Source of the DNA: Terasakiella brassicae
GTDB lineage: Bacteria > Pseudomonadota > Alphaproteobacteria > Rhodospirillales > Terasakiellaceae
Assembly: GCF_014641495.1 (NCBI RefSeq)
Contig: NZ_BMHV01000007.1
Span: forward strand, 1-64,000
DNA: 64,000 bases
Direction of reading: 5' to 3'
Within the stretch, counting starts at the first letter, position 1. Each line of letters begins with the position of its first letter. A program made the translations under genes and the position numbers. Under the pieces are notes generated by a model that saw only the letters and a list, made by a program, of their open reading frames with translations, was not told where the DNA came from and did not search any database. Positions 1 to 64,000 of this stretch are shown in pieces.

Positions 1-6
1 GTTTAC

Positions 7-40
7 TACCGTTCATCGGGGTTAACCCCGATGAACGGTA
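7..40. repeat. 34-bp perfect palindrome
   Basis: Every base from 7 to 23 pairs with 40 down to 24; the centre is GTTAAC and the arms carry CCGTTCATCGGGG. There is no T-run on either side, so it does not look like a simple intrinsic terminator. It lies just before the point (about position 59) where the following open frame begins, inside what looks like an integrated element. It could be a dimeric protein-binding site, a recombination scar or a cruciform-forming element; the sequence alone does not decide. Confidence 0.6.
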
Positions 41-142
41 TCGCAGCATAAATATTAACTCAGGCATCCCACCTTAAATTCGCTGCTAAACTGTCCAACA
101 TATGGGGGCCACTTCTTAGGTAAAGAACAAATCAGATCATAT

Positions 143-715
143 TTGATGACTAAACTAGGCTTAGAGTTTGAAGAATTTGAAGACCTCGCTGAATTAACCG
201 ATGACAAACAAGTCGAGACTCTCAAGAAACGATTGATGGAGTCAAAATCCAAGGAGGTCTTAGCCTACAACGACGCTTTAATTATTCACTATATTTATGG
301 TCGCCGGAAAAAACTTGGCGAGCGGAGCGTAACAAATCAGTATGGCTATCGCACATGGTGGCTAACACATGAGGCATCTGTTCGGAAATATACAAAAGAC
401 CTAGTTGCAAAAAAAGGGTGTCAATACATTATGCGACCAGAGTTCCTCCTAAACTTTATTAGCTTAGCCCCATCCGCAGCCGAAGTGAGGAAGTCATATC
501 AAAATGTATTTCCGACCTTGCTAGGAATACGCCTTTCTGATCGTATTAAAGAAACCGTATTCCTAAGCATGATGAAGTCCGTCAATGAAGCCCAACAACA
601 TGATGATGCAAGGGTTCATGCAAAAGTCCGAGAGATGACGAACCTTCTTATGGCTGATATGGTGAAGAAATATGATAAGGAATTCTCGGATCAAAACTTT
701 AACGATCCTTTTTAG
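143..715 (+). CDS. Hypothetical protein, probably 5'-truncated island cargo
   Basis: I do not recognise a named family. The first usable starts are TTG 143 and ATG 146, but the same frame stays open and protein-like back to position 59, where a stop lies just upstream; no start codon of the common type exists in that extra stretch. This suggests that the 5' part of a longer gene was lost. The protein is mixed alpha/beta-looking, with acidic and aromatic motifs NDALIIHYIYGRR and YRTWWLTHE that loosely recall PIN-like nuclease folds (Asp, then Thr-x-Glu), which is only a guess. It lies in the integrated element next to a converging partial frame. Confidence 0.5.
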   Translation: MMTKLGLEFEEFEDLAELTDDKQVETLKKRLMESKSKEVLAYNDALIIHYIYGRRKKLGERSVTNQYGYRTWWLTHEASVRKYTKDLVAKKGCQYIMRPEFLLNFISLAPSAAEVRKSYQNVFPTLLGIRLSDRIKETVFLSMMKSVNEAQQHDDARVHAKVREMTNLLMADMVKKYDKEFSDQNFNDPF

Positions 716-877
716 GCGATCATCTCGATACCGTGCAAATACACCTGAGGTCAAACGATCTAACGTCAACTGTGATATCGGCTGTTTCAGGATATAATTC
801 ATACGCGACGTTTCTTGGCGGGTAATCAGTTCAGCCAGCGTGATCTGCGACAATGCCGATACATCATCCGGGTTCAT
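563..877 (-). CDS. Small ORF downstream of the integrase, possibly truncated
   Basis: It starts 11 bases after the integrase stop codon on the same strand, which fits a short integrase-operon gene. Roughly residues 1-54 (positions 715-877) read like real protein, rich in Ser, Thr, Leu and Arg. The remainder overlaps the converging gene ending at 715 and turns Ile/Leu/His/Cys-rich, typical of reading the wrong strand. The likely situation is a short gene that has lost its true 3' end at a junction near 715. No function can be assigned. Confidence 0.35.
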   Translation of the reverse strand: MNPDDVSALSQITLAELITRQETSRMNYILKQPISQLTLDRLTSGVFARYRDDRLKRIVKVLIREFLIIFLHHISHKKVRHLSDFCMNPCIIMLLGFIDGLHHA

Positions 878-888
878 CTTAAAGACGT

Positions 889-2154
889 TTATGGACGATG
901 AACGAACCCGTCTTTGTCCAATGTAAAGTCCTTCATGATCTGCTTCATCAGGCGTTTACCGTCCACATGGGAATAGTGGTTTTCGATGAATGCATATGAA
1001 GTCCCCGCCAGTCGCGACAGGTCTTCCATGGATACGCCAGCATATAGTCTGGCGGTGATGCCGAAGTGCCGTAGCGAATAAAATGACAACTTCCGGCCTT
1101 CACGGGATATTCCTGCACCGTTCAGGATTTCATCCCAAAGCGTGTAGAACTGTTTCTTCGAAATAATTTTACCCGTGCGACGATCCGTGAAAATGAAGTC
1201 TTTATTACCGGTGAAATTCGAAGCCTGTTTCAATCTTGTGAAGTGCTGGCCTCCGCGTGCCATGACTGTTCTGGATTTTCTATTTTTGGCGATTTCACTA
1301 GGGATGTTGATTTCAACGAAGATTTCATCCGGGTATTCATCTTGTGTGAATGTCCGAATATTCTCCCATTTGAGTTGCCGCAGTTCCCCAAATCGCATGA
1401 AGGTATTTACTTTGATAATGCAAAAATCTCTGATGATTTTCTTGAGAATGTTGGCATCATTGTCGTTGTTTCGATCAATCCAATCATTTTCCAAATAATC
1501 GTAAATTAAACGCCATTCTTCAAAGGTAAACGTGTCACGTCGATCAGCGTTACGGACCCGTATTTCTTCAAAGTCCACCGTCTCAAAATGAACGTAGCCA
1601 TTACGGTAGCCCCATTTAAACAGGGCATTCAGGGTCGTTTGTTCATTCCTGATGGTAACGTCTTTTACGCCGGGTGACGTTAATCGGCGATGCTGTGCAA
1701 AATTGTAGAACTTCGACTTATCAATTTCGTTGATCTGCCGGTTCGAACCAATTTTAGGATTACGATCTCCAAGGAACTCATAGAGATGCTTGGTCAATTG
1801 GGTTTTGATTGTGTGATAGCGACCTTGGGTAATTACACCCGTCGTCACACGCTGTTGCTGATACTTTAAAAACTCGTCAACAAGCTCGCCGACTTTTAGG
1901 CCGAACAGCTTACGTCCGGTTCGTAGCTGCAACTGAATGTCATAGAATAGCTGTTTACCGCGTTCCAACGCCGTATCGAGATCACGGGTCTTTAACGTCT
2001 TACGGTAATATTTTTTCTCAGCCGGTATCCATGTGCGGAATTGGTAGATGTCACCGTTCTGTCGGGTGCGATAAACGATAGCGTCCCCGCCGAGAATGGG
2101 GTGCTGATCGACAAACGTCTTGGTTGCGGAGCACTTATGTTGAGCGATAATCAC
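889..2154 (-). CDS. Tyrosine recombinase/integrase of a guaA-linked element
   Basis: A phage-type site-specific integrase of 421 residues. The N-terminal part (about 25-75) has the beta-rich arm-binding look of DUF6538-type integrases; a SAM-like core-binding domain spans about 85-190 and the catalytic domain about 205-410. Visible catalytic residues are Arg254 (FMRFGEL), Arg362 in YSLRHF and the nucleophile Tyr394 (ENHYSHV). Two usual histidines are replaced: Tyr359 sits where HxxR normally has His, and Thr385 replaces the His of the LGH box; both changes occur in other integrases of this type. The gene lies about 125 bases from the 3' end of guaA in the same orientation, the normal layout of islands that use this gene as target. 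Confidence 0.9.
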   Translation of the reverse strand: MIIAQHKCSATKTFVDQHPILGGDAIVYRTRQNGDIYQFRTWIPAEKKYYRKTLKTRDLDTALERGKQLFYDIQLQLRTGRKLFGLKVGELVDEFLKYQQQRVTTGVITQGRYHTIKTQLTKHLYEFLGDRNPKIGSNRQINEIDKSKFYNFAQHRRLTSPGVKDVTIRNEQTTLNALFKWGYRNGYVHFETVDFEEIRVRNADRRDTFTFEEWRLIYDYLENDWIDRNNDNDANILKKIIRDFCIIKVNTFMRFGELRQLKWENIRTFTQDEYPDEIFVEINIPSEIAKNRKSRTVMARGGQHFTRLKQASNFTGNKDFIFTDRRTGKIISKKQFYTLWDEILNGAGISREGRKLSFYSLRHFGITARLYAGVSMEDLSRLAGTSYAFIENHYSHVDGKRLMKQIMKDFTLDKDGFVHRP

Positions 2155-2271
2155 CAGAGTATGTAATTCTTCCGTCAGCTAAATTTCTAACCTATTGAAA
2201 AATAACATACCCTGAATGACTATGAAAAGACTGTGTAAAATCTAAGCCTTTGTAATGCTTACGTTTCCAAG

Positions 2272-2288
2272 GTGGGAATTATTCCCAC
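2272..2288. other. Palindrome on the guaA stop codon, candidate att site
   Basis: GTGGGAAT-T-ATTCCCAC is a 17-base perfect inverted repeat whose centre, 2280, is the middle base of the guaA stop codon (2279-2281). The right arm encodes the end of GuaA (Glu-Trp-Glu) and the left arm lies on the integrase side. The 3' end of guaA is a known integration hotspot, and paired inverted core sites are what a tyrosine recombinase binds. No second exact copy of TCCCACTC (2283-2290) was seen in the left 2 kb, so the distal end of the element should be outside the window. Confidence 0.5.
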
Positions 2289-3832
2289 TCGATCGTTCCC
2301 GGTGGTTTACTGGTGCAATCATAGACGACCCGGTTAATACCGCGCACTTCGTTGATAATGCGGTTGGTGACACGGCCCAAGAATTCGTGGTCAAAGTGGT
2401 AGTAATCGGCGGTCATGCCATCGGTGGAGGTTACGGCGCGGAGCGCACAGACGTAATCGTATGTCCGGGCATCGCCCATGACACCGACGGTGCGAACCGG
2501 CAGCAAGACGGCAAATGCCTGCCAGATGGCATCATAGAGGCCAGCATTGCGGATTTCTTCCAGATAGATGGCATCGGCTTTGCGCAGGATATCGCATTTT
2601 TCCGGTGTTAAGGGTTGGCCCGGAATACGGATAGCCAGACCCGGGCCGGGGAAGGGGTGGCGACCGACAAATTTTTCCGGCAGACCCAATTCACGACCCA
2701 GTTCACGGACTTCATCTTTGAACAGTTCGCGTAATGGTTCCACCAGATCCATGTTCATGCGTTCCGGCAAACCACCGACATTGTGGTGGGATTTGATGGT
2801 GACACTCGGCCCGCCTGTGAAGGAAACGGACTCGATCACATCGGGATATAGAGTCCCTTGGGCCAAGAAGTCAGCGCCGCCTGCCGCTTTGGCCTCTTCT
2901 TCGAACACGTCGATGAACAGGCCACCGATCGTTTTGCGTTTTTTCTCTGGATCGATTTCATCGCCAAGGGCATCGAAGAACAGCTTGGAGGCATCCTTGT
3001 GGATCAATTTGATGTTGTAATGATCGCGGAATAAATTCACGACTTCTTCGGCTTCGCCCATGCGCATAAAGCCGGTGTCAACGAAAACGCATGTCAGTTG
3101 TTCGCCAATGGCTTCATGCAAGAGAACGGCGACAACCGAGCTATCGACACCACCGGACAGGCCACAAATGACTTTGCCATTTCCAACTTGTTTGCGAACG
3201 GCGTCAATGGCTTGATCCTTAAAGGCTGCCATTGTCCAGTCACCGGAACATCCCGCAACATTGTGCGTGAAGTTCTGGATCAGTTGCGCGCCGTGCGGTG
3301 TGTGGACCACTTCGGGGTGGAATTGAACGGCGTAGAATTTCTTTTCTTCATTGGCAACGGCGGCAAAAGGTGCACCTTCGGACGTTGCCACAACTTCAAA
3401 ACCCGGGGCCAGTTTGGTGACACGGTCACCGTGGCTCATCCAGACTTGTTCTTTGGCACCGACAGACCAGACACCATCAAACAAGGCACAGTCTTTATTG
3501 ATATCAACAAAGGCCCGTCCGAATTCGTGGTGATCGGATGTTTCGACCAACCCGCCAAGTTGTTGCATCATGGTTTGTTGACCATAACAGATACCCAAAA
3601 CAGGAATGCCCATTTCAAATACTTTTTCAGGCGCGCGCGGGGATTCTGCCCAGGTTACGGACGCCGGACCACCAGAGAGGATGATCCCCTTTGGGTTATA
3701 GTCGTCCAGAAAGCTGTCGGTAATGGAATTGAACGGGTGAATTTCAGAATAGACACCGCTTTCACGCACGCGGCGCGCGATCAGCTGTGTTACCTGAGAT
3801 CCGAAGTCGATAATAAGAATGCGATCGGTCAT
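2279..3832 (-). CDS. guaA: GMP synthase (glutamine-hydrolysing)
   Basis: Converts XMP to GMP with ATP and glutamine in the cytosol, the last step of guanine nucleotide synthesis. The 517-residue length is normal. The class I amidotransferase domain (1-195) has the nucleophile Cys82 in GICYGQQ and His172/Glu174 in FHPEV. The ATP-pyrophosphatase domain carries the P-loop SGGVDSS (226-232). The C-terminal dimerisation domain ends with the conserved KPPGTIEWE. guaB lies about 3.3 kb upstream on the same strand with other genes between. Downstream is an integrase that apparently used the end of this gene as its site without changing the C-terminus. A GGGCGCA hairpin (3861-3884) lies just upstream of the start. 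Confidence 0.98.
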
Positions 3833-3860
3833 GGGGCCACCAGATTATGGTCTTGAAGGA

Positions 3861-3884
3861 GGGCGCAACATACATCATGCGCCC
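3861..3884. other. Hairpin between the MAPEG gene and guaA
   Basis: GGGCGCA (3861-3867) pairs with TGCGCCC (3878-3884) across a 10-base loop. It lies 28 bases upstream of the guaA start and 27 bases after the MAPEG stop. There is no U-run after it on the minus strand, so it may be a weak or processed terminator of the MAPEG transcript or part of the guaA leader. Confidence 0.35.
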
Positions 3885-3910
3885 CGACCTCACAATAGGC
3901 AGTCTGTAGG

Positions 3911-4306
3911 TTAAAGGGTAAAAAATGTGGTGATCAGCACAATTATCGTACCGATTAAGGCGGCGAACGTCAGGACCATACCGTAAAACCGGAGTTTGAA
4001 GATCGCTTTACCCACACCAAGGGCATGAAGCAGGCGTCCCAGTAACAGAATCGTCCCAACGACATAGAGTGTCCAATCGAGCGCATGGTTTAGCTCACTC
4101 AATGCCATTAGAAGGAGGCACAAAGGGACATACTCGATAAAGTTTCCATGTGATCGAATAGTGCGGGTCAACTCGTCAATCCCGCCATCGTGAAAGGATA
4201 CACGATGACGCCAACGCGCTTTGATGACGCGGGCGCTTAACAGGATCAACATGACTGTCAGGATGATCGCGTAAACGGGGGTTATAAAAAGTTGGGGGGA
4301 CGTCAT
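3911..4306 (-). CDS. MAPEG-family membrane protein
   Basis: A 131-residue inner-membrane protein with four hydrophobic segments (about 8-25, 57-72, 78-95, 105-129). The stretch RTIRSHGNFIEYVPLCLLL matches the MAPEG signature in which Arg, Asn and Glu line a glutathione-binding site. Bacterial members resemble microsomal glutathione transferases and may detoxify electrophiles or lipid peroxides; the substrate here is unknown. It is transcribed divergently from a TetR-type regulator, with a strong palindromic operator between them, so it is very likely the target of that repressor. Confidence 0.85.
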   Translation of the reverse strand: MTSPQLFITPVYAIILTVMLILLSARVIKARWRHRVSFHDGGIDELTRTIRSHGNFIEYVPLCLLLMALSELNHALDWTLYVVGTILLLGRLLHALGVGKAIFKLRFYGMVLTFAALIGTIIVLITTFFTL

Positions 4307-4328
4307 TTTATTTTCTCCGGTTTGGTTG

Positions 4329-4376
4329 ATTTAAATATGATAAGCGTCATATTTAAATATGATGTATAACATATTT
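4329..4376. promoter_or_regulatory. Operator between the MAPEG gene and tetR
   Basis: ATTTAAATATGA (4329-4340) and TCATATTTAAAT (4347-4358) form a perfect 12-bp inverted repeat with spacer TAAGCG. A second inverted repeat overlaps it: AAATATG (4355-4361) and CATATTT (4370-4376). The word TTAAATATGAT occurs twice 22 bases apart (4331 and 4353), so two regulator dimers could bind about two helical turns apart. It lies between divergent starts at 4306 and 4416 and is the obvious binding site for the TetR protein. Confidence 0.7.
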
Positions 4377-4415
4377 TGGAAAGAGTCGAGTCATTATGCA
4401 GGGAAAGGTTGAGTT

Positions 4416-4982
4416 ATGGGCTATCCGCAAGGACATAAGCAAAAAACACGCGAGCGTATTGTCTTGGCAGCACGTAAGCTTTGGAAACGCGATGGCTACG
4501 ATGGGGCCAGTGTGGACAATGTCATGGCGGAAGCCGGACTGACACGGGGCGGTTTTTATGCCCATTTTAAATCGAAAGACGATTTATTGGTCGAAGCCCT
4601 GTCCGAAACGTTGGCGATTGAAACGATCAATCGACTGAAAGAAGAAGGCATCAATGACGAAAAAGCCATGCGACAGATGATTGTGGATTTTTATATTTCA
4701 AAAACGCATCGGGATCACCCGGATCAGGGGTGTCCGCTGACAGCCCTGACACAAGAAGCGGCGCGTTTTGGTTCAAGACCGCGCAAGGTTTTGGCTTGTC
4801 TGGTGGATCGTTTTTCACGATGGCTGGCCGGTGGGCAATCATCACGTCAGAATGGATTGACGGCTTTGTCCCTGATGGTTGGTGCGGTCACATTGGCGCG
4901 TGCGATAGAAGACGAAAGCCTGAGTGACGAGATACTGGAAGCGTCCAAACAGGAAGTGAAGCGGATTTTACAGATTGAATAA
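4416..4982 (+). CDS. TetR/AcrR-family transcriptional regulator
   Basis: A 188-residue one-component repressor. The N-terminal DNA-binding domain (about 8-55) shows the TetR helix-turn-helix, with ASVDNVMAEAGLTRGGFYAHF containing the conserved Gly-x-x-x-G-x-x-Y-x-H-F turn. The rest is an all-helical ligand and dimer domain of unknown specificity, including DHPDQGCPL, a Cys-Pro motif seen in a TetR subgroup. It is divergent from the MAPEG gene across a double palindrome, so autoregulation and control of that gene are likely. Its 3' end overlaps that of the converging permease by 15 bases. Confidence 0.9.
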   Translation: MGYPQGHKQKTRERIVLAARKLWKRDGYDGASVDNVMAEAGLTRGGFYAHFKSKDDLLVEALSETLAIETINRLKEEGINDEKAMRQMIVDFYISKTHRDHPDQGCPLTALTQEAARFGSRPRKVLACLVDRFSRWLAGGQSSRQNGLTALSLMVGAVTLARAIEDESLSDEILEASKQEVKRILQIE

Positions 4983-5768
4983 AGTCACAACCCATTGGTG
5001 GATTATGTGATCAGGTGATGACCAGATCAGTTTGATCGTCATGGCAAAGCTGATAACGACCAACAAGGGGCGGATAATTTTGCCACCATGTTTCATGGAC
5101 ATGTGCGACCCAAGGTAGCCCCCGACCAACTGCCCCATCGCCATGACCAGACCGACCAGCCAAACCATTTGCCCGCCTAAAATGAAAAAGAGCAGGGAAG
5201 CAATATTGCTGGTGAAGTTTAAAACCTTAGTATGGGCAGTGGCTTTTAAAATATTGAACCCCATCATGGTGATAAAAGCCACGGCAAAGAAAGACCCGGT
5301 ACCGGGCCCAAAGAAACCATCGTAAAAGCCAATGGAAAACCCGAAAAACAAGCCATAGGCCCAAACGCCGATCCGTGCTTTGCGATCTTGTGTACCGATT
5401 TGTGGCTGAAGTAAAAAATAAAAGCCCATTCCAACAAGCAAAAAGGGAATGACGTCAATCAACAAGGACGCATCAATCGCTTGAACCGCCAATGTGCCCA
5501 ACGCGGCCCCGATGAAGGTCATGACGATCATCGGCCAGATTTCTTTAAGGTTCAGGTGTCCCTTTTTATAAAAATTCATTGTGGCGGCGAAGGTGCCGAA
5601 GCTGCCTTGCAATTTGTTGGTGGCCAAGGCTTGCGCCGGGGAAAGGCCCGCCCCAAGCAAGGCCGGCAAGGCAATAAGCCCGCCACCGCCCGCGATGGAA
5701 TCAATCCAGCCTGCGATTAAGGCCACGCAAAAAAGCAGGCCAAGGGTTTCATAGCTGAGGAATTCCAT
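4968..5768 (-). CDS. TSUP (TauE/SafE) family anion permease
   Basis: An inner-membrane protein of 266 residues with about eight transmembrane helices and the family motif DSIAGGGGLIALPALLGAG near the N-terminus. Relatives export sulfite, sulfoacetate or other small organic anions; the substrate cannot be read from sequence. Its ATG overlaps the stop codon of rsmB by one base (TAATG), so its translation is probably coupled to the rRNA methyltransferase gene. There is no obvious functional link to rsmB. Confidence 0.88.
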   Translation of the reverse strand: MEFLSYETLGLLFCVALIAGWIDSIAGGGGLIALPALLGAGLSPAQALATNKLQGSFGTFAATMNFYKKGHLNLKEIWPMIVMTFIGAALGTLAVQAIDASLLIDVIPFLLVGMGFYFLLQPQIGTQDRKARIGVWAYGLFFGFSIGFYDGFFGPGTGSFFAVAFITMMGFNILKATAHTKVLNFTSNIASLLFFILGGQMVWLVGLVMAMGQLVGGYLGSHMSMKHGGKIIRPLLVVISFAMTIKLIWSSPDHIIHQWVVTLFNL

Positions 5769-7051
5769 TACAGACGCTCCAACACAGCGCAGAAAAATCC
5801 GTCACTTTGATGTTGATCGGGGCGCATGGACATGAAATCACCCTCAAACGGGCAGGGCGTTGTTAATGTCTCCGCCCAGACTTGTGAAATGGGCAGGAGT
5901 TTGAAGTTTTTGTTTTCATTGAGAAAACGTTCGATCTGATCTTCATTTTCTCGTTTGAGTAAAGAACAGGTGGCGTAAATCATGCGCCCACCAAGTTTGA
6001 CCAAATGGGCCGCGTTTTGCAAGATGCGCTGTTGGCGTCCTTCTAGATCGTCCAGTAATTCCGGTGTCATCTTCCAGCGGCTTTCCGGTGAACGTCGCCA
6101 TGCACCAACCCCGGAACAAGGGGCGTCAATCAGCAGACGATCCACACGATTTTCAAATTGTTTTAACCACGGGTCGGTTTCATTTTGTATGGGATGCAGG
6201 ACGACATTTGTCACCCCGGCACGTTCCAGCCGACGACGCATTTTATAAAGGCGTTTAGACGAGATGTCCAAAGCATATAAATGGCCTTTATTGCCCATTT
6301 CTGCACCCAAGGCCAATGTCTTGCCCCCTGCGCCGGCACAAAAATCCATGACCAGATCACACCCTTTGGCCCCGCTCAATAAGGCGATAAGTTGGGATCC
6401 TTCATCCTGAATATCAACGATACCGTCCTTGTAGGCCTGAACACCACCCAGTTTGACTTTTTTGGCAGAACGCAGACACAAGGGCGAAAATTCTGTGGTC
6501 GTTGTGTCGATATTTTGTTTGTTCAGTAAGTCCTGAGCTTTATCACAATCAGGATGTAAGCTGTTGATCCGCAGATCAAGCGGCGCTTCTGCATTGAGGG
6601 CCTGAAGGCAATTTTCGAAATCATCGCCCAAAGAAATCCGTAAATCGTCATCCATCCAGTCAGGATATTCCAAACGCACAGAATCGGGTGCTGTTGCAAG
6701 GTCGAGTTGGGCGAGAACAGGAAGGGCCTCGGCTTGTTCTTTTGTCAGTTTGGCCGGGGCATATTGTTCCCCGTTGAACAGGTCGTTCACATCCATATCG
6801 TTGAGTACACAATCCATAAAAACCAGATTTTCTGCGGTTGTGTCCAAATCTGTTTTTTGAGAGAGCCAGCCGAGCTTGGCGCGGTTGCGCAGGATATTGT
6901 AAATTTGATCGTTCACAGCGCGGCGGTCTTTAGAACCGGCATAACGACGGATTTTAAAATAATCGGTAATGATAGTGTCGGCAGGTTTTATGCCTTTTAG
7001 GATTTCATCGACCAGTTCAATGGACGATTGGATGCGCGCTGCCGGTTTCAT
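5768..7051 (-). CDS. rsmB: RsmB/Sun-family 16S rRNA m5C methyltransferase
   Basis: Methylates a cytosine in 16S rRNA (C967 in E. coli) using S-adenosylmethionine. The 427-residue protein has an N-terminal NusB-like RNA-binding region (about 1-140) and a C-terminal Rossmann methyltransferase with MDFCAGAGGKTLALGAEM (SAM site), DAPCSGVGAWRRSP (catalytic Pro-Cys) and YATCSLLKREN (the second, releasing cysteine). Both NOL1/NOP2/Sun cysteines are present. It lies downstream of guaB behind a terminator-like hairpin and is coupled to the permease gene. It could be a sister RsmB-like enzyme with a shifted target. Confidence 0.87.
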   Translation of the reverse strand: MKPAARIQSSIELVDEILKGIKPADTIITDYFKIRRYAGSKDRRAVNDQIYNILRNRAKLGWLSQKTDLDTTAENLVFMDCVLNDMDVNDLFNGEQYAPAKLTKEQAEALPVLAQLDLATAPDSVRLEYPDWMDDDLRISLGDDFENCLQALNAEAPLDLRINSLHPDCDKAQDLLNKQNIDTTTTEFSPLCLRSAKKVKLGGVQAYKDGIVDIQDEGSQLIALLSGAKGCDLVMDFCAGAGGKTLALGAEMGNKGHLYALDISSKRLYKMRRRLERAGVTNVVLHPIQNETDPWLKQFENRVDRLLIDAPCSGVGAWRRSPESRWKMTPELLDDLEGRQQRILQNAAHLVKLGGRMIYATCSLLKRENEDQIERFLNENKNFKLLPISQVWAETLTTPCPFEGDFMSMRPDQHQSDGFFCAVLERL

Positions 7052-7077
7052 TTATTCTTATCCGTTCTGAAAGAAGA

Positions 7078-7104
7078 GAACCCCCGCATCAAATGCAGGG
7101 GTTC
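7078..7104 (-). terminator. Terminator-like hairpin after guaB
   Basis: GAACCCC and GGGGTTC with inner pairs GCAT/ATGC around loop CAA give a stem of 11 base pairs with one C-A mismatch. On the minus strand it is followed by the pyrimidine-rich CTCTTCTTTC, so it probably ends or attenuates guaB transcription before rsmB. Confidence 0.6.
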
Positions 7105-7154
7105 AGAATATCGCAAACTTTTTAGTCTGTCTTCAACTAGAATGCGCTTAAGTC

Positions 7155-8657
<1,503 letters not shown>

Positions 8658-8746
8658 TTATATATACACAGGTCTTACCAACATTCCACAAGATTCATGC
8701 AGCGCAGCAAACTTTTTTTCAATAAATCGAAAATAGTTCTTGCAAA

Positions 8747-8761
8747 TGATAATGATTATTA
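8747..8761. promoter_or_regulatory. Fur-box-like iron-response site
   Basis: TGATAATGATTATTA matches 14 of 15 bases of the 7-1-7 Fur consensus TGATAAT-n-ATTATCA. It lies between guaB (start 8630) and the DUF2325 gene (probable start 8902), about 140 bases upstream of the latter. Alphaproteobacterial iron regulators include Fur, Mur and Irr, so which one binds is open. Confidence 0.55.
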
Positions 8762-8805
8762 ATAAAGTTTTAAGTGTCCCGAGCGCGGGATGCTGTGAAA
8801 CGATC

Positions 8806-8858
8806 GTCCGGGCCTTGTGTTTTGGTTTCTTCTTCTCCCCAAAATGTAAGGCCCGGAC
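8806..8858 (+). other. Long hairpin in the DUF2325 leader
   Basis: GTCCGGGCCTT (8806-8816) pairs perfectly with AAGGCCCGGAC (8848-8858), and inside it TTTTGG pairs with CCAAAA, giving an extended stem with a pyrimidine-rich loop. A smaller hairpin, TCCCG-AGCG-CGGGA, lies at 8777-8790. Both sit between the Fur-like box and the gene start. No U-run follows, so a leader structure, RNA element or bipartite binding site is more likely than a terminator. Confidence 0.5.
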
Positions 8859-8901
8859 AATTCGACAGCCAAGATTTCCAGATGATGTTATGGAGTTTTC
8901 G

Positions 8902-10119
8902 ATGTGCGATTTGCATAAACCCGATTTGATGCTCGAAACCAAACTAAAGATGATCCCCAAACGGCGCAAACTGTGGGAATTGGATGTTCATTGGCATTGT
9001 TCGGTGATTGGCACCTGTATTTCACATGACGAATTGCGCAAGTTGGGGCAAAAATGTAAGGCACCGGCTTACGATGGGCGAAGTGCGGATTATAAACTGC
9101 ATGGCTTTATGGTGGGCAATGCACGTTATTCCCAAGGGGTCGGGCGTGTTTTGCACAAGTTTCTGGAACGCAAGTATGCCCGCACGATCAAAACATTTGC
9201 CAAAGCAAAAACCTCACACGAGGTTGAAGAACTTTGGTTGGATGCGTTTGAACGTGGCTATATTCCCGGGCCATTTTGGGCCGTGATGACCCATCAGGCA
9301 AGTTCCCATGAGTTATTGGCGCAAGTTTATGGTGAAGTGCATATGTTGTCGCATTTGGAAGGGGCCAGTAATCGGGCAGATCATCGTGAAATCGCAGACT
9401 TAAAATCCACAATTGTGGTCATGCAAAATGATATGCAGGATCTCAACAGAAACCATCGCAAAGCCATCGACAAACGCGACCATCTTATCGGCAATTTAAA
9501 ACGGGAACTTTCAGACGCACAAGCCAAGGCCAGCCGCAGTGACGAGCTTGAAGCGATGTTATTGGCGGAACAGGAAGGGCATTCTGTCGCGCGTCTTGAA
9601 AAACGAATTGATTGCTTGACGGCGCGGGTCCTTCAGGAAACGGATCGTGCCGATTTAAGTCAGGCCCGCATGCTGGAAATGGAAATGAAATATAAGGAAA
9701 CCCGTGCGGCGCTCTCGTTTAAGGATGCCCGTATTCTTGAATTGGAACAGGAACTGTTGTCATTGGAAAAGAATGCCTGCATGAAAGAACAAGGCTGCCC
9801 CGGTGGGGAAGATCTTTGTGGTCGATGCATTGCCTATATCGGCGGGCAGACCAAGCAAGCCGCGTTCTTCCGTGACTATGTGGAAAAGAAAAACGGGCAA
9901 TTCCTGCACCATGACGGCGGTTTGCATGATGGTCAGGCGCGTTTGCAATCCATTGTCGCACAGGCCGATGCGGTTATGTTTCCGGTTACATGCGTCAGCC
10001 ACGAAGCCACACGTGAAATTAAACGAATTTGCGCGCAACAATCCAAACCCTTTGTTCCGTTGCGTAGTCAGGGGTTGGGGGCCTTTACACGAGGCGTTGA
10101 CGATCTCGCCCGGAATTAG
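8902..10119 (+). CDS. DUF2325 domain protein with coiled coil
   Basis: About 405 residues from ATG 8902, which has GGAG (8892-8895) at good spacing; ATG 8890 is the alternative. The N-terminal part is a conserved basic/aromatic region (LWELDVHWHCSVIGTCIS...). A long coiled coil follows, and the C-terminus is a DUF2325 domain: CGRCIAYIGGQTKQAAFFRD, HHDGGLHDG, then PVTCVSHEA. The conserved cysteines and histidines could bind a metal. The biochemical role of DUF2325 is unknown to me. The Fur-box-like site and structured leader upstream suggest iron-dependent expression. The gene separates guaB from rlmE. Confidence 0.85.
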   Translation: MCDLHKPDLMLETKLKMIPKRRKLWELDVHWHCSVIGTCISHDELRKLGQKCKAPAYDGRSADYKLHGFMVGNARYSQGVGRVLHKFLERKYARTIKTFAKAKTSHEVEELWLDAFERGYIPGPFWAVMTHQASSHELLAQVYGEVHMLSHLEGASNRADHREIADLKSTIVVMQNDMQDLNRNHRKAIDKRDHLIGNLKRELSDAQAKASRSDELEAMLLAEQEGHSVARLEKRIDCLTARVLQETDRADLSQARMLEMEMKYKETRAALSFKDARILELEQELLSLEKNACMKEQGCPGGEDLCGRCIAYIGGQTKQAAFFRDYVEKKNGQFLHHDGGLHDGQARLQSIVAQADAVMFPVTCVSHEATREIKRICAQQSKPFVPLRSQGLGAFTRGVDDLARN

Positions 10120-10126
10120 GCCATAA

Positions 10127-10849
10127 TCAGGATGCGTCGCTGAAGGTGTTCTTTCCGCGAAAACCGCTGGCAACCAAATAGGTTTCTGATGAATCCTTGC
10201 GGCTTGCCGGCGGTTTAGCGTGGCGAACCGTTTGAAATTGCAGTTTAAGCTGTTTCAACAAATCCGCATCGGCCCCGCCCGCCAAAACTTTTGCTACAAA
10301 CCAGCCGTTCGGTTTCAGGACTTCTTCGGCGAAATAGGCTGCGGCCTCGACCAGAGCCGTGATGCGAATATGGTCTGTTTGCGGGTGTCCGCTGGCAGAG
10401 GCTGCCATATCGCTCAAGACCACATCGACAGGCCCGCCGATGACTTCTTTCAGCCGATCAGGGGCGTCATTGTCCATAAAGTCACCTACCAGCAGGGTTG
10501 CACCGGGAATTTCTTCGACTTCTTGCAAGTCAATGCCGATGACATGACCGTTCGGATTTTTTTCGGCATCAATACGTTCTGCGGCGACTTGTGTCCAACC
10601 ACCCGGCGCGCATCCCAGATCGACGACTTTTTGACCGGGTTTTAAAAATTCAAAGCGATCATCCAGCTCAATCAGCTTAAAGGCCGCGCGGGAACGATAA
10701 CCTTTGCGGTGGGCTTCTTGAACGTAAGGGTCATTGAGTTGGCGTTGCAGCCAGCGTGTGGAAGACAGCTTGCGTCCGCGTGCAGTTTTGACGCGCACGG
10801 TTTTATCGCGTTTGGCTTGAACGGTTTTCCACTTCTTGCTTTGGGACAT
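10127..10849 (-). CDS. rlmE: 23S rRNA 2'-O-ribose U2552 methyltransferase
   Basis: An RrmJ/FtsJ-family enzyme that methylates U2552 in the ribosomal A-loop late in 50S assembly. The 240-residue protein has a basic N-terminal extension of about 40 residues, then the SAM-binding motif VVDLGCAPGGWTQVAAE. The K-D-K-E catalytic set is visible: Lys in RSRAAFKLIE, Asp in LSDMAAS, Lys in VAKVLAGG and Glu in SSETYLVA. It follows ppx on the same strand with about 100 bases between, so they are probably one operon. It converges with the DUF2325 gene. Confidence 0.96.
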   Translation of the reverse strand: MSQSKKWKTVQAKRDKTVRVKTARGRKLSSTRWLQRQLNDPYVQEAHRKGYRSRAAFKLIELDDRFEFLKPGQKVVDLGCAPGGWTQVAAERIDAEKNPNGHVIGIDLQEVEEIPGATLLVGDFMDNDAPDRLKEVIGGPVDVVLSDMAASASGHPQTDHIRITALVEAAAYFAEEVLKPNGWFVAKVLAGGADADLLKQLKLQFQTVRHAKPPASRKDSSETYLVASGFRGKNTFSDAS

Positions 10850-10948
10850 GGGGGCACTTTACGTCGTCAGGGGTTGTCGATGGGCATTATCGCCCGCTCG
10901 CGTCTCTTACATAATCTTCTTTATAACAGAAATAAAGGGGTTTTGCGC

Positions 10949-11974
10949 CTATTCTTGTGCGCGCATAAGATTAAGCAAGATCCCTTCGCGAATGCCACGG
11001 TCTGCAATCGTCAGTTCCCCAACGGGCCAAAGTTTGCATAAGGCTTCCAATATGGCGCACCCGGCAATGACCAAATCGGCACGACTGGTCCCAATACAGG
11101 GGTGTGCCGCGCGTTCATCGCATTTCATAAGGGCCAACTTCTGAGATACACGATGGATTTCGTCAAACGGCAGGCTCATACCATCAACCTTGGACCGCAA
11201 ATAACGGGGCAGTTTCAGATGAATGGCCCCAAGCGTGGTGACTGTGCCTGAGGTTCCCAGCATTTGGACCATGCCATTTGCCACATCATGTGAGATCGTG
11301 TTGCGTTCATTGAAGGCCCGCAGTTCCTTTATGACATGATCCTGAATGGCCTGATAGCTTTCCTGTGTGACTTCTTCGGCGTGGGCGTATTCTTCGGAAA
11401 CTGTCACAACCCCGATGGGCAGAGAGATCACATCGACCACCTGCGGGTCCCCCAGACGGTCCAGTTCAATCCACATGATTTCCGTACTGCCACCGCCAAT
11501 GTCAAAGACGAGAGCTTTGGGCTTTTCAAGGCTGAGGAGAGAAGCACATCCGGCAAGGGCGAGGTTTGCTTCTTCTTCCGGGTTTATGGCTTCCAGATCC
11601 AGTCCGGTTTCTTCTGCAACGCGATTGAGAAAATCAAGGGTGTTTTCTGCACGGCGACAGGCTTCTGTCGCAACGGACCGTACAAAAGTGACATTGCGAT
11701 TTTGAATTTTTTTGGCACAGACCAACAAGGCCTTGAGGGTGCGTTCCATTGCGTCTTCGGACAGGCGACCGCTTTGGGCCACATCTTCACCCAGTCGGGT
11801 GATACGTGAAAAAGAATCAACAACGCGAAATCCTTGGCGGGTGCGCCGTGCAATCAGCATCCGACAGTTATTGGTGCCTAAATCCAACGCGGCATAAAGA
11901 GGCATAAGGGCAGAATTCTGTACACCCTGCGCTTTTTTACGCTTCTTTCTGTGCTGCATATGGTTTGATGCCAC
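10949..11974 (-). CDS. ppx: Ppx/GppA-family phosphatase
   Basis: Exopolyphosphatase or guanosine pentaphosphate phosphohydrolase, acting on polyphosphate or pppGpp. The 341-residue protein starts with a basic stretch (HRKKRKKAQ) before the actin-like ATPase fold: phosphate-1 motif YAALDLGTNNCRMLIA and phosphate-2 motif VFDIGGGSTEIMWIE. It lacks the C-terminal HD domain of the long E. coli Ppx, as is common in alphaproteobacteria. The true start may be the downstream Met in SALMPLYAALDLG. It lies upstream of rlmE in the same direction. Confidence 0.92.
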   Translation of the reverse strand: MASNHMQHRKKRKKAQGVQNSALMPLYAALDLGTNNCRMLIARRTRQGFRVVDSFSRITRLGEDVAQSGRLSEDAMERTLKALLVCAKKIQNRNVTFVRSVATEACRRAENTLDFLNRVAEETGLDLEAINPEEEANLALAGCASLLSLEKPKALVFDIGGGSTEIMWIELDRLGDPQVVDVISLPIGVVTVSEEYAHAEEVTQESYQAIQDHVIKELRAFNERNTISHDVANGMVQMLGTSGTVTTLGAIHLKLPRYLRSKVDGMSLPFDEIHRVSQKLALMKCDERAAHPCIGTSRADLVIAGCAILEALCKLWPVGELTIADRGIREGILLNLMRAQE

Positions 11975-12198
11975 TTTGTGTTTACGCTCCGGTCCGTAAA
12001 TGATTTTTATGACGAATACCCCTGAATTCTTTTTATACGATGAAGCCGTCTGACTGGAAAGAGGAAAGAAAGGAAAAAAGAGGAAATGCTGTCATAACTA
12101 TGAAACGCTTTAAGGTTAAATCTTTTATACTTGTGGCTAAATCGTTTCGATGATTTAATAATTTTATAATTAAAATTAAAAGCTGGGGATATAGTGTG

Positions 12199-14289
12199 AT
12201 GTGGGATCGTTTGTCCTTGGGCGGGAAAATGGCCGCTCTTTCTTCTTTAATCGTGTCTTTGTGTTTGATTGTCGGGATTACAATTGCAACCAATCAGGCA
12301 TCAAAAACAACATTGGAACTTGCTTTGGCCGATGCGGCGGATATCGGGCGAACGCAAAGTGCGAACGTAAAACTGCAATTGGACAGCGCCATGTTGGTGG
12401 CGAAAGAATTGCAAAAAACATTTATGGCGATGCGGCGCTCCGGGGTTGATGATCGTTCCGCCTATGATGCTATTTTAGAGGATACGATGAAAACGCATCC
12501 AGAAATAGCAGGGGCTTGGGCCGGGTTCGAACCAAATGCGTTTGATGGGCGCGATGCGGATTATCAAGGTAAAGAACCGCATAACGTAAAGACGGGTCGC
12601 TATGTTACCTATTTTTATAATTTTGGTGGTGGTGTAACGCCTTATTATCTGACCAGTCTGGATGTGGACCCCTCAGACCCAACGGGGGATTATTATAATG
12701 TACCGTTAAAAACAGGACAGCCGTTTGTGGTGGACCCTGTCATGTACAATATTGATGGTGTTGATATTCTTCTTCCGTCTTTTGTTTATCCGGTTTTGGA
12801 CGAGGCGGGAAAACCCATCGGTGTGGTTGGCGTGGATATGGCGGTTAATGATATGGCCGCTGCGTTTGCCAAGCTACAGCCAATGGGCACGGGCCGTGTC
12901 TCTGTGATTTCAAACAAGATGAAATGGGTTGCGCATCCAGATAAGGAAAAAGTGGGTAAAGATCTGGATGATAAAGATGCCAAACAGGTTGCGGCTGTGA
13001 AGAAAATGGCTGGTACAGATGTTGTGATCGAAGAAATCGGTTCGGCCCACCATTTGTTTTTGCCCATTCCGATCATGGATGTGAAGACCCCGTGGTATGT
13101 TGAGGTGGATATTCCGACGAAAACGTTGACCGCGAGCGCCGATCGCATCGCGCTAAACATGATCATAATTGCTGTTGTCCTGGTGATTGTCTTATGTGTT
13201 TCCTTGCTGTTTTTGGGGCAGATCATCATTCGTAAACCCTTGCAGAACTCGGTTGGCATTATCAATGAGTTGAAGAACGGTAATTTTGAAGTTGCTGTGA
13301 CAGGCCGGCGCCGCAAAGACGAGATTGGCGAGATCAATACGGCGTTGGAAATTTTCCGCGATGACGCCAAGAAAATGCAGGAGATGGAGGCCGCGCAGCA
13401 ACGTGCCTTACGTGAAGCCAGTCAGCAACGTGCCGAGGAACGCGCGAAAATGGCAGCCAACCTTGAGGAAACATTAGGCAAGACCATTGCGTTGATCAAT
13501 GCGGCGGCAACGCGGATTAAAAACGATTCAGAAGAAATGTCGGCAACATCTGATCAATCTATGGAGCAGGCCGTTCTTGTGGCAGCCAGTGCGGAAGAGT
13601 CCTCTTCCAATGCGCATGCCGTGGCTTCTGCGGCCGAGGAGCTCTCCGCTTCTATCAATGAAATCAGCTCTCAGGTGCAATTGTCATCTTCAACAACACA
13701 GGAAGCGGTGGATGAGTCAAAACGTGCCAATGAAATGGTGTTGCGCTTGTCAACGGCGGCTGAAAAAATTGGCGAAGTTGTGAATTTGATTACAGATATT
13801 GCGGCCCAGACCAATCTGCTTGCCCTGAATGCCACGATTGAAGCGGCGCGGGCCGGAGAAGCCGGTAAAGGGTTCGCCGTTGTGGCAACCGAAGTGAAAA
13901 ATCTTGCAAACCAAACAGCCCTTGCAACGGATGAAATTTCGCAACAGGTTGCCTCTATTCAAACCGAGACCCGAGGGACGGCTGCGGCTATTCAAACGGT
14001 ATCTTCCACGGTTTTGAATGTGAATGAAATTGCGGCAACGATTGCGTCTGCGGTTGAAGAACAAGGGGCTGCCACGCAGGAAATTTCTCATAACGTACAG
14101 CAAGCAGCAGCAGGTGCGGCAGAGGTAACGCAAACAATTTCGATGGTGCGCGAAGGGGCGATGAGAACAGGTGAACAAGCAAAAGATTTACAAGTCTCTA
14201 TTTCGGATATGAGCACTGCCATTGTCGGGCTGGATGAAGAGGTTCGCAATTTCCTTGAGACAATCCGCAATGCTAAAATAGAGGAATAA
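12199..14289 (+). CDS. Methyl-accepting chemotaxis protein with dCache sensor
   Basis: A transmembrane chemoreceptor of about 696 residues; ATG 12199 follows GGGGAT at good spacing. One membrane helix at about 10-32, a periplasmic double-Cache domain at about 35-315 (including GAWAGFEPNAFDGRDADYQG and VVGVDMAV), a second helix at about 318-342, HAMP at about 343-395, then the signalling domain with hairpin tip [20 protein letters not shown]. Cache domains bind amino acids, organic acids or amines; the ligand is unknown. A strong terminator follows at 14341, so it is probably monocistronic. No CheR-docking pentapeptide ends the protein. Confidence 0.95.
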   Translation: MWDRLSLGGKMAALSSLIVSLCLIVGITIATNQASKTTLELALADAADIGRTQSANVKLQLDSAMLVAKELQKTFMAMRRSGVDDRSAYDAILEDTMKTHPEIAGAWAGFEPNAFDGRDADYQGKEPHNVKTGRYVTYFYNFGGGVTPYYLTSLDVDPSDPTGDYYNVPLKTGQPFVVDPVMYNIDGVDILLPSFVYPVLDEAGKPIGVVGVDMAVNDMAAAFAKLQPMGTGRVSVISNKMKWVAHPDKEKVGKDLDDKDAKQVAAVKKMAGTDVVIEEIGSAHHLFLPIPIMDVKTPWYVEVDIPTKTLTASADRIALNMIIIAVVLVIVLCVSLLFLGQIIIRKPLQNSVGIINELKNGNFEVAVTGRRRKDEIGEINTALEIFRDDAKKMQEMEAAQQRALREASQQRAEERAKMAANLEETLGKTIALINAAATRIKNDSEEMSATSDQSMEQAVLVAASAEESSSNAHAVASAAEELSASINEISSQVQLSSSTTQEAVDESKRANEMVLRLSTAAEKIGEVVNLITDIAAQTNLLALNATIEAARAGEAGKGFAVVATEVKNLANQTALATDEISQQVASIQTETRGTAAAIQTVSSTVLNVNEIAATIASAVEEQGAATQEISHNVQQAAAGAAEVTQTISMVREGAMRTGEQAKDLQVSISDMSTAIVGLDEEVRNFLETIRNAKIEE

Positions 14290-14340
14290 AAATACCTTTA
14301 GATTGTGTGATTCTCATTCAATCGATTTTAAATTGCTGAA

Positions 14341-14378
14341 AAAACGGTCAAATCCAGTTCAGATTTGACCGTTTTTTT
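14341..14378 (+). terminator. Rho-independent terminator of the Cache chemoreceptor
   Basis: AAAACGGTCAAATC (14341-14354) pairs perfectly with GATTTGACCGTTTT (14362-14375) around a seven-base loop, followed by a T-run. Confidence 0.88.
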
Positions 14379-14822
14379 GTTCCAGAGAACGCAGGTTTCG
14401 GTGGTTTCGCAAAGATTCTGACGTTAAAGCCATGCGAGATTCGGAAATCAGGCATGAAAAAAACGCATATTGCGCTGCACAATGCAAAAAAAATAGTCGG
14501 TAATACCAGAAACGTGAGAGTTCCTCTGCTTTTTAATTGACTTTGATCAATCTCGGCGGAAACTATAGAGTTTGTTGAAATTTCTAAAATTAGAATACTT
14601 CTTCGCATGTGCAAAAAGTTGTTTTATTACCGTACAATATTTTAAGATTTCTCAATTTTTTTTGCATTGATGACTGGACCGGAGGTGTTTTTCTAAGGTA
14701 CAAAATTGCGGGTTACGGCGCTTACTTTGTAACAAAGTTGTCGTAAAATAATTTTTTGTAACAATAAACCGCTGCTTTCCATGTGGCGGACACTCTCGAT
14801 CTGTAGGGGAGGCTTTTTTTAA
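14379..14822 (+). other. Long AT-rich leader upstream of the DUF4212/symporter operon
   Basis: No convincing gene lies here. It holds an FNR-like site TTGACTTTGATCAA (14537-14550, 9 of 10 conserved positions), a direct repeat of TTTGTAACAA (14726-14735 and 14755-14764, 29 bases apart; the first copy is inside the near-palindrome CTTTGTAACAAAG), and a strong Shine-Dalgarno AGGGGAGG shortly before ATG 14823. Open frames on the minus strand here have no coding character. Confidence 0.4.
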
Positions 14823-15083
14823 ATGAGTACACATGATGGACAAGGTTATTGGGCGGCTAATATTCGTCTCGTGACTTGGCTGCTTGTTGTTTGGGCAATC
14901 TGCTCTTATGGCTTTGGTATTCTCCTGCGTGATGCGCTGGATGCTATGGTACCGTTTGGTGGTGTTGGACTGGGGTTCTGGTTTGCACAACAAGGGTCAA
15001 TTTTCGTCTTCTTGGCTTTGATTGCGATCTACGCCAAGAAAATGGCTCAAATTGACGCTGATTTCGGCGTACGCGAAGACTGA
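14823..15083 (+). CDS. DUF4212 small subunit of a sodium:solute symporter
   Basis: An 86-residue membrane protein with two hydrophobic helices (about 18-38 and 49-70) and the conserved YWAANIRLV start typical of DUF4212. Members are almost always encoded directly before a VC_2705-type sodium:solute symporter and are assumed to be its partner. The gap to the symporter gene is 24 bases. The Shine-Dalgarno before the ATG is strong. Its exact role is unknown. Confidence 0.92.
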   Translation: MSTHDGQGYWAANIRLVTWLLVVWAICSYGFGILLRDALDAMVPFGGVGLGFWFAQQGSIFVFLALIAIYAKKMAQIDADFGVRED

Positions 15084-15107
15084 TAATCGTCTGGGGAATG
15101 ACTTAAA

Positions 15108-16883
15108 ATGGATCTTACAACTCTTACGTATATCTTTGTGGGCGGCTCTTTTGCGCTCTACTTTGGTATCGCAATTTGGGCCAAGGCTGGCACAACGGGT
15201 GAATTTTATGCTGCGGGTCGCGGTGTACACCCGGTCGCCAATGGTATGGCCACGGCGGCAGACTGGATGTCTGCGGCTTCCTTTATTTCCATGGCGGGTT
15301 TGATCTCGTTCATGGGTTATGATGCGTCCATCTTCCTGATGGGTTGGACAGGCGGTTACGTGCTTTTGGCTTTGTTACTGGCACCGTACCTGCGTAAATT
15401 CGGCAAATATACGGTGCCGGAATTTGTGGGTGACCGTTTCTATTCTACTTCTGCCCGTGTCACGGCGGTTGTCTGCTTGATCGTGGCATCTGTCACGTAC
15501 GTTATCGGTCAGGTTAAAGGGATCGGTGTTGCGTTCTCCCGCTTCCTGGAAGTGGATTTCGTAACTGGTCTGTGGATCGGTATGGCAATCGTTGCGGTTT
15601 ACGCTATTCTCGGCGGTATGAAGGGTGTGACATACACTCAGATCGCCCAGTACTGCGTTTTGATCTCCGCTTACACTGTACCGGCTGTGTTCATCTCTTT
15701 GAACCTGACAGGTACTCCTGTGCCGCAAGTCGGTCTGTTCTCCGGTACGGAAGACGGCACGCCGATGTTGGCGAAACTGAACCAGGTTATCACTGATTTG
15801 GGCTTTGCAGAATATACCGCACAAAAGGGTGGAACGATGAATATCATCTTCTATACGTTCTCCCTGATGATCGGTACAGCGGGTCTGCCGCACGTTATCA
15901 TTCGTTTCTTCACAGTACCGAAAGTACGTGATGCGCGTGCGTCTGCCGGTTGGGCATTGGTCTTCATTGCGTTGCTTTATACAACGGCTCCGGCTGTTGG
16001 TGCTATGGCTCGCCTGAACCTGATGAATGCCATTCAAACTGGTGAAGTTGGTTCACCTGACGGTAACCTCGCCTATGCCGAACGTCCGGATTGGTTTAAA
16101 AACTGGGAAGCCACTGGCCTGTTGAAGTTTGAAGACAAAAACGGTGATGGCAAAATCCAGTACTACAACGACAAAAACAAGGAATTCGCTGCTAAAGCCG
16201 AAGCTTGGGGCTGGAAAGGCAACGAAATGGTTAAAGTTGACCGCGACATCATGGTTCTGGCGAACCCGGAAGTTGCGCAACTCCCGAACTGGGTAATCGC
16301 TCTTGTTGCTGCCGGTGGTTTGGCTGCGGCCCTGTCCACTGCGGCGGGTCTGTTGCTGGCGATTTCTTCTGCCGTTTCTCATGACTTGTTGAAGTCTACC
16401 TTCATGCCTGAAATTTCCGAAAAACAAGAATTGATGGCTGCGCGTATTGCGATGGCTGCTGCGATCTTGCTGGCCGGTTATCTGGGTATGAATCCTCCGG
16501 GCTTTGCGGCACAAACCGTGGCACTTGCCTTCGGTCTGGCGGCATCTTCCATCTTCCCGGTTCTGATGATGGGTATCTTCTCCAAGAAGATGAACAACAA
16601 AGGCGCTATTGCCGGTATGACAACGGGTATTGTTTCCACCTTGGTATATATCTTTACATACAAAGGCTGGTTCTTTATTCCGGGGACAAACATGCTGGCG
16701 AACACGCCTGCAAACCACCTGTTCGGGATTTCTCCGGAAGCTTTCGGTACAGTTGGTGCAATCCTGAACTTTGCGGTTGCGTTCATCGTGATGAACATGA
16801 CTGAGCCGGTTCCGGAAGAAATCGAGCATATGGTTGAAGACATTCGTATCCCCAAAGGTGCGGGTGCTGCTCAAGACCACTAA
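15108..16883 (+). CDS. Sodium:solute symporter, VC_2705 subfamily
   Basis: A 591-residue inner-membrane transporter of the SSS family, close to ActP-type acetate/organic-acid permeases. About 13 helices can be seen, with FYAAGRGVHPVANGMATAAD near the N-terminus and the family core around ATALSTAAGLLLAISSAVSHD. A hydrophilic insert at about 325-380 (WFKNWEATG...KDKNGDGKIQYY) contains an EF-hand-like DKNGDGKIQ Asp-rich loop, typical of this subfamily. With DUF4212 upstream and the cNMP/CBS/DUF294 and exonuclease genes downstream it forms a widespread proteobacterial cluster linked to acetate use. A terminator follows. Confidence 0.93.
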   Translation: MDLTTLTYIFVGGSFALYFGIAIWAKAGTTGEFYAAGRGVHPVANGMATAADWMSAASFISMAGLISFMGYDASIFLMGWTGGYVLLALLLAPYLRKFGKYTVPEFVGDRFYSTSARVTAVVCLIVASVTYVIGQVKGIGVAFSRFLEVDFVTGLWIGMAIVAVYAILGGMKGVTYTQIAQYCVLISAYTVPAVFISLNLTGTPVPQVGLFSGTEDGTPMLAKLNQVITDLGFAEYTAQKGGTMNIIFYTFSLMIGTAGLPHVIIRFFTVPKVRDARASAGWALVFIALLYTTAPAVGAMARLNLMNAIQTGEVGSPDGNLAYAERPDWFKNWEATGLLKFEDKNGDGKIQYYNDKNKEFAAKAEAWGWKGNEMVKVDRDIMVLANPEVAQLPNWVIALVAAGGLAAALSTAAGLLLAISSAVSHDLLKSTFMPEISEKQELMAARIAMAAAILLAGYLGMNPPGFAAQTVALAFGLAASSIFPVLMMGIFSKKMNNKGAIAGMTTGIVSTLVYIFTYKGWFFIPGTNMLANTPANHLFGISPEAFGTVGAILNFAVAFIVMNMTEPVPEEIEHMVEDIRIPKGAGAAQDH

Positions 16884-16922
16884 GATTTTATTTTAGTTGT
16901 CTGATATAGACCACAAATAAAG

Positions 16923-16957
16923 ACGGGCTCTGCTTCTGGCGGGGCCCGTTTTTTTAT
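16923..16957 (+). terminator. Rho-independent terminator of the symporter operon
   Basis: ACGGGCTC (16923-16930) pairs with GGGCCCGT (16942-16949), one G-T pair, followed by a run of T. It separates the symporter from the DUF294 gene, which must therefore have its own promoter. Confidence 0.85.
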
Positions 16958-17100
16958 TTTTATTCTCCCTATTCAGAAAATGCATATCCGATCCGATAGG
17001 GTATCGCTTGACGAATGGTGGGAAAGAATTCAATCTACAACAAATTCATACTAGGCTGTATGAGATTTAGTATTCTTTCCATGTTGCAGGGGGGCACTAT

Positions 17101-18954
17101 ATGGACATTGAACTTATCGAGATCCGGGATTTTTTAAAACAACATCATCCTTTTGATCTGTTGCCGAAAGAGGCGTTGGAAAAACTGCCGAAAAGCATTG
17201 AGGTCCGTTATGCCCGACGGGGAACGGTTTTGTTTGAACCGGGTGAAGAAAATAAGTTCTTGTGGGTTGTACGCACAGGCGCTGTGGAAACATTGGACCC
17301 GGAAGGTAACCTGCTTGCGCGTTTGTCCGAAGGGGAATGTTTTGGTGTACGTGCGATTTTGCGTGGTGGCATTGCGGTAAACCGTTGTGAAGCGATTGAG
17401 GACAGCCTGCTGTATTTGATGCCGGTAACGGAATTCGACCGTTTGCGTGAAGCTTATCCGCAATTTGCCTTCTTTTTCTCCCCGATGGGCGGTGATCGTT
17501 TGCGTTCTGCACGCGAATTGGCGGAAACAGGCGGTGAAAACGGCATGGGGTTAATGTCGGCAAAGGTGCGCGACATGTTGAAACGCCCCCCGGTGACGAC
17601 ATCTGCCGATGTTACCATTCAACAAGCTGCCCAGCAAATGTCCAAAGAAGGGGTATCCTGCCTTTTGGTCACGGATGGCGGGAAATTGATCGGGATCGTT
17701 ACCGACAAGGATTTACGCAACCGGGTGGTCGCCAAGGGCATTGCCTATGATCACCCCTTGTCTGAAATTATGACAACCGATCCGATTTTCATTCAGGCCG
17801 ATGATTATCTTTTTGATGCCTTGCTGACGATGTCTCGCAGTAATATTCGCCACTTGCCTATTATTGATAATGACGAGGTTGCAGGCGTTGTCACCACGAC
17901 AAATATTATTCAAAAACAAACGACCTCGATGGTTTATCTGGTGGGCGATATTTATAAACGCAACAGTATCGCCGGCTTGCGCGAGGTTGTGAAACAGGTC
18001 CCGGCAATGGTGATGAATTTGGTGGATACTGGGGCGAGTGCCCATAATATCGGCCATGTGGTCTCAACCGTTACCGATGCAATCGCCACACGTTTGTTGC
18101 AATTGGCAGAAGAAAAATTCGGTGAACCACCTGTCCCTTACTCGTGGATTGTTGTCGGTTCCGAAGCACGCCATGAACAGACCGCGTTGTCCGACCAGGA
18201 TAACGGACTGATCTTGCATGACAGCTACGACGAAGCCCGGCATGGGGAGTATTTCCGCAATCTTTCGAAATTTGTCAGTGATGGCTTGAATGATTGTGGG
18301 TACATCTATTGTCCGGGGGATGTGATGGCGACCAATGATAAATGGCGCCAACCTTTATCGCAGTGGAAAAAATATTTTGCCAAGTGGATCGATACACCGG
18401 AACCCGAAGCCCTGATGCTGTCCAGTGTCTTTTTCGATATGCGCAGTATTTACGGGGATGAAAGCCTCTATACGAATTTGCGTGAATTCGTTCTGAAAAA
18501 AGCCACCGGCAATCGTATTTTCCTGTCTTTCATGGCGGGCAACGCTTTGACACACCAACCGCCGCTTGGCTTTTTCAAGAATTTTGTGCTTATTCGCGGG
18601 GGGGAAAATGATCATACTTTCGATCTCAAACACAATGGGGTTGTGCCGATTATCGATCTTGCGCGGACCTATGCGTTGGATGCGGGATTGAGCGAGGTAA
18701 ATACCGAAGATCGTTTGAAAGCGGCTGTTGAAAAGAAAATTATCAGTCAAGCGGGCGCAAATGATTTGTTGGATGCGCTGGAATTCATTAGTATTACACG
18801 CTTGCGCCACCAAGCCAGACAAATCCGCAATTCGCAAAAAGCGGATAACTTTATGCCACCGGATGATATGTCGCATTTTGAGCGCAACCATCTAAAGGAT
18901 GCCTTCAATGTGGTGAAAACCATGCAGTCGGCTTTAGCTTCTGCCTATACCTAG
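17101..18954 (+). CDS. cNMP-binding/CBS/DUF294 nucleotidyltransferase-like protein
   Basis: A 617-residue cytosolic protein with four parts: a cyclic-nucleotide-binding fold (about 20-130), two CBS repeats (about 155-280), a DUF294 nucleotidyltransferase domain (about 310-450) with VVGSEARHEQTALSDQDNG holding the G-S and D-x-D motif of the polymerase-beta fold, and a DUF294 C-terminal domain. It resembles GlnD/GlnE-type protein modifiers, so it may nucleotidylate a partner, perhaps in acetate metabolism, in response to adenine nucleotides. It lies between the symporter and the exonuclease, as in many proteobacteria. The target is unknown. Confidence 0.93.
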   Translation: MDIELIEIRDFLKQHHPFDLLPKEALEKLPKSIEVRYARRGTVLFEPGEENKFLWVVRTGAVETLDPEGNLLARLSEGECFGVRAILRGGIAVNRCEAIEDSLLYLMPVTEFDRLREAYPQFAFFFSPMGGDRLRSARELAETGGENGMGLMSAKVRDMLKRPPVTTSADVTIQQAAQQMSKEGVSCLLVTDGGKLIGIVTDKDLRNRVVAKGIAYDHPLSEIMTTDPIFIQADDYLFDALLTMSRSNIRHLPIIDNDEVAGVVTTTNIIQKQTTSMVYLVGDIYKRNSIAGLREVVKQVPAMVMNLVDTGASAHNIGHVVSTVTDAIATRLLQLAEEKFGEPPVPYSWIVVGSEARHEQTALSDQDNGLILHDSYDEARHGEYFRNLSKFVSDGLNDCGYIYCPGDVMATNDKWRQPLSQWKKYFAKWIDTPEPEALMLSSVFFDMRSIYGDESLYTNLREFVLKKATGNRIFLSFMAGNALTHQPPLGFFKNFVLIRGGENDHTFDLKHNGVVPIIDLARTYALDAGLSEVNTEDRLKAAVEKKIISQAGANDLLDALEFISITRLRHQARQIRNSQKADNFMPPDDMSHFERNHLKDAFNVVKTMQSALASAYT

Positions 18955-19031
18955 AACATTTTAATTTAACGCAAATGCATCGTCGCAGGTTGACATAACC
19001 AGCTCGGGATTTGCTCTAAGAGACGACTGTT

Positions 19032-19730
19032 ATGTGGAAAAGAATATTCGGCCCGGACCTGCGTCGAGAATGGTATCTGCTCAAGATGCCGGAAGGGCCG
19101 ATGAAACAATTTTATCGAAAACCGATCCCCTGGCCGGAGACCGATTACCGGGAACTGGAATATCTGTGCATTGATCTGGAGCTAACCGGATTAAACCCGC
19201 TTACCGATGAAATCCTCAGCATCGGTTTTGCGCCTATTGTCGATCAAAATGTGATTTTATCTGAATCTGCGCATTATTTGGTGCGTCCGTCAGGGGATTT
19301 ACCGGAAAACTCGGTTGTTGTGCATGGTCTGACGGATGACCGTCTCGCCGAGGCGGAGCCACTGGAAAATGTTTTACCACATGTTTTGATGGCCTTGTCC
19401 GGGCGGGTTCTGCTGGCCCATCACGCACCGATTGAACTGGGGTTTCTGAATGTTGCCTGTGAACGGCTTTATGGGTATCCGTTGTTGACACGGGCGGTCG
19501 ATACGCTTGAGCTTGAAAAACGCAATCGTTTACAACGCAATCAGCCGATTGATGGCGGTGTCCTCAGGCTGGCGAAGGCGCGCGAAACGTATAATTTGCC
19601 ACGTTACAGGGCGCATAACGCTTTGGTGGACGCGGTTGCCTCCGGTGAATTGTTCCTTGCTCAAGCTGCCCATAAGGCGGCGAAGGGTGAAAAATTGATG
19701 CTGCGTGAACTTATGTTCAAAAATCGTTAA
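19032..19730 (+). CDS. DnaQ-like 3'-5' exonuclease
   Basis: A 232-residue DEDDh exonuclease. Exo I is CIDLELTGLNPLTDEILSIG (Asp and Glu bind metal), Exo II LLAHHAPIELGFLN, and Exo III the HNALVDAVAS segment with the active-site His and last Asp. It has no polymerase or UvrC fusion. It follows the DUF294 gene by about 75 bases, matching the known association of this exonuclease with the symporter/DUF294 cluster. Its substrate is unknown; a role in small RNA or nucleotide turnover is as likely as repair. Confidence 0.9.
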   Translation: MWKRIFGPDLRREWYLLKMPEGPMKQFYRKPIPWPETDYRELEYLCIDLELTGLNPLTDEILSIGFAPIVDQNVILSESAHYLVRPSGDLPENSVVVHGLTDDRLAEAEPLENVLPHVLMALSGRVLLAHHAPIELGFLNVACERLYGYPLLTRAVDTLELEKRNRLQRNQPIDGGVLRLAKARETYNLPRYRAHNALVDAVASGELFLAQAAHKAAKGEKLMLRELMFKNR

Positions 19731-19827
19731 AAAAGTGGCGGATTTGATAGGAAAAGCTTGAGTTTTTTCTACTTTCTGCGCATTTTCTCAGACCTAGTTT
19801 TTTAAGAACGAGAAAAGATTTTTTCCT

Positions 19828-20343
19828 ATGTGGGATATTATTATTGCGCTTTGTTTGGTTGCGGTTGTTTGTGGGCCTGTTTGGGCGATTTCGCGTTATT
19901 TACGTGTTGATCTGCCCAAGTTTGTTTTACCGATGCTGGCCGGGATTTCCTTACTCACTTTCAATGCGTATATGCGCTACACATGGGGGGATCGCACGGC
20001 GGCGGCCTTTCCGCCCGAAGTCGTTGTGTTAAAAGAATATCGTTTCTCTTCCATCTTTGAACCGTGGACCTATCTGGTGCCGCGCGTTTCACATTTTATT
20101 GCGGCTGATACCACGCAAACACGCACCAACGAAGAACATCCTGAAATCATCATGGGGGCAACCGTTATGATGCAGGAACATCAGGAAACATTGAATATGA
20201 CGGTGCTGGTGAATTGCGAGAAAGATATTGTTGCGGTATTGCCGACCAAGCAAATTGCACAAGGCCAAAATCCGCTGGAACTGGCCCAATGGTCCGGGAA
20301 GAACGAGTTCCCTTATATCGCGGATTTTTATTGCAAGAAATAA
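19828..20343 (+). CDS. Conserved membrane-anchored protein of unknown function
   Basis: 171 residues, with two hydrophobic helices near the N-terminus (about 4-20 and 31-47) followed by a soluble domain of about 115 residues. It ends with DFYCKK and has another Cys in LVNCEKDIV, so a disulfide is possible if that part is periplasmic. I do not recognise a family. It is the last gene on this strand after the exonuclease, about 100 bases away, and may be cotranscribed with it. Confidence 0.72.
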   Translation: MWDIIIALCLVAVVCGPVWAISRYLRVDLPKFVLPMLAGISLLTFNAYMRYTWGDRTAAAFPPEVVVLKEYRFSSIFEPWTYLVPRVSHFIAADTTQTRTNEEHPEIIMGATVMMQEHQETLNMTVLVNCEKDIVAVLPTKQIAQGQNPLELAQWSGKNEFPYIADFYCKK

Positions 20344-20356
20344 TTGTTCTTAAGGA

Positions 20357-20767
20357 TTATAAAGTGCCTTGCTTGATATAATCGCGGATTTTCAAGTCTT
20401 TTTCGACCATATGCTTGACGATCAGGGCACGCAGAAAGTTGACGGAAGGCGAAATTTCGTCCCCGCCTTTGCCGTCTTGCAAATCCTTGAGGATCAAATC
20501 AGCATCTTGGCGCAGAATTTCGTGATGTTCTTTGTGGGCGCTATATTCCGGGAAGCCGATATTTTTCATAATCTGTTCTTCATAAGCAAAATGTTTAAGT
20601 GTTTCACTTATGATGTATGTGTACTGTTCAACGAGAACAGTTTGCGATGAACCTGTTTCCATCACATCAATAAACTCGTTGAACAACTGGAAAAGCGCAG
20701 CGTGTTGTTCATCGAGGCTGAGAATCTCGGTACTGAGTTTCTCATTCCAGTCGATCTTCTTGGGCAC
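20357..20767 (-). CDS. Bacteriohemerythrin
   Basis: A 136-residue single-domain oxygen-binding protein with a non-haem di-iron site. All ligands are visible: His22 (DEQH), His59 and Glu63 (LKHFAYEE), His78 and His82 (HKEHH), His119 and Asp124 (HMVEKD). It may store or deliver oxygen or buffer it in a microaerophile. The start is GTG at 20767, preceded by AGGAAG on the minus strand. It stands alone, converging with the membrane protein gene. Hemerythrins are especially numerous in Magnetospirillum and its relatives. Confidence 0.94.
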   Translation of the reverse strand: MPKKIDWNEKLSTEILSLDEQHAALFQLFNEFIDVMETGSSQTVLVEQYTYIISETLKHFAYEEQIMKNIGFPEYSAHKEHHEILRQDADLILKDLQDGKGGDEISPSVNFLRALIVKHMVEKDLKIRDYIKQGTL

Positions 20768-20836
20768 GAGTAGGTCTTCCTAAAATTTTGGCGCATACTG
20801 CCTGCATTTTAGAATCATTTCAAGTACAAAACGGGT

Positions 20837-21841
20837 TTATTCAATCAACCGGGCGGCTTGGCGAATGACATCGCCGTTGGCTTGGGGGTGGAACATATGT
20901 TCACTCAGGTAACGCCGCCATGCTTTGGCCCCGCGTTCCCCTTGGAACAGGCCAAACAGATGCTTCGCCATATGCCGGACATAAACGTCATTGGCAACTT
21001 TGTCATCGACATAAGGCAGAAAGGCAGTAAGCGCCTCTTCACGGGTGATCACAGGGCGTGTGTCGCCGTAAATCAACTGGTCGGCATTTGCCATGATATA
21101 GGGCGTTTCATAAGCCGCGCGCCCGATCATCACGCCATCAACTTTGTCCAGATGGCTGGCGGCTTCTTCAACCGTTTGAATGCCACCGTTGAGGATAATC
21201 TCAAGATGTGGGAAATCTTTTTTGACCATATGCACGATATCGTGACGCAGGGGCGGGATCTCCCGGTTTTGTTTGGGGCTTAAGCCTTTCAGCCATGCCT
21301 TGCGCGCATGAATGATAAAGGTTTCGCACCCGGTTTGCGCCACCCGCTCAATAAAGGTACAGAGCAATTCATAACTATCCAGATCATCAATGCCAATGCG
21401 GTGCTTGATGGTGACGGGGATATCACTGGCATCCTGCATCGCCTTGATGCAATCAGCCACCAAATCAGGTTCTGCCATCAAACAGGCACCAAATCGCCCG
21501 GCACTGACCCGATCACTGGGGCAGCCAACGTTCAAATTAAACTCGTCATAACCCCATTCTTTTGCGATTTTACAACATTGCGCCAACTGCGCCGGATCAC
21601 TACCGCCCAGTTGCAAGGCAATGGGATGCTCAATATCGCTGTAATCCAAAAACCGCCCGGGTCCGTCCTTGCTGAAAATAATCGCCGGAGCGACAACCAT
21701 TTCCGTATAAAGTAACGTTTGTTTGGTCAACCCCCGCATAAAGACCCGCTGATGACGATCCGTCCACTCCATCATCGGGGCAACGGATAGCCTGCGGTCT
21801 ACCTTCCCCTGTTTTCTGGGTGTATTGCTAGACTTTGGCAT
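20837..21841 (-). CDS. dusA: tRNA-dihydrouridine synthase A
   Basis: A flavoprotein that reduces U20/U20a in the tRNA D-loop with NADPH. Starting at ATG 21841 gives 334 residues, the normal DusA length; an upstream ATG at 21988 would add 49 residues without family support. Visible motifs: LSVAPMMEWTDRHQR (FMN site), NLNVGCPSDRV with the catalytic Cys, the KHRIGID and HARKAWLKGLSPKQNR segments typical of DusA, and LNGGIQ near the phosphate site. The AT-richer NA37/alarmone gene pair begins on the other side. Confidence 0.94.
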   Translation of the reverse strand: MPKSSNTPRKQGKVDRRLSVAPMMEWTDRHQRVFMRGLTKQTLLYTEMVVAPAIIFSKDGPGRFLDYSDIEHPIALQLGGSDPAQLAQCCKIAKEWGYDEFNLNVGCPSDRVSAGRFGACLMAEPDLVADCIKAMQDASDIPVTIKHRIGIDDLDSYELLCTFIERVAQTGCETFIIHARKAWLKGLSPKQNREIPPLRHDIVHMVKKDFPHLEIILNGGIQTVEEAASHLDKVDGVMIGRAAYETPYIMANADQLIYGDTRPVITREEALTAFLPYVDDKVANDVYVRHMAKHLFGLFQGERGAKAWRRYLSEHMFHPQANGDVIRQAARLIE

Positions 21842-22102
21842 TTGGTTGGACACGGTGCAGGCTTTCAACAATGGCAGAAAAGAGGATTTTTTCAGGGCAG
21901 TGGCTACAAAAAAGACGGGACGATTAGGCATTTTCCGCCCTGTGTTTAGTCTAAAACGTAGTGAATTTAAACCAATATATAAGAGCAAAACACGGAAATG
22001 TGGAAAACACTACTTGGTAGTAAATTTTTTGCCATCAAAGATTGATCTTGAGTTTTTTCAGTATATGTTGTTGCATGGTTGTGGCAACGACAGGGGAATA
22101 AG

Positions 22103-23200
22103 ATGATTTTTGAGAATTTGACCATTCGGCGTCTTATCATTCACGAGGTTTTTAAAAGAGATCATCAAAAAAATACTGTGCAACCAATATATGGGGATCA
22201 GCTTATTGCTTTGGGTGATGATGCTCTTGCTGCTTTACGTACAAGGGTTATTCATACGATGGGGCGCGCTTCAAAGAATGTTGAAATGGAGATTGGAAAT
22301 ACGGACCCTGGCGGTTTGTTTTCTTTATCCAAGGAATTAATGTCACTAGATGATAATGAATTCATTTTGAGGTCTCGAAATGCAGCAAATCAATTATCAT
22401 CAGCACAAACACGTCGTGATACTCCAGGCGGGATTTTGGTCGTATTCTCTGGTGTTGTGGATTATCCTGAAAAAAATGTAATTGGTTTCATTAAGGCCGA
22501 GCCACACAATGGTTTTACTCGTGTGAATCAGGATGACCATTTGTCTTTAGCATTTATTGAGGACTTGATTCTAACCCCTCAAGCTAAATTATATAAAATC
22601 GGTGTCTTTCTTGAAATGGATCCAGATCTTGCGACTAACGAAAATCCATCAAATGGCTATCGGGCATTTATCTATGACGAGAATATGTCTCCGAAAAACC
22701 CTGATAATGCAGCTCAATATTTTTATGAAGGTTTTCTAGGGTGTGCTTTTCCAGAGTCTAGTGCTCGATTGACCAGAGAGTTTCATCATTTAACTAAAAA
22801 TTTCATTTATGAATTAGACATACCGGAAGAAGAAAAAATCGGTTTGCATCAGTCGCTGTATTCCTATTTGAAATTAGATCAAGGACAGACAGTCCACGTT
22901 GGAACATATGCGAATACATATCTTCGCGATGATGCAATGAGAGACGCATACGAAGCATTCATGAGGCAGAAAGAGTTTCCTCAAAATGCGATTGCTAAAG
23001 ATTTGACTCAGGTAGAGCTGCATTTACAGCAAAGAAAGATAAGTTTTCGTAGAGGCGTTAAATTAACTGCACCAGCAGACCGGTTTGCAAATCTAATTGA
23101 GATTGAACAGATCGATGGAGTTCAGGGTGATGGGGGAGAGGGAGAGGTTCCTAATTGGACACGCATCACTGTTAAAGATATGATTGCATCACAAGAATGA
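22103..23200 (+). CDS. NA37/NdpA-type nucleoid-associated protein
   Basis: About 365 residues; the start at ATG 22103 has AGGGGA at good spacing. It matches the 37-kDa nucleoid-associated family (NdpA/YejK): an N-terminal IIHEVFKRDH segment, then GGILVVFSGVVDYPEKNVIG and FIKAE, a central LILTPQAKLYKIGVFLE and a C-terminal KLTAPADRF. YejK binds the nucleoid, but NA37 proteins in accessory regions are poorly understood and sometimes lie beside defence genes. The stop overlaps the start of the alarmone synthetase gene (ATGA), so the two are translationally coupled. Base composition is clearly lower in GC than dusA and glsA, suggesting transfer. Confidence 0.85.
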   Translation: MIFENLTIRRLIIHEVFKRDHQKNTVQPIYGDQLIALGDDALAALRTRVIHTMGRASKNVEMEIGNTDPGGLFSLSKELMSLDDNEFILRSRNAANQLSSAQTRRDTPGGILVVFSGVVDYPEKNVIGFIKAEPHNGFTRVNQDDHLSLAFIEDLILTPQAKLYKIGVFLEMDPDLATNENPSNGYRAFIYDENMSPKNPDNAAQYFYEGFLGCAFPESSARLTREFHHLTKNFIYELDIPEEEKIGLHQSLYSYLKLDQGQTVHVGTYANTYLRDDAMRDAYEAFMRQKEFPQNAIAKDLTQVELHLQQRKISFRRGVKLTAPADRFANLIEIEQIDGVQGDGGEGEVPNWTRITVKDMIASQE

Positions 23201-24177
23201 TGGAAATAGAGTTTATTAGGCGGTGGGATAGTGAGAAAACCGAGTACTCGAATTGGGGAGGTTTTGTTCAAAAGGAAATTGAGACAAAATTACAAGAGAA
23301 ATTCAATTTAGATACGGGCTACTTTTTAAAAGTGCCAAGTATGCCGCGGGTTAAAGAAACAAGTTCTTTAATTGAGAAAGCCTTTCATAGGGGCAAAGAC
23401 TATGAGAATCCCTATGATGATATCACCGATAAGGTTGGTGTTAGATTCGTTGTCTTATTGTCTACGGATATTCAAAAGATTAATCGGGTTGTTGAGGATT
23501 CAGAATATTGGCAATGGTCCCGTGATCGTGATTTTGAAAAAGAACGAGAAGACAAGCCGGAGCTATTTGATTATCAATCAGTCCATTATATCGTGACATC
23601 AACGCCAGAGGCAGCTCTTGCAAATGGCACTTTCAGTGCACATTTACCTTGTGAAGTTCAAATTCGAACATTAATGCAACATGCTTATAGCGAATTGACG
23701 CATGATGCCATTTATAAGCCTAAAACAGCTGCTACACCTATAGCTAAACGCTATTGCGCTAGGGCTATGGCTTTAATTGAGACTGCTGATGAATGCTTCT
23801 TGGGTGTCATGAAGCAGCTCGAGGTGGTCAATAAACCGATTGTTGACGCTATGAAAATGCTCGAACAAAAATATAAAGATATTGTTGGGTCAGAGCCTGA
23901 TTGTTCGAAATTCAACAGTTTTATCTTGGATGAATTTGTTGACAAAATTAATGATGCTCTCGATGGTCGTTTGGACGATTTTCTGAAAGAAAGGCCGTTC
24001 GTTATTGCAAATATTAAGAAACGTGCAGTAGATGACTTCATCTACAGGCAGCCCGTTGTATTATTTATCTATCTGCTGGCATATCTAGAGCCTAGGCAGA
24101 CAAAAATACGATGGCCGCTCACAGAAGCGGAAATACAGCCAATTCTTGATGATTTAGGAATTGCATCTGAGTTCTGA
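23197..24177 (+). CDS. RelA/SpoT-type alarmone synthetase, single-domain
   Basis: 326 residues with a (p)ppGpp-synthetase fold at about 40-175 and no HD hydrolase domain. The catalytic motifs appear intact: Arg51-x-Lys53...Ser57...Lys61 (ATP site), Ile76-x-Asp78-x-x-Gly81-x-Arg83, Tyr126-x-Ser128-x-His130, and Glu153-x-Gln155-x-Arg157-Thr. The C-terminal 140 residues form a helical domain I do not recognise. Known small alarmone synthetases are housekeeping stress enzymes or toxins (ToxSAS, CapRel, Tas1-type). Coupling to an NA37 gene suggests a two-part system, toxin-like or phage-responsive. Which nucleotide or RNA it modifies is unknown. Confidence 0.85.
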   Translation: MMEIEFIRRWDSEKTEYSNWGGFVQKEIETKLQEKFNLDTGYFLKVPSMPRVKETSSLIEKAFHRGKDYENPYDDITDKVGVRFVVLLSTDIQKINRVVEDSEYWQWSRDRDFEKEREDKPELFDYQSVHYIVTSTPEAALANGTFSAHLPCEVQIRTLMQHAYSELTHDAIYKPKTAATPIAKRYCARAMALIETADECFLGVMKQLEVVNKPIVDAMKMLEQKYKDIVGSEPDCSKFNSFILDEFVDKINDALDGRLDDFLKERPFVIANIKKRAVDDFIYRQPVVLFIYLLAYLEPRQTKIRWPLTEAEIQPILDDLGIASEF

Positions 24178-24332
24178 TTTTGGAAAATTAACAGCGGTTG
24201 CGTAAATGCAATCTAAGAGGTTATTTCTTTGTTCAGGTTGCAGTATTCGTCCTATCCATCATGGGTGCCCCCTCAAGCGATGATCCCGTTTCTTCAATAT
24301 CCAGTCATAGCGACTTCGCACGAAAAAAACAC

Positions 24333-25289
24333 TCAGGCCGGGCTGCCGAAAACGGACCAGTTGTAGTGGGTGGAGAGGTCTTCCAGGGCTTGGGTACCGA
24401 GCAGGGAGTTTCCACATGAATCAAGGCCCGGGGACCAGACGGCGATAGAGGCCTGATTGGGGACGATGGCAAGGATGCCGCCGCCGACACCGCTTTTACC
24501 GGGAATGCCGACACGATAGGCGAATTCGCCCGATCCATCGTAATGGCCGCAGGTCATCATTAAGGAATTGATCGAACGCACCCTTTGTTTGTCGATCATA
24601 TGATGTTTATCAGTACCACCACTGAGAAAACGCCCGGCGCGGGCCAGTTGTTCACAACTCATTTCAATGGCGCATTGGTGAAAGTACGTGCCCAATGTGC
24701 AATCACAATCGTTTTCAATATTCCCCATAGATTTCATAAAATGGGCGAGGGAGTAATTGCGGTGTCCGGTCTGATTTTCAGATTTTGCCACGGCCTCGTT
24801 AATATAGATATCGTCATCTGAGGCCGCCGCGCGTACAAACATCAGGATTTCCGCCAAGGCTTCTTTTGGGGTGCTGCCGCTCAGGATACTGTCGGTGGTG
24901 ACAATGGCCCCGGCGTTAATGAAGGGATTGCGCGGAATGCCCTGTTCGGTTTCCAGTTGAATGATGGAATTGAACGGATTGCCCGATGGTTCCTTGCGCA
25001 CACGTTGCCACAGTTTATCGCCCAAACGCCCCAAGGCAATGGCAAGGGTAAAGACTTTGGAGATGCTTTGAATGGAAAATTTGGTGGTGGAATTCCCCGT
25101 GCTGAATTGCCGTCCGTCATTAAAACAAATGCTGAGGGCAAATTGATCGGGGTCCACGCGGGCCAATTCGGGAATATAGTCGGCAACCGAGCCTTTTTGT
25201 GGCGTTTTTTGCAGGCGCGTACCCAGTTTGTCCAAAAAAAGCTGTAAATCCTGCGGGTGTTTGTCTGTAACGGACATGACGTGCGTCAC
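24333..25289 (-). CDS. glsA: Glutaminase
   Basis: Hydrolyses glutamine to glutamate and ammonia with a serine beta-lactamase-like fold. 318 residues. The catalytic Ser-x-x-Lys is in [23 protein letters not shown] and [17 protein letters not shown] are family signatures. It could start at the second Met, MSVTDKHP. It is transcribed alone between the AT-rich insert and the P-type ATPase. The role is glutamine catabolism or, in some bacteria, acid resistance. Confidence 0.95.
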
Positions 25290-25490
25290 CTATCCTCTAT
25301 TCTGAATGTGAAGGCAAAAGGCATGGCATGTTCACGAAGGGATGTCCACTATATTTGACCTATTGGTACTACCTATTTGATGTCGGACCTTTTCCATTTA
25401 CTTTTTTCGATTACGATTTTATGCTGCATAGCAGCAACAGGAATGAAGAGATAATGCCTATTGATGAGGGCATATTGATCAGATGGGAAG

Positions 25491-28226
25491 ATGATGGAAA
25501 AGCCGAACGCGGATATGAGCCAAAAATCGTGGCACACGTTATCTAGTGAAAATGCGTTGGAACTTCTCAATGTTTCAACGGGTGGACTGTCGCATGACGA
25601 AGCGACAAAGCGGCTTGAGGAATATGGGGCTAACCGCTTGCCGGAAGCCGCCCGACGCAGTGGGTTTATGCGGTTTTTGCTGCAATTTCATAATATTCTG
25701 ATTTATGTTCTGATTGGTTCTGCTGTGATTACAGCGGTGTTCGAACACTGGATCGATATGGGCGTCATTCTGGCGGTGGTTGTCGCCAATGCCGTCATCG
25801 GTTTCATTCAGGAAGGCAAGGCGGAAAAGGCGATGGACGCAATCCGCTATATGCTGGCGCCTCGTGCCAATGTGCTTCGTGATGGGGAAAGGTATAGTAT
25901 TGAAGGGGATGGCCTTGTTCCCGGTGATATTGTCTTACTTGAAGCGGGGGATAAAGTGCCCGCTGACCTGCGACTTTTGAGCGCACATGGCTTGTCGGTA
26001 CAGGAGTCAATTCTAACCGGTGAGTCCGTACCTGTCGATAAACAGACAAATCCGGTTCGCGGGGATGCCGCTCTGGGTGATCGTTCCTGCATGGCATTTT
26101 CCGGTACTTTGGTAACCGCTGGTCAGGGCCGTGGGGTTGTCGTCGGCACCGGCAGCCTGACCGAGATCGGGCGCATCAGCGGCCTGCTTTCAGAAGTTGA
26201 AACGCTGACCACGCCGCTGGTTGCGCAAATGGGGGTCTTCGCCAAATGGCTGACCCTTCTGATTTTACTGATTGCGGCGCTGTTGCTGGTTTACGGATCT
26301 TTTGTCGGTCATTATGAGTTTACAGAGATGTTCATGGCGGTGGTCGGGCTGGCTGTCGCGGCGATTCCCGAAGGTTTGCCTGCCGTTCTGACCATTACGC
26401 TGGCGATTGGTGTGCAGGCGATGGCGCGGCGCAACGCCATTGTGCGGCGTTTGCCCGCAATTGAAACATTGGGGGCGGTATCTGTGATCTGCACAGACAA
26501 AACCGGGACACTTACACGTAACGAGATGATGGTGGCTTCCGTACTCACCACCAAGCATCTGTTTGCGCTGGAAGGTGATGGGTATGCGCCCAAAGGGTTG
26601 CTTAGGCTGGAAGAAACGCAGGTTGCACCGTCTGAACATGCTGTGCTGGAGGAACTCGCACAGGCGGCGGCCCTTTGTAACGATGCGTTCCTGCGCGAAC
26701 ATGACGGCGTCTGGACGGTAGAGGGTGATCCGATGGAAGGTGCGCTGCTTGCGTTTGCCGGGAAAATGGATGTGGATGCCCGCAAAACGCAGGCCGCATG
26801 GGCACGTACCGATGCCATCCCGTTTGATGCCAAGCACCGTTTTATGGCGACATTGAATCATAACCATGAACATCATGCCTTCATATTTGTGAAAGGCGCA
26901 CCGGAACAGGTCCTCGCCATGTGTCAGGATCAACGCAGCATGAACGGAGGATTAGAACCGCTGGATATGGATTACTGGCACGCGGAAGCCGAAGCCATTG
27001 CTGCCTTGGGACAACGTGTTCTGACCTTTGCCGTGAAAGCGGTGCCGTCAGAACATACGGTGCTGGAACATAAGGATGTGGACGGGACGCTCACCCTGAT
27101 TGGCATGACGGGGATGATTGATCCGCCACGCACGGAGGCTATCGCCGCCGTCAAAGAGTGTCATAGTGCCGGGATCCGGGTAAAAATGATTACTGGTGAC
27201 CATGCGAAAACGGCGGCTGCGATCGGCCAAAAAATCGGTCTGCAAAATCCGGAAAAAGTTCTGAGAGGCAATGATCTTGACGATATGGATGATGCTGTGT
27301 TGCGCCAAGCTGTTCTGGATTGTGATATCTTCGCCCGGACCAGCCCGGAACATAAGCTGCGGTTGGTTATGGCCTTGCAATCACATGGGATGACTGTGGC
27401 GATGACCGGCGATGGTGTGAATGATGCACCTGCCCTGAAGCGTGCCGATGCGGGGATCGCAATGGGGATGAAGGGCAGCGAGGCGGCAAAGGAAGCGGCG
27501 GAACTGGTGCTGGCCGACGATAATTTCGTTTCTATTGCGGCCGCCGTGCGTGAAGGCCGCACCGTTTACGACAACATTAAGAAGGTCATCAGTTGGACGC
27601 TTCCTACCAATGCGGGCGAAGCGATGACGATCATTGTGGCGTTACTGGCCGGAATGACGTTGCCGATTACACCTGTTCAAATTCTCTGGGTCAATCTCAT
27701 TACCGCCATCACACTGGGGATTGCGCTTGCGTTTGAACCGACAGAAGAAAGCACCATGCGTCGTCCGCCGCGCCGCCGCGATGAACCGTTGCTGACCAGC
27801 GGGCTTGTTTGGCATATTATACTGGTCTCGACGCTGTTCCTTTGCGGTGTGTTCGGCATGTATCATTATGCGGTTGAGCGGGGCTATTCGGTAGAACTTG
27901 CCCGTACCATTGCGCTCAACACGCTGGTTGTGATGGAAATATTCCACCTGTTCTTTATCCGCAATATCTATGGTACCTCGCTTACATGGAAGGCGGTGCG
28001 TGGAACCAGGATCGTCTGGGCGGTGGTCCTGATTGTCGCTGTTGCACAGTTCGCCATTACCTATCTACCACTCTTGCAGACGGTCTTTTCTACAAAACCC
28101 ATCCCCTTTCTGGATGGCATGTTGATTGTTGGTGTTGGCGTGGCGCTGTTTGCAGTTGTGGAAACCGAAAAACAAATTCGCCTTCGGATATCACCGAAAG
28201 AGAGGAATGATTATACCGGGGTCTAG
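25491..28226 (+). CDS. P-type cation-transporting ATPase (P2-like)
   Basis: A 911-residue ion pump. From the N-terminus: cation-ATPase N domain (about 12-80), actuator motif TGESVPV, M4 AVAAIPEGLPAVLT, phosphorylation site CTDKTGTLTRNEM, KGAPE in the nucleotide-binding domain, TGDGVNDAPAL, and six C-terminal helices. M5 keeps the Asn and Glu of calcium pumps (TNAGEAM), but M6 reads WVNLITAITLG, with Ala where SERCA has a Ca2+-ligand Asp, so ion selectivity is uncertain (Ca2+, Mg2+, Na+ or H+). Start choice is open among 25491, 25494 and ATG 25515. It converges with the dodecin gene. Confidence 0.92.
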   Translation: MMEKPNADMSQKSWHTLSSENALELLNVSTGGLSHDEATKRLEEYGANRLPEAARRSGFMRFLLQFHNILIYVLIGSAVITAVFEHWIDMGVILAVVVANAVIGFIQEGKAEKAMDAIRYMLAPRANVLRDGERYSIEGDGLVPGDIVLLEAGDKVPADLRLLSAHGLSVQESILTGESVPVDKQTNPVRGDAALGDRSCMAFSGTLVTAGQGRGVVVGTGSLTEIGRISGLLSEVETLTTPLVAQMGVFAKWLTLLILLIAALLLVYGSFVGHYEFTEMFMAVVGLAVAAIPEGLPAVLTITLAIGVQAMARRNAIVRRLPAIETLGAVSVICTDKTGTLTRNEMMVASVLTTKHLFALEGDGYAPKGLLRLEETQVAPSEHAVLEELAQAAALCNDAFLREHDGVWTVEGDPMEGALLAFAGKMDVDARKTQAAWARTDAIPFDAKHRFMATLNHNHEHHAFIFVKGAPEQVLAMCQDQRSMNGGLEPLDMDYWHAEAEAIAALGQRVLTFAVKAVPSEHTVLEHKDVDGTLTLIGMTGMIDPPRTEAIAAVKECHSAGIRVKMITGDHAKTAAAIGQKIGLQNPEKVLRGNDLDDMDDAVLRQAVLDCDIFARTSPEHKLRLVMALQSHGMTVAMTGDGVNDAPALKRADAGIAMGMKGSEAAKEAAELVLADDNFVSIAAAVREGRTVYDNIKKVISWTLPTNAGEAMTIIVALLAGMTLPITPVQILWVNLITAITLGIALAFEPTEESTMRRPPRRRDEPLLTSGLVWHIILVSTLFLCGVFGMYHYAVERGYSVELARTIALNTLVVMEIFHLFFIRNIYGTSLTWKAVRGTRIVWAVVLIVAVAQFAITYLPLLQTVFSTKPIPFLDGMLIVGVGVALFAVVETEKQIRLRISPKERNDYTGV

Positions 28227-28245
28227 GGCGTTGCAGGGGCGCCCG

Positions 28246-28452
28246 TTATTCCAGTCTAAAACCCACCTTGAGGACAACCTGATAATGACCGACTTTGCCA
28301 TCGGTGATATGTCCACGGGTTTCCTTGACCTCAAACCAATCCATATTCTTGATGCTTTTGGAGGCTTTGGCCAGTGCAGTGTCGATGGCGTCTTCGATGC
28401 TGTCTTTTGAGGAACCGACAATTTCGACTTTTTTATAGACATGATCGCTCAT
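28246..28452 (-). CDS. Dodecin family flavin-binding protein
   Basis: A 68-residue protein matching dodecin throughout: VYKKVEIVGSSKDSIEDAI, the conserved Trp in NMDWFEVKETRGHI (which stacks on flavin) and the closing strand YQVVLKVGFRLE. Dodecins form hollow dodecamers that store FMN, riboflavin or lumichrome. It stands alone, convergent with the P-type ATPase. Confidence 0.95.
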   Translation of the reverse strand: MSDHVYKKVEIVGSSKDSIEDAIDTALAKASKSIKNMDWFEVKETRGHITDGKVGHYQVVLKVGFRLE

Positions 28453-28987
28453 TTTACATTCCCTGTTTCTAAATTTCGAAATAGCTTATCTACATCATAT
28501 AAGTTTTTAAATACCTTTTTACAGGGAAAAATTTGCTGGTGCGTATGATTCGCAAATAAAACATAACCTGAAATTGATTTATCTTTTTGTTTTTTATTAA
28601 AGGATAAAATTTTGGTCTTTTTTGAATAAAAATCCTCCTTCCAATTGTGATTTTTTTTATTTTATTCGCTTGCCATGTTTGTCTGGTCAAATGCCATAAA
28701 TATATAACAATAATTTATGTGTGAAAATTTTAAAGGGCTTAAGGCACACAGAAAACAATTACATACAAATATCTTTATAATCATTCTCAAATTACATTCC
28801 AGTTGAGGAAATAGTGGTAGGACATCTCTTTGTTGCATTGCAAAAGTCACTGAAACTTATACATTATTTTAAATTGATTAGAGTTAATGTAAATTACAAC
28901 AAACAACTGGAGTAATGGATTATTAAAGAATATAACCTACCCTGTAAGTATATTATATTTTTGTATAGGTCTTGAACGGAGTATCTG
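28453..28987 (+). other. AT-rich intergenic region upstream of the Aer-like pair
   Basis: About 535 bases, very AT-rich, with only low-complexity open frames on the minus strand that lack coding character. A weak FNR-like site, TTGATTAGAGTTAA (28874-28887, 8 of 10 conserved positions), lies about 100 bases before the PAS gene start. The Shine-Dalgarno ACGGAG precedes ATG 28988. I see no RNA gene. Confidence 0.4.
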
Positions 28988-29515
28988 ATGGGCGGTCTAT
29001 CCGAAGCTTTAACAGGTGTTGAACGCACCTTTAAGGAAGACGAAATTATCGTGAGCAAAACGGATATGAAAGGTCGGATTGTATATACCAACCAGGCGTT
29101 TCTAACGGTTGCTGATTATACGGAAAAAGAAATGTTGGGGCAGCCCCATAGCGTGATCCGTCATCCGGATATGCCGCGATGTGTCTTTAAGCTTTTATGG
29201 GATACGATTTCACAGGGAAAAGAGATTTTTGCCTATGTGATGAACCGAACCAAACACGGCGACCATTACTGGGTTCTTGCCCATGTGACACCAACGTTTG
29301 AAGAAGATGGAAAAACGCTCAGGGGATATCATTCCAGTCGGCGTGTACCTGACCGCGATGCCTTGGAAAAAATTAAGCCGCTTTATGCAGAATTGCTACG
29401 CGAAGAACAACGTCATCCCAATAAAAAAGACGGCATGAATGCCGCTTATCAATTATTGATCGGAAAACTTGCAGATGCAGGAATGGAATACGATGAATTT
29501 ATTCTCTCGCTCTAA
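28988..29515 (+). CDS. Aer-like PAS sensor protein
   Basis: 175 residues, soluble. The PAS domain (about 15-130) has the hallmarks of the Aer aerotaxis receptor: [20 protein letters not shown], the [11 protein letters not shown] helix and [19 protein letters not shown]. Aer PAS domains bind FAD and sense redox state. There is no membrane helix or signalling domain; those are in the next gene, which overlaps this one by 23 bases. A helical C-terminal tail (about 130-175) could dock onto that partner. Confidence 0.92.
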
Positions 29516-30794
29516 GGCGGAAAGATATTCGCTGATCGCATTAACAATTACCCTGATTGCCACGGTTTATCTGTTTATCACGCAGGGTGTTTCTGCGGGC
29601 CTTGTTGGATTGGGGATCGTCCTCTTTCAATCTTTGTCTTTATATCGGACCGTTCAGGCGAATAATCTGGTGGAAAGAATTCGTCATGTGGCGCGCGAAG
29701 CGGCCTGCGGGCGCATGGATGCGCGCGTTTTGAATATTGAGGGAAACGGCAATATTCATAAACTGATGCATGATATCAATCACTTGCTCGATCAAACCGA
29801 GGCTTTTGCCAAAGAAGCCGGTGCGGCGCTGGAATATGCGGCAAAGGGCCGTTATTTCCGCAAAATCATTTTACGCGGTATGAATGGTGATTTTATCACC
29901 CATGCGGGCGTTGTGAATAATGGTTTAAATGCGATGGGGCAGAAAACCCGCGATTTTGTTGAAGGGGCCAGTAAGATCGGGTCCAACATCAAGGGGGTCG
30001 TCAGCGGGGTTTCTTCTGCGGCACAGGAACTGGATGCATCCTCGCAATCGCTTGCCCATTTGGCGGAACAAACCAGTGCCTTGTCTGAAACGGTGCGCGC
30101 AGCAGCCAACAGTGCCTTTGGCAATGTGGAAAGTGTAGCCGCAGCCACGGAAGAATTTAACGCCTCTATCCATGAAATTCATTCACAGGTTACCCGCTCT
30201 GCCCAAATGGCATCGGCCGCCGTACAATCTGCCGCGCAAGCCAGTGATGTCATTGAAACGTTGCATGAAGCCACAGGCCGCATTAACGAGGTGGTGAGCT
30301 TGATTAATGATATTGCCGAACAGACCAATATGCTGGCCTTGAACGCAACCATTGAGGCGGCAAGGGCAGGGGAGGCCGGTAAAGGCTTTGCGGTTGTTGC
30401 CGGTGAAGTTAAAAATCTTTCCAACCAAACGTCACGCGCAACACAGGAAATTACCGGGCAGGTTCAGGCCATGAAAAAGGCAACGGATTCTGCTGTTGAA
30501 GCCATTCAGGCCATTAGCCAGTCTATTGAAGATATCGACGCAACAGCTGGTGATATTGCGGCGACCGTAGAACAGCAAAGCGCGGTGGTCAAAGAAATCA
30601 GTGCCAATTCGCAATATGCGGTTTCCGAGGTAAGTACCGTTGCCTCAACCATTGGCGAAGTGGCGGACGGGGCATCGGAGTCCAATTCTGCCGTTACGCA
30701 AATTCGGGCCGCAGCCAGTGAGCTGGCACAACAATCACAGTTACTTTCCGATGATGTCGGTGGTTTTGTGGATCGGGTGGTTGCTACAAACTAG
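29493..30794 (+). CDS. Methyl-accepting chemotaxis protein lacking a sensor domain
   Basis: About 433 residues from ATG 29493, preceded by AGGAATGGAA. Two closely spaced membrane helices (about 10-28 and 31-50) are joined by almost no periplasmic loop, followed by a HAMP-like region (about 50-150) and a full signalling domain with tip [19 protein letters not shown]. The gene overlaps the Aer-like PAS gene, so the pair looks like an Aer receptor split into sensor and transducer polypeptides. A bidirectional terminator follows. Confidence 0.93.
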
Positions 30795-30814
30795 GCCGGA
30801 TAAGAAAGGCTACA

Positions 30815-30852
30815 AAAAATCCCCTGCACGATAGGATCGGCAGGGGATTTTT
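30815..30852. terminator. Bidirectional terminator between the MCP and Usp genes
   Basis: AAAAATCCCCTGC pairs with GCAGGGGATTTTT across a 12-base loop, with A- and T-runs on both sides. It can end both the chemoreceptor transcript and the converging Usp transcript. Confidence 0.85.
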
Positions 30853-30859
30853 CTTTGCT

Positions 30860-31690
30860 CTAGTGCGTCATAAAGACCGGTACGGTCATATGTTTCAGCA
30901 TATGGCGTGTCACGCCGCCAAGGACAACTTCTCGCCATCTGCGGTGACCATATCCCCCCATGACGATCAGGTCGATCCCGCTGTCGGCGGCATAGGAAAG
31001 CAGCGCATCACCGGCAGACAGGTTGCTGGAAGCCAGATGTTCAGCCTCGGCATTGATGTCATGGCGGGCAAGGTGCAGGGAAATATCGGCACCCGGAATA
31101 TCACCGTGATGAGAATTTTTCGGATCAACGGCAAGGACATCGACCTTATCGGCTTTTTCCATCAGGCAAATGGCATCGTTGACGGCGCGTGTTGCCAAAC
31201 GGCTGCCATCCCAGGCAACCATAATATGTTTGCCAACCGTTTCAAAGGAACCGGAATGCGGGATAATCAAAACCGGACGACCGGAACGTAAGAGAATTTG
31301 ATCAGGCATTTCGCTGGCACCCGGGTCTTCAATCGTTTTGGAATCTTTTTGCCCCAAAACGGTGAGGTCGGCGTAACGGGCATGTAACATGACCTGTTCA
31401 ACCATATCGCCTTCCACGCAGCGCCATTCGGTTGGAACGTTATTGCCGTCTGTTATGGACGCGAACATGGTTTGAATTTCTTTGGCGGCATTTTCAGAAG
31501 CCGCAACCTGCGCTTTGATAACCTCTTTGCTCAGTTGTGCTTCGATAAAGCCCGGGATCATTGGCTTTGTCATAACGTAAAGTGCCGTCAAATGGGCATT
31601 GTGAAGCTGTGCAAGCTTAAGGGCTGCCTTGATGCGTTCTTTGCAGCTGGGCGAATGATCGACATGCACGAGGATATCTTTGAGGGACAT
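30860..31690 (-). CDS. Universal stress protein, tandem Usp domains
   Basis: 276 residues with two Usp folds (about 1-145 and 150-276). The first is degenerate; the second keeps the ATP-binding signature MGGYGHRRWREVVLGGVTRHML (Gly-x2-Gly-x9-Gly-x-Thr). Usp proteins appear under starvation, oxidative stress or anaerobiosis; the direct function is unclear. The start is 113 bases from an FNR-like box shared with hemA, so oxygen-dependent expression is plausible. A paralogue lies at 37202. Confidence 0.92.
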   Translation of the reverse strand: MSLKDILVHVDHSPSCKERIKAALKLAQLHNAHLTALYVMTKPMIPGFIEAQLSKEVIKAQVAASENAAKEIQTMFASITDGNNVPTEWRCVEGDMVEQVMLHARYADLTVLGQKDSKTIEDPGASEMPDQILLRSGRPVLIIPHSGSFETVGKHIMVAWDGSRLATRAVNDAICLMEKADKVDVLAVDPKNSHHGDIPGADISLHLARHDINAEAEHLASSNLSAGDALLSYAADSGIDLIVMGGYGHRRWREVVLGGVTRHMLKHMTVPVFMTH

Positions 31691-31802
31691 GGGTGTCGTC
31701 CTTATTTTTTGTTTTAACAGGGAAGCGTGCGAACCTTTTTTTAAGGGTGGGACGCGATTTTTTATTGGTAATACCTTTATAGTCCCTAATTGTATAAATG
31801 TT

Positions 31803-31816
31803 ATGATTTACATCAA
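31803..31816. promoter_or_regulatory. FNR-like box between usp and hemA
   Basis: ATGATTTACATCAA matches TTGAT-n4-ATCAA in 9 of 10 conserved positions. It lies between the divergent starts of usp (31690) and hemA (31951). In several alphaproteobacteria hemA is controlled by FnrL, which supports the assignment. Confidence 0.55.
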
Positions 31817-31950
31817 GACTTTATTGTGGAATTTGAAAATGAGCATGAAAAAAACAAAAGATGGACACATTGAGGTCACAATCATTGGTTAGGACATTAC
31901 AGCAGATACAAGGGGTGCCGGGTGCTATCCCCCCGGGTGGAGAACAAAAA

Positions 31951-33165
31951 ATGAATTACGAAAACTTTTTTGCTGAACGTATTGCCGACCTGCAAAACGA
32001 AGGCAACTATCGCGTCTTTGCCGATCTGGAACGCAAAGCAGGCGATTTTCCGCATGCAAAGAATTACCGCGCAGATAAAGTTGCGGATGTCACAGTCTGG
32101 TGTTCCAACGATTATCTCTGTATGGGGCAGAACAAGGAAGTTTTGGCTGCGATGCATGAAGCATTGGACAAATGCGGTGCGGGCGCGGGTGGAACGCGCA
32201 ATATTTCCGGGACCAATCACTATCACGTTTTATTAGAAGAAGAACTGGCGAACCTGCATAAAACAGAAGCCGCGCTGGTCTTTACCTCTGGCTATGTCGC
32301 CAATTTTACGACCTTGTCGACATTGGGGTCTAAGATGCCGGGAATGTTGATTATTTCTGATGAATTAAACCATAATTCCATGATTGAAGGTATTCGTCTT
32401 GGGCGAAGCGAAAAAACGGTTTTCAAACATAATGATTTGGACGATCTGGAACGCATTCTGAAAGAACAGCCCCATGATCGTCCCAAAATGATTGCCTTTG
32501 AATCTGTTTATTCGATGGATGGGGATATTGCTCCGATCAAGGAAATTTGTGATCTGGCAGATAAATATAATGCCATGACCTATATTGACGAAGTCCATGC
32601 CGTTGGTCTTTATGGTGAACATGGCGCCGGTGTTGCCGAGCGTGAAGGCCTGATGGATCGTTTGACGATTATTCAGGGCACAATGGCGAAAGGTTTCGGT
32701 GTTGTCGGCGGCTATATCGCGGGTTCAAAAGCCATGTGCGATTTCGTGCGTTCCTTCGGCCAGGGCTTTATTTTCTCGACTTCTTTACCGCCGGCAGTGG
32801 CGGCAGGTTGTCGCGCTTCTATCCGTTATGTGTCCCAGCATAATGAAGTTCGTATCAAACATCAGGCCAACGCCCGTATGTTGCGTGATAAACTGGATGC
32901 TGCGGGTATCCCGCATATCGAAAACCCCAGCCATATTGTACCGGTTATGGTGGGGGATCCGGTTTTATGCAAACGCGCCAGCGATATGCTGATGGAAAAA
33001 TTCAACCATTATGTTCAGCCGATCAATTTCCCAACGGTGCCAAAGGGAACGGAACGTTTGCGCTTTACGCCGTCACCGTTCCATACGGAAGAAATGATGG
33101 ATGATCTGGTTTCCTGTCTGGTGGACGTCTGGCAATCACTTTCCTTGAAAAAGGCTGCGGCTTAA
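31951..33165 (+). CDS. hemA: 5-aminolevulinate synthase
   Basis: Condenses glycine and succinyl-CoA to 5-aminolevulinate, the Shemin-pathway entry to haem, siroheme and corrinoids. ATG 31951 (404 residues) is preceded by GGTGGAG; upstream in-frame codons lack family similarity. Motifs: [39 protein letters not shown] (PLP Asp and His) and [15 protein letters not shown] with the Schiff-base Lys. A GC-rich hairpin (CCGGG 31918-31922 with CCCGG 31932-31936) sits just before the ribosome site and could affect translation. An FNR-like box lies upstream. Confidence 0.97.
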
Positions 33166-33196
33166 ACATTGACATAAACGTTTAACCTGCAAACTT

Positions 33197-33232
33197 AAAG
33201 GGCGGTATCTGAGGGGGTATCGTCCTTTTTTG
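33197..33232 (+). terminator. Terminator after hemA
   Basis: AAAGGGCGGTATC pairs with GGTATCGTCCTTT (with G-T pairs), followed by TTT. It lies about 30 bases after the hemA stop. Confidence 0.65.
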
Positions 33233-33328
33233 TTTCTTGCAAATCGTTCGCAAATCAGGCATATCTCAACTGCATGGCCACAGGTTTTGTGGTATGGTTT
33301 TGATCGGGAAGAACAGGATCGCAAAAAT

Positions 33329-33898
33329 ATGTATGCTGATAACACATTAACGCCAAAAGAAGCCGTGCGGCTTTGCGCTTTGGGGACATTGGCCCTGAGC
33401 AACGAGGCGATGCGTTATAGTGTGCTTGCCCATGCCGCGCGCCATTTTATGAGCCGTGTCACCGGTCCATCATTGGAATTGATGGGAACGTCACTTGAAT
33501 TGCTGAAGTTTGAAGGATTGATTGCGCCTAGTGATGGTCAAGGCATGGAAGATGATGCCGCGATGGACCTGACCGAAAAAGGCCGGGCGGAGTTGCAGAA
33601 ATTGTTGACCGCGCGTGTGCGTGCAGAAAGCAACGATCTGAATAAACTGATTATTACGTTGAAATTTCGTTTCCTGCATCTTTTGCCGTTGGAAGAACAA
33701 TGCAATCAGGTTGATAGCCTGTGTGATGCGGCGCAGGCTGAACTGTCCCGTCTTGGGGATTTGCGCGACAATCATTGTAGTGAAACAGGGCACCTAACGG
33801 CTTGGCTGGATCACGATCTGGATTTGGTCGAAAAACGTCTGGAGTGGTTGGAAGGCTTACGCAATGACCTATATGAAAAGGCTTTTCCTAAAACATAA
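33329..33898 (+). CDS. Hypothetical protein, possibly PadR-like winged helix
   Basis: About 189 residues from ATG 33329 (AGGA upstream); upstream in-frame codons are not protein-like. A helical N-terminal region with LELLKFEGLI followed by a wing-like turn and LTEKGRAELQKLL resembles a PadR or MarR winged helix; the C-terminal half is a helical pair ending WLEGLRNDLYEKAF, which recalls the PadR dimerisation domain. The match is by eye and weak. It is encoded alone between hemA and a converging solute-binding protein gene. Confidence 0.65.
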   Translation: MYADNTLTPKEAVRLCALGTLALSNEAMRYSVLAHAARHFMSRVTGPSLELMGTSLELLKFEGLIAPSDGQGMEDDAAMDLTEKGRAELQKLLTARVRAESNDLNKLIITLKFRFLHLLPLEEQCNQVDSLCDAAQAELSRLGDLRDNHCSETGHLTAWLDHDLDLVEKRLEWLEGLRNDLYEKAFPKT

Positions 33899-33901
33899 GC
33901 G

Positions 33902-34693
33902 TTAATTTGCAGCAACGGATACCCCGTAGTCTATATTTAATTTTCGAAGCAGATGGTGATAGCTGCCATCGTGTCGCATGCGTTCGACGGTCAGGTCAAA
34001 TTCAGCGAGAAGCGCGCGGTTGTATTTGGATTGTTTGGATAACAGCAGATAAAATTTTGGACTTTCCGCCATCACTTGTGGATGGGGTTTTATCTGGTCT
34101 TGCCAGCCGTTTTTTTTGATGATTTCAGATAAAATATGATCGGAATGAACGACGATATCCGTGCGTCCGACGCTTAATAAGCGCAGGCAGGTTTCAAACG
34201 AACGGGTCACATGAAAATCGATGTTATGCTTTTTGTAAAATTGTTCTCCCCACTGATTGCCGTGAACATCGCAAAATCTAAATTGCGATAGTGTTGAAAT
34301 ATCAAGGGTGGTCTGCAAAGCTTTGGATGCGGGCGAGTTGACCTTGGTAAAAGGGCGGAAACTCAGTGTAAACACAGGTTGTCTTGACTGATAGCTATAT
34401 TGCGCACGTTCAGGGGTGGATGACGTGATGAGCAGGTCGGCGTAACCTTTCCAGACTTCTTCCTGTGCGCGTTTCCACGCTTTGCCTGTATGAACAGCCG
34501 TATAACCCATTTTCTGGACGAGAATGGCATCCATCAAGGCAGGTAGAACACCTTTTACACTGTCATGTTGACCATAAGAAAGCGGTGGATAGGAATCTGC
34601 GTAATTTATGCGAAGAAGATCGCCTTCGGCTCGTACCGTTACGGCAGAGCCAAGTGATATACATAAAGTTAAAATGCATATCATGTTGCGCAT
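33902..34693 (-). CDS. Periplasmic solute-binding protein (SBP_bac_3 type)
   Basis: 263 residues with a signal peptide (about 1-22, cleavage after VRA) and the two-lobe fold of amino-acid-binding proteins: INYADSYPPLSYG at the N-terminus, KGYADLLITSSTPERAQ, then LRLLSVGRTDIVVHSD. No permease or ATPase gene lies nearby, so it is an orphan receptor. Such proteins may feed a distant ABC transporter or present ligands to chemoreceptors. The ligand is unknown. Confidence 0.85.
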   Translation of the reverse strand: MRNMICILTLCISLGSAVTVRAEGDLLRINYADSYPPLSYGQHDSVKGVLPALMDAILVQKMGYTAVHTGKAWKRAQEEVWKGYADLLITSSTPERAQYSYQSRQPVFTLSFRPFTKVNSPASKALQTTLDISTLSQFRFCDVHGNQWGEQFYKKHNIDFHVTRSFETCLRLLSVGRTDIVVHSDHILSEIIKKNGWQDQIKPHPQVMAESPKFYLLLSKQSKYNRALLAEFDLTVERMRHDGSYHHLLRKLNIDYGVSVAAN

Positions 34694-34828
34694 TACGGTT
34701 TCTCTTTAGTTTTGAACTCAGGGTTTCGTGAGGTGCTGACTATATACATAGCCATCAAGAAAGACAATTCAGGAATATACCTAATCCGAATGTATTACTT
34801 ATTAAAATGTGTGTATTTGGGTGATGGT

Positions 34829-35572
34829 TCAAAAGAGATGCTGACCGCCTGTAAGCCACATTTCCGTGCCAGTAACATAAGAGGAGTCTTCAGAACAGAG
34901 ATAGTAAATAGAGGCCGCAACCTCGCTGGTGGACCCCATGCGGTTTAAGGGGATACGGGGGATGAGGGTTTCATATTCAGGCTGGATCATATCGGTTTGA
35001 ATTTCACCGGGGGCAACGGCATTGACGCGCACACCAATTGTCGCAAACTCATTTGCCATTTCGCGGGTCAGTGCGGATAAGGCGGCCTTGGAAATAGAAT
35101 AGGCCGACCCGGCAAAGGGGTGAATGTAATGACCGGCGATTGAGGTAACATTGACAATGGCCCCGCCGCCACGATGCAAGGCCGGGGCAAAACCGCGCGA
35201 AAGCTTCAGCGGTGCATAGAAGTTAAGATCAAACACCTTGCGCCATGCCTCCAGATCCCCGTTCAGGCAGCCCAGTCTTTCTTTATAAGGTGTTTTAGGC
35301 GACATTCCGGCATTATTGACAAGCGCATGTAGCGGATCGTCGCCGAGGAGTTTATTGGCTTCTTTGACAAAGTCGGCAAGACTGGCATCGTCCCCTAGAT
35401 CGGTGGGATAATGAAAAACGTAATTGGGGTCGCTCATACATTCCGGCGGCATTTCCGTTCGGGCACAGGTAATCACCCGCCACCCTTTGTTCAGAAAATA
35501 TTTCGCGGTGGCATGGCCAATTCCTTGGCTTGCCCCTGTAATCACGGCTGTTTTTTGTACGCTATTTGTCAT
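34829..35572 (-). CDS. Short-chain dehydrogenase/reductase
   Basis: A 247-residue NAD(P)-dependent SDR. The cofactor site is VITGASQGIGHATA, NNAGMS is the NNAG motif, and the catalytic set is Ser in VTSIAG with YSISK (Tyr, Lys). Arg in TCARTE after the second strand hints at NADP. The substrate is unknown. It is divergent from the kinase-fusion gene (start 35615), with 42 bases between. Confidence 0.93.
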   Translation of the reverse strand: MTNSVQKTAVITGASQGIGHATAKYFLNKGWRVITCARTEMPPECMSDPNYVFHYPTDLGDDASLADFVKEANKLLGDDPLHALVNNAGMSPKTPYKERLGCLNGDLEAWRKVFDLNFYAPLKLSRGFAPALHRGGGAIVNVTSIAGHYIHPFAGSAYSISKAALSALTREMANEFATIGVRVNAVAPGEIQTDMIQPEYETLIPRIPLNRMGSTSEVAASIYYLCSEDSSYVTGTEMWLTGGQHLF

Positions 35573-35614
35573 AGGATGGAGATTACCCGCACTTTTCAGT
35601 CAGGACAATCAGAA

Positions 35615-37162
35615 ATGCAACAGCGTGATGTTATTGATTTTCTTTCCCGACCCGAAAGTTATGGATTGCCTGCGGGTGAAAAAGTGCAACGCCTTGATAC
35701 GCATATTTCCATTGTCTTTTTGGCAGGCAACTATGCCTATAAACTCAAGCGTGCCATCCAGTTGCCTTTTGTCGATTTTCGCACGATTGAAAGCCGAAAA
35801 CATTTTTGTGAACTGGAATTGGAGATCAACCGCGCTTTTTCCCCTGATCTTTATATTGAGACGCTTGCGGTAACCGCCGGGGAGGGTTTTGCCTTAGGCG
35901 GCAACGGCGAGGTCGTTGATTGGCTGGTCAAAATGCATCGTTTTGAACAATCCAATCTGTTTGACAGGTTGTGCGAAGAAAACAAGCTGGAAGAAGATGC
36001 CTTGCTTCGTCTGGTCGACCGTGTGTTTGAATGTTACGAGCACGCAAAACGAGACGCTTCGTTTGGAGGGCTGGCAGGTATGCAACGTGCGTTTGAGGGA
36101 CATTACCTCGCCCTTGATGCCTGTCCGTCTCATGTGTTTGAACAGGGCAAGATAAGTGATCTGAAACAACGCGTTTCTGTGACCCTTAGCAAGTGTGGTG
36201 ATTTATTGGAGAGGCGCAGGCAAAATGGGTTTGTGCGTCATTGTCATGGTGATTTGCATCTACGTAATATCTGCTTTTTTAAAAATACCGTCACCCTATT
36301 TGACGCCATTGAATTTGAACCTGATTACGCCGTTATCGATATTTTATACGATCTATCTTTTTTGCTGATGGATTTGATACATCGCGGGCGCCCGGATTTT
36401 GCCAATCTGGTGCTCAATAGATATTTGGCGCTGAGCGGTGATATTTCAGGTTTAAAAGTTTTGGGAGTGTTTTTATCGTCACGCGCCACCATCCGCGCCC
36501 ATGTCAGTGCGGTCGCTTCAAAAAATCAAAAGACGAAAAGAGAGACAGAATTTTTAGAAAAAGAAGCCCGTTGTTATTTGCAGGAAGCCCAACATTTTTT
36601 GAAAAAACAGTCTCCCACCTTGATTGCCATTGGCGGGTTGTCCGGTTGTGGAAAATCCGTTCTTGCAAAAGGGTTGGCCCCCCACATCGGGCATGCCCCC
36701 GGTGCGTTTGTTGCGCGTACAGATATGATCCGCAAGCGTGTGCTGGGTGTAAAACCGTGGGAAAAATTGTCACAAGATGGCTATAGCCGTGCGGCGACAC
36801 AACGGACTTACAAGCAGCTTTATCAGGAAATTGAAGACGCCTTGCAATCTGGAAATAGCGTGATTGTGGATGGTGTTTTTGCCAAGCCGGGGGAACGGCA
36901 TAAACTGGAAAAGCTTGCGGCAAAAATGGATGTTCCATTTTTCGGTTTCTGGCTTTCAGCACCATTGGATGTTTTGGAACAAAGGGTCACCCATCGTCGA
37001 AATGATGTATCGGATGCGGATGCGTCTGTCGTACGTATGCAGGCTGGCTATGATATCGGCAAAATGGATTGGGCAATGCTGGATGCAAGCCAAGATATTG
37101 AAAGCGTTTTAGAAAAATCCTTATCGATACTTGATGCAAGTCTGGAAAGTTGTACAAATTAA
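35615..37162 (+). CDS. APH-like kinase fused to P-loop (zeta/gluconate-kinase-like) ATPase
   Basis: About 515 residues from ATG 35615, with AGGA nine bases upstream; ATG 35576 is the alternative. The N-terminal half is an aminoglycoside-phosphotransferase-like fold: YKLKRAIQLPFVDF (Lys), catalytic loop RHCHGDLHLRNICF and FDAIEFEPDYAVIDILYD. The C-terminal half is a P-loop kinase with Walker A GLSGCGKSVLAKGLAP, the VIVDGVFAKPGER strand and a lid region. The two-kinase fusion is common in environmental proteobacteria and its substrate is not established. A Usp gene with a strong ribosome site follows by 40 bases. Confidence 0.87.
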   Translation: MQQRDVIDFLSRPESYGLPAGEKVQRLDTHISIVFLAGNYAYKLKRAIQLPFVDFRTIESRKHFCELELEINRAFSPDLYIETLAVTAGEGFALGGNGEVVDWLVKMHRFEQSNLFDRLCEENKLEEDALLRLVDRVFECYEHAKRDASFGGLAGMQRAFEGHYLALDACPSHVFEQGKISDLKQRVSVTLSKCGDLLERRRQNGFVRHCHGDLHLRNICFFKNTVTLFDAIEFEPDYAVIDILYDLSFLLMDLIHRGRPDFANLVLNRYLALSGDISGLKVLGVFLSSRATIRAHVSAVASKNQKTKRETEFLEKEARCYLQEAQHFLKKQSPTLIAIGGLSGCGKSVLAKGLAPHIGHAPGAFVARTDMIRKRVLGVKPWEKLSQDGYSRAATQRTYKQLYQEIEDALQSGNSVIVDGVFAKPGERHKLEKLAAKMDVPFFGFWLSAPLDVLEQRVTHRRNDVSDADASVVRMQAGYDIGKMDWAMLDASQDIESVLEKSLSILDASLESCTN

Positions 37163-37201
37163 GCGTATCCTTATGTAAGTTTTTAAAGACAGGAGGTTGT
37201 C

Positions 37202-38068
37202 ATGAGCATGAAGTCCATCTTAGCCCCCATTGACGGGACGGCCACATCGAACGGTGTGCTACAGGCGGCCTTTGTTTTAGCGGGCGCATTTAAGGCCCAT
37301 GTGAATGCATTGCATGTCCTGCCTGACCCAAAAGCAGCTGTGCCTCTGCTGGGCGAAGGGATGTCAGGCGCCATGATCGAAGATATGATTTCGATGGCGG
37401 AAAAAGAAGGCAATGAACAACGCCAAAAAGCACGCACCCTTTATCAGGATATGCTGGCAAAGCACGGCGTGAATGAAAGTGATGTTCAGCTTGCGGGTGT
37501 GGAACTGAGCGCCAGTTGGGTGGAAGATCAAGGCCGCGAAGACGAAGTCATCGCCCATCATGGTCGTCTTGCCGACCTAATTCTCGTTTCCAAACCGCAA
37601 CAGGATAATGAAGTTTATACGACACTGGCCCTGAATGCCGCATTGTTTGAAACCGGGCGCCCGATGTTGTTGCTTCCGCCGTCCTCTATGACGGCTTTCC
37701 CGCAAGTTGTGACGATTTGTTGGAACGGGTCTATGGAAGGCGCGCGTGCGGTTGCGGCTGCCTTGCCCTTTATTAAAATGGCAAAAATCGTCCATATCAT
37801 TACGGCAGATACATCTTCTACGGATGGTCCTGTTGGTGAAAATTTGGCTAAATACCTACGCTGGCATGGTGTGGAAACACAGTCTGTCTTTTTCTCCCCG
37901 GCTGGTAAATCCGTTGGTCTGGCCCTGTTATCTGAAAGCCAGAAACTGGGGGCGGAACTCATGGTTATGGGGGGCTATACCCACAGCCGCATGCGCGAAT
38001 TGATCCTGGGCGGGGCGACCCGCGATGTGATTGAAAATGCGGATATTCCGGTTGTTATGGGTCATTAA
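37202..38068 (+). CDS. Universal stress protein, tandem Usp domains
   Basis: 288 residues, start ATG 37202 with ideal AGGAGG. The first Usp domain (about 1-150) is followed by a second (about 160-288) whose ATP motif is MGGYTHSRMRELILGGATRDVI. It is a distant paralogue of the Usp protein at 30860 and lies directly after the kinase-fusion gene, perhaps in one transcript. Function: stress survival of unknown mechanism. Confidence 0.92.
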   Translation: MSMKSILAPIDGTATSNGVLQAAFVLAGAFKAHVNALHVLPDPKAAVPLLGEGMSGAMIEDMISMAEKEGNEQRQKARTLYQDMLAKHGVNESDVQLAGVELSASWVEDQGREDEVIAHHGRLADLILVSKPQQDNEVYTTLALNAALFETGRPMLLLPPSSMTAFPQVVTICWNGSMEGARAVAAALPFIKMAKIVHIITADTSSTDGPVGENLAKYLRWHGVETQSVFFSPAGKSVGLALLSESQKLGAELMVMGGYTHSRMRELILGGATRDVIENADIPVVMGH

Positions 38069-38134
38069 AACAGGGGAACTTGCCCCATATCGGGTTTGAT
38101 TTTCTGTGCGCTATTTCTGTAGGTCCTGTTTCCC

Positions 38135-38785
38135 ATGTCTTTAAAACTTCCGTCAAATGTGACAGTTGATTCCCAGCATATATGGTGCCAGCTTTTCGAC
38201 AGTGCAAAACGGTTTGAAACGGCACGCCCCGCCCTGTTTCTGGATCGTGATGGCGTTATTGTGGAAGAAGTTCACTATTTACATAAAGTTGAGGATGTCG
38301 CGCTCATTGATGGCGCTGCTGCGGTGATTGCACAGGCAAATGCTGAAAACAGGCCTGTGATTATCGTCACCAATCAGGCCGGTATTGCACGTGATATGTT
38401 TGGATGGGAAGAATTCAACGCCGTGCAGGAACGTATGCATCAACTATTGGCACAAGAAGGGGCTTTTGTGGATGCGGTTTACGCTTGTCCACATCATAAG
38501 GTGGGGAAAGCCCCTTATAATTATCCCGACCATGAAGCGCGCAAGCCTAATCCGGGTATGTTAATGCGGGCAATGCAGGTTATTGATGTTGTATGCGAAC
38601 AGTCATGGATTGTCGGCGATAAAGCCGGGGATTTGCAGGCCGGACGTGCTGCCGGTCTATGTGGCGGCATCCATGTTTTGACGGGTCACGGGGGGGATGA
38701 AGGCGAAGCTGAACGGGCAAAAGAAATTGCTACCAAAGATTTTCATGTCAAGTTAGTAAAATCAATTAGAAATTTACTCGATTAA
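38135..38785 (+). CDS. gmhB: HAD-family D,D-heptose 1,7-bisphosphate phosphatase-like
   Basis: A 216-residue HAD phosphatase of the GmhB/histidinol-phosphatase type: nucleophile motif ALFLDRDGVIVEE, IIVTNQAGIARDMF, the zinc-type region CPHHKVGKAPYNYPDHEARKPNPGM, and IVGDKAGDLQAGRAAG with the last acidic residues. GmhB removes the C7 phosphate in ADP-heptose synthesis for LPS. The zinc loop shows one Cys and His residues rather than four Cys, as in some relatives, so another sugar phosphate is possible. No other heptose gene lies nearby. Confidence 0.8.
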   Translation: MSLKLPSNVTVDSQHIWCQLFDSAKRFETARPALFLDRDGVIVEEVHYLHKVEDVALIDGAAAVIAQANAENRPVIIVTNQAGIARDMFGWEEFNAVQERMHQLLAQEGAFVDAVYACPHHKVGKAPYNYPDHEARKPNPGMLMRAMQVIDVVCEQSWIVGDKAGDLQAGRAAGLCGGIHVLTGHGGDEGEAERAKEIATKDFHVKLVKSIRNLLD

Positions 38786-38935
38786 TATTTTAAATATTTG
38801 ATGTACATCTATTATCAATATGTTGCCTGTGGTTGAATTCTATAGTGTGTACGTAAATAACCGTAGAAAAAATATGTCTAATGTGTATAATTGGGAAATT
38901 ATCCGTTTCTGGTGGGGGAATAACGGATCTTTCCA

Positions 38936-40831
38936 ATGGCACATTTAGATCGATATAAACTTTTTTTCGAAGCATCCACAGATGCAATGCTGACTATTCA
39001 GGACGACTGCTTTGTTGACTGTAACAAGGCAGCCTTGAAAATGCTTGGATTAAGCGATAAGCAAGCTTTAAAGAATCTGCATCCGGGTGATATTTCACCG
39101 CAACGACAACCTGATGGCCGCCTCTCTTTCGAAAAAGCAGGGGAAATGATCAACAAGGCGTTTGACAATGGGACACACCGTTTTGAATGGGTGCATTGTC
39201 GTGAAAACGGGGATGAGTTTGCGGTCGAGGTTGTGCTTATTTCCGAAAAATCATCACAAGGAAATTTCATTCATGTTGTCTGGCATGACCTTTCTGCGCG
39301 CCATGCGTTAGAAGCAGCCTTGTGGGAAGCCAAATTGTTGGGCGAAGCGGTCAATCAATCGGGTGCCAGTACCCTGATTACCGATGTGGAGGGACGCATT
39401 GAATATGCCAATGCCGCTTTTTGCCAGATTAACGGATATGAACTGGATGAAGTGATCGGGCAGACACCGGGACTTTTGAATTCCGGGCAACAGGATTCTG
39501 AATTTTACGAAAATATGTGGCAAATGATTAAGGCGGGGGAAACATGGAGTGGCACCCTGCGCAATGTGCGTAAAAACGGCGAGCCTTACTGGGCCAGATT
39601 AAAAATTTCGCCGGTCAAAGATGAAACAGGCAAAGTCATTAAGTTTGTCGGTATTGAAACCGATATCTCGGACTTTATCGAAGCAAAGGAAAAAGCGGAA
39701 CAGGCCAGTCGGGCAAAATCGGATTTTCTATCGTCCGTCAGCCACGAATTGCGCACGCCGCTTAATTCTATTCTGGGGTTTTGCCAATTGATCGCCTTGA
39801 ATAAAACGCATCCCGTATCTGAAAGACAACGCACGCAATTGGACCATATTCACAATGCCGGGACACATCTGTTGCATTTGATTGACGAAGTTCTCGATCT
39901 GGCAAAAATTGAAGCCGGAAAAATGTCTTACCGCATTGAAGAAATTGCAATTGAAGATATCCTGCATGATTGCCTGACCTATATCGAAACCGCACATAAA
40001 CAGATGAATGTCACCTTAAAGGATGAGACCGTCAAACCTTTGCCACGTATTCTGGCCGATGATATGCGTGTGCGTCAGGTGTTGTTAAATTTGTTGTCCA
40101 ATGCCAAGAAATATAACCGCAAAGGCGGTATGATCCGGGTCCGCAGTGAACAACCGGACAGCGGTTATTTGCGCATTGTGGTTGACGATACCGGATATGG
40201 GATCCCTTATGAACTGCAAGATCAGGTCTTTCACCCCTTCAATCGCCTGGGGGCGGAACGTCTGGATGTAGAAGGGGCTGGCATTGGATTGGTGCTGACG
40301 AAAAAAATGGTCGAAGAAATGTCGGGAAATATCGGTTTTTCCAGCATTGAAGGGGAGGGATCTTCGTTTTGGGTCGATTTTGTAATCGCCGAAGAGGTCA
40401 AACCCATTCCAGACCCTATTCATATTGAACATGCGGATTATGCTTTAAGTTGCTGTACGGGAAAGCACACGATTCTCTATATTGAAGATAATTCCCTGAA
40501 CCGGGAATTGATGGACGGATTTGTCTCTGAAATTCCAAATCTGGATATGGTTACGGCGAAGACGGCTGAACAAGGCATTGAAATCGCCAAAACCCGCAAA
40601 CCGCATTTAATCCTGATGGATATTAACTTACCGGGAATGGATGGTTTTCAGGCTTTTCAGAAATTGCGGGCGATGGAAGAAACCATGAAAATTCCCGTGG
40701 TGGCCCTCAGTGCGAATGCGATGCCGGATGCGATTGAAAAGGCGGGTGAACTTGGTTTTCAGGATTATATCACCAAACCATTCCTGTTGGATGATGTGAT
40801 GAAAGTGCTGGATAAACATATCGAAAACTAG
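38936..40831 (+). CDS. Hybrid histidine kinase (PAS-PAS-HisKA-HATPase-REC)
   Basis: 631 residues, without a membrane segment, so cytosolic. Two PAS domains (about 5-125 and 135-255), HisKA with the phospho-acceptor His in FLSSVSHELRTPLNS (about 268), HATPase_c with NLLSNAKKYNRKGG, VDDTGYGIP and GAGIGLVLTKKM, then a REC domain (about 510-631) with the phospho-acceptor Asp in LILMDINLPGMDGF and Lys in DYITKPF. Its output must pass through a separate phosphotransfer protein. The terminator stem starts inside its stop codon. Confidence 0.95.
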   Translation: MAHLDRYKLFFEASTDAMLTIQDDCFVDCNKAALKMLGLSDKQALKNLHPGDISPQRQPDGRLSFEKAGEMINKAFDNGTHRFEWVHCRENGDEFAVEVVLISEKSSQGNFIHVVWHDLSARHALEAALWEAKLLGEAVNQSGASTLITDVEGRIEYANAAFCQINGYELDEVIGQTPGLLNSGQQDSEFYENMWQMIKAGETWSGTLRNVRKNGEPYWARLKISPVKDETGKVIKFVGIETDISDFIEAKEKAEQASRAKSDFLSSVSHELRTPLNSILGFCQLIALNKTHPVSERQRTQLDHIHNAGTHLLHLIDEVLDLAKIEAGKMSYRIEEIAIEDILHDCLTYIETAHKQMNVTLKDETVKPLPRILADDMRVRQVLLNLLSNAKKYNRKGGMIRVRSEQPDSGYLRIVVDDTGYGIPYELQDQVFHPFNRLGAERLDVEGAGIGLVLTKKMVEEMSGNIGFSSIEGEGSSFWVDFVIAEEVKPIPDPIHIEHADYALSCCTGKHTILYIEDNSLNRELMDGFVSEIPNLDMVTAKTAEQGIEIAKTRKPHLILMDINLPGMDGFQAFQKLRAMEETMKIPVVALSANAMPDAIEKAGELGFQDYITKPFLLDDVMKVLDKHIEN

Positions 40832-40861
40832 GCGTATAACCTAAGATTACGCCTAGTTTTC
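40828..40861 (+). terminator. Terminator overlapping the hybrid kinase stop codon
   Basis: CTAGGCGTA (40828-40836) pairs with TACGCCTAG (40848-40856), followed by TTTTC. The stem includes the TAG stop codon at 40829-40831. Confidence 0.78.
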
Positions 40862-40868
40862 TTATTTC

Positions 40869-41456
40869 TTATAAATGACTTGTGAAGACTTTTTCATCAA
40901 TTGGCGGAATATCTTTCAGACAATCGAAGACGGCATTGGCATTTTTTGCAACACTGAATAAATTGCGGGCGCTGTCATGGGCAAAACCTGATGAAATTGT
41001 TGCCTCGACCAAATCTTGAAATGGTTTCCAATAATCTTTCGTATCCAGAATAACAATGGGCTTGTCATGCAAGCGAAGTTGTTTCCATGTCATAATTTCA
41101 AAGGTTTCATCCAATGTGCCTAACCCGCCGGGCAGAACGACAAAACCGTCAGATCGTTCAAACATGGTGCGCTTGCGGTTATGCATGCTGTCCGTGATGA
41201 TCAGTTCACTCAGATTGGAATGACCGACTTCGTGTTTTTGCAGGAATTCCGGGATCACGCCTGTGACCCGGCCGCCATGATCCAAAACTTCCTGCGCGAT
41301 AACTCCCATAATTCCGATAGATCCGCCACCATAGACAAGTTCAATGCCTTTTTCAGCCATTGCACGGGCCAGCTTTTTGGCTTCTTCAACAAATGCGGAA
41401 TCGTTTCCGTTGCGCGAACCACAGAAAATACATAAGGATTTGGGTGTGAAACTCAT
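40869..41456 (-). CDS. LOG-family nucleoside-monophosphate phosphoribohydrolase
   Basis: A 195-residue TIGR00730 protein. LOG enzymes split cytokinin riboside monophosphates or AMP-like nucleotides into base and ribose phosphate. The signature is complete: CIFCGSRNG, YGGGSIGIMG and PGGLGTLDETFEIMTWKQL with the catalytic Arg/Glu region. The natural substrate in bacteria is mostly unknown. It is transcribed divergently from the membrane protein gene at 41504. Confidence 0.93.
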   Translation of the reverse strand: MSFTPKSLCIFCGSRNGNDSAFVEEAKKLARAMAEKGIELVYGGGSIGIMGVIAQEVLDHGGRVTGVIPEFLQKHEVGHSNLSELIITDSMHNRKRTMFERSDGFVVLPGGLGTLDETFEIMTWKQLRLHDKPIVILDTKDYWKPFQDLVEATISSGFAHDSARNLFSVAKNANAVFDCLKDIPPIDEKVFTSHL

Positions 41457-41503
41457 TTTAGCCTCTTTGTGATTTGGTAATGATTTAACGCTATGTTTAC
41501 ACC

Positions 41504-42361
41504 ATGCTTAATTCGATAAATAGCCCCTTGTTGTTCAGTCTCCTTTTTCCTGCCTTCACTCTGTTGGGGGGCGTGCCGCTATTGCGCTGGGCAACAACGG
41601 GGGGAAATAAAGATAGTGTCGGGTCCTTCGCCGTTGGCCTTGCCTGCTGGGTCGGCGTGATCTGCGCTTTCGGGCAGGTGGGGGAACCCTTTCAGTTCGG
41701 CGTGAATGCGCTTGCCTATGGGGTGGGGATCATCACGTTCGGTAGCTTGTTTTTTACCTTATTTCTAAGGCATCCGGTGTTGCGTATGTGTGCGGGGGGG
41801 CTGCTTTGTTTCGTCTGGGTTTGGGTGATGACCGGCATGACGACACAGATGGATATGTTTATTAAGGCCTTGTTGGCTGGATCTGTCTTGTTGGTGTTAT
41901 CGCTTGTTTTTACATTCAAGATGCGGGCGGAATTTACAAACTCCCACGCGCCACTGTCGTGGTTGATTACGCCGTTGGTCTTAAACGGCACTCTGGCAGG
42001 TTTTGCTTTTTATCTGGGTGATCAAATGGCCGGTCATTTTGCAATAAGTTTGGTCGTTGTTGTCGTTGGGGCAATTATTTGGGGGCATGACCGTACACCG
42101 GGTGTGTTAAGTGAAAATGCCGTGTTCCCCATAAGCTTGTGTACGGCAGCTCTGGTTTGGGATATGTGGTTGCAGGGGCATTTGCCATTATTGTCCATTT
42201 TCTGTTTTGTTCTGGTTTTATTTAGCCATCATGGCGCAGAACGCGTGCTTAATCGTGCGCCCGTATGGCTGCAAAAATCAGAACCACTGGTCAGGGTGGT
42301 TGTTTCGCTGTTGCCCATTGGGTTAAGTATTGTGTTTTTTGATATTTTGCGCTCTTTATAA
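41504..42361 (+). CDS. Polytopic membrane protein of unknown function
   Basis: 285 residues with about nine or ten hydrophobic helices and short loops; no family motif recognised. Loops are short, without charged pairs that would suggest a particular transporter class. Possibly a lineage-specific integral membrane protein. The gap to the divergent LOG gene is 47 bases. Confidence 0.68.
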   Translation: MLNSINSPLLFSLLFPAFTLLGGVPLLRWATTGGNKDSVGSFAVGLACWVGVICAFGQVGEPFQFGVNALAYGVGIITFGSLFFTLFLRHPVLRMCAGGLLCFVWVWVMTGMTTQMDMFIKALLAGSVLLVLSLVFTFKMRAEFTNSHAPLSWLITPLVLNGTLAGFAFYLGDQMAGHFAISLVVVVVGAIIWGHDRTPGVLSENAVFPISLCTAALVWDMWLQGHLPLLSIFCFVLVLFSHHGAERVLNRAPVWLQKSEPLVRVVVSLLPIGLSIVFFDILRSL

Positions 42362-42455
42362 GACTTCTTGAATTGCGCAAATGATGTTTTAAGGATACCC
42401 TGTCAACTTAATTTAAGGTTTAGGGCATATCCTTTTTAGAGGCGGAGAGAGTACG

Positions 42456-43424
42456 TTGCGTTCAATCGTTTTAATCGGCTTGGGACTCGCAGTTGTTGCG
42501 TTAGCAATATTTTTGACCTTGTTCAATGACGAGGAACCGATAGCCCCTCAGCCTCAGGCAGAAACGCAACAAAGTCAACAATCTGCAAATACTCCCTCTA
42601 AACCGGCGAAGCAACCGCAAAAGACCGAGAATACGGCACCGAGTTTTGATGTTGTGCGCATCAATCCCGATGGGGATGTTGTCATGGCAGGACGTTCGAC
42701 ACCAAAAGCAGAAGTCACTGTTTTAGACGGTGAAAATGAATTGGGAATGGCGAAATCCGATGACCGGGGGGAATGGGTTTATCTGCCGACCAATCCGCTG
42801 GAAACAGGGGAACGCCAACTGAGCCTGAGTGCATTAAACCCGGACGGTACCATCCAGACTTCCGAGGATGTTGTGGTCCTTGTTGTACCTGAACGCAAAG
42901 GGGATCAGACCTTGGCCGTGTCGATGTCAAAAGATGGCAGCGGTCCGGTAACCGCCTTGCAGGTGCCGGGGGCGGAAAGTTTAACGCTTTCTATTGATGC
43001 CGTGAATTATGACGATAAGGGGGAATTGTCAATTTCCGGTACAGCACCGGAAGGTGGTGCGGTTTTTCTTTATCTGGATAACGAGTTCTTAGGCAACACG
43101 GCGGCCGATGACAAAGGGCATTGGGTTGTTGCACCGTCTCGGGTTGTGGAACCGGGCGTATATCAATTACGCGCCGATCATGTGGATGAAAATCGAAAAG
43201 TTTTAAACCGGGTGACCATTCCGTTCTCCCGCGCGCCGAATATGAGCAATGTCCCTCAGGATCGCCAAATCGTCGTTCAGCCGGGCAACAGTCTGTGGCG
43301 TATCGCGCGTCGCATTTACGGGACAGGGTTTGATTATGCGGTTATCTATCGTGCCAATAAAGAACATATCAGTGACCCAAACCTGATTTATCCGGGGCAG
43401 GTTTTCGAAATTCCGGCGCAGTAA
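42456..43424 (+). CDS. LysM domain protein with Ig-like domains
   Basis: 322 residues from TTG 42456, with GGCGGAG upstream. An N-terminal membrane helix (about 3-21) anchors a periplasmic protein: a Gln/Pro/Lys-rich linker (about 25-62), two Ig-like strands domains (about 65-145 and 170-255, the latter with ISGTAPEGGAVFLYLDNEFLG), and a C-terminal LysM (about 270-320; QPGNSLWRIARRIYGTG). LysM binds peptidoglycan, so the protein probably links the inner membrane to the wall. No catalytic domain is seen. Confidence 0.88.
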   Translation: MRSIVLIGLGLAVVALAIFLTLFNDEEPIAPQPQAETQQSQQSANTPSKPAKQPQKTENTAPSFDVVRINPDGDVVMAGRSTPKAEVTVLDGENELGMAKSDDRGEWVYLPTNPLETGERQLSLSALNPDGTIQTSEDVVVLVVPERKGDQTLAVSMSKDGSGPVTALQVPGAESLTLSIDAVNYDDKGELSISGTAPEGGAVFLYLDNEFLGNTAADDKGHWVVAPSRVVEPGVYQLRADHVDENRKVLNRVTIPFSRAPNMSNVPQDRQIVVQPGNSLWRIARRIYGTGFDYAVIYRANKEHISDPNLIYPGQVFEIPAQ

Positions 43425-43440
43425 AGCAAATTGAGCTCAA

Positions 43441-43465
43441 TAAAAAATCCTCGCCTTGCGCGAGG
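43441..43465 (-). terminator. Minus-strand terminator
   Basis: CCTCGC (43449-43454) and GCGAGG (43460-43465) pair across CTTGC; on the minus strand the stem is followed by ATTTTTTATT. It probably ends the transcript of the unknown gene at 43624, about 160 bases away, with the REP-like doublet in between. Confidence 0.65.
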
Positions 43466-43490
43466 CAGGTTATGGGCAAAGCCCCTAAAT

Positions 43491-43588
43491 CGTCATCCCC
43501 GACCCTGATCGGGGATCCATATTTTTTGCATGAGTCATATTTAACTTATTGATTTTAAATGGATCGCGCATCAAGTGCGGGATGATGG
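43491..43588. repeat. REP-like doublet (inverted pair of short palindromic repeats)
   Basis: The left unit (43491-43520) contains the palindrome ATCCCCGACCCTGATCGGGGAT; the right unit (43559-43588) is an imperfect inverted copy beginning ATGGATCGCGC and ending GGGATGATGG. They flank about 38 AT-rich bases. The left unit has the CGTCATCCC...GGGATCCA pattern of short repeats that are scattered through many alphaproteobacterial genomes. Confidence 0.65.
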
Positions 43589-43623
43589 CTTTTGATTCAC
43601 AGGTTAGATGAAAGACTTTGATC

Positions 43624-44277
43624 TTAGTTTGGCTTCAGCGTAATGACAGGTTTTACCTTGAGCTTTACGCTATTGGTTTTCAATTTTAATGTGACTTTTT
43701 CTTCCGCCACGTGTTCTTTGGGTTCTTCAACAGGTGAAGAGGCGGGAACGTCTTGTGGCGGCTGTTGTTCGATATAATTCTTAGGCGCGTGAAAGGCCAA
43801 ATCTTTTGGGGGTTGTAAGGTATGAACCAGTTGCAGGTAGGGCTTGACGCGTAACAAAACCTTGGTGGTTTCCGCCAATAAGATTTTGGGTGATATATTG
43901 CCTTCGAAGGACAATTTATCGATTAGGATAATGTTTTGGTTATCGTCAATTTTAACACTGCCGCCTAACGCTTTTCCCGCCGCTTTGACAACCGCCAGCA
44001 CGTTGGCACGGGCAAAAGAACTTTCATACGAATAAGGCAGTTTTCCAATGATGCCATGAATGTGCAGGAAAGATTTTGTTCCTTCCGGTTTGACATGGAC
44101 AGCGAACCAATATCCTTGATACTGGACCATAAAATTGATTTGAGAAAGCTTGTTATCCTGAATGATTTTACCGTTTTTGGCCTGTAAATTGTCCGTTACG
44201 GACAATTCCCTTGTTGGCGAATTCGAAAATTCAACCAGACTTCTCGCTTTGGAAGGGAATGTGTTTGGATTGCTCAC
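43624..44277 (-). CDS. Hypothetical protein with basic, Lys/Val-rich tail
   Basis: 217 residues, no signal peptide. Residues about 1-140 look folded (INFMVQYQGYWFAVHVKPEG, FLHIHGIIGKLPYSYES). Residues 150-190 are a Pro/Glu-rich linker and the tail repeats a Lys-Leu-Lys pattern (VTLKLKTNSVKLKVKPVITL), suggesting an interaction or membrane/nucleic-acid-binding tail. No family recognised. It is divergent from psd. Confidence 0.68.
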   Translation of the reverse strand: MSNPNTFPSKARSLVEFSNSPTRELSVTDNLQAKNGKIIQDNKLSQINFMVQYQGYWFAVHVKPEGTKSFLHIHGIIGKLPYSYESSFARANVLAVVKAAGKALGGSVKIDDNQNIILIDKLSFEGNISPKILLAETTKVLLRVKPYLQLVHTLQPPKDLAFHAPKNYIEQQPPQDVPASSPVEEPKEHVAEEKVTLKLKTNSVKLKVKPVITLKPN

Positions 44278-44415
44278 TGCTATCAGCCCGTAAAATCAAG
44301 ATTTTTATCAATTTAACATGCATCTTTGTTGCAAACAAAAAGAAAAGTCGTCTTTACGCATCCGGCGTATCCTGTTACGAAAGGCAATTGGATTTGGATA
44401 ACATGGACGAAGAAC

Positions 44416-45129
44416 GTGCTTAAAGTAATCTTGGTGCCGATCAACCGTGAAGGTTGGCCGTTTATCGCAATTTTTGCCATCTTGACAGTGGCCCTTATGG
44501 TTGGGGCATATGCCTTGGGATGGCTGGGTGCAGTTCAGCCGATTGGTTGGGTCGGTTTGATCCTGACGGTTTGGTGTATTTGCTTTTTCCGTGACCCGCA
44601 TCGTGTCACCCCGACTCGTGATGGATTGGTGATCTGCCCGGCCGATGGTGTTGTACAACTGATTGACCGCGCCGCACCGCCTGCGGAATTAGGCATGGGC
44701 GATCAGGAACGCACACGCGTCTGTGTTTTTATGAACGTATTTAACGTTCACGTAAACCGCTCCCCTTTAAGCGGAACGGTTAAGAAAGTGGCTTACCGCC
44801 CGGGGAAATTCCTCAATGCCTCTTTGGATAAAGCCAGCGTGGATAATGAACGCATGAGCGTGGCGCTTGAAACCGAAAATGGAACGCAAATTGCTTTTGT
44901 TCAAATTGCGGGACTGGTTGCGCGTCGTATCATTTGCTGGACAAAAGAAGGCGATCAATTGAAAGCCGGGGAACGGTTCGGCATGATCCGTTTTGGCAGC
45001 CGTGTCGATGTTTATCTACCCGAAGGGGTGGAACCTATGGTAGCTTTGGGGCAAACAACCAAAGCAGCTGAGACTGTTTTGGCTGATTTAAATAGCACCG
45101 AAGCCGCCCGCCAAGGCGAAGTGAGATAA
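44416..45129 (+). CDS. psd: Phosphatidylserine decarboxylase proenzyme
   Basis: Makes phosphatidylethanolamine at the inner membrane. With GTG 44416 as start it is 237 residues, normal for the short, archaeal-like Psd of alphaproteobacteria; the sequence upstream is not family-like. Two membrane segments (about 15-60) precede the catalytic domain: [32 protein letters not shown] and the self-cleavage site [10 protein letters not shown], where Gly-Ser splits and the Ser becomes the pyruvoyl group. The gap to pssA is 2 bases. Confidence 0.95.
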
Positions 45130-45131
45130 TC

Positions 45132-45941
45132 ATGGAAAAACGCCGTCCAAAACTGAAACGATTACCGATCAATCACTTGATCCCGAATATTCTGACCATT
45201 TCTGCATTGTGTGCAGGCATGACCGCGATTAATTTTGCCGCGCGTGATATGTGGGAAGCATCGGTTTTTGCAATTGTTGTTGCCGCGATTTTGGATGGTT
45301 TGGATGGTCGTGTTGCGCGTTTATTGAATGCGCAAAGCAAATTTGGTGCGGAACTGGATTCCCTGTCCGATTTTATCAGTTTTGGTGTGGCCCCGCCCAT
45401 GATCCTTTATTTCTGGGTTTTGGAAAATGCCGGCCGGATTGGCTGGGTCTTTGTTTGTTTTTTCACCGTTTGCATGGCCTTGCGTCTGGCACGTTTCAAT
45501 ACCGCACTGGAAGATCCAGACAAACAACCGTGGGAAAATAATTTCTTTACCGGTGTGCCGGCACCGGCTGGCGCGTTATTGATTATGTACCCGTTGGTAC
45601 TGTCTTTCATGTTCGGGGATGATTTTTTCCGCAGCCCGGCAATGGCCTGTTTTTTCCTGACGGTGATCGGTGGCTTGATGGTCAGCCGTTTCCCGACTTT
45701 TTCCTTTAAAAAGGCGAAGGTTCCGGCGGCTTATGTTTTGCCGGTTATGATCGGTGTGGGCTTGCTGGTTGCCTTTTTAGTCAGTGCACCGTGGGCGATG
45801 TTGTCTGTTATTGGTGCGATTTATCTGGTGAGCATCCCTTTAAGCTTTAATTCTTACAAGAAATGGCAAAGACGTGCGGCAGCCGGGGAACTGGATGAAG
45901 AGGACGATGCAGAGATCGAAATCTGCGAAAAAGAAGATTGA
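45132..45941 (+). CDS. pssA: CDP-diacylglycerol-serine O-phosphatidyltransferase
   Basis: Makes phosphatidylserine from CDP-diacylglycerol and serine, feeding Psd. A 269-residue membrane protein with about eight helices and the CDP-alcohol phosphatidyltransferase motif DGLDGRVARLL...FGAELDSLSDF (D-G-x2-A-R-x8-G-x3-D-x3-D, slightly extended). The C-terminal tail is acidic (EEDDAEIEICEKED). psd and pssA lie in one operon, ended by a strong terminator. Confidence 0.96.
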   Translation: MEKRRPKLKRLPINHLIPNILTISALCAGMTAINFAARDMWEASVFAIVVAAILDGLDGRVARLLNAQSKFGAELDSLSDFISFGVAPPMILYFWVLENAGRIGWVFVCFFTVCMALRLARFNTALEDPDKQPWENNFFTGVPAPAGALLIMYPLVLSFMFGDDFFRSPAMACFFLTVIGGLMVSRFPTFSFKKAKVPAAYVLPVMIGVGLLVAFLVSAPWAMLSVIGAIYLVSIPLSFNSYKKWQRRAAAGELDEEDDAEIEICEKED

Positions 45942-45950
45942 GGATAAAAG

Positions 45951-45977
45951 AAAGGGTTCCAGAAGGAACCCTTTTTC
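45951..45977 (+). terminator. Rho-independent terminator of psd-pssA
   Basis: AAAGGGTTCC (45951-45960) pairs perfectly with GGAACCCTTT (45965-45974) across AGAA, followed by T's. Confidence 0.9.
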
Positions 45978-46009
45978 AGTTTTACGGGAGGGGAAGGAGA
46001 TTTAAGTTA

Positions 46010-46438
46010 TTAGCGCAAGGGGGTTTGTGCGCCGGTTTTTGGGTCGATTTTGAAAGTTTCGACCAGTGAGTTATCTTTTGTGACCAGTTTGGCAATGATA
46101 TTGCCGTCTTGATCGGTGGTGACATCGCCGACTTTGAGGTTGTCGTTACCGCGCCAAGCGAGACGACCTTCCATAATTTCTTTGACGCGTTCCGGTGTCA
46201 GTTGCAGGTCGTAGTTGCCGTCTTGCATGAAACGTCCCATGCGGGGGCCGTTCATCATACCAAATCCCATACCATTTCCGTGTCCACGCATCATGTATCC
46301 GTATCCACCACCGGGGCCACCATTGGGGCACCAGCCATTATAGTTGGGTTTGCTGTTGTCTTGGGCGACTGCCAAGGTCGTCAAAGTGATCAGGGCAACT
46401 GCGCTAACGGCACTGAGAATAAGTGTTGTGCGTTTCAT
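46010..46438 (-). CDS. Secreted Gly/Met-rich protein
   Basis: 142 residues with a signal peptide (about 1-25, cut after AVA). Residues about 35-72 are Gly/Met/His-rich (GPGGGYGYMMRGHGNGMG, FGMMNGPRM), which could bind metal. The C-terminal 70 residues form a small domain (LTPERVKEIMEGRLAWRG, VGDVTTDQDGNIIAKLVTKD) with a PepSY-like look. It is divergent from the two-component system at 46633, whose kinase carries a similar Gly/Met motif in its periplasmic domain, so it is probably a regulated target or a feedback ligand. Confidence 0.78.
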   Translation of the reverse strand: MKRTTLILSAVSAVALITLTTLAVAQDNSKPNYNGWCPNGGPGGGYGYMMRGHGNGMGFGMMNGPRMGRFMQDGNYDLQLTPERVKEIMEGRLAWRGNDNLKVGDVTTDQDGNIIAKLVTKDNSLVETFKIDPKTGAQTPLR

Positions 46439-46510
46439 AATAAGTCTCCATCGATTAGAGTTAACCGGCGATAGCGTTCGCCCTTTTGATGAGTTTATTA
46501 TTGACCTGTT

Positions 46511-46589
46511 GTGTAACGGGGATGTGTCGCCAGAAGTGCGATAAGGTGACGCATTGTTTCTGCGCCCATTTCTGTTACAGTTTGTTACA
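46511..46589. promoter_or_regulatory. Candidate response-regulator binding sites
   Basis: TGTTACA occurs twice with a 10-base period (46573-46579 and 46583-46589), 44 bases before the regulator gene. An inverted half-site GTGTAAC (46511-46517) is nearer the secreted-protein gene. Tandem repeats with about one helical turn spacing are what OmpR-family regulators bind, so autoregulation and control of both directions are plausible. Confidence 0.45.
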
Positions 46590-46632
46590 CATTCAACCGC
46601 GCAGTTTCTAAAATAGCGATTATATTAGTCTC

Positions 46633-47349
46633 ATGGAAAAGCAATCACACATACTTGTCGTCGATGACGACCGCGAAATTCGCGACCTTGTTGCGAAATT
46701 TCTAAAGCAGCATAACCTGCGCGTGACAACCGCACAGGACGGGCGCGAAATGAAACGCGCACTTGAGGACTGGTCCATCGATTTGGTCGTTCTGGACGTG
46801 ATGATGCCGGGCGAGGATGGCTTGACCCTTTGCCGCAATTTGCGGGCCAGTTCGCAAATGCCGGTCATTATGTTGACCGCAATGGGGGAAGAAACCGACC
46901 GGATTATCGGATTGGAAATGGGCGCGGATGATTATTTGGCAAAACCGTTTAATCCACGCGAATTATTGGCCCGTATCAAGGCAGTTTTGCGTCGTAGCGG
47001 GGGGCAGGAAACCGTGACGGCTGAAGACGCCGATGTCTTTATCTTTAATAAATGGGAATTTCGTCCCGAACGGCGTGAATTGTTAAACGATGAAGGGGTT
47101 CTTGTTTCTCTTAGTCGGGGGGAATTTGAATTGCTGGATACCTTTGTGCGTCATCCCAACCGTGTTTTAAATCGGGATCAGTTATTGGATATGGCGCGTG
47201 GCCGGGAAGCCATCCCGTTTGACCGTGCGATTGACGTTCAGGTCAGCCGTCTGCGTAAAAAATTGAAGGATGATCCAAAAAATCCGGCTTTGGTAAAAAC
47301 GGTGCGCGGGGGCGGTTATATGTTCACGGCGAAAGTGGAGCAATCTTGA
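46633..47349 (+). CDS. OmpR-family response regulator
   Basis: 238 residues: REC domain with HILVVDDDREI (acidic pair), phospho-acceptor Asp in DLVVLDVMMPGEDG and Lys in DYLAKPFNPREL, then a winged-helix domain (about 135-235) with REVLNRDQLLD-like recognition region (RVLNRDQLLDMARG) and IDVQVSRLRKKL. The kinase gene starts 2 bases after its stop codon. The tandem TGTTACA repeat upstream is a candidate autoregulatory site. Confidence 0.95.
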   Translation: MEKQSHILVVDDDREIRDLVAKFLKQHNLRVTTAQDGREMKRALEDWSIDLVVLDVMMPGEDGLTLCRNLRASSQMPVIMLTAMGEETDRIIGLEMGADDYLAKPFNPRELLARIKAVLRRSGGQETVTAEDADVFIFNKWEFRPERRELLNDEGVLVSLSRGEFELLDTFVRHPNRVLNRDQLLDMARGREAIPFDRAIDVQVSRLRKKLKDDPKNPALVKTVRGGGYMFTAKVEQS

Positions 47350-47351
47350 CA

Positions 47352-48767
47352 ATGCGTCTGATCCCGCAAACCATGCTGGGGAGAACCCTTGTGATCCTGG
47401 TCGGTGGTATTTTACTGGTACAGGCCCTTGGGGGAATTTTCTATTATCGGGATTGGAAAAATTTCAGAGAAAGTGCTGAACACAGCCGTTTGATTGAACG
47501 TATGGCAACTTATGTGCAATGGATGAATGCAGCGAGTCCTTTGCAGCGTGAATTCCTGTTGCGTACCAATCGTCCGCGCGGGATGCGGGCATGGCAAAGC
47601 ACACAAAGCGCGGTTGATGAGGAGGCGCACTGGTTTGGGGTGGAGGCTTTCATCCGTTCCGGTTTGTCCGAAGAACTTGGCGGAATAGATCTAAAACGTA
47701 TCCGCGTGGATGACGATGAACGCAGGCCTTTTGGACCAGGCGGTGGTTTTGGTCAGCACCGTATGCGAGGCGGTAATGATGTGCCTGACGACCAACGCCC
47801 TCATTGGGGCCGTATGATGAACGGACATAACTATAATGCGCGCCTGATGGTGGCGGTGCTGCTGGACGATGGTACATGGCTGAATATGCGTATTCCGTTT
47901 GAACGCCCAACTCCGCCGGGTTTCATTCCCTTTGCCATGCCGTTATTGTTTCTGTCGTTACTGGTTGCTTTGGTCGCCTTTATCATAATGCGACGTGCGA
48001 ATAAACCCTTGGCCCGTATGGCACAGGCGGCAGAAACATTGGGGCGCGATGTCAATGCCCCACCGATGAAAGAAGATGGCCCGCGCGAAGTGCGCGATGC
48101 CGCGCGTGCCTTTAACGAGATGCAAACCCGCCTGCGCCGTTTTATTCAGGATCGTACGCATATGCTGGCGGCGATTTCCCATGATTTGCGTACCCCCATT
48201 ACCCGTATGCGTTTGCGGGCTGAATTTGTGGAAGACGATCAGCAACGTGAAAAAATGCTATCTGATCTGGATGAAATGGAATCCATGATCAAGGCAACTA
48301 TGTCTTTTGCCCGTGATGATATCGCAAACGAGGCTGTTTCCACAATTGATCTGGCCGCGTTGGTGGAAAGTCTTTGCGAAGATATGCGTGAAACCGATTG
48401 CGATGTCGCCTACAGCGGTATGGATGAACTTCCCTTTAAAGGACGTCCGGTTGGCTTGAAACGTGCGGTTGCCAATTTGGTCGGCAATGCCTTGAAATAT
48501 GCGGGTGCCTGTGACGTGGTGTTAGAGGCTGATCAACGTCAGGTGACTTTAACCGTAAAAGATAAGGGCCCCGGTATCCCCGAAAGCGAACTGGAAGAAG
48601 TTTTCAGACCCTTTCGCCGTTTGGAAGGTTCCCGCAATAAAGAAACAGGCGGGGTTGGCCTTGGCTTGGCGGTTGTGCGCTCTGTCGCCCATGCGCATGG
48701 CGGAACAGCTCTGTTGATCAATTGCCCGGAAGGTGGCCTGGAAGCGAAAATTATTTTACCGCGATAA
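47352..48767 (+). CDS. EnvZ-like sensor histidine kinase with Gly/Met-rich sensor
   Basis: About 471 residues. First membrane helix (about 9-30), periplasmic domain (about 32-190), second helix (about 195-216), HAMP, HisKA with the acceptor His in LAAISHDLRTPITRM, and HATPase with NLVGNALKYA, DKGPGIP and GVGLGLAVV. The periplasmic part contains FGPGGGFGQHRMRGGN and HWGRMMNGHNY, a His/Met/Gly-rich motif like that in the divergent secreted protein. Metal (Cu, Ni) sensing is a reasonable guess. Start ATG 47352 is two bases after the regulator's stop. Confidence 0.93.
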   Translation: MRLIPQTMLGRTLVILVGGILLVQALGGIFYYRDWKNFRESAEHSRLIERMATYVQWMNAASPLQREFLLRTNRPRGMRAWQSTQSAVDEEAHWFGVEAFIRSGLSEELGGIDLKRIRVDDDERRPFGPGGGFGQHRMRGGNDVPDDQRPHWGRMMNGHNYNARLMVAVLLDDGTWLNMRIPFERPTPPGFIPFAMPLLFLSLLVALVAFIIMRRANKPLARMAQAAETLGRDVNAPPMKEDGPREVRDAARAFNEMQTRLRRFIQDRTHMLAAISHDLRTPITRMRLRAEFVEDDQQREKMLSDLDEMESMIKATMSFARDDIANEAVSTIDLAALVESLCEDMRETDCDVAYSGMDELPFKGRPVGLKRAVANLVGNALKYAGACDVVLEADQRQVTLTVKDKGPGIPESELEEVFRPFRRLEGSRNKETGGVGLGLAVVRSVAHAHGGTALLINCPEGGLEAKIILPR

Positions 48768-48806
48768 GAAAACGCCCCTAAGCAATCGGCTCAGGGGCGT
48801 TTTCGT
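48768..48806. terminator. Bidirectional terminator after the kinase
   Basis: GAAAACGCCCCT pairs perfectly with AGGGGCGTTTTC across a 13-base loop, with a T-run on the plus strand and A/T on the other. It can also end the pyrE transcript coming from the right. Confidence 0.83.
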
Positions 48807-48809
48807 ATA

Positions 48810-48902
48810 TCAAGGCATTAGCATTGGAACGACAAAGTATCCAATGGCGACAAGGGCCATGATCTTTATCGAAATCCAGAATGCGAGCTTTTTAGGGGTC
48901 AT
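48810..48902 (-). CDS. 30-residue hydrophobic peptide coupled to pyrE
   Basis: The ATG overlaps the last base of the pyrE stop codon (TGATG), so it should be translated by coupling. The 30-residue peptide begins MTPKKLAFW, is positively charged at its N-terminus and then consists of one membrane-helix-like stretch ending PMLMP. The terminator starts directly after its stop codon, so it fits exactly within the operon. It is too short to assign a family. No function can be stated. Confidence 0.55.
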   Translation of the reverse strand: MTPKKLAFWISIKIMALVAIGYFVVPMLMP

Positions 48903-49585
48903 CACTCGCCGCCGTTTTTGCTGGACCAGCCAAGCGGGTCTTCCAAAAATTCTTTCACACCGGCGATTTTTTCTTTGGTGAAATAATTGTATTTTTCAGC
49001 CGCATGAATAACGTCCCACCAATTACACAGGTAATGCAGCGTGACACCGGCCTGATCCAGAGATTCAAGAGCACCGGGGATCACACCATAGAAAAAGACG
49101 ACGAAGGCATCATCACATTTGGCACCGGCATTGCGTAGCGCATTGACGAAGTTCAGCTTGGAACCGCCATCTGTTGCCAAATCTTCGACCAGAAGAACGC
49201 GTTTGTCTTCTTCCATATAGCCTTCGATCTGGGCGTTGCGACCAAAACCTTTGGGTTTTTTGCGCACATATAACATAGATGCATCCAGTTGATCAGCCAT
49301 CCATGCCGCATAAGGGATCCCGGCTGTTTCGCCGCCCGCGACATAGTCGAAAACCTCAAACCCTGCGTCCTGTTGCAGTTGGTTTTTGGCGAGTTCCATG
49401 ACTGTACGACGCGCACGGTTGAAAGAGATGAGCTTGCGACAATCGATATAAACCGGGCTGGCTTTGCCGGAGGTCAGGATATAAGGTTCTTCCGGGCGGA
49501 AGTTGATGGCTTCGATTTCCAATAAAATCTTGGCAACGGTTTCACCTGTTTTTTTATGTTCCGGGCTGCGCGCAACAATGGCCAT
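48902..49585 (-). CDS. pyrE: Orotate phosphoribosyltransferase
   Basis: Joins orotate to PRPP to form OMP in pyrimidine synthesis. 227 residues, the longer alphaproteobacterial type. The PRPP-binding motif is RVLLVEDLATDGGSK; LTSGKASPVYIDCRKL is the orotate-side signature and FDYVAGGETAGIPYA follows. Transcribed alone or with the coupled 30-residue peptide. Confidence 0.96.
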   Translation of the reverse strand: MAIVARSPEHKKTGETVAKILLEIEAINFRPEEPYILTSGKASPVYIDCRKLISFNRARRTVMELAKNQLQQDAGFEVFDYVAGGETAGIPYAAWMADQLDASMLYVRKKPKGFGRNAQIEGYMEEDKRVLLVEDLATDGGSKLNFVNALRNAGAKCDDAFVVFFYGVIPGALESLDQAGVTLHYLCNWWDVIHAAEKYNYFTKEKIAGVKEFLEDPLGWSSKNGGE

Positions 49586-49704
49586 AGTTTATTTATCCTC
49601 TGATCAGAAATGCATTGCGTTGTTTTAGAATCAAAATGGATTCAAATCAACGGCTTTCCCTGTTCTTGCGAAATGGAAATTGCACCAAAAAGCAGTCATG
49701 TTAG

Positions 49705-50652
49705 TCAAGTAAACAGGAAATTGAAGGTGAATCCGCTGAGCACAGCCATTGTGAAAACGACCAGCAAAAAGGCTGATAACAAAGGCCAGTAAAAGAGTTT
49801 ATGCAGCAAGATCGCTTCCGGCAGACTTGCCCCGCCGCTGCCGATGGCAAGCGCCATGATGGCACCCAGGCTGACACCCTTTGCCAGAAAGGCCGAGACC
49901 AATGGTAATAAGGTGCTGACCCGCATATAAAGCGGTATCCCGATCAAGGCAGCGGCAGGAATGGCGGCAGGGTTTTGTGGGCCTGCAACCTCTGTAAAAA
50001 AGTCAGCCGGTAAAAAGCCATGAACGCCTGCGCCAATGATCATGGCGACAAACATGTAAGGAAACATCTGTTTAAACATGTCCCATGTTTCGCGACCTGC
50101 CGTTTGCCAAATCGTCGGGGTGGCTTGAGGTTGTGCCCCACAAGAAGATCCGCAGCATTTTGGTTTTTCTTCGAGTAATTCAGATTTGATGAACCGTTCA
50201 AACCCCAGTGTGTTGAGGGTCAACCCCGCAAGGACAGAAACACTGAAGGCCAAAAGGGCGTAAAGCGCGGTGACCTGCCAGCCTAAAACCGGGATGAAAA
50301 GGGCAATGACTAAGGGGTTAAGCAACGGAGAGGTAAATAAAAAGGTCATGGTCGGGCCGAAGCCTGCACGCGCTTTTAAAAGGCCGACCAAGACAGGAAT
50401 ACTGGAACAACTGCAAAAGGGGGTGATGGATCCTAAAAGGGCGGCTGTCAGATATCCTCGCCCTTTTTGCCCCCCAAGGATGTTACGGATTTTGCTATCG
50501 GGAAGCTTTTGTCGCAGCAAGGCAACCAGAAAACTGATGATGAGGAAGAGAATGCTCAGTTCTGTAAAAAGCTGGATAAACATCCAGAAGCTTTCTTGCA
50601 ACATCTCATTCAATGGGATTGTGTTGAGGTAATTTTGCAGCTGGTCAAACAT
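49705..50652 (-). CDS. arsP: ArsP/DUF318-type permease
   Basis: A 315-residue inner-membrane protein with about eight helices. The family core is LLGSITPFCSCSSIPVLVGLL, with the Cys-Ser-Cys that in ArsP proteins handles organoarsenicals, and a second repeat GASLPEAILL. A cytosolic loop (about 160-180) has KCCGSSCGAQ, rich in Cys. The arsR gene lies directly upstream on the same strand, with one operator-like half-site between. Trivalent organoarsenical or other thiophilic efflux is likely; sequence cannot define the substrate. Confidence 0.85.
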   Translation of the reverse strand: MFDQLQNYLNTIPLNEMLQESFWMFIQLFTELSILFLIISFLVALLRQKLPDSKIRNILGGQKGRGYLTAALLGSITPFCSCSSIPVLVGLLKARAGFGPTMTFLFTSPLLNPLVIALFIPVLGWQVTALYALLAFSVSVLAGLTLNTLGFERFIKSELLEEKPKCCGSSCGAQPQATPTIWQTAGRETWDMFKQMFPYMFVAMIIGAGVHGFLPADFFTEVAGPQNPAAIPAAALIGIPLYMRVSTLLPLVSAFLAKGVSLGAIMALAIGSGGASLPEAILLHKLFYWPLLSAFLLVVFTMAVLSGFTFNFLFT

Positions 50653-50698
50653 AATTTAATACTTCCACAAATATTGAAATAATTGCTTAAAAAAAGGT

Positions 50699-50983
50699 TT
50701 AAAGTGTACAGCATTCCGCTTCTAAAAAGTTCATAATCTCGCGCAACGCATCCAGTTCTGCATAACAGTACAAGCTGCGTCCGTCGCGTTCCTGACGGAT
50801 TAAGCCAACGCCGATCAAACGGTGAATGTGATGGGACAGGTTTGGGGCAGAAACATCCAAATGACGTTGGATATCCCCAACGACCATGCCTTTTTTACCC
50901 GCTTTCACCAGAAGCCGGAACACCGACATACGAGTGTCGTGGCCCAGTTCACCAAGACGTTTTACTGCAATAATCTGATCCAT
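50699..50983 (-). CDS. arsR: ArsR-family metalloregulatory repressor
   Basis: 94 residues, with a winged helix: LGDIQ-type helix (VGDIQRHLDVSAPNLSHHIH) and wing IRQERDGRSLYCYAE. The usual Cys-Val-Cys in the recognition helix is absent; candidate metalloid ligands are Cys in LYCYAE and the C-terminal ECC. This fits the ArsR subgroups that use C-terminal or other Cys positions. It probably represses itself and the permease through the inverted repeat at 51013-51040. Confidence 0.9.
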   Translation of the reverse strand: MDQIIAVKRLGELGHDTRMSVFRLLVKAGKKGMVVGDIQRHLDVSAPNLSHHIHRLIGVGLIRQERDGRSLYCYAELDALREIMNFLEAECCTL

Positions 50984-51012
50984 ATGTAAGAGTATATGCC
51001 GTTATGTTATAT

Positions 51013-51040
51013 ATTTCAATAATTATATAAATATCGAAAT
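51013..51040. promoter_or_regulatory. Candidate ArsR operator
   Basis: ATTTCAATA (51013-51021) and TATCGAAAT (51032-51040) form an inverted repeat with one mismatch and a 10-base AT spacer, 30 bases upstream of arsR. A further half-site TATTGAAAT lies at 50672-50680 between arsR and the permease gene. Confidence 0.5.
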
Positions 51041-51044
51041 GTTA

Positions 51045-52727
51045 TCAGCGCAAATGCATGAAATCCAGATCGGAGACTTGTGAGAAAATTTCGCGGGACC
51101 CTTCGAAATATGAACGGATCATACTGTTATCCATATCTGGATTGGGGCCGCGTGTATCGGCGATTTGGCGAATTTCCATAATTTCAACCAACCCTTCCAG
51201 TGGATTTTCTTTACGCCAGATATAACTTTTATTTTCAACGGTTTTGTTCAGCAGTCTGGTGTTGCGGACGAATGAGTTGGTCGCAGGGCCATATTGATTT
51301 TCATAATAATGGAGAACATCTTGGAAGCCATCCCCTTTAAAAATACCATAAAGGCGGGTTGCGACACTGCCTTCATACTGCACGATAGCGCGCGTTCCTT
51401 TGTAAAGATGGGTGGACACTTCAAAATGCCGTGCGATGGGGGCAGGCCAACGGGTTGGTGTTGTGCAAAAGGCGATGGTCCCCCGGTTTTTGGTAAAGCA
51501 CTTCGCCTGTTTGCTGAGGTCGTTGTCCCCTTGACCCAGTTTAATATCAGCCCCCAGACCAAATTCGGCTTTTACAAGTCGCGGGTCAATCGGTTTGGCT
51601 TCTGTAACAGGTGCAGGTGATTGAACCGGAACAGTTGGTTCGACCGCTGGTGCAGTGGAGTGTTTTTCTGCGGGACTTTCTGTGGTTTGTGCTGCTTTAT
51701 CGTCACTGGAAAAAGGGGAGCTGAAGAAATCGCCGATTTTATTTAAGAGACTGGTGTCTTCTTGTTCCGCTGCGGGGGAAGCGTGTGATGTTGTCTCTTG
51801 TGTTAGGGCGGGTTCCAGTTCGGTTTTCGGTTCCGGCTCTGGCTTTTCTTGTGTCACCTGTTGTGTTGTTTCTGAAAGGTCTTGATTCTTGGATGGTTGA
51901 GTTGGCGTTAAGAAATTGCGTAATTTGTCAAAAAAGGATGCTTGTTCGGTTTCTTCTGAAACTGTGAGCGCAGGAGCAGGCATATCCTCTTTTTGGGGTG
52001 CGATTTGTGTCTCCGCTGCGGGTGGCGTTTCCTCATTTTGCTGAGTGGGCGCAAGGGCTGTCGCTTTGCTCTGGTGTTCTGGTGCCGGGGACGGCTCGGC
52101 CTTGCTAAACAGTTTGCCTAAACGTTCAAAAAAGGAAGGGCTGCTTTCTTCGGCAACGGATGCGATTGGCCTAGCTTTTGTTGCAGGCTGGACAGGTTCA
52201 CTGGAGGGCGCTGGCGTTTCTTGTGCGTTCACGGTTGTCGTTTGAACCGGGGGCGCTGTTAGTGGGCTGGCAGGTGCCGGTTGCGGTTGTGCTGAGATCA
52301 CATAGGAAGGGGCAAACGGATCTTTTGTTTGTGGGTTCGGTGCGACATTGAAAACGGGTGCAGGTTCCGGCACCAATATTTCAACCTGTTTTTCAACGGG
52401 GGCTGGAGGCGGAGCCTGAACAACCGGCTTTACCTCAGACGCTGCCGGTGCCGGTGGGGTAATTTGACTGGCATTCACGGCGGGTTTCTCTGGGGCTTTC
52501 TTTACGACAGGGCGTTCGGGTTCCACAGGCGTGCGCACGATTTCAGGCGCTTTCGGTTCGGGGGCTTTGGGTGTTGCGTTTGGTTCGCTCGGGGCCACTG
52601 CATCCGGTGAAAACGGATCAAGCGTGTTTTGTGCAAAACAGGGTGATGTCAGCAAGACCCAAACACCCATAGAGACGCCAGTATATAAGGCGCGGTGAAA
52701 ACTGACCTGTCGCTTGGACTTGCCCAT
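51045..52727 (-). CDS. Secreted Pro/Glu/Ala-rich protein with three amphipathic modules
   Basis: 560 residues, with a signal peptide (about 1-32, ending CFAQN). Residues 40-385 are a low-complexity Pro/Ala/Glu/Thr-rich region carrying three related modules: SFFERLGKLFSK, SFFDKLRNFLTP and SLLNKIGDFFSS, each a short amphipathic helix. The C-terminal 170 residues form a folded domain with two Cys (KCFTKNRGTIAFC) and VLHYYENQYGP. No family recognised. The upstream subtilase gene is 77 bases away on the same strand, so the two may be cotranscribed. Confidence 0.72.
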   Translation of the reverse strand: MGKSKRQVSFHRALYTGVSMGVWVLLTSPCFAQNTLDPFSPDAVAPSEPNATPKAPEPKAPEIVRTPVEPERPVVKKAPEKPAVNASQITPPAPAASEVKPVVQAPPPAPVEKQVEILVPEPAPVFNVAPNPQTKDPFAPSYVISAQPQPAPASPLTAPPVQTTTVNAQETPAPSSEPVQPATKARPIASVAEESSPSFFERLGKLFSKAEPSPAPEHQSKATALAPTQQNEETPPAAETQIAPQKEDMPAPALTVSEETEQASFFDKLRNFLTPTQPSKNQDLSETTQQVTQEKPEPEPKTELEPALTQETTSHASPAAEQEDTSLLNKIGDFFSSPFSSDDKAAQTTESPAEKHSTAPAVEPTVPVQSPAPVTEAKPIDPRLVKAEFGLGADIKLGQGDNDLSKQAKCFTKNRGTIAFCTTPTRWPAPIARHFEVSTHLYKGTRAIVQYEGSVATRLYGIFKGDGFQDVLHYYENQYGPATNSFVRNTRLLNKTVENKSYIWRKENPLEGLVEIMEIRQIADTRGPNPDMDNSMIRSYFEGSREIFSQVSDLDFMHLR

Positions 52728-52804
52728 ATTCTTTTATCCCTAGATTATAGAACCCTCTTGGCTGCGGATTTTGCGGTTTCGGTGGCTTCTATGCAAGGAA
52801 AAAT

Positions 52805-54400
52805 CTACCATTTTATCCTTTCTTCACGCTGGGTACGGCGATCAAAAATGCGAATGCCGTCAATATGGTTTTCCACAGATCGTGTTTTTTGTTTTTCTTG
52901 TGCTGGTTTTGTTGCCCTTGATGGCTGCCTAGAGGTTTGTTTCATTAAGGCTTTTTGCAGATTTAACCGTCCGCCGCTGACGACCTTATTGGCAAGACCG
53001 GGGATGGGGTCAACGCTGTTCATCAGTGTTTCTTTGATTTGTAAATTGGTCAGGGTTGGTTGATGGGCAAGAAGTAACGCGGCCGCCCCGCTGACAATCG
53101 GGGTCGCCATCGAGGTTCCTGACTCGAAGTTGTAGCTATCACTCAGCGTCTTTTTTTCCTCATTCGGAAGAACAATGGTGCTAAAAATATCAACGCCGGG
53201 AGCTGCGATATCCACATTTTTGCGCCCCCAGTTTGAAAACTCTGCCAGATCGTCTGTTGGTGTTGTCGCTGCGACACTTAAGATGCCGTCGACGGGGTAA
53301 CTCGCCGGGTATGATCGGGGTTCCCCATCGTTATCGACAGTTTCATTCCCGGCGGCAATGACAAATAAAACACCTTTGGCGGCAAGATCTTCATAGACTT
53401 TTTTAGCAATGAAAGAGTGTCCGAAACTACCGAGGCTCAGATTAATAATGCGCGCACCGTTTTCATAGGCATAGACAATAGCCCCGAGTGAGCCAAGTGT
53501 ATGACCGCGACCACAGCCCCCACCTAAGGATTTAAGGGGCATGATTTTAACTTTATCCGCGATACCTTTGATGCCTTTTGCGTTATTGCCCATTGCTGCG
53601 ATGGTTCCTGCAACATGGGTACCATGTAAGTTTGTGTAAACGCCGCTTTGTCCCTCATGACATTGGTAGTCGGGGGTTATGGTCGGGGCCGGGTACACAA
53701 TGGGGCCGGGCCAGTTGTTACCTTCATAAAAATTCCATCCGAAAATATCATCGACAAAACCATTGTTATCATCATCAATCTTGTTGTCAGGAATTTCCTT
53801 TTTATTAATCCAGATGTGGCCTTTCAGGTCTTCATGGGTGAATTTGACACCCGTATCGACAACAGCAACAATGATATCTTCTGTTGTTGAAGACGGTTGA
53901 GACCAAGCTTCAAAGGCTTTGATCTTGTCCAAAAACCACATTTTATTAATGTGGGGATCATTGGGGGATGCAGGATTTGCCGTATTGGCATAGACGACAT
54001 AGTTTGGTTCCACCGCATAGACATCGGGGTCGCTGGATAAAATATTGGCAAGATTTTCCCAATTGCCATCTCCGGCCGGGTTGCTGACTTGAATGTGCGC
54101 GATATTGAATGAACTGAGCCGTGTATCAATTTTTACATCCTCGCCCAGTTTGGATATCCATTTGGGGTTGTTACCTTTTTTTATGGCATTGAGGGATTTG
54201 TCACTGCGAAACTGGACCAGAAATTCCCCTTCCAGTGCGACAGGGGCTAGGGGGGCTTTCAGGACTTTTGTCCTTTCGCGTACAGGTTGGGCAAAACTCT
54301 TTGAAATCTGCGGAGTCGCACCTATAAAGAAAAATGAAAAAATAAGTGCAAAACTGTGTATTTTTGCTAAAAATCCTGTATATTTTCTTAATGTTCGCAT
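52805..54400 (-). CDS. Subtilisin-like serine protease (S8)
   Basis: 531 residues with a signal peptide (about 1-38), an N-terminal propeptide-like region (EFLVQFRSDKSLNAIKKG..., about 55-120) and the S8 catalytic domain: Asp in VVDTGVKFTHEDLKGH, His in LHGTHVAGTIAAMG, Ser in SGTSMATPIVSGAAAL. The C-terminal tail (about 495-531) is basic (QPSRATKPAQEKQKTRS). A secreted protease of unknown substrate. It is divergent from the giant coiled-coil gene and upstream of the Pro-rich secreted protein gene. Confidence 0.94.
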   Translation of the reverse strand: MRTLRKYTGFLAKIHSFALIFSFFFIGATPQISKSFAQPVRERTKVLKAPLAPVALEGEFLVQFRSDKSLNAIKKGNNPKWISKLGEDVKIDTRLSSFNIAHIQVSNPAGDGNWENLANILSSDPDVYAVEPNYVVYANTANPASPNDPHINKMWFLDKIKAFEAWSQPSSTTEDIIVAVVDTGVKFTHEDLKGHIWINKKEIPDNKIDDDNNGFVDDIFGWNFYEGNNWPGPIVYPAPTITPDYQCHEGQSGVYTNLHGTHVAGTIAAMGNNAKGIKGIADKVKIMPLKSLGGGCGRGHTLGSLGAIVYAYENGARIINLSLGSFGHSFIAKKVYEDLAAKGVLFVIAAGNETVDNDGEPRSYPASYPVDGILSVAATTPTDDLAEFSNWGRKNVDIAAPGVDIFSTIVLPNEEKKTLSDSYNFESGTSMATPIVSGAAALLLAHQPTLTNLQIKETLMNSVDPIPGLANKVVSGGRLNLQKALMKQTSRQPSRATKPAQEKQKTRSVENHIDGIRIFDRRTQREERIKW

Positions 54401-54560
54401 TTTTCTAACTTTACGGGTTGGATGAAAGATAAAAATTTCATTCTAAAAGTTGCATTTAATTTATTTTTGTATCGTAAAGGACGGTTTTTACCGTGCAAGG
54501 AAAATATGAACGGGAGTGAGGCCTTTTTTGGGGCCTGTGAATACAGACACGAGTGGCACG

Positions 54561-57500
54561 ATGAGCAATGATGGTTCAAAGCGAGAGGGTCGGTCTTCTA
54601 TCGAAGTGGCTTTCGACGCAGAAAATCAGGCAGATCAGGTAAAAGATCAGACCGGGGAAAAGGCAGATGAAAAGGGCAAAAAAAATGCCATGCCGGAATT
54701 GTCCCCGTTGCAGAAAGATTACCTGCTTGATGAAGGCGACCGCATGGTTGATGTGGAATTGCTGGCCGAGGAAGACTGGCACGCCCCATTTTATGTGCGT
54801 TATCGTTTTTTAAGTATTGTTGCCGCCCTGTTGTCTGTGGGCTGGGTTTATGGGGCTTATGATTATATCGAAACTTATTTCGGCTGGTCGACGCTTAGTG
54901 AATTGATGCCCCATGAAATTGGTGGTCTGGCTGCGGGGCTTGTTACGCCCTTGGCCTTGTTGTGGTTAATCGTGGCCTATCTGGAACGCAGCCGTTTGTT
55001 GCAGACGGAAAGTCAGGCACTGCGCTGGTATCTGCGCCGTATGGTCTATCCGTCTGAAACCGCAGAACAGCGCGTGCGCGCGATTACGGACTCGTTGCGC
55101 GGCCAAACACAGGAATTGACCCGCGCGTCTGAAGATGCGTTGCTGCGATCACGTGCCATCCATGATTTATTGCGTTCGCGAAGTGTGGAATTGTCCGAAG
55201 TTTCCCACGAGGCCGATACACGGGCGAAAGAAGCAGAAGACAGTTTGCGCCGTCAGGCCGAAGATTTGCTGAATGTATCTGATCGTGCGATTGACCGGGC
55301 GCGTGAAGTCGGCAACGTTTTACACCATCAGGCACATGATTTGGTGAATGTGTCTGAACGTGCCTCCTCTCGCACTGAGGATATTGCGGAAACACTGAAA
55401 CGCCGTGCAAGCGAGCTGGATAGAGTATCGGACGGTATTGTCAATAAAACCAAAGAAACCGCGTCGATCTTTCAACGTGAAGGCAAGGCACTGGAAACGG
55501 TCTTTGAACAGGCCAAAGGGCGCAGTATTGAAATCGGTGACTTGTTGGGCAGTGCCATTGGCTCGGTCAACCAAATGGCCCATGAAGCCGCAGATCGTCT
55601 TAATCAAAATGCCAAATTATTGGACGATCACACTGTAAGCTTGCGCAAAAGCAGTGAAGAGGCCCGCGATCAAGGCGAGGCAATGGGCAAGGTGTTTGAA
55701 CGTCAACTCAAAGAGTTGAATGCGACATCGCAATTGGTGCAAACGCAAACCGGACAAATTCGCGAAAATCTTGTTTCCCAGACGGATCATTTGAACAAAA
55801 CGGCGGATCAGGTTTCCGAGCGTGTGCGTGAGATGCGCGAAAACCTGAAAGGAAGCGCACAGGAATTGATGAACTCCACAGACAATTCGCTGATGGGCAT
55901 GCGCAGTACATCGGATGCATTCCGCCAACAGGCACGCCAGTTGGATTTGGCGACAGAACGGGCGATGGAACGCACTGGCAAGCTGAATGATGAAGTTCAG
56001 GAAACAGCCCAGAAAACATCCAGTGCCGCCAACCGTGTCGAAGAGCGCATTAAACAGATCAGCGATCAATTGTCACAGGCGGGTCGTGATGTGACGATGG
56101 TCAGCGAAGAAGCGCGCGAGCAATTAAACGGGGCCGGTGAAGTTTTACGTTCACGCACCGACGAATTGCAGGAATTGTCCACCCTGTCTGAACAGCGTTT
56201 GCAAAATGCCGGTATCCATTTGCAGAAACGGTCCTTGGATTTGATTGATGCGGCAACCAATGCATCAAGCCGGATTCAGTCTGTGACGGCGGCGCTGCAT
56301 GATGGTTCACAAACCATTACGATTTTGTCGGACAAAGGCGTGGCAAGCATTGATCTTGCAACGGACAGTTTGCGCCGTAGCGCGCAGGAAGTTACCTTGT
56401 TGGGTGAAAAGGCACAAATTCAGGCCGACCATTTGACCGACCGCTTGGGTGAAATGCGTAATAATGCAACTGAGATGGATAGCAGCCTGAAATCTTTGGG
56501 GGCCGAGATTTCAGAACAAAACGAACGTTTGCAAAAAACATCTTTGACCTCACGCGATGCGCTGGCGGAAGCCGGGCGACGTCTTTCCCATCATGCACAA
56601 AATCTGGATCAGGCGTCCAGCGAAGCCGCTGGTCGAATGGAAAGCGTAAGTGCAACCTTGCAAGACCGGACCGAAGAACTGGATCAGGTCAGTGCGCGCA
56701 CAGCAGAACGTTTACATGATATGGATGCAACGTTACAGACCAGTACACGTTCGCTTAAAAATACAGCAGACGCCGCAGCTCGTCAGATGGAAGGCTATTC
56801 CATACGTCTGGATGAACAAACGTCCCTTTTGCGCAGTACTTCGGAACAAACAGCAGGTCAGTTGGAACAGGCGCAATCTGCCATTCGCCAAAGTGGGCAG
56901 GAAATGGCCAGTGCCTCTGACCGTGCGGCGAAGTTGATGGGACTGGTTGGGTCCGGGTTCCAACGTCAACGTGATGCCATGATGAATGCAACCGAAGAAG
57001 CCGGTAAACGCGTCTTTGAAATTGGCGAAGGTCTGGAAAACCATGCCTTGCGTGTCAATCAGGTTGCCGACCAGGCCGGGGCGACATTGACGGATACAGT
57101 CACGGAAATGGAACACCGTGTTGAAGATGCCGGGATAAATCTGACCAAACGTGTGCAACGGGTGGGAACACAGGCACAAACCGTTGTGGACAGTGTCGAA
57201 GTTGCCTCGCGCAGTTTGGAAGAGCAGGCGCAAAAGATCAGCCAGTTTGGCGATCATTTGACCCGTCAATTGATACAAGTCAGCGAAAACACGCAGGCTT
57301 CCGCCCGTGACACCTTGAAAATGGCGGGGCAAACCCGTGATGAATTGAAAGATGTGGGGGACAAGCTTCAGTCTCATATCGCGAATTTGAACCATGTGAC
57401 GCAAGGGGCGCAGGGTAGCTTGTTCGATATGGGCGAGATGTTGGGCAAAAGCGGCGAAAAGATTGCCCGCACAAGCGAAGAGGCACAAGAACGGGTACAA

Positions 57501-58805
57501 TCGGTTAATCGGGAACTGGAACGCCAAAACAGTAAAATCAATGATGTGGCGGATAATGCGCTGGCACGGGTCAGCCAGTTGGGCGCGGAAATTGATACCC
57601 GCAATGACGAGATTGCAATTTCAATGGATCGTGCGGCCAAACTGATGGCGGAAATGGCGGAAAATATGTATAAGGCCAGCCGGGATACGCAAACCAGTAC
57701 CGAACAGGCCAATGCGCAATTGCAAAGTGTAACGCATAATATGGAACGCAGCGGGGATCATGTGGAACAAGTGACCCATCAGACGGTATCCCAGCTTAAA
57801 GAGGCCATTATGGCCATGCAGGAATTTGTCACCCAGTTAGAGGGACGATCTGAAAAAGCGGCACACCGTTTGAACAAAGCCGGTGAACTGGTACGTGAAC
57901 GTTCCGACCTTGTGGCCGGGGCCGCCCATCAAATCCATGCCGATATTGCGCAAGCCGCCGATCATTTGGAAGAACGGGCCAAGGATATTCTATCTGCGGG
58001 TGAACGTTCAGCCCTGCAACTGGATCAAGCAAGCAAGTCGTTGGAGCGCAAAACACGTGCGGCACAAGTCAATGCAATGGAAATCAAGAAAGGCTTTGAT
58101 GTGGCCGGGGCGGCTGCGCGTCATCAAATGGATGAACTGGCCAGCACCGTTAATCAGACCTTGAAAGAAATTACCAAAGCCAGTGATGATCTGGAAAGTC
58201 GCAATGCCGAGGTAACGCAAATTTCCGATCTGGCGATGGAAAAACTGGGCGCATGGGATGACAACCTGAAAAAACGTTCTGATCTGTTGCGCAAAACATG
58301 GTCGGAAGCTGCCCATCAGGCCCATGATGCCGCCAAGGCAATGGAACAACAAACCAAATCCATGAGCCAGCTTAACCGTCATGCCAAAGATCTGGTGAAA
58401 GATCTGTCCGAGGTGGACGGTAAGGTCGGTACGGATGAATTTATGCGCCGTCATGCCTTTGTTGTTGAATCCTTGCAATCCTTGGGCGTGGATATTACGC
58501 GCGAGCTGGAAATCGGGATCAGCGAGGAAGAATGGCGTCGTTTCACCCGTGGGGATCGTTCCATCTTTGTGCGCAAACTTGCGGCCTTGAAAGACCGCAA
58601 TAAACTGAATGCCATCAAGGATGCCTATCGCGACCATGAAGCCTTTAGAACCTACGCAAACCGCTATTTTAGCGAGTTTGAACAATTGATCGTTCAGGCC
58701 AAGGATAAGGACCAACACGGTATCCTCGCCAATACGTTCTATGGTTCCGATGTGGGTCGGGTGTATCTGGCCTTGTGTCAGGGATTGGGACGCGAACCCA
58801 AATAA
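54561..58805 (+). CDS. Giant membrane-anchored coiled-coil protein with 25-residue repeats
   Basis: About 1414 residues from ATG 54561; GTG 54516 would add 15. An acidic cytosolic N-terminus (about 1-85), two membrane helices (about 88-106 and 128-147), then more than 1000 residues of coiled coil and a C-terminal globular domain of about 120 (GVDITRELEIGISEEEWRRF, YGSDVGRVYLALCQGLG). From about residue 180 the coil has an exact 25-residue period: unit cores QELTRASEDA, VELSEVSHEA, EDLLNVSDRA, HDLVNVSERA and SELDRVSDGI each lie 25 apart. The architecture resembles polarity or envelope scaffolds such as TipN, but no homology is claimed. Confidence 0.88.
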   Translation: MSNDGSKREGRSSIEVAFDAENQADQVKDQTGEKADEKGKKNAMPELSPLQKDYLLDEGDRMVDVELLAEEDWHAPFYVRYRFLSIVAALLSVGWVYGAYDYIETYFGWSTLSELMPHEIGGLAAGLVTPLALLWLIVAYLERSRLLQTESQALRWYLRRMVYPSETAEQRVRAITDSLRGQTQELTRASEDALLRSRAIHDLLRSRSVELSEVSHEADTRAKEAEDSLRRQAEDLLNVSDRAIDRAREVGNVLHHQAHDLVNVSERASSRTEDIAETLKRRASELDRVSDGIVNKTKETASIFQREGKALETVFEQAKGRSIEIGDLLGSAIGSVNQMAHEAADRLNQNAKLLDDHTVSLRKSSEEARDQGEAMGKVFERQLKELNATSQLVQTQTGQIRENLVSQTDHLNKTADQVSERVREMRENLKGSAQELMNSTDNSLMGMRSTSDAFRQQARQLDLATERAMERTGKLNDEVQETAQKTSSAANRVEERIKQISDQLSQAGRDVTMVSEEAREQLNGAGEVLRSRTDELQELSTLSEQRLQNAGIHLQKRSLDLIDAATNASSRIQSVTAALHDGSQTITILSDKGVASIDLATDSLRRSAQEVTLLGEKAQIQADHLTDRLGEMRNNATEMDSSLKSLGAEISEQNERLQKTSLTSRDALAEAGRRLSHHAQNLDQASSEAAGRMESVSATLQDRTEELDQVSARTAERLHDMDATLQTSTRSLKNTADAAARQMEGYSIRLDEQTSLLRSTSEQTAGQLEQAQSAIRQSGQEMASASDRAAKLMGLVGSGFQRQRDAMMNATEEAGKRVFEIGEGLENHALRVNQVADQAGATLTDTVTEMEHRVEDAGINLTKRVQRVGTQAQTVVDSVEVASRSLEEQAQKISQFGDHLTRQLIQVSENTQASARDTLKMAGQTRDELKDVGDKLQSHIANLNHVTQGAQGSLFDMGEMLGKSGEKIARTSEEAQERVQSVNRELERQNSKINDVADNALARVSQLGAEIDTRNDEIAISMDRAAKLMAEMAENMYKASRDTQTSTEQANAQLQSVTHNMERSGDHVEQVTHQTVSQLKEAIMAMQEFVTQLEGRSEKAAHRLNKAGELVRERSDLVAGAAHQIHADIAQAADHLEERAKDILSAGERSALQLDQASKSLERKTRAAQVNAMEIKKGFDVAGAAARHQMDELASTVNQTLKEITKASDDLESRNAEVTQISDLAMEKLGAWDDNLKKRSDLLRKTWSEAAHQAHDAAKAMEQQTKSMSQLNRHAKDLVKDLSEVDGKVGTDEFMRRHAFVVESLQSLGVDITRELEIGISEEEWRRFTRGDRSIFVRKLAALKDRNKLNAIKDAYRDHEAFRTYANRYFSEFEQLIVQAKDKDQHGILANTFYGSDVGRVYLALCQGLGREPK

Positions 58806-58825
58806 CGCTTTGATCCTGATTTGAC

Positions 58826-59650
58826 TTAATCTTGGCTTGCAAGTTTTTCGCGGGCAATATCAACAATAAACTCGGCCATGCGCGGATGGGACCCTATGGC
58901 TTGCATTAACCAGATGTTGCGTCCCGGTGCAGCTTCAAACGGGCCTGTAGGCTGGCCGTTTTCGTGAAGGTCGATTTCTTGTTGTGCACTGAGTTCAATC
59001 CCCAAAAATTCAGGGATATCGCGTGCACCGTGGGTGCCCGCCGCAATCATAAACGGCAGGACAATAACATTGGGGGTATTGACCCGCTTTTCCCAGTTTT
59101 TCAAAAAAGGTTTTTCTTCTAAAAAGGCGGGTAGCATGGCTTGAACCGGGAAATGACTGTAGGTGCGTGTCGCCAGCATGACCGCACTGTCGTGAGAGGC
59201 CGGACGGTCCGGGTCCGGGTTGCCGTGGGCAACGACAAAAACGGTTGTTTCACTTGGGGAAAGCTGTTGATCGTCCATCACTTGATGGAGGCGCTCAGCC
59301 ATAAGCGCCGCCAGGTTCGGGTGTTCACCAACGGGTTGACAGAGGTAGATGGTTTGTCCGTTACGCCGGGTCAAAAGGCCATCCAGCCCCATTTCACGCG
59401 GAATGACGACCTTATTGATAAAACCGGAACATGCCAGATTGGGGACAACGACAACTTCCGGGGTGTCCACGTCCTCAAGGGCGTCTTGAAGAAAGGTTTC
59501 TTCCTTCCAGAAGGCGGTTTTGACATCGGCAAATATATTTTGATCTTTAATCCATTGCGCATGCAGACGGGCCGGGCGCCCCATGTTTGGGCTTTTGCTC
59601 GATCCATGTCCGGCAATAATCAAAGTGGTCTGTTTTAATCTGTCATTCAT
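58826..59650 (-). CDS. CbiX-type sirohydrochlorin chelatase, two-domain
   Basis: 274 residues with two class II chelatase domains. The C-terminal half keeps both metal-inserting histidines: His142 in VVAHGNPD and His207 in AAGTHGARDIPE. The N-terminal half has AGHGSSK (His15), but GFINKVVIP stands where GxH-x3-DIP is expected, so only the second site looks complete. It inserts Co or Fe into sirohydrochlorin or precorrin-2. The gene overlaps the 3' end of cobA by 8 bases; the three overlapping genes form one operon. Confidence 0.88.
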   Translation of the reverse strand: MNDRLKQTTLIIAGHGSSKSPNMGRPARLHAQWIKDQNIFADVKTAFWKEETFLQDALEDVDTPEVVVVPNLACSGFINKVVIPREMGLDGLLTRRNGQTIYLCQPVGEHPNLAALMAERLHQVMDDQQLSPSETTVFVVAHGNPDPDRPASHDSAVMLATRTYSHFPVQAMLPAFLEEKPFLKNWEKRVNTPNVIVLPFMIAAGTHGARDIPEFLGIELSAQQEIDLHENGQPTGPFEAAPGRNIWLMQAIGSHPRMAEFIVDIAREKLASQD

Positions 59651-60398
59651 GGTTTAATGTTTGGGCAACGTCGATCACATGACCGATAATCAGCAATGAG
59701 GGCGGTTTGAAGTCGCCCTGGCGTTTGGTTTCAGGGAGGCGTTCCAATGTGGTATAGGCAATGCGTTGGGCTGGCGTTGCGCCGTTTTCGATAATGGCGG
59801 CAGGCGTGTTTGCCGCGCGGCCTGCTTTGATCATATTCTCGGCAATGGCATCTAGATTTTGCAATCCCATATAAATCACAACCGTCATTTCCGGGTCATT
59901 TAATGAGGCCCAGTCGATGTCGAGGTCTGCACCTTCTTTATAATGCCCTGTAACAAAACGGACACTGCGTGCCACACCGCGATGGGTGAGGGGAATGCGC
60001 GCAGCCGCCCCGCATCCAGCCGCAGCCGTAATACCGGGAACAACTTCAAACGGGATGTTTTTTTCCAGCAGGAATTCGGCTTCTTCGCTGCCGCGTCCAA
60101 AGACAAATGGATCCCCGCCTTTTAAACGTACGACAAGCTTGTGTTTGCAGGCGAGTTCAAACAACAGGGCGTTAATCTCTTCCTGTTTTAAAATATGTCG
60201 CCCCGGTGCCTTTCCAACAAAAACTTTTTCGACATGATCAGGGACGAGGCTGAGAATCTCGTCCGTGACAAGGCGGTCATATACGACGACATCGGCCTGT
60301 TCAATCATGCGTAAGGCACGAATGGTCAGTAGATCAGGGTCACCGGGGCCGGCCCCAACAAGAACAACGCGATTGCGGATGTTTTGATCACTGGGCAT
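59643..60398 (-). CDS. cobA: Uroporphyrinogen-III C-methyltransferase
   Basis: Methylates uroporphyrinogen III twice to precorrin-2, the branch point to siroheme and cobalamin. About 251 residues from ATG 60398, which overlaps the 3' end of the preceding gene by 11 bases; an upstream ATG at 60461 is less likely. Motifs: VVLVGAGPGDPDLLT, VRLKGGDPFVFGRGSEEAEF, PGITAAAGC, HRGVARSVRFVTGH and YMGLQNL. It is a stand-alone SUMT, not fused to CysG, as in many alphaproteobacterial nitrate/nitrite gene sets. Confidence 0.95.
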   Translation of the reverse strand: MPSDQNIRNRVVLVGAGPGDPDLLTIRALRMIEQADVVVYDRLVTDEILSLVPDHVEKVFVGKAPGRHILKQEEINALLFELACKHKLVVRLKGGDPFVFGRGSEEAEFLLEKNIPFEVVPGITAAAGCGAAARIPLTHRGVARSVRFVTGHYKEGADLDIDWASLNDPEMTVVIYMGLQNLDAIAENMIKAGRAANTPAAIIENGATPAQRIAYTTLERLPETKRQGDFKPPSLLIIGHVIDVAQTLNHE

Positions 60399-61392
60399 AA
60401 GGGACGGTATCCATTTGGCGGTTGGCCCAAATTGTTTCGGCCTTTGTATGCGCATCATCACAGGATGTGGCGCGCCCCATCAGGCGTAACGCAATGGCGA
60501 TGGTGCCTGTAATGGCGGCAATGGCATATGGATGACAGTCTTCGCCGGACCAGACCTTTTTCAGGCGGGTTATGTCCATTTCCGTGTCATGGTAGGCGTC
60601 TTCCGGTGCAAGGAATGCAGGCCATTCTTCTTCAAAACGTTCTCCGTCAATCAGGTATTGGATGTTGACGGGTTTGGCCGCGCGGCGTTCGATCTCGCCC
60701 CCTTCACCTTTAAAGACACACATGCGTTTTTGCCCCAGCAAATCTGCACAATCGCGATGAATGTCGCGGTAGGCGGAATGGGTAATACATTGCAAGACGC
60801 ACGGGGCATGAAAGGCATTGATCATGCGGGCAAAGGTATTGACCGGTGTACGCACACCCAACGTGGATTTCAGGTCCATGATTTCCTGCAAGACAGGGCT
60901 GATTTTATCTAGTGACAGATAGCTGAAGTTCCCAGTTTTAAGGCGCAAGGCCGCATCTTCCAAAGAGGTGCTTTGGGCAATTCCCAGCTCAGCCAAGGCT
61001 TGATCCGTGTATAGGCGGTTCGCCGTATGGCCTGAGGCGCCATGCATGAAAATTTTAATACCACTTGCAGCCATCGCAAGTGCCGCCAGCAGATAGTAAG
61101 GTAATTGCCGTGCTTTGCCAGCATAGCTTGGCCAATCCAGATCAATTGCCGGTATATCGTTTGGAAGTTTTAACTCATTTCGAACGGCATCAACGAAACC
61201 AGCCCCTTCTTCCGGGTCTTCTGTACGGACGCGCAGAATACACAGGAATGCCCCAAGTTGTATTGGGTCAACCTTATGATTTAAAATCATTGTAGCGGCT
61301 TGAAAAGATTCTTCACGGCTTAAAGGGCGCGATAGACGCGGGCCTTTGCCGATGATACGAATATATTGTGCGAAGGGATGTTCTTGTTGCAT
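60388..61392 (-). CDS. TrpD2/YbiB-like glycosyltransferase-family protein
   Basis: About 334 residues from ATG 61392. It has the fold of anthranilate phosphoribosyltransferase but lacks the usual GTGGD and PRPP-loop residues; MHGASGHTANRLYTD stands at the PRPP/Mg site and LGVRTPVNTFARM follows. YbiB relatives bind nucleic acid and have no known enzymatic activity. It is the first gene of the overlapping operon with cobA and the chelatase gene; the association with siroheme genes is seen in other proteobacteria. The real job here is unknown. Confidence 0.85.
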   Translation of the reverse strand: MQQEHPFAQYIRIIGKGPRLSRPLSREESFQAATMILNHKVDPIQLGAFLCILRVRTEDPEEGAGFVDAVRNELKLPNDIPAIDLDWPSYAGKARQLPYYLLAALAMAASGIKIFMHGASGHTANRLYTDQALAELGIAQSTSLEDAALRLKTGNFSYLSLDKISPVLQEIMDLKSTLGVRTPVNTFARMINAFHAPCVLQCITHSAYRDIHRDCADLLGQKRMCVFKGEGGEIERRAAKPVNIQYLIDGERFEEEWPAFLAPEDAYHDTEMDITRLKKVWSGEDCHPYAIAAITGTIAIALRLMGRATSCDDAHTKAETIWANRQMDTVPYAQ

Positions 61393-61395
61393 GAT

Positions 61396-61434
61396 AATGT
61401 CGATTATACTTGTTTCTTGAGTGTTTCTGAAACA
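61396..61434 (-). promoter_or_regulatory. Promoter and operator-like palindrome upstream of the siroheme operon
   Basis: On the minus strand a TATAAT (61403-61408) sits about 10 bases before the ATG, predicting a nearly leaderless mRNA. At the -35 position is the inverted repeat TGTTTC-T-GAAACA (61422-61434). The palindrome could be an operator for a regulator of this operon or for the divergent Crp/Fnr genes. Confidence 0.4.
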
Positions 61435-61561
61435 TATTCCTTTCGCATTTGCGATAAAAGACATTTGTGCGATTTTTGAGAATTAATTCACCTTCTTGCT
61501 TGCCAAGGGGCTGTTCTTTTTCTTAATAATTAAACTCACACAATTTTTTGGTGACAATCCG

Positions 61562-62257
61562 ATGGATTTTAACAAGTTAGCCCAATTACCGATTTTAAAT
61601 CGTTTGCCACAAGATGTGTTGGAAATCGTCTTTCGTACAGGCGAAGTAAAACAGGTGAAAGCCGGGGATATCCTCAGCCGTGAAGGTGCACCAGCCTGTC
61701 ATGTCATCTGGATTTTGTCCGGGCGCGCAAAAACATCGGTTGAAAATATAAATGGTGAAGAAACGGTCATTGATATTATTTCACAAGGGGCAAAGGTCGG
61801 TTTGGCGGAAGTCTGTGAAGAAGGGGCTTATTGCCTTTCCGTACAAGTTCTGGAAGACAGCGTGATTTTCCAATTGCCAAAGGCACAGTTTTTAAGTCTG
61901 CTGGAAGAACAGTTTGATTTGCAGATGGCTGTTTTTGCCAATATCTCGGTTGAGATGCGCGGTGCTGTTCGTGAAATCAACGATTTGAAACTGAAAAATA
62001 CGTCCCGACGTCTGGGCGCCTATTTATTGGGCATGACATCCGCAGAAGAAGGCGAGGTCGTGATTGACTTGCCATTTGGTAAACGTCTTTTAGCCGCCCG
62101 CTTGGCGATGAAGCCGGAGAGTTTGTCCCGCGCCCTTGCAAAATTGAAAAAAACAGGTGTGGAAACCATGCGCAATCAGGTCAAAATTATGGATATTGAG
62201 GTTTTGAAGACCTATTGCGGTGAAGATGACTGGCTGTTTGAAGAGGGCATGGTATGA
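61562..62257 (+). CDS. Crp/Fnr-family transcriptional regulator (first of a pair)
   Basis: About 231 residues from ATG 61562. A cyclic-nucleotide-binding-type sensory domain (about 20-120), a long dimerisation helix (about 125-150) and a Crp HTH (about 165-225) with LLAARLAMKPESLSRALAKL. There are no N-terminal FNR cysteines for a 4Fe-4S cluster, so it resembles the DNR/NNR type, in which haem and NO are sensed. The stop overlaps the start of the next regulator (ATGA). It is divergent from the siroheme operon. Confidence 0.9.
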   Translation: MDFNKLAQLPILNRLPQDVLEIVFRTGEVKQVKAGDILSREGAPACHVIWILSGRAKTSVENINGEETVIDIISQGAKVGLAEVCEEGAYCLSVQVLEDSVIFQLPKAQFLSLLEEQFDLQMAVFANISVEMRGAVREINDLKLKNTSRRLGAYLLGMTSAEEGEVVIDLPFGKRLLAARLAMKPESLSRALAKLKKTGVETMRNQVKIMDIEVLKTYCGEDDWLFEEGMV

Positions 62258-62937
62258 GTAAGGCATTAGGACCGACAGAAGTACAAAGGGCCGGTGAGGT
62301 TCGTTTCTTCAAGGGGTTGGGGGCGGATGATCTGGAAGCTTTGCTGAAAAATGCCGTTTTGATCGAAGAGGAAAAAGGTAGTTTACTGTTTTCCCAAGGC
62401 GATCCGGCAGACCGTTTTTACATTATTCTGGAAGGCCGCGTGAAGCTTTTTACCGCCAATGAAGAAGGCGAGGAAAGCATTGTTGAAATCTTCAACCCGA
62501 CAAACAGTTTTGCCGAAGCAGCGATGTTTGCTTCGGGTCGTTTTCCGGTCAATTGCGAAACGGTTATTCCTTCCCGCCTTATTCGGATTGACGGGGATCC
62601 TTTTTTAAATGTATTGAAAAACAAGCCGCGCATCGGGCGGACAATCTTGTCTAAAATGGCAGGGCGTTATCGTCATTTGCTCAATGAAATTTCACAACTG
62701 AAAACTCAATCACCGGCGCAGCGTTTGGGTGCCTTTTTCCTGTCCTTGACGGAAGGGAATGAAGGGACAGCCGTTGCTTTGCCTTATGATAAGAACCTGA
62801 TTGCTGCCCGTGTTGGTATGAAGCCGGAAAGCCTGTCGCGCGCCTTGTCACGTTTGCGCGAAATCGGTGTGGATTGCCAGAAACGCGAATTGATCGTGGA
62901 AGACCTCGACAAGCTGCGTGAATTTTGCGGCGACTAA
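62254..62937 (+). CDS. Crp/Fnr-family transcriptional regulator (second of a pair)
   Basis: 227 residues, paralogous to the preceding protein; it has its own sensory domain (about 25-125), dimer helix and HTH NLIAARVGMKPESLSRALSRL, nearly identical in the recognition helix to its partner. Translation is coupled to the first gene by a 4-base overlap. Two different but matched Crp/Fnr subunits made in equal amounts suggest heterodimers or shared binding sites. No Fe-S cysteines are visible. Confidence 0.9.
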   Translation: MSKALGPTEVQRAGEVRFFKGLGADDLEALLKNAVLIEEEKGSLLFSQGDPADRFYIILEGRVKLFTANEEGEESIVEIFNPTNSFAEAAMFASGRFPVNCETVIPSRLIRIDGDPFLNVLKNKPRIGRTILSKMAGRYRHLLNEISQLKTQSPAQRLGAFFLSLTEGNEGTAVALPYDKNLIAARVGMKPESLSRALSRLREIGVDCQKRELIVEDLDKLREFCGD

Positions 62938-62938
62938 T

Positions 62939-63766
62939 CTAGGTATTCAAGGCTTGAACAAGGGCGCAGAACTCCGGAACGCTAAGCTCTTCGGCGCGTT
63001 TTGTTGGTTCAATCCCGGCCTTATTTGCGAGTTCTTCGCCATTTACCCCTAAGGATTTAAGGCTGGCGCGCAGCATTTTTCGGCGTTGACCGAATGCCGC
63101 TTGGGTGACGCGTTCCAATTGTCTGCGATCCACATCGACCAGTGGTTTATCGCGTGGCACCAGTGTGGCAACCGTGGACATGACTTTGGGCGGTGGGGTG
63201 AAGGCGGTGGGTTTGATGTTGAACTCCAAACGCACGTCACATAGCCATTGGGTAAGAACGGAAAGCCGCCCATAATCCTTGGTGCGCGGCTGAGCTGCCA
63301 GTCGATCGGCCACTTCCTTTTGAAACATCAACGTCAGGCATTCATATTCGGTGATGTTTTCCAGCCAGTTTAAAACAAGTTGGGTGGAGATATTGTAAGG
63401 CAGGTTGGCAACGATCTTGCGCGGCCCGTCACATAGGCTGGCGGGATCAATTGCCAAGGCGTCCCCTTCGATAATTTCCAGACGACCGGGATAAGCGGCT
63501 GCAATTTCCTGCAAGGCGGCAATGGGGCGTTGGTCGCGTTCAATTGCAATGACCTTCTTGGCCCCTTCGGCCAACAGGGCACGGGTTAAACCGCCGGGAC
63601 CGGGGCCAATTTCAATGACGGTGCATTGGCTTAAATCACCGGCGGCGCGCGCAACACGTCCGGTCAGGTTCAAATCCAACAGGAAGTGCTGTCCCAGCGA
63701 TTTTTTTGCAGCAAGATCGTATTTTGCGATGACATCGCGTAAAGGGGGCAGGGTATCTGTCGTCAT
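62939..63766 (-). CDS. rsmA: 16S rRNA dimethyladenosine transferase
   Basis: KsgA, which dimethylates A1518 and A1519 near the 3' end of 16S rRNA. 275 residues: [17 protein letters not shown] (N-terminal signature), [16 protein letters not shown] (SAM site), the NLPYNIST motif (catalytic Asn-Leu-Pro-Tyr) and a C-terminal RNA-binding domain. Its start overlaps the stop of pdxA by 4 bases, the classic pdxA-ksgA arrangement. Gene ends meet those of the converging Crp/Fnr gene. Confidence 0.97.
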
Positions 63767-64000
63767 GTGTTTTGTTTCTGTCGTTGTCTATGGGCCATAT
63801 CGCCTGCCATTTTCAGGGCAGCACACAGGCTGGTTGCACTGGCGGTTCCGGTGCCTGCGATATTTAAAGCGGTGCCGTGGTCCGGCGAGGTCCGAATAAA
63901 GGGAAGGCCAAGGGTCACATTGACCCCCAGATCAAAGGCAATTGTTTTAATCGGGATCAATGCCTGATCGTGATACATGCACATGGCGACATCATAGGTC
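63763..64000 (-). CDS. pdxA: 4-hydroxythreonine-4-phosphate dehydrogenase, C-terminal part
   Basis: Only the last 78 or so residues lie in the window; the gene enters from the right edge. The visible frame reads [17 protein letters not shown], with the His-Asp metal-binding motif of PdxA, then [22 protein letters not shown], both diagnostic. The enzyme acts in pyridoxal phosphate synthesis. It overlaps rsmA by 4 bases. Confidence 0.93.

Follow-up and report, generated by a model that had tools for sequence, protein, structure and literature searches.

A gene of Terasakiella brassicae encodes a 1414-residue protein that, judged by its sequence, is the Rhodospirillales member of the known RgsE/GPR family. 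The gene lies in the window, the 64,000-nucleotide stretch of DNA analysed here. The protein is most likely a scaffold, consisting of a membrane-anchored cytoplasmic coiled-coil rod and an effector head, that marks or builds the cell pole or growth zone; a probability of about 0.7 is given to this reading. The RgsE/GPR family and its presence in Rhodospirillales are already published. The repeat rule of the rod, its conserved length and its stepwise growth look new, being undescribed in the RgsE/GPR literature examined. The assignment ties many Rhodospirillales proteins, most of them unstudied, to the RgsE/GPR pole organisers and defines a common C-terminal domain that is absent from Pfam.

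Architecture of the protein and its gene

The frame is open from 54516 to 58805 on the forward strand. The coding sequence runs from the ATG at 54561 to 58805, as indicated by the open frame, the homologues and a start codon common to the window and all five of the other Terasakiella loci examined. Residues 1-82 (54561-54806) form a variable, poorly conserved tail that is probably disordered, with pLDDT values of 45-60 over most of its length. Hydropathy showed two hydrophobic segments, residues ~75-104 and ~115-147, and together with the predicted structure placed transmembrane helices at residues ~83-104 (54807-54872) and ~118-142 (54912-54986). An AlphaFold2 model, computed from a 42-sequence alignment, has helices at 83-107 and 117-162 and then a single unbroken helix that starts at residue 166 and runs through the rest of the modelled part. 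Two N-terminal transmembrane helices ahead of a long helical rod, the arrangement of the RgsE/GPR family, are thus predicted. An Arg-rich stretch follows the second transmembrane helix, hence the rod is probably cytoplasmic.

The rod occupies residues 162-1275 (55044-58385) and consists of about 45 units of 25 residues, as seen by autocorrelation and a unit profile. It is proline-free after residue 164; the 1111 residues from 165 to 1275 (numbered from ATG 54561) have no proline and no cysteine. The protein ends in a conserved helical domain, residues 1300-1414 (58458-58802). The first-pass annotation had described a long membrane-anchored rod with two membrane helices and a conserved-looking end domain. 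The open frame, hydropathy and AlphaFold2 prediction bear out the former, and the latter is a helical domain of ~110 residues found across the order and the class.

The model of the C-terminal domain consists of helices only (mean pLDDT 86, pTM 0.73). It corresponds to no Pfam family. Foldseek gave no match at E ≤ 0.001 (best 0.13), and the best VIA Z of 6.3 fell in a mixture of helical bundles, which leaves the domain without an assigned fold; sequence comparison showed no clear solved relative (best E 0.018). With the whole protein, Pfam and NCBIfam returned only sub-threshold coiled-coil matches (ApoLp-III, SMC, Rad50, MCE, ZorA). SMC and Rad50 were rejected as identities: only stretches of the rod match, at 15-35 bits against cut-offs of 567-1087, and a whole-protein match including the ATPase head regions was not seen.

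The rod gene is convergent with genes at 58826-61464 on the reverse strand, named by eye as CbiX/SirB-like, uroporphyrinogen methyltransferase-like and anthranilate phosphoribosyltransferase-like. Each of the first two holds this place beside the rod gene in 14 order loci, counting the window. On the other side, a subtilisin-like serine protease gene (52805-54400, reverse strand, also named by eye) is divergent from the rod gene and is adjacent to it within the genus only. No CtrA-type box was seen upstream of the rod gene and no second copy was found in the window's genome. In loci L111-L115 and L152 (Sphingomonas) a small Hpt-like gene lies just upstream of the family gene on the opposite strand, forming a divergent pair; W, Q, M or L stands in place of its phospho-histidine ahead of RLKG/RLRG, as in a degenerate Hpt. 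An Hpt with the histidine lies near the family gene in S. meliloti (L151) and in L160, and L120, L131, L132 and L147 have an Hpt-like neighbour too. Around the window's rod gene, and around that of nearly all order loci, no Hpt-like gene was found.

Periodicity and length of the rod

Autocorrelation of the rod showed 18.4% identity at a lag of 25 residues (z = 13.2 against 300 shuffles), the next strongest lags being 75, 50 and 100. Hydropathy gave z = 15.1 at lag 25, 15.6 at 75 and 14.0 at 50. The peak at 25, fixed beforehand as the check on the proposed period, is therefore present in both measures. A circular profile of 25 positions, trained on 42 proteins of the order including the window's, gave the consensus of the unit. 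From position 24 it reads Leu, x, x, Ala/Val, Ser/Ala, Asp/Glu, Arg, Ala, x, x, Arg, and continues Leu/Val/Ile, x, x, Val/Ala/Ile, Gly/Ser, Glu/Asp, x, Leu, x, x, Gln/Arg, Ala/Ser, x, Glu/Asp. The unit consists of one hendecad, with core positions a-d-e-h occupied by L-A-S-A, and two heptads; the core positions cycle 11+7+7, and the 7+7+11 rhythm proposed from the first reading is confirmed. The same reading had called the period exact, and here it needs correction. The period is real and the phase of the unit is unbroken over the rod save in two places, a 4-residue slip that leaves one 21-residue unit at residues ~622-631 (56424-56453) and an extra hendecad of 11 residues near residue 842 (approximately 57075-57110), the latter found in all six Terasakiella loci. 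Nearly all long-rod homologues have the same 4-residue slip, ~445-475 residues past the N anchor. No tandem repeat is left at the DNA level in the rod gene; therefore the 25-residue period is old and kept at the protein level.

Twenty-five residues over seven turns give 3.571 residues per turn. Because this falls between the heptad value of 3.5 and a straight helix, the coil is expected to be underwound, nearly straight and left-handed. On a helical wheel the bulky Leu/Val residues take four positions inside a 58-degree stripe (230-288 degrees), flanked by Ala/Ser with the charges outside, an arrangement that fits a coiled coil, presumably dimeric.

Rod length was taken as the distance between two conserved residues, a Pro that follows the second membrane helix and an Asp in the C-terminal domain. 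The six Terasakiella loci all give 1147 residues, 14 loci spread over several families give exactly 1136, and three loci give 1158; other loci are 7, 88 or 110 residues above 1136. The 14 rods of 1136 align gap-free with a mean identity of 30% (22-52%), which falls to 19.5% when they are slid by one unit and to 11% when slid by 7. Because the N-terminal tail is uneven in length, the N anchor itself shifts by more than 50 residues among the same 14 loci. Two loci have longer rods, L049 by 196 residues and L057 by 588, or 3 x 196. Identity at lag 196 reaches 43% and 90%, respectively, in 98-residue windows of these rods, showing that rods grow by duplicating a 196-residue block. The block equals 7 x 25 + 21 residues, that is, it carries its register slip. 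Apart from this duplication, rods differ in length by steps of 7 or 11 residues. One order member (L061:5880-10028, forward strand) has a rod period of 40 rather than 25, with 21% identity at lag 40. Rod length is not universal, since the rods of one clade have 726 residues.

These lengths raise the speculative and rather doubtful idea of the rod as a molecular ruler, with selection acting on register and length (1136 residues, ~165 nm) to set the distance between head and membrane anchor, and with lineages changing this distance only by register-keeping steps of 7, 11 or the 196-residue block. A fixed length alone is no proof of a ruler because coiled coils in general tolerate insertions and deletions badly. 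Were the ruler reading true, the dimensions of a polar zone or ring would follow from rod length. The exact length and the stepwise growth make the rod-length hypothesis directly testable.

Relatives in the Alphaproteobacteria

The Rhodospirillales C-terminal profile matches a 2,089-residue S. meliloti protein annotated as a kinesin at residues 1975-2087 (E 3.5e-37), and the N-terminal profile matches it across the two membrane helices, residues 58-302 (E 6.8e-16, part of this score coming from the coiled coil). Homology is thus seen in both the C-terminal domain and the membrane region. The protein is one of six plasmid-collection records with the C-terminal domain. Its gene adjoins petA, cytochrome b and cytochrome c1, in agreement with fbcFBC, which we take to be SMc00187-189. 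RgsE (SMc00190) is a GPR homologue of 2,089 residues with two transmembrane helices and is found at the growing pole (PMC7327166). The annotated kinesin is identified as RgsE by its equal length, its species, its anatomy and this gene context. The RgsE homologue lies at L151:3088-9357 in CP090106, where the name kinesin is probably a misannotation caused by the coiled coil; this record is labelled pSymB, yet its size of 3.7 Mb suggests a chromosome.

Distribution was determined by whole-genome search for the C-terminal domain. The domain was found in six of six Terasakiella genomes, that of Terasakiella pusilla DSM 6293 being 84% identical to the window's. Of 150 order genomes 114 carry the family gene, nearly always as a single copy, as do 147 of 385 genomes of the class Alphaproteobacteria. 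The naming of this class and of the order, as being of Rhodospirillales type, is based on the members T. pusilla, S. meliloti and Sphingomonas and on their taxonomy. In a phylum sample of 200 genomes the domain occurs in the same class only, with none in the other classes sampled. Distant RgsE homologues have been reported in Emcibacterales and Rhodospirillales (PMC7327166); the literature search found no publication devoted to a TipN or RgsE protein from Rhodospirillales.

A tree of the C-terminal domain was built on 116 columns, and many of its forks are unresolved. On this tree 25 is the rod period most often seen in the class. In the clade to which RgsE belongs the period is 22 (44 in several members), with 18 for three Rhizobiaceae-like rows; 22 and 18 are thus the values used by the Rhizobiales. 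The period changes at least seven times, some of these changes being in rows with weak periodicity. One family thus keeps both ends while exchanging the rod repeat of 25, 22 or 18 residues. The members of family f53 are nearly rodless, with ~325-350 residues comprising two transmembrane helices, a short linker and the C-terminal domain (L161:5631-6677, reverse strand; L124:7120-8091, forward strand).

The TipN protein of Caulobacter (882 residues; PMC13170164) is a probable, as yet unproven, family member, genomes bearing the holdfast marker HfaA standing in for C. crescentus TipN in the sequence comparison. Among 14 control genomes the HfaA marker gave a signal in Caulobacter vibrioides only. 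The genomes of family f93 include the strongest HfaA match and are probably Caulobacteraceae. They encode two-helix transmembrane coiled-coil proteins of 833 and ~880 residues (the latter from the likely start; its longest frame has 995) with weak copies of the C-terminal domain (per-genome E values of 1.9e-6 and 3.8e-7); a third f93 genome had no match to the domain. Family f43, also considered for Caulobacteraceae and TipN, was dropped: the tree groups it with named Sphingomonas, and HfaA was not found in either of the two f43 genomes tested.

Proposed role and comparison with known systems

In S. meliloti and A. tumefaciens, RgsE and GPR sit at the growing pole and shape the cell (PMC7327166), and Brucella RgsE is also at the new pole (PMC9938171). 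Loss of the last 221 residues of GPR destroys its function, and after loss of 332 residues paired foci remain (PMC8262873). From the place of the domain at the RgsE C-terminus, the GPR stretch so tested probably contains the domain described here, and the result fits a division of labour among anchor, rod and head. In the window protein, the two N-terminal helices would fix one end of the rod in the inner membrane. The cytoplasmic rod would self-associate as a nearly straight coiled coil, its 11+7+7 core keeping the partners in register, and could extend ~165-170 nm at most, either along the membrane or away from it. At its far end the C-terminal helical domain would act as an effector head that recruits partners, and a pole or growth zone would be marked or built by analogy with the relatives. 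PopZ is encoded in the window's genome, therefore a pole-organising protein is present.

The protein could instead be a general scaffold of the envelope or septum, for example one that keeps Tol-Pal or division proteins in place where the cell divides, a distinctly unlikely reading. Rhodospirillales presumably grow along the side wall, as such a role would have it. RgsE interacts with TolQ, RgsA and RgsS, and the other Rgs proteins are reported to be missing from Rhodospirillales, so that the role there may differ; in the two bacteria studied, however, neither RgsE nor GPR is located at the septum (PMC7327166). Organisation of internal membranes such as magnetosomes, which the first-pass annotation had also raised, is scarcely credible. 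The genus Terasakiella includes magnetotactic members, but no neighbouring gene suggests such a role. The family gene occurs in roughly three of every four order genomes and extends to many further families of the class. Judged by these overall counts, it is not restricted or tied to bacteria having internal membranes. What stands of the earlier proposal is a probable organiser of pole or envelope, supported by homology to the pole-localised, cell-shaping RgsE/GPR.

A further alternative, highly improbable, is that the rod is an apolipoprotein-like amphipathic helix lying in the membrane surface and binding lipid rather than a coiled coil. It draws on weak Pfam matches to ApoLp-III (24 bits) and Apolipoprotein (21 bits), on a Rhizobiaceae-like relative that reaches 88.8 bits to PF01442 and on lipid roles proposed by the GPR authors. 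The window protein itself is far below the cut-off, at 20.7 bits to PF01442 against 90. The narrow hydrophobic stripe with its strongly charged flanks suits a coiled coil more than it does the broad face expected for lipid binding, and the phase is held over hundreds of residues with register-keeping insertions and deletions, as a coiled-coil partner demands.

Apolipoproteins have amphipathic repeats of 11 and 22. Apolipoprotein A1/A4/E (PF01442) and the window rod are alike in their amphipathic helical repeats and differ in the period of 25 and the narrow stripe of the latter. The Scy/FilP-type cytoskeletal proteins of Streptomyces are long coiled coils that mix heptads and hendecads and by this description resemble the window rod; we know of no membrane anchor in them and of no domain that they have in common with the window protein. 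TipN of Caulobacter has, like the window protein, two membrane helices and a coiled coil, and in its f93 stand-ins the C-terminal domain is diverged and the rod shorter and far less regular. The closest comparison is with RgsE/GPR. The hosts of these proteins grow at the pole, whereas we know of no polar growth in the window's organism or in Rhodospirillales-type bacteria, and the apolipoprotein similarity of the window rod is weak. The rod between the anchors is 1147 residues in the window versus 1750-1914 in three Rhizobiaceae-like loci, and its period is 25 versus 22 in RgsE and 18 in three other Rhizobiaceae-like loci. What the window protein shares with RgsE/GPR is the pair of N-terminal membrane helices, a very long proline-poor helical rod and homologous N- and C-terminal regions.
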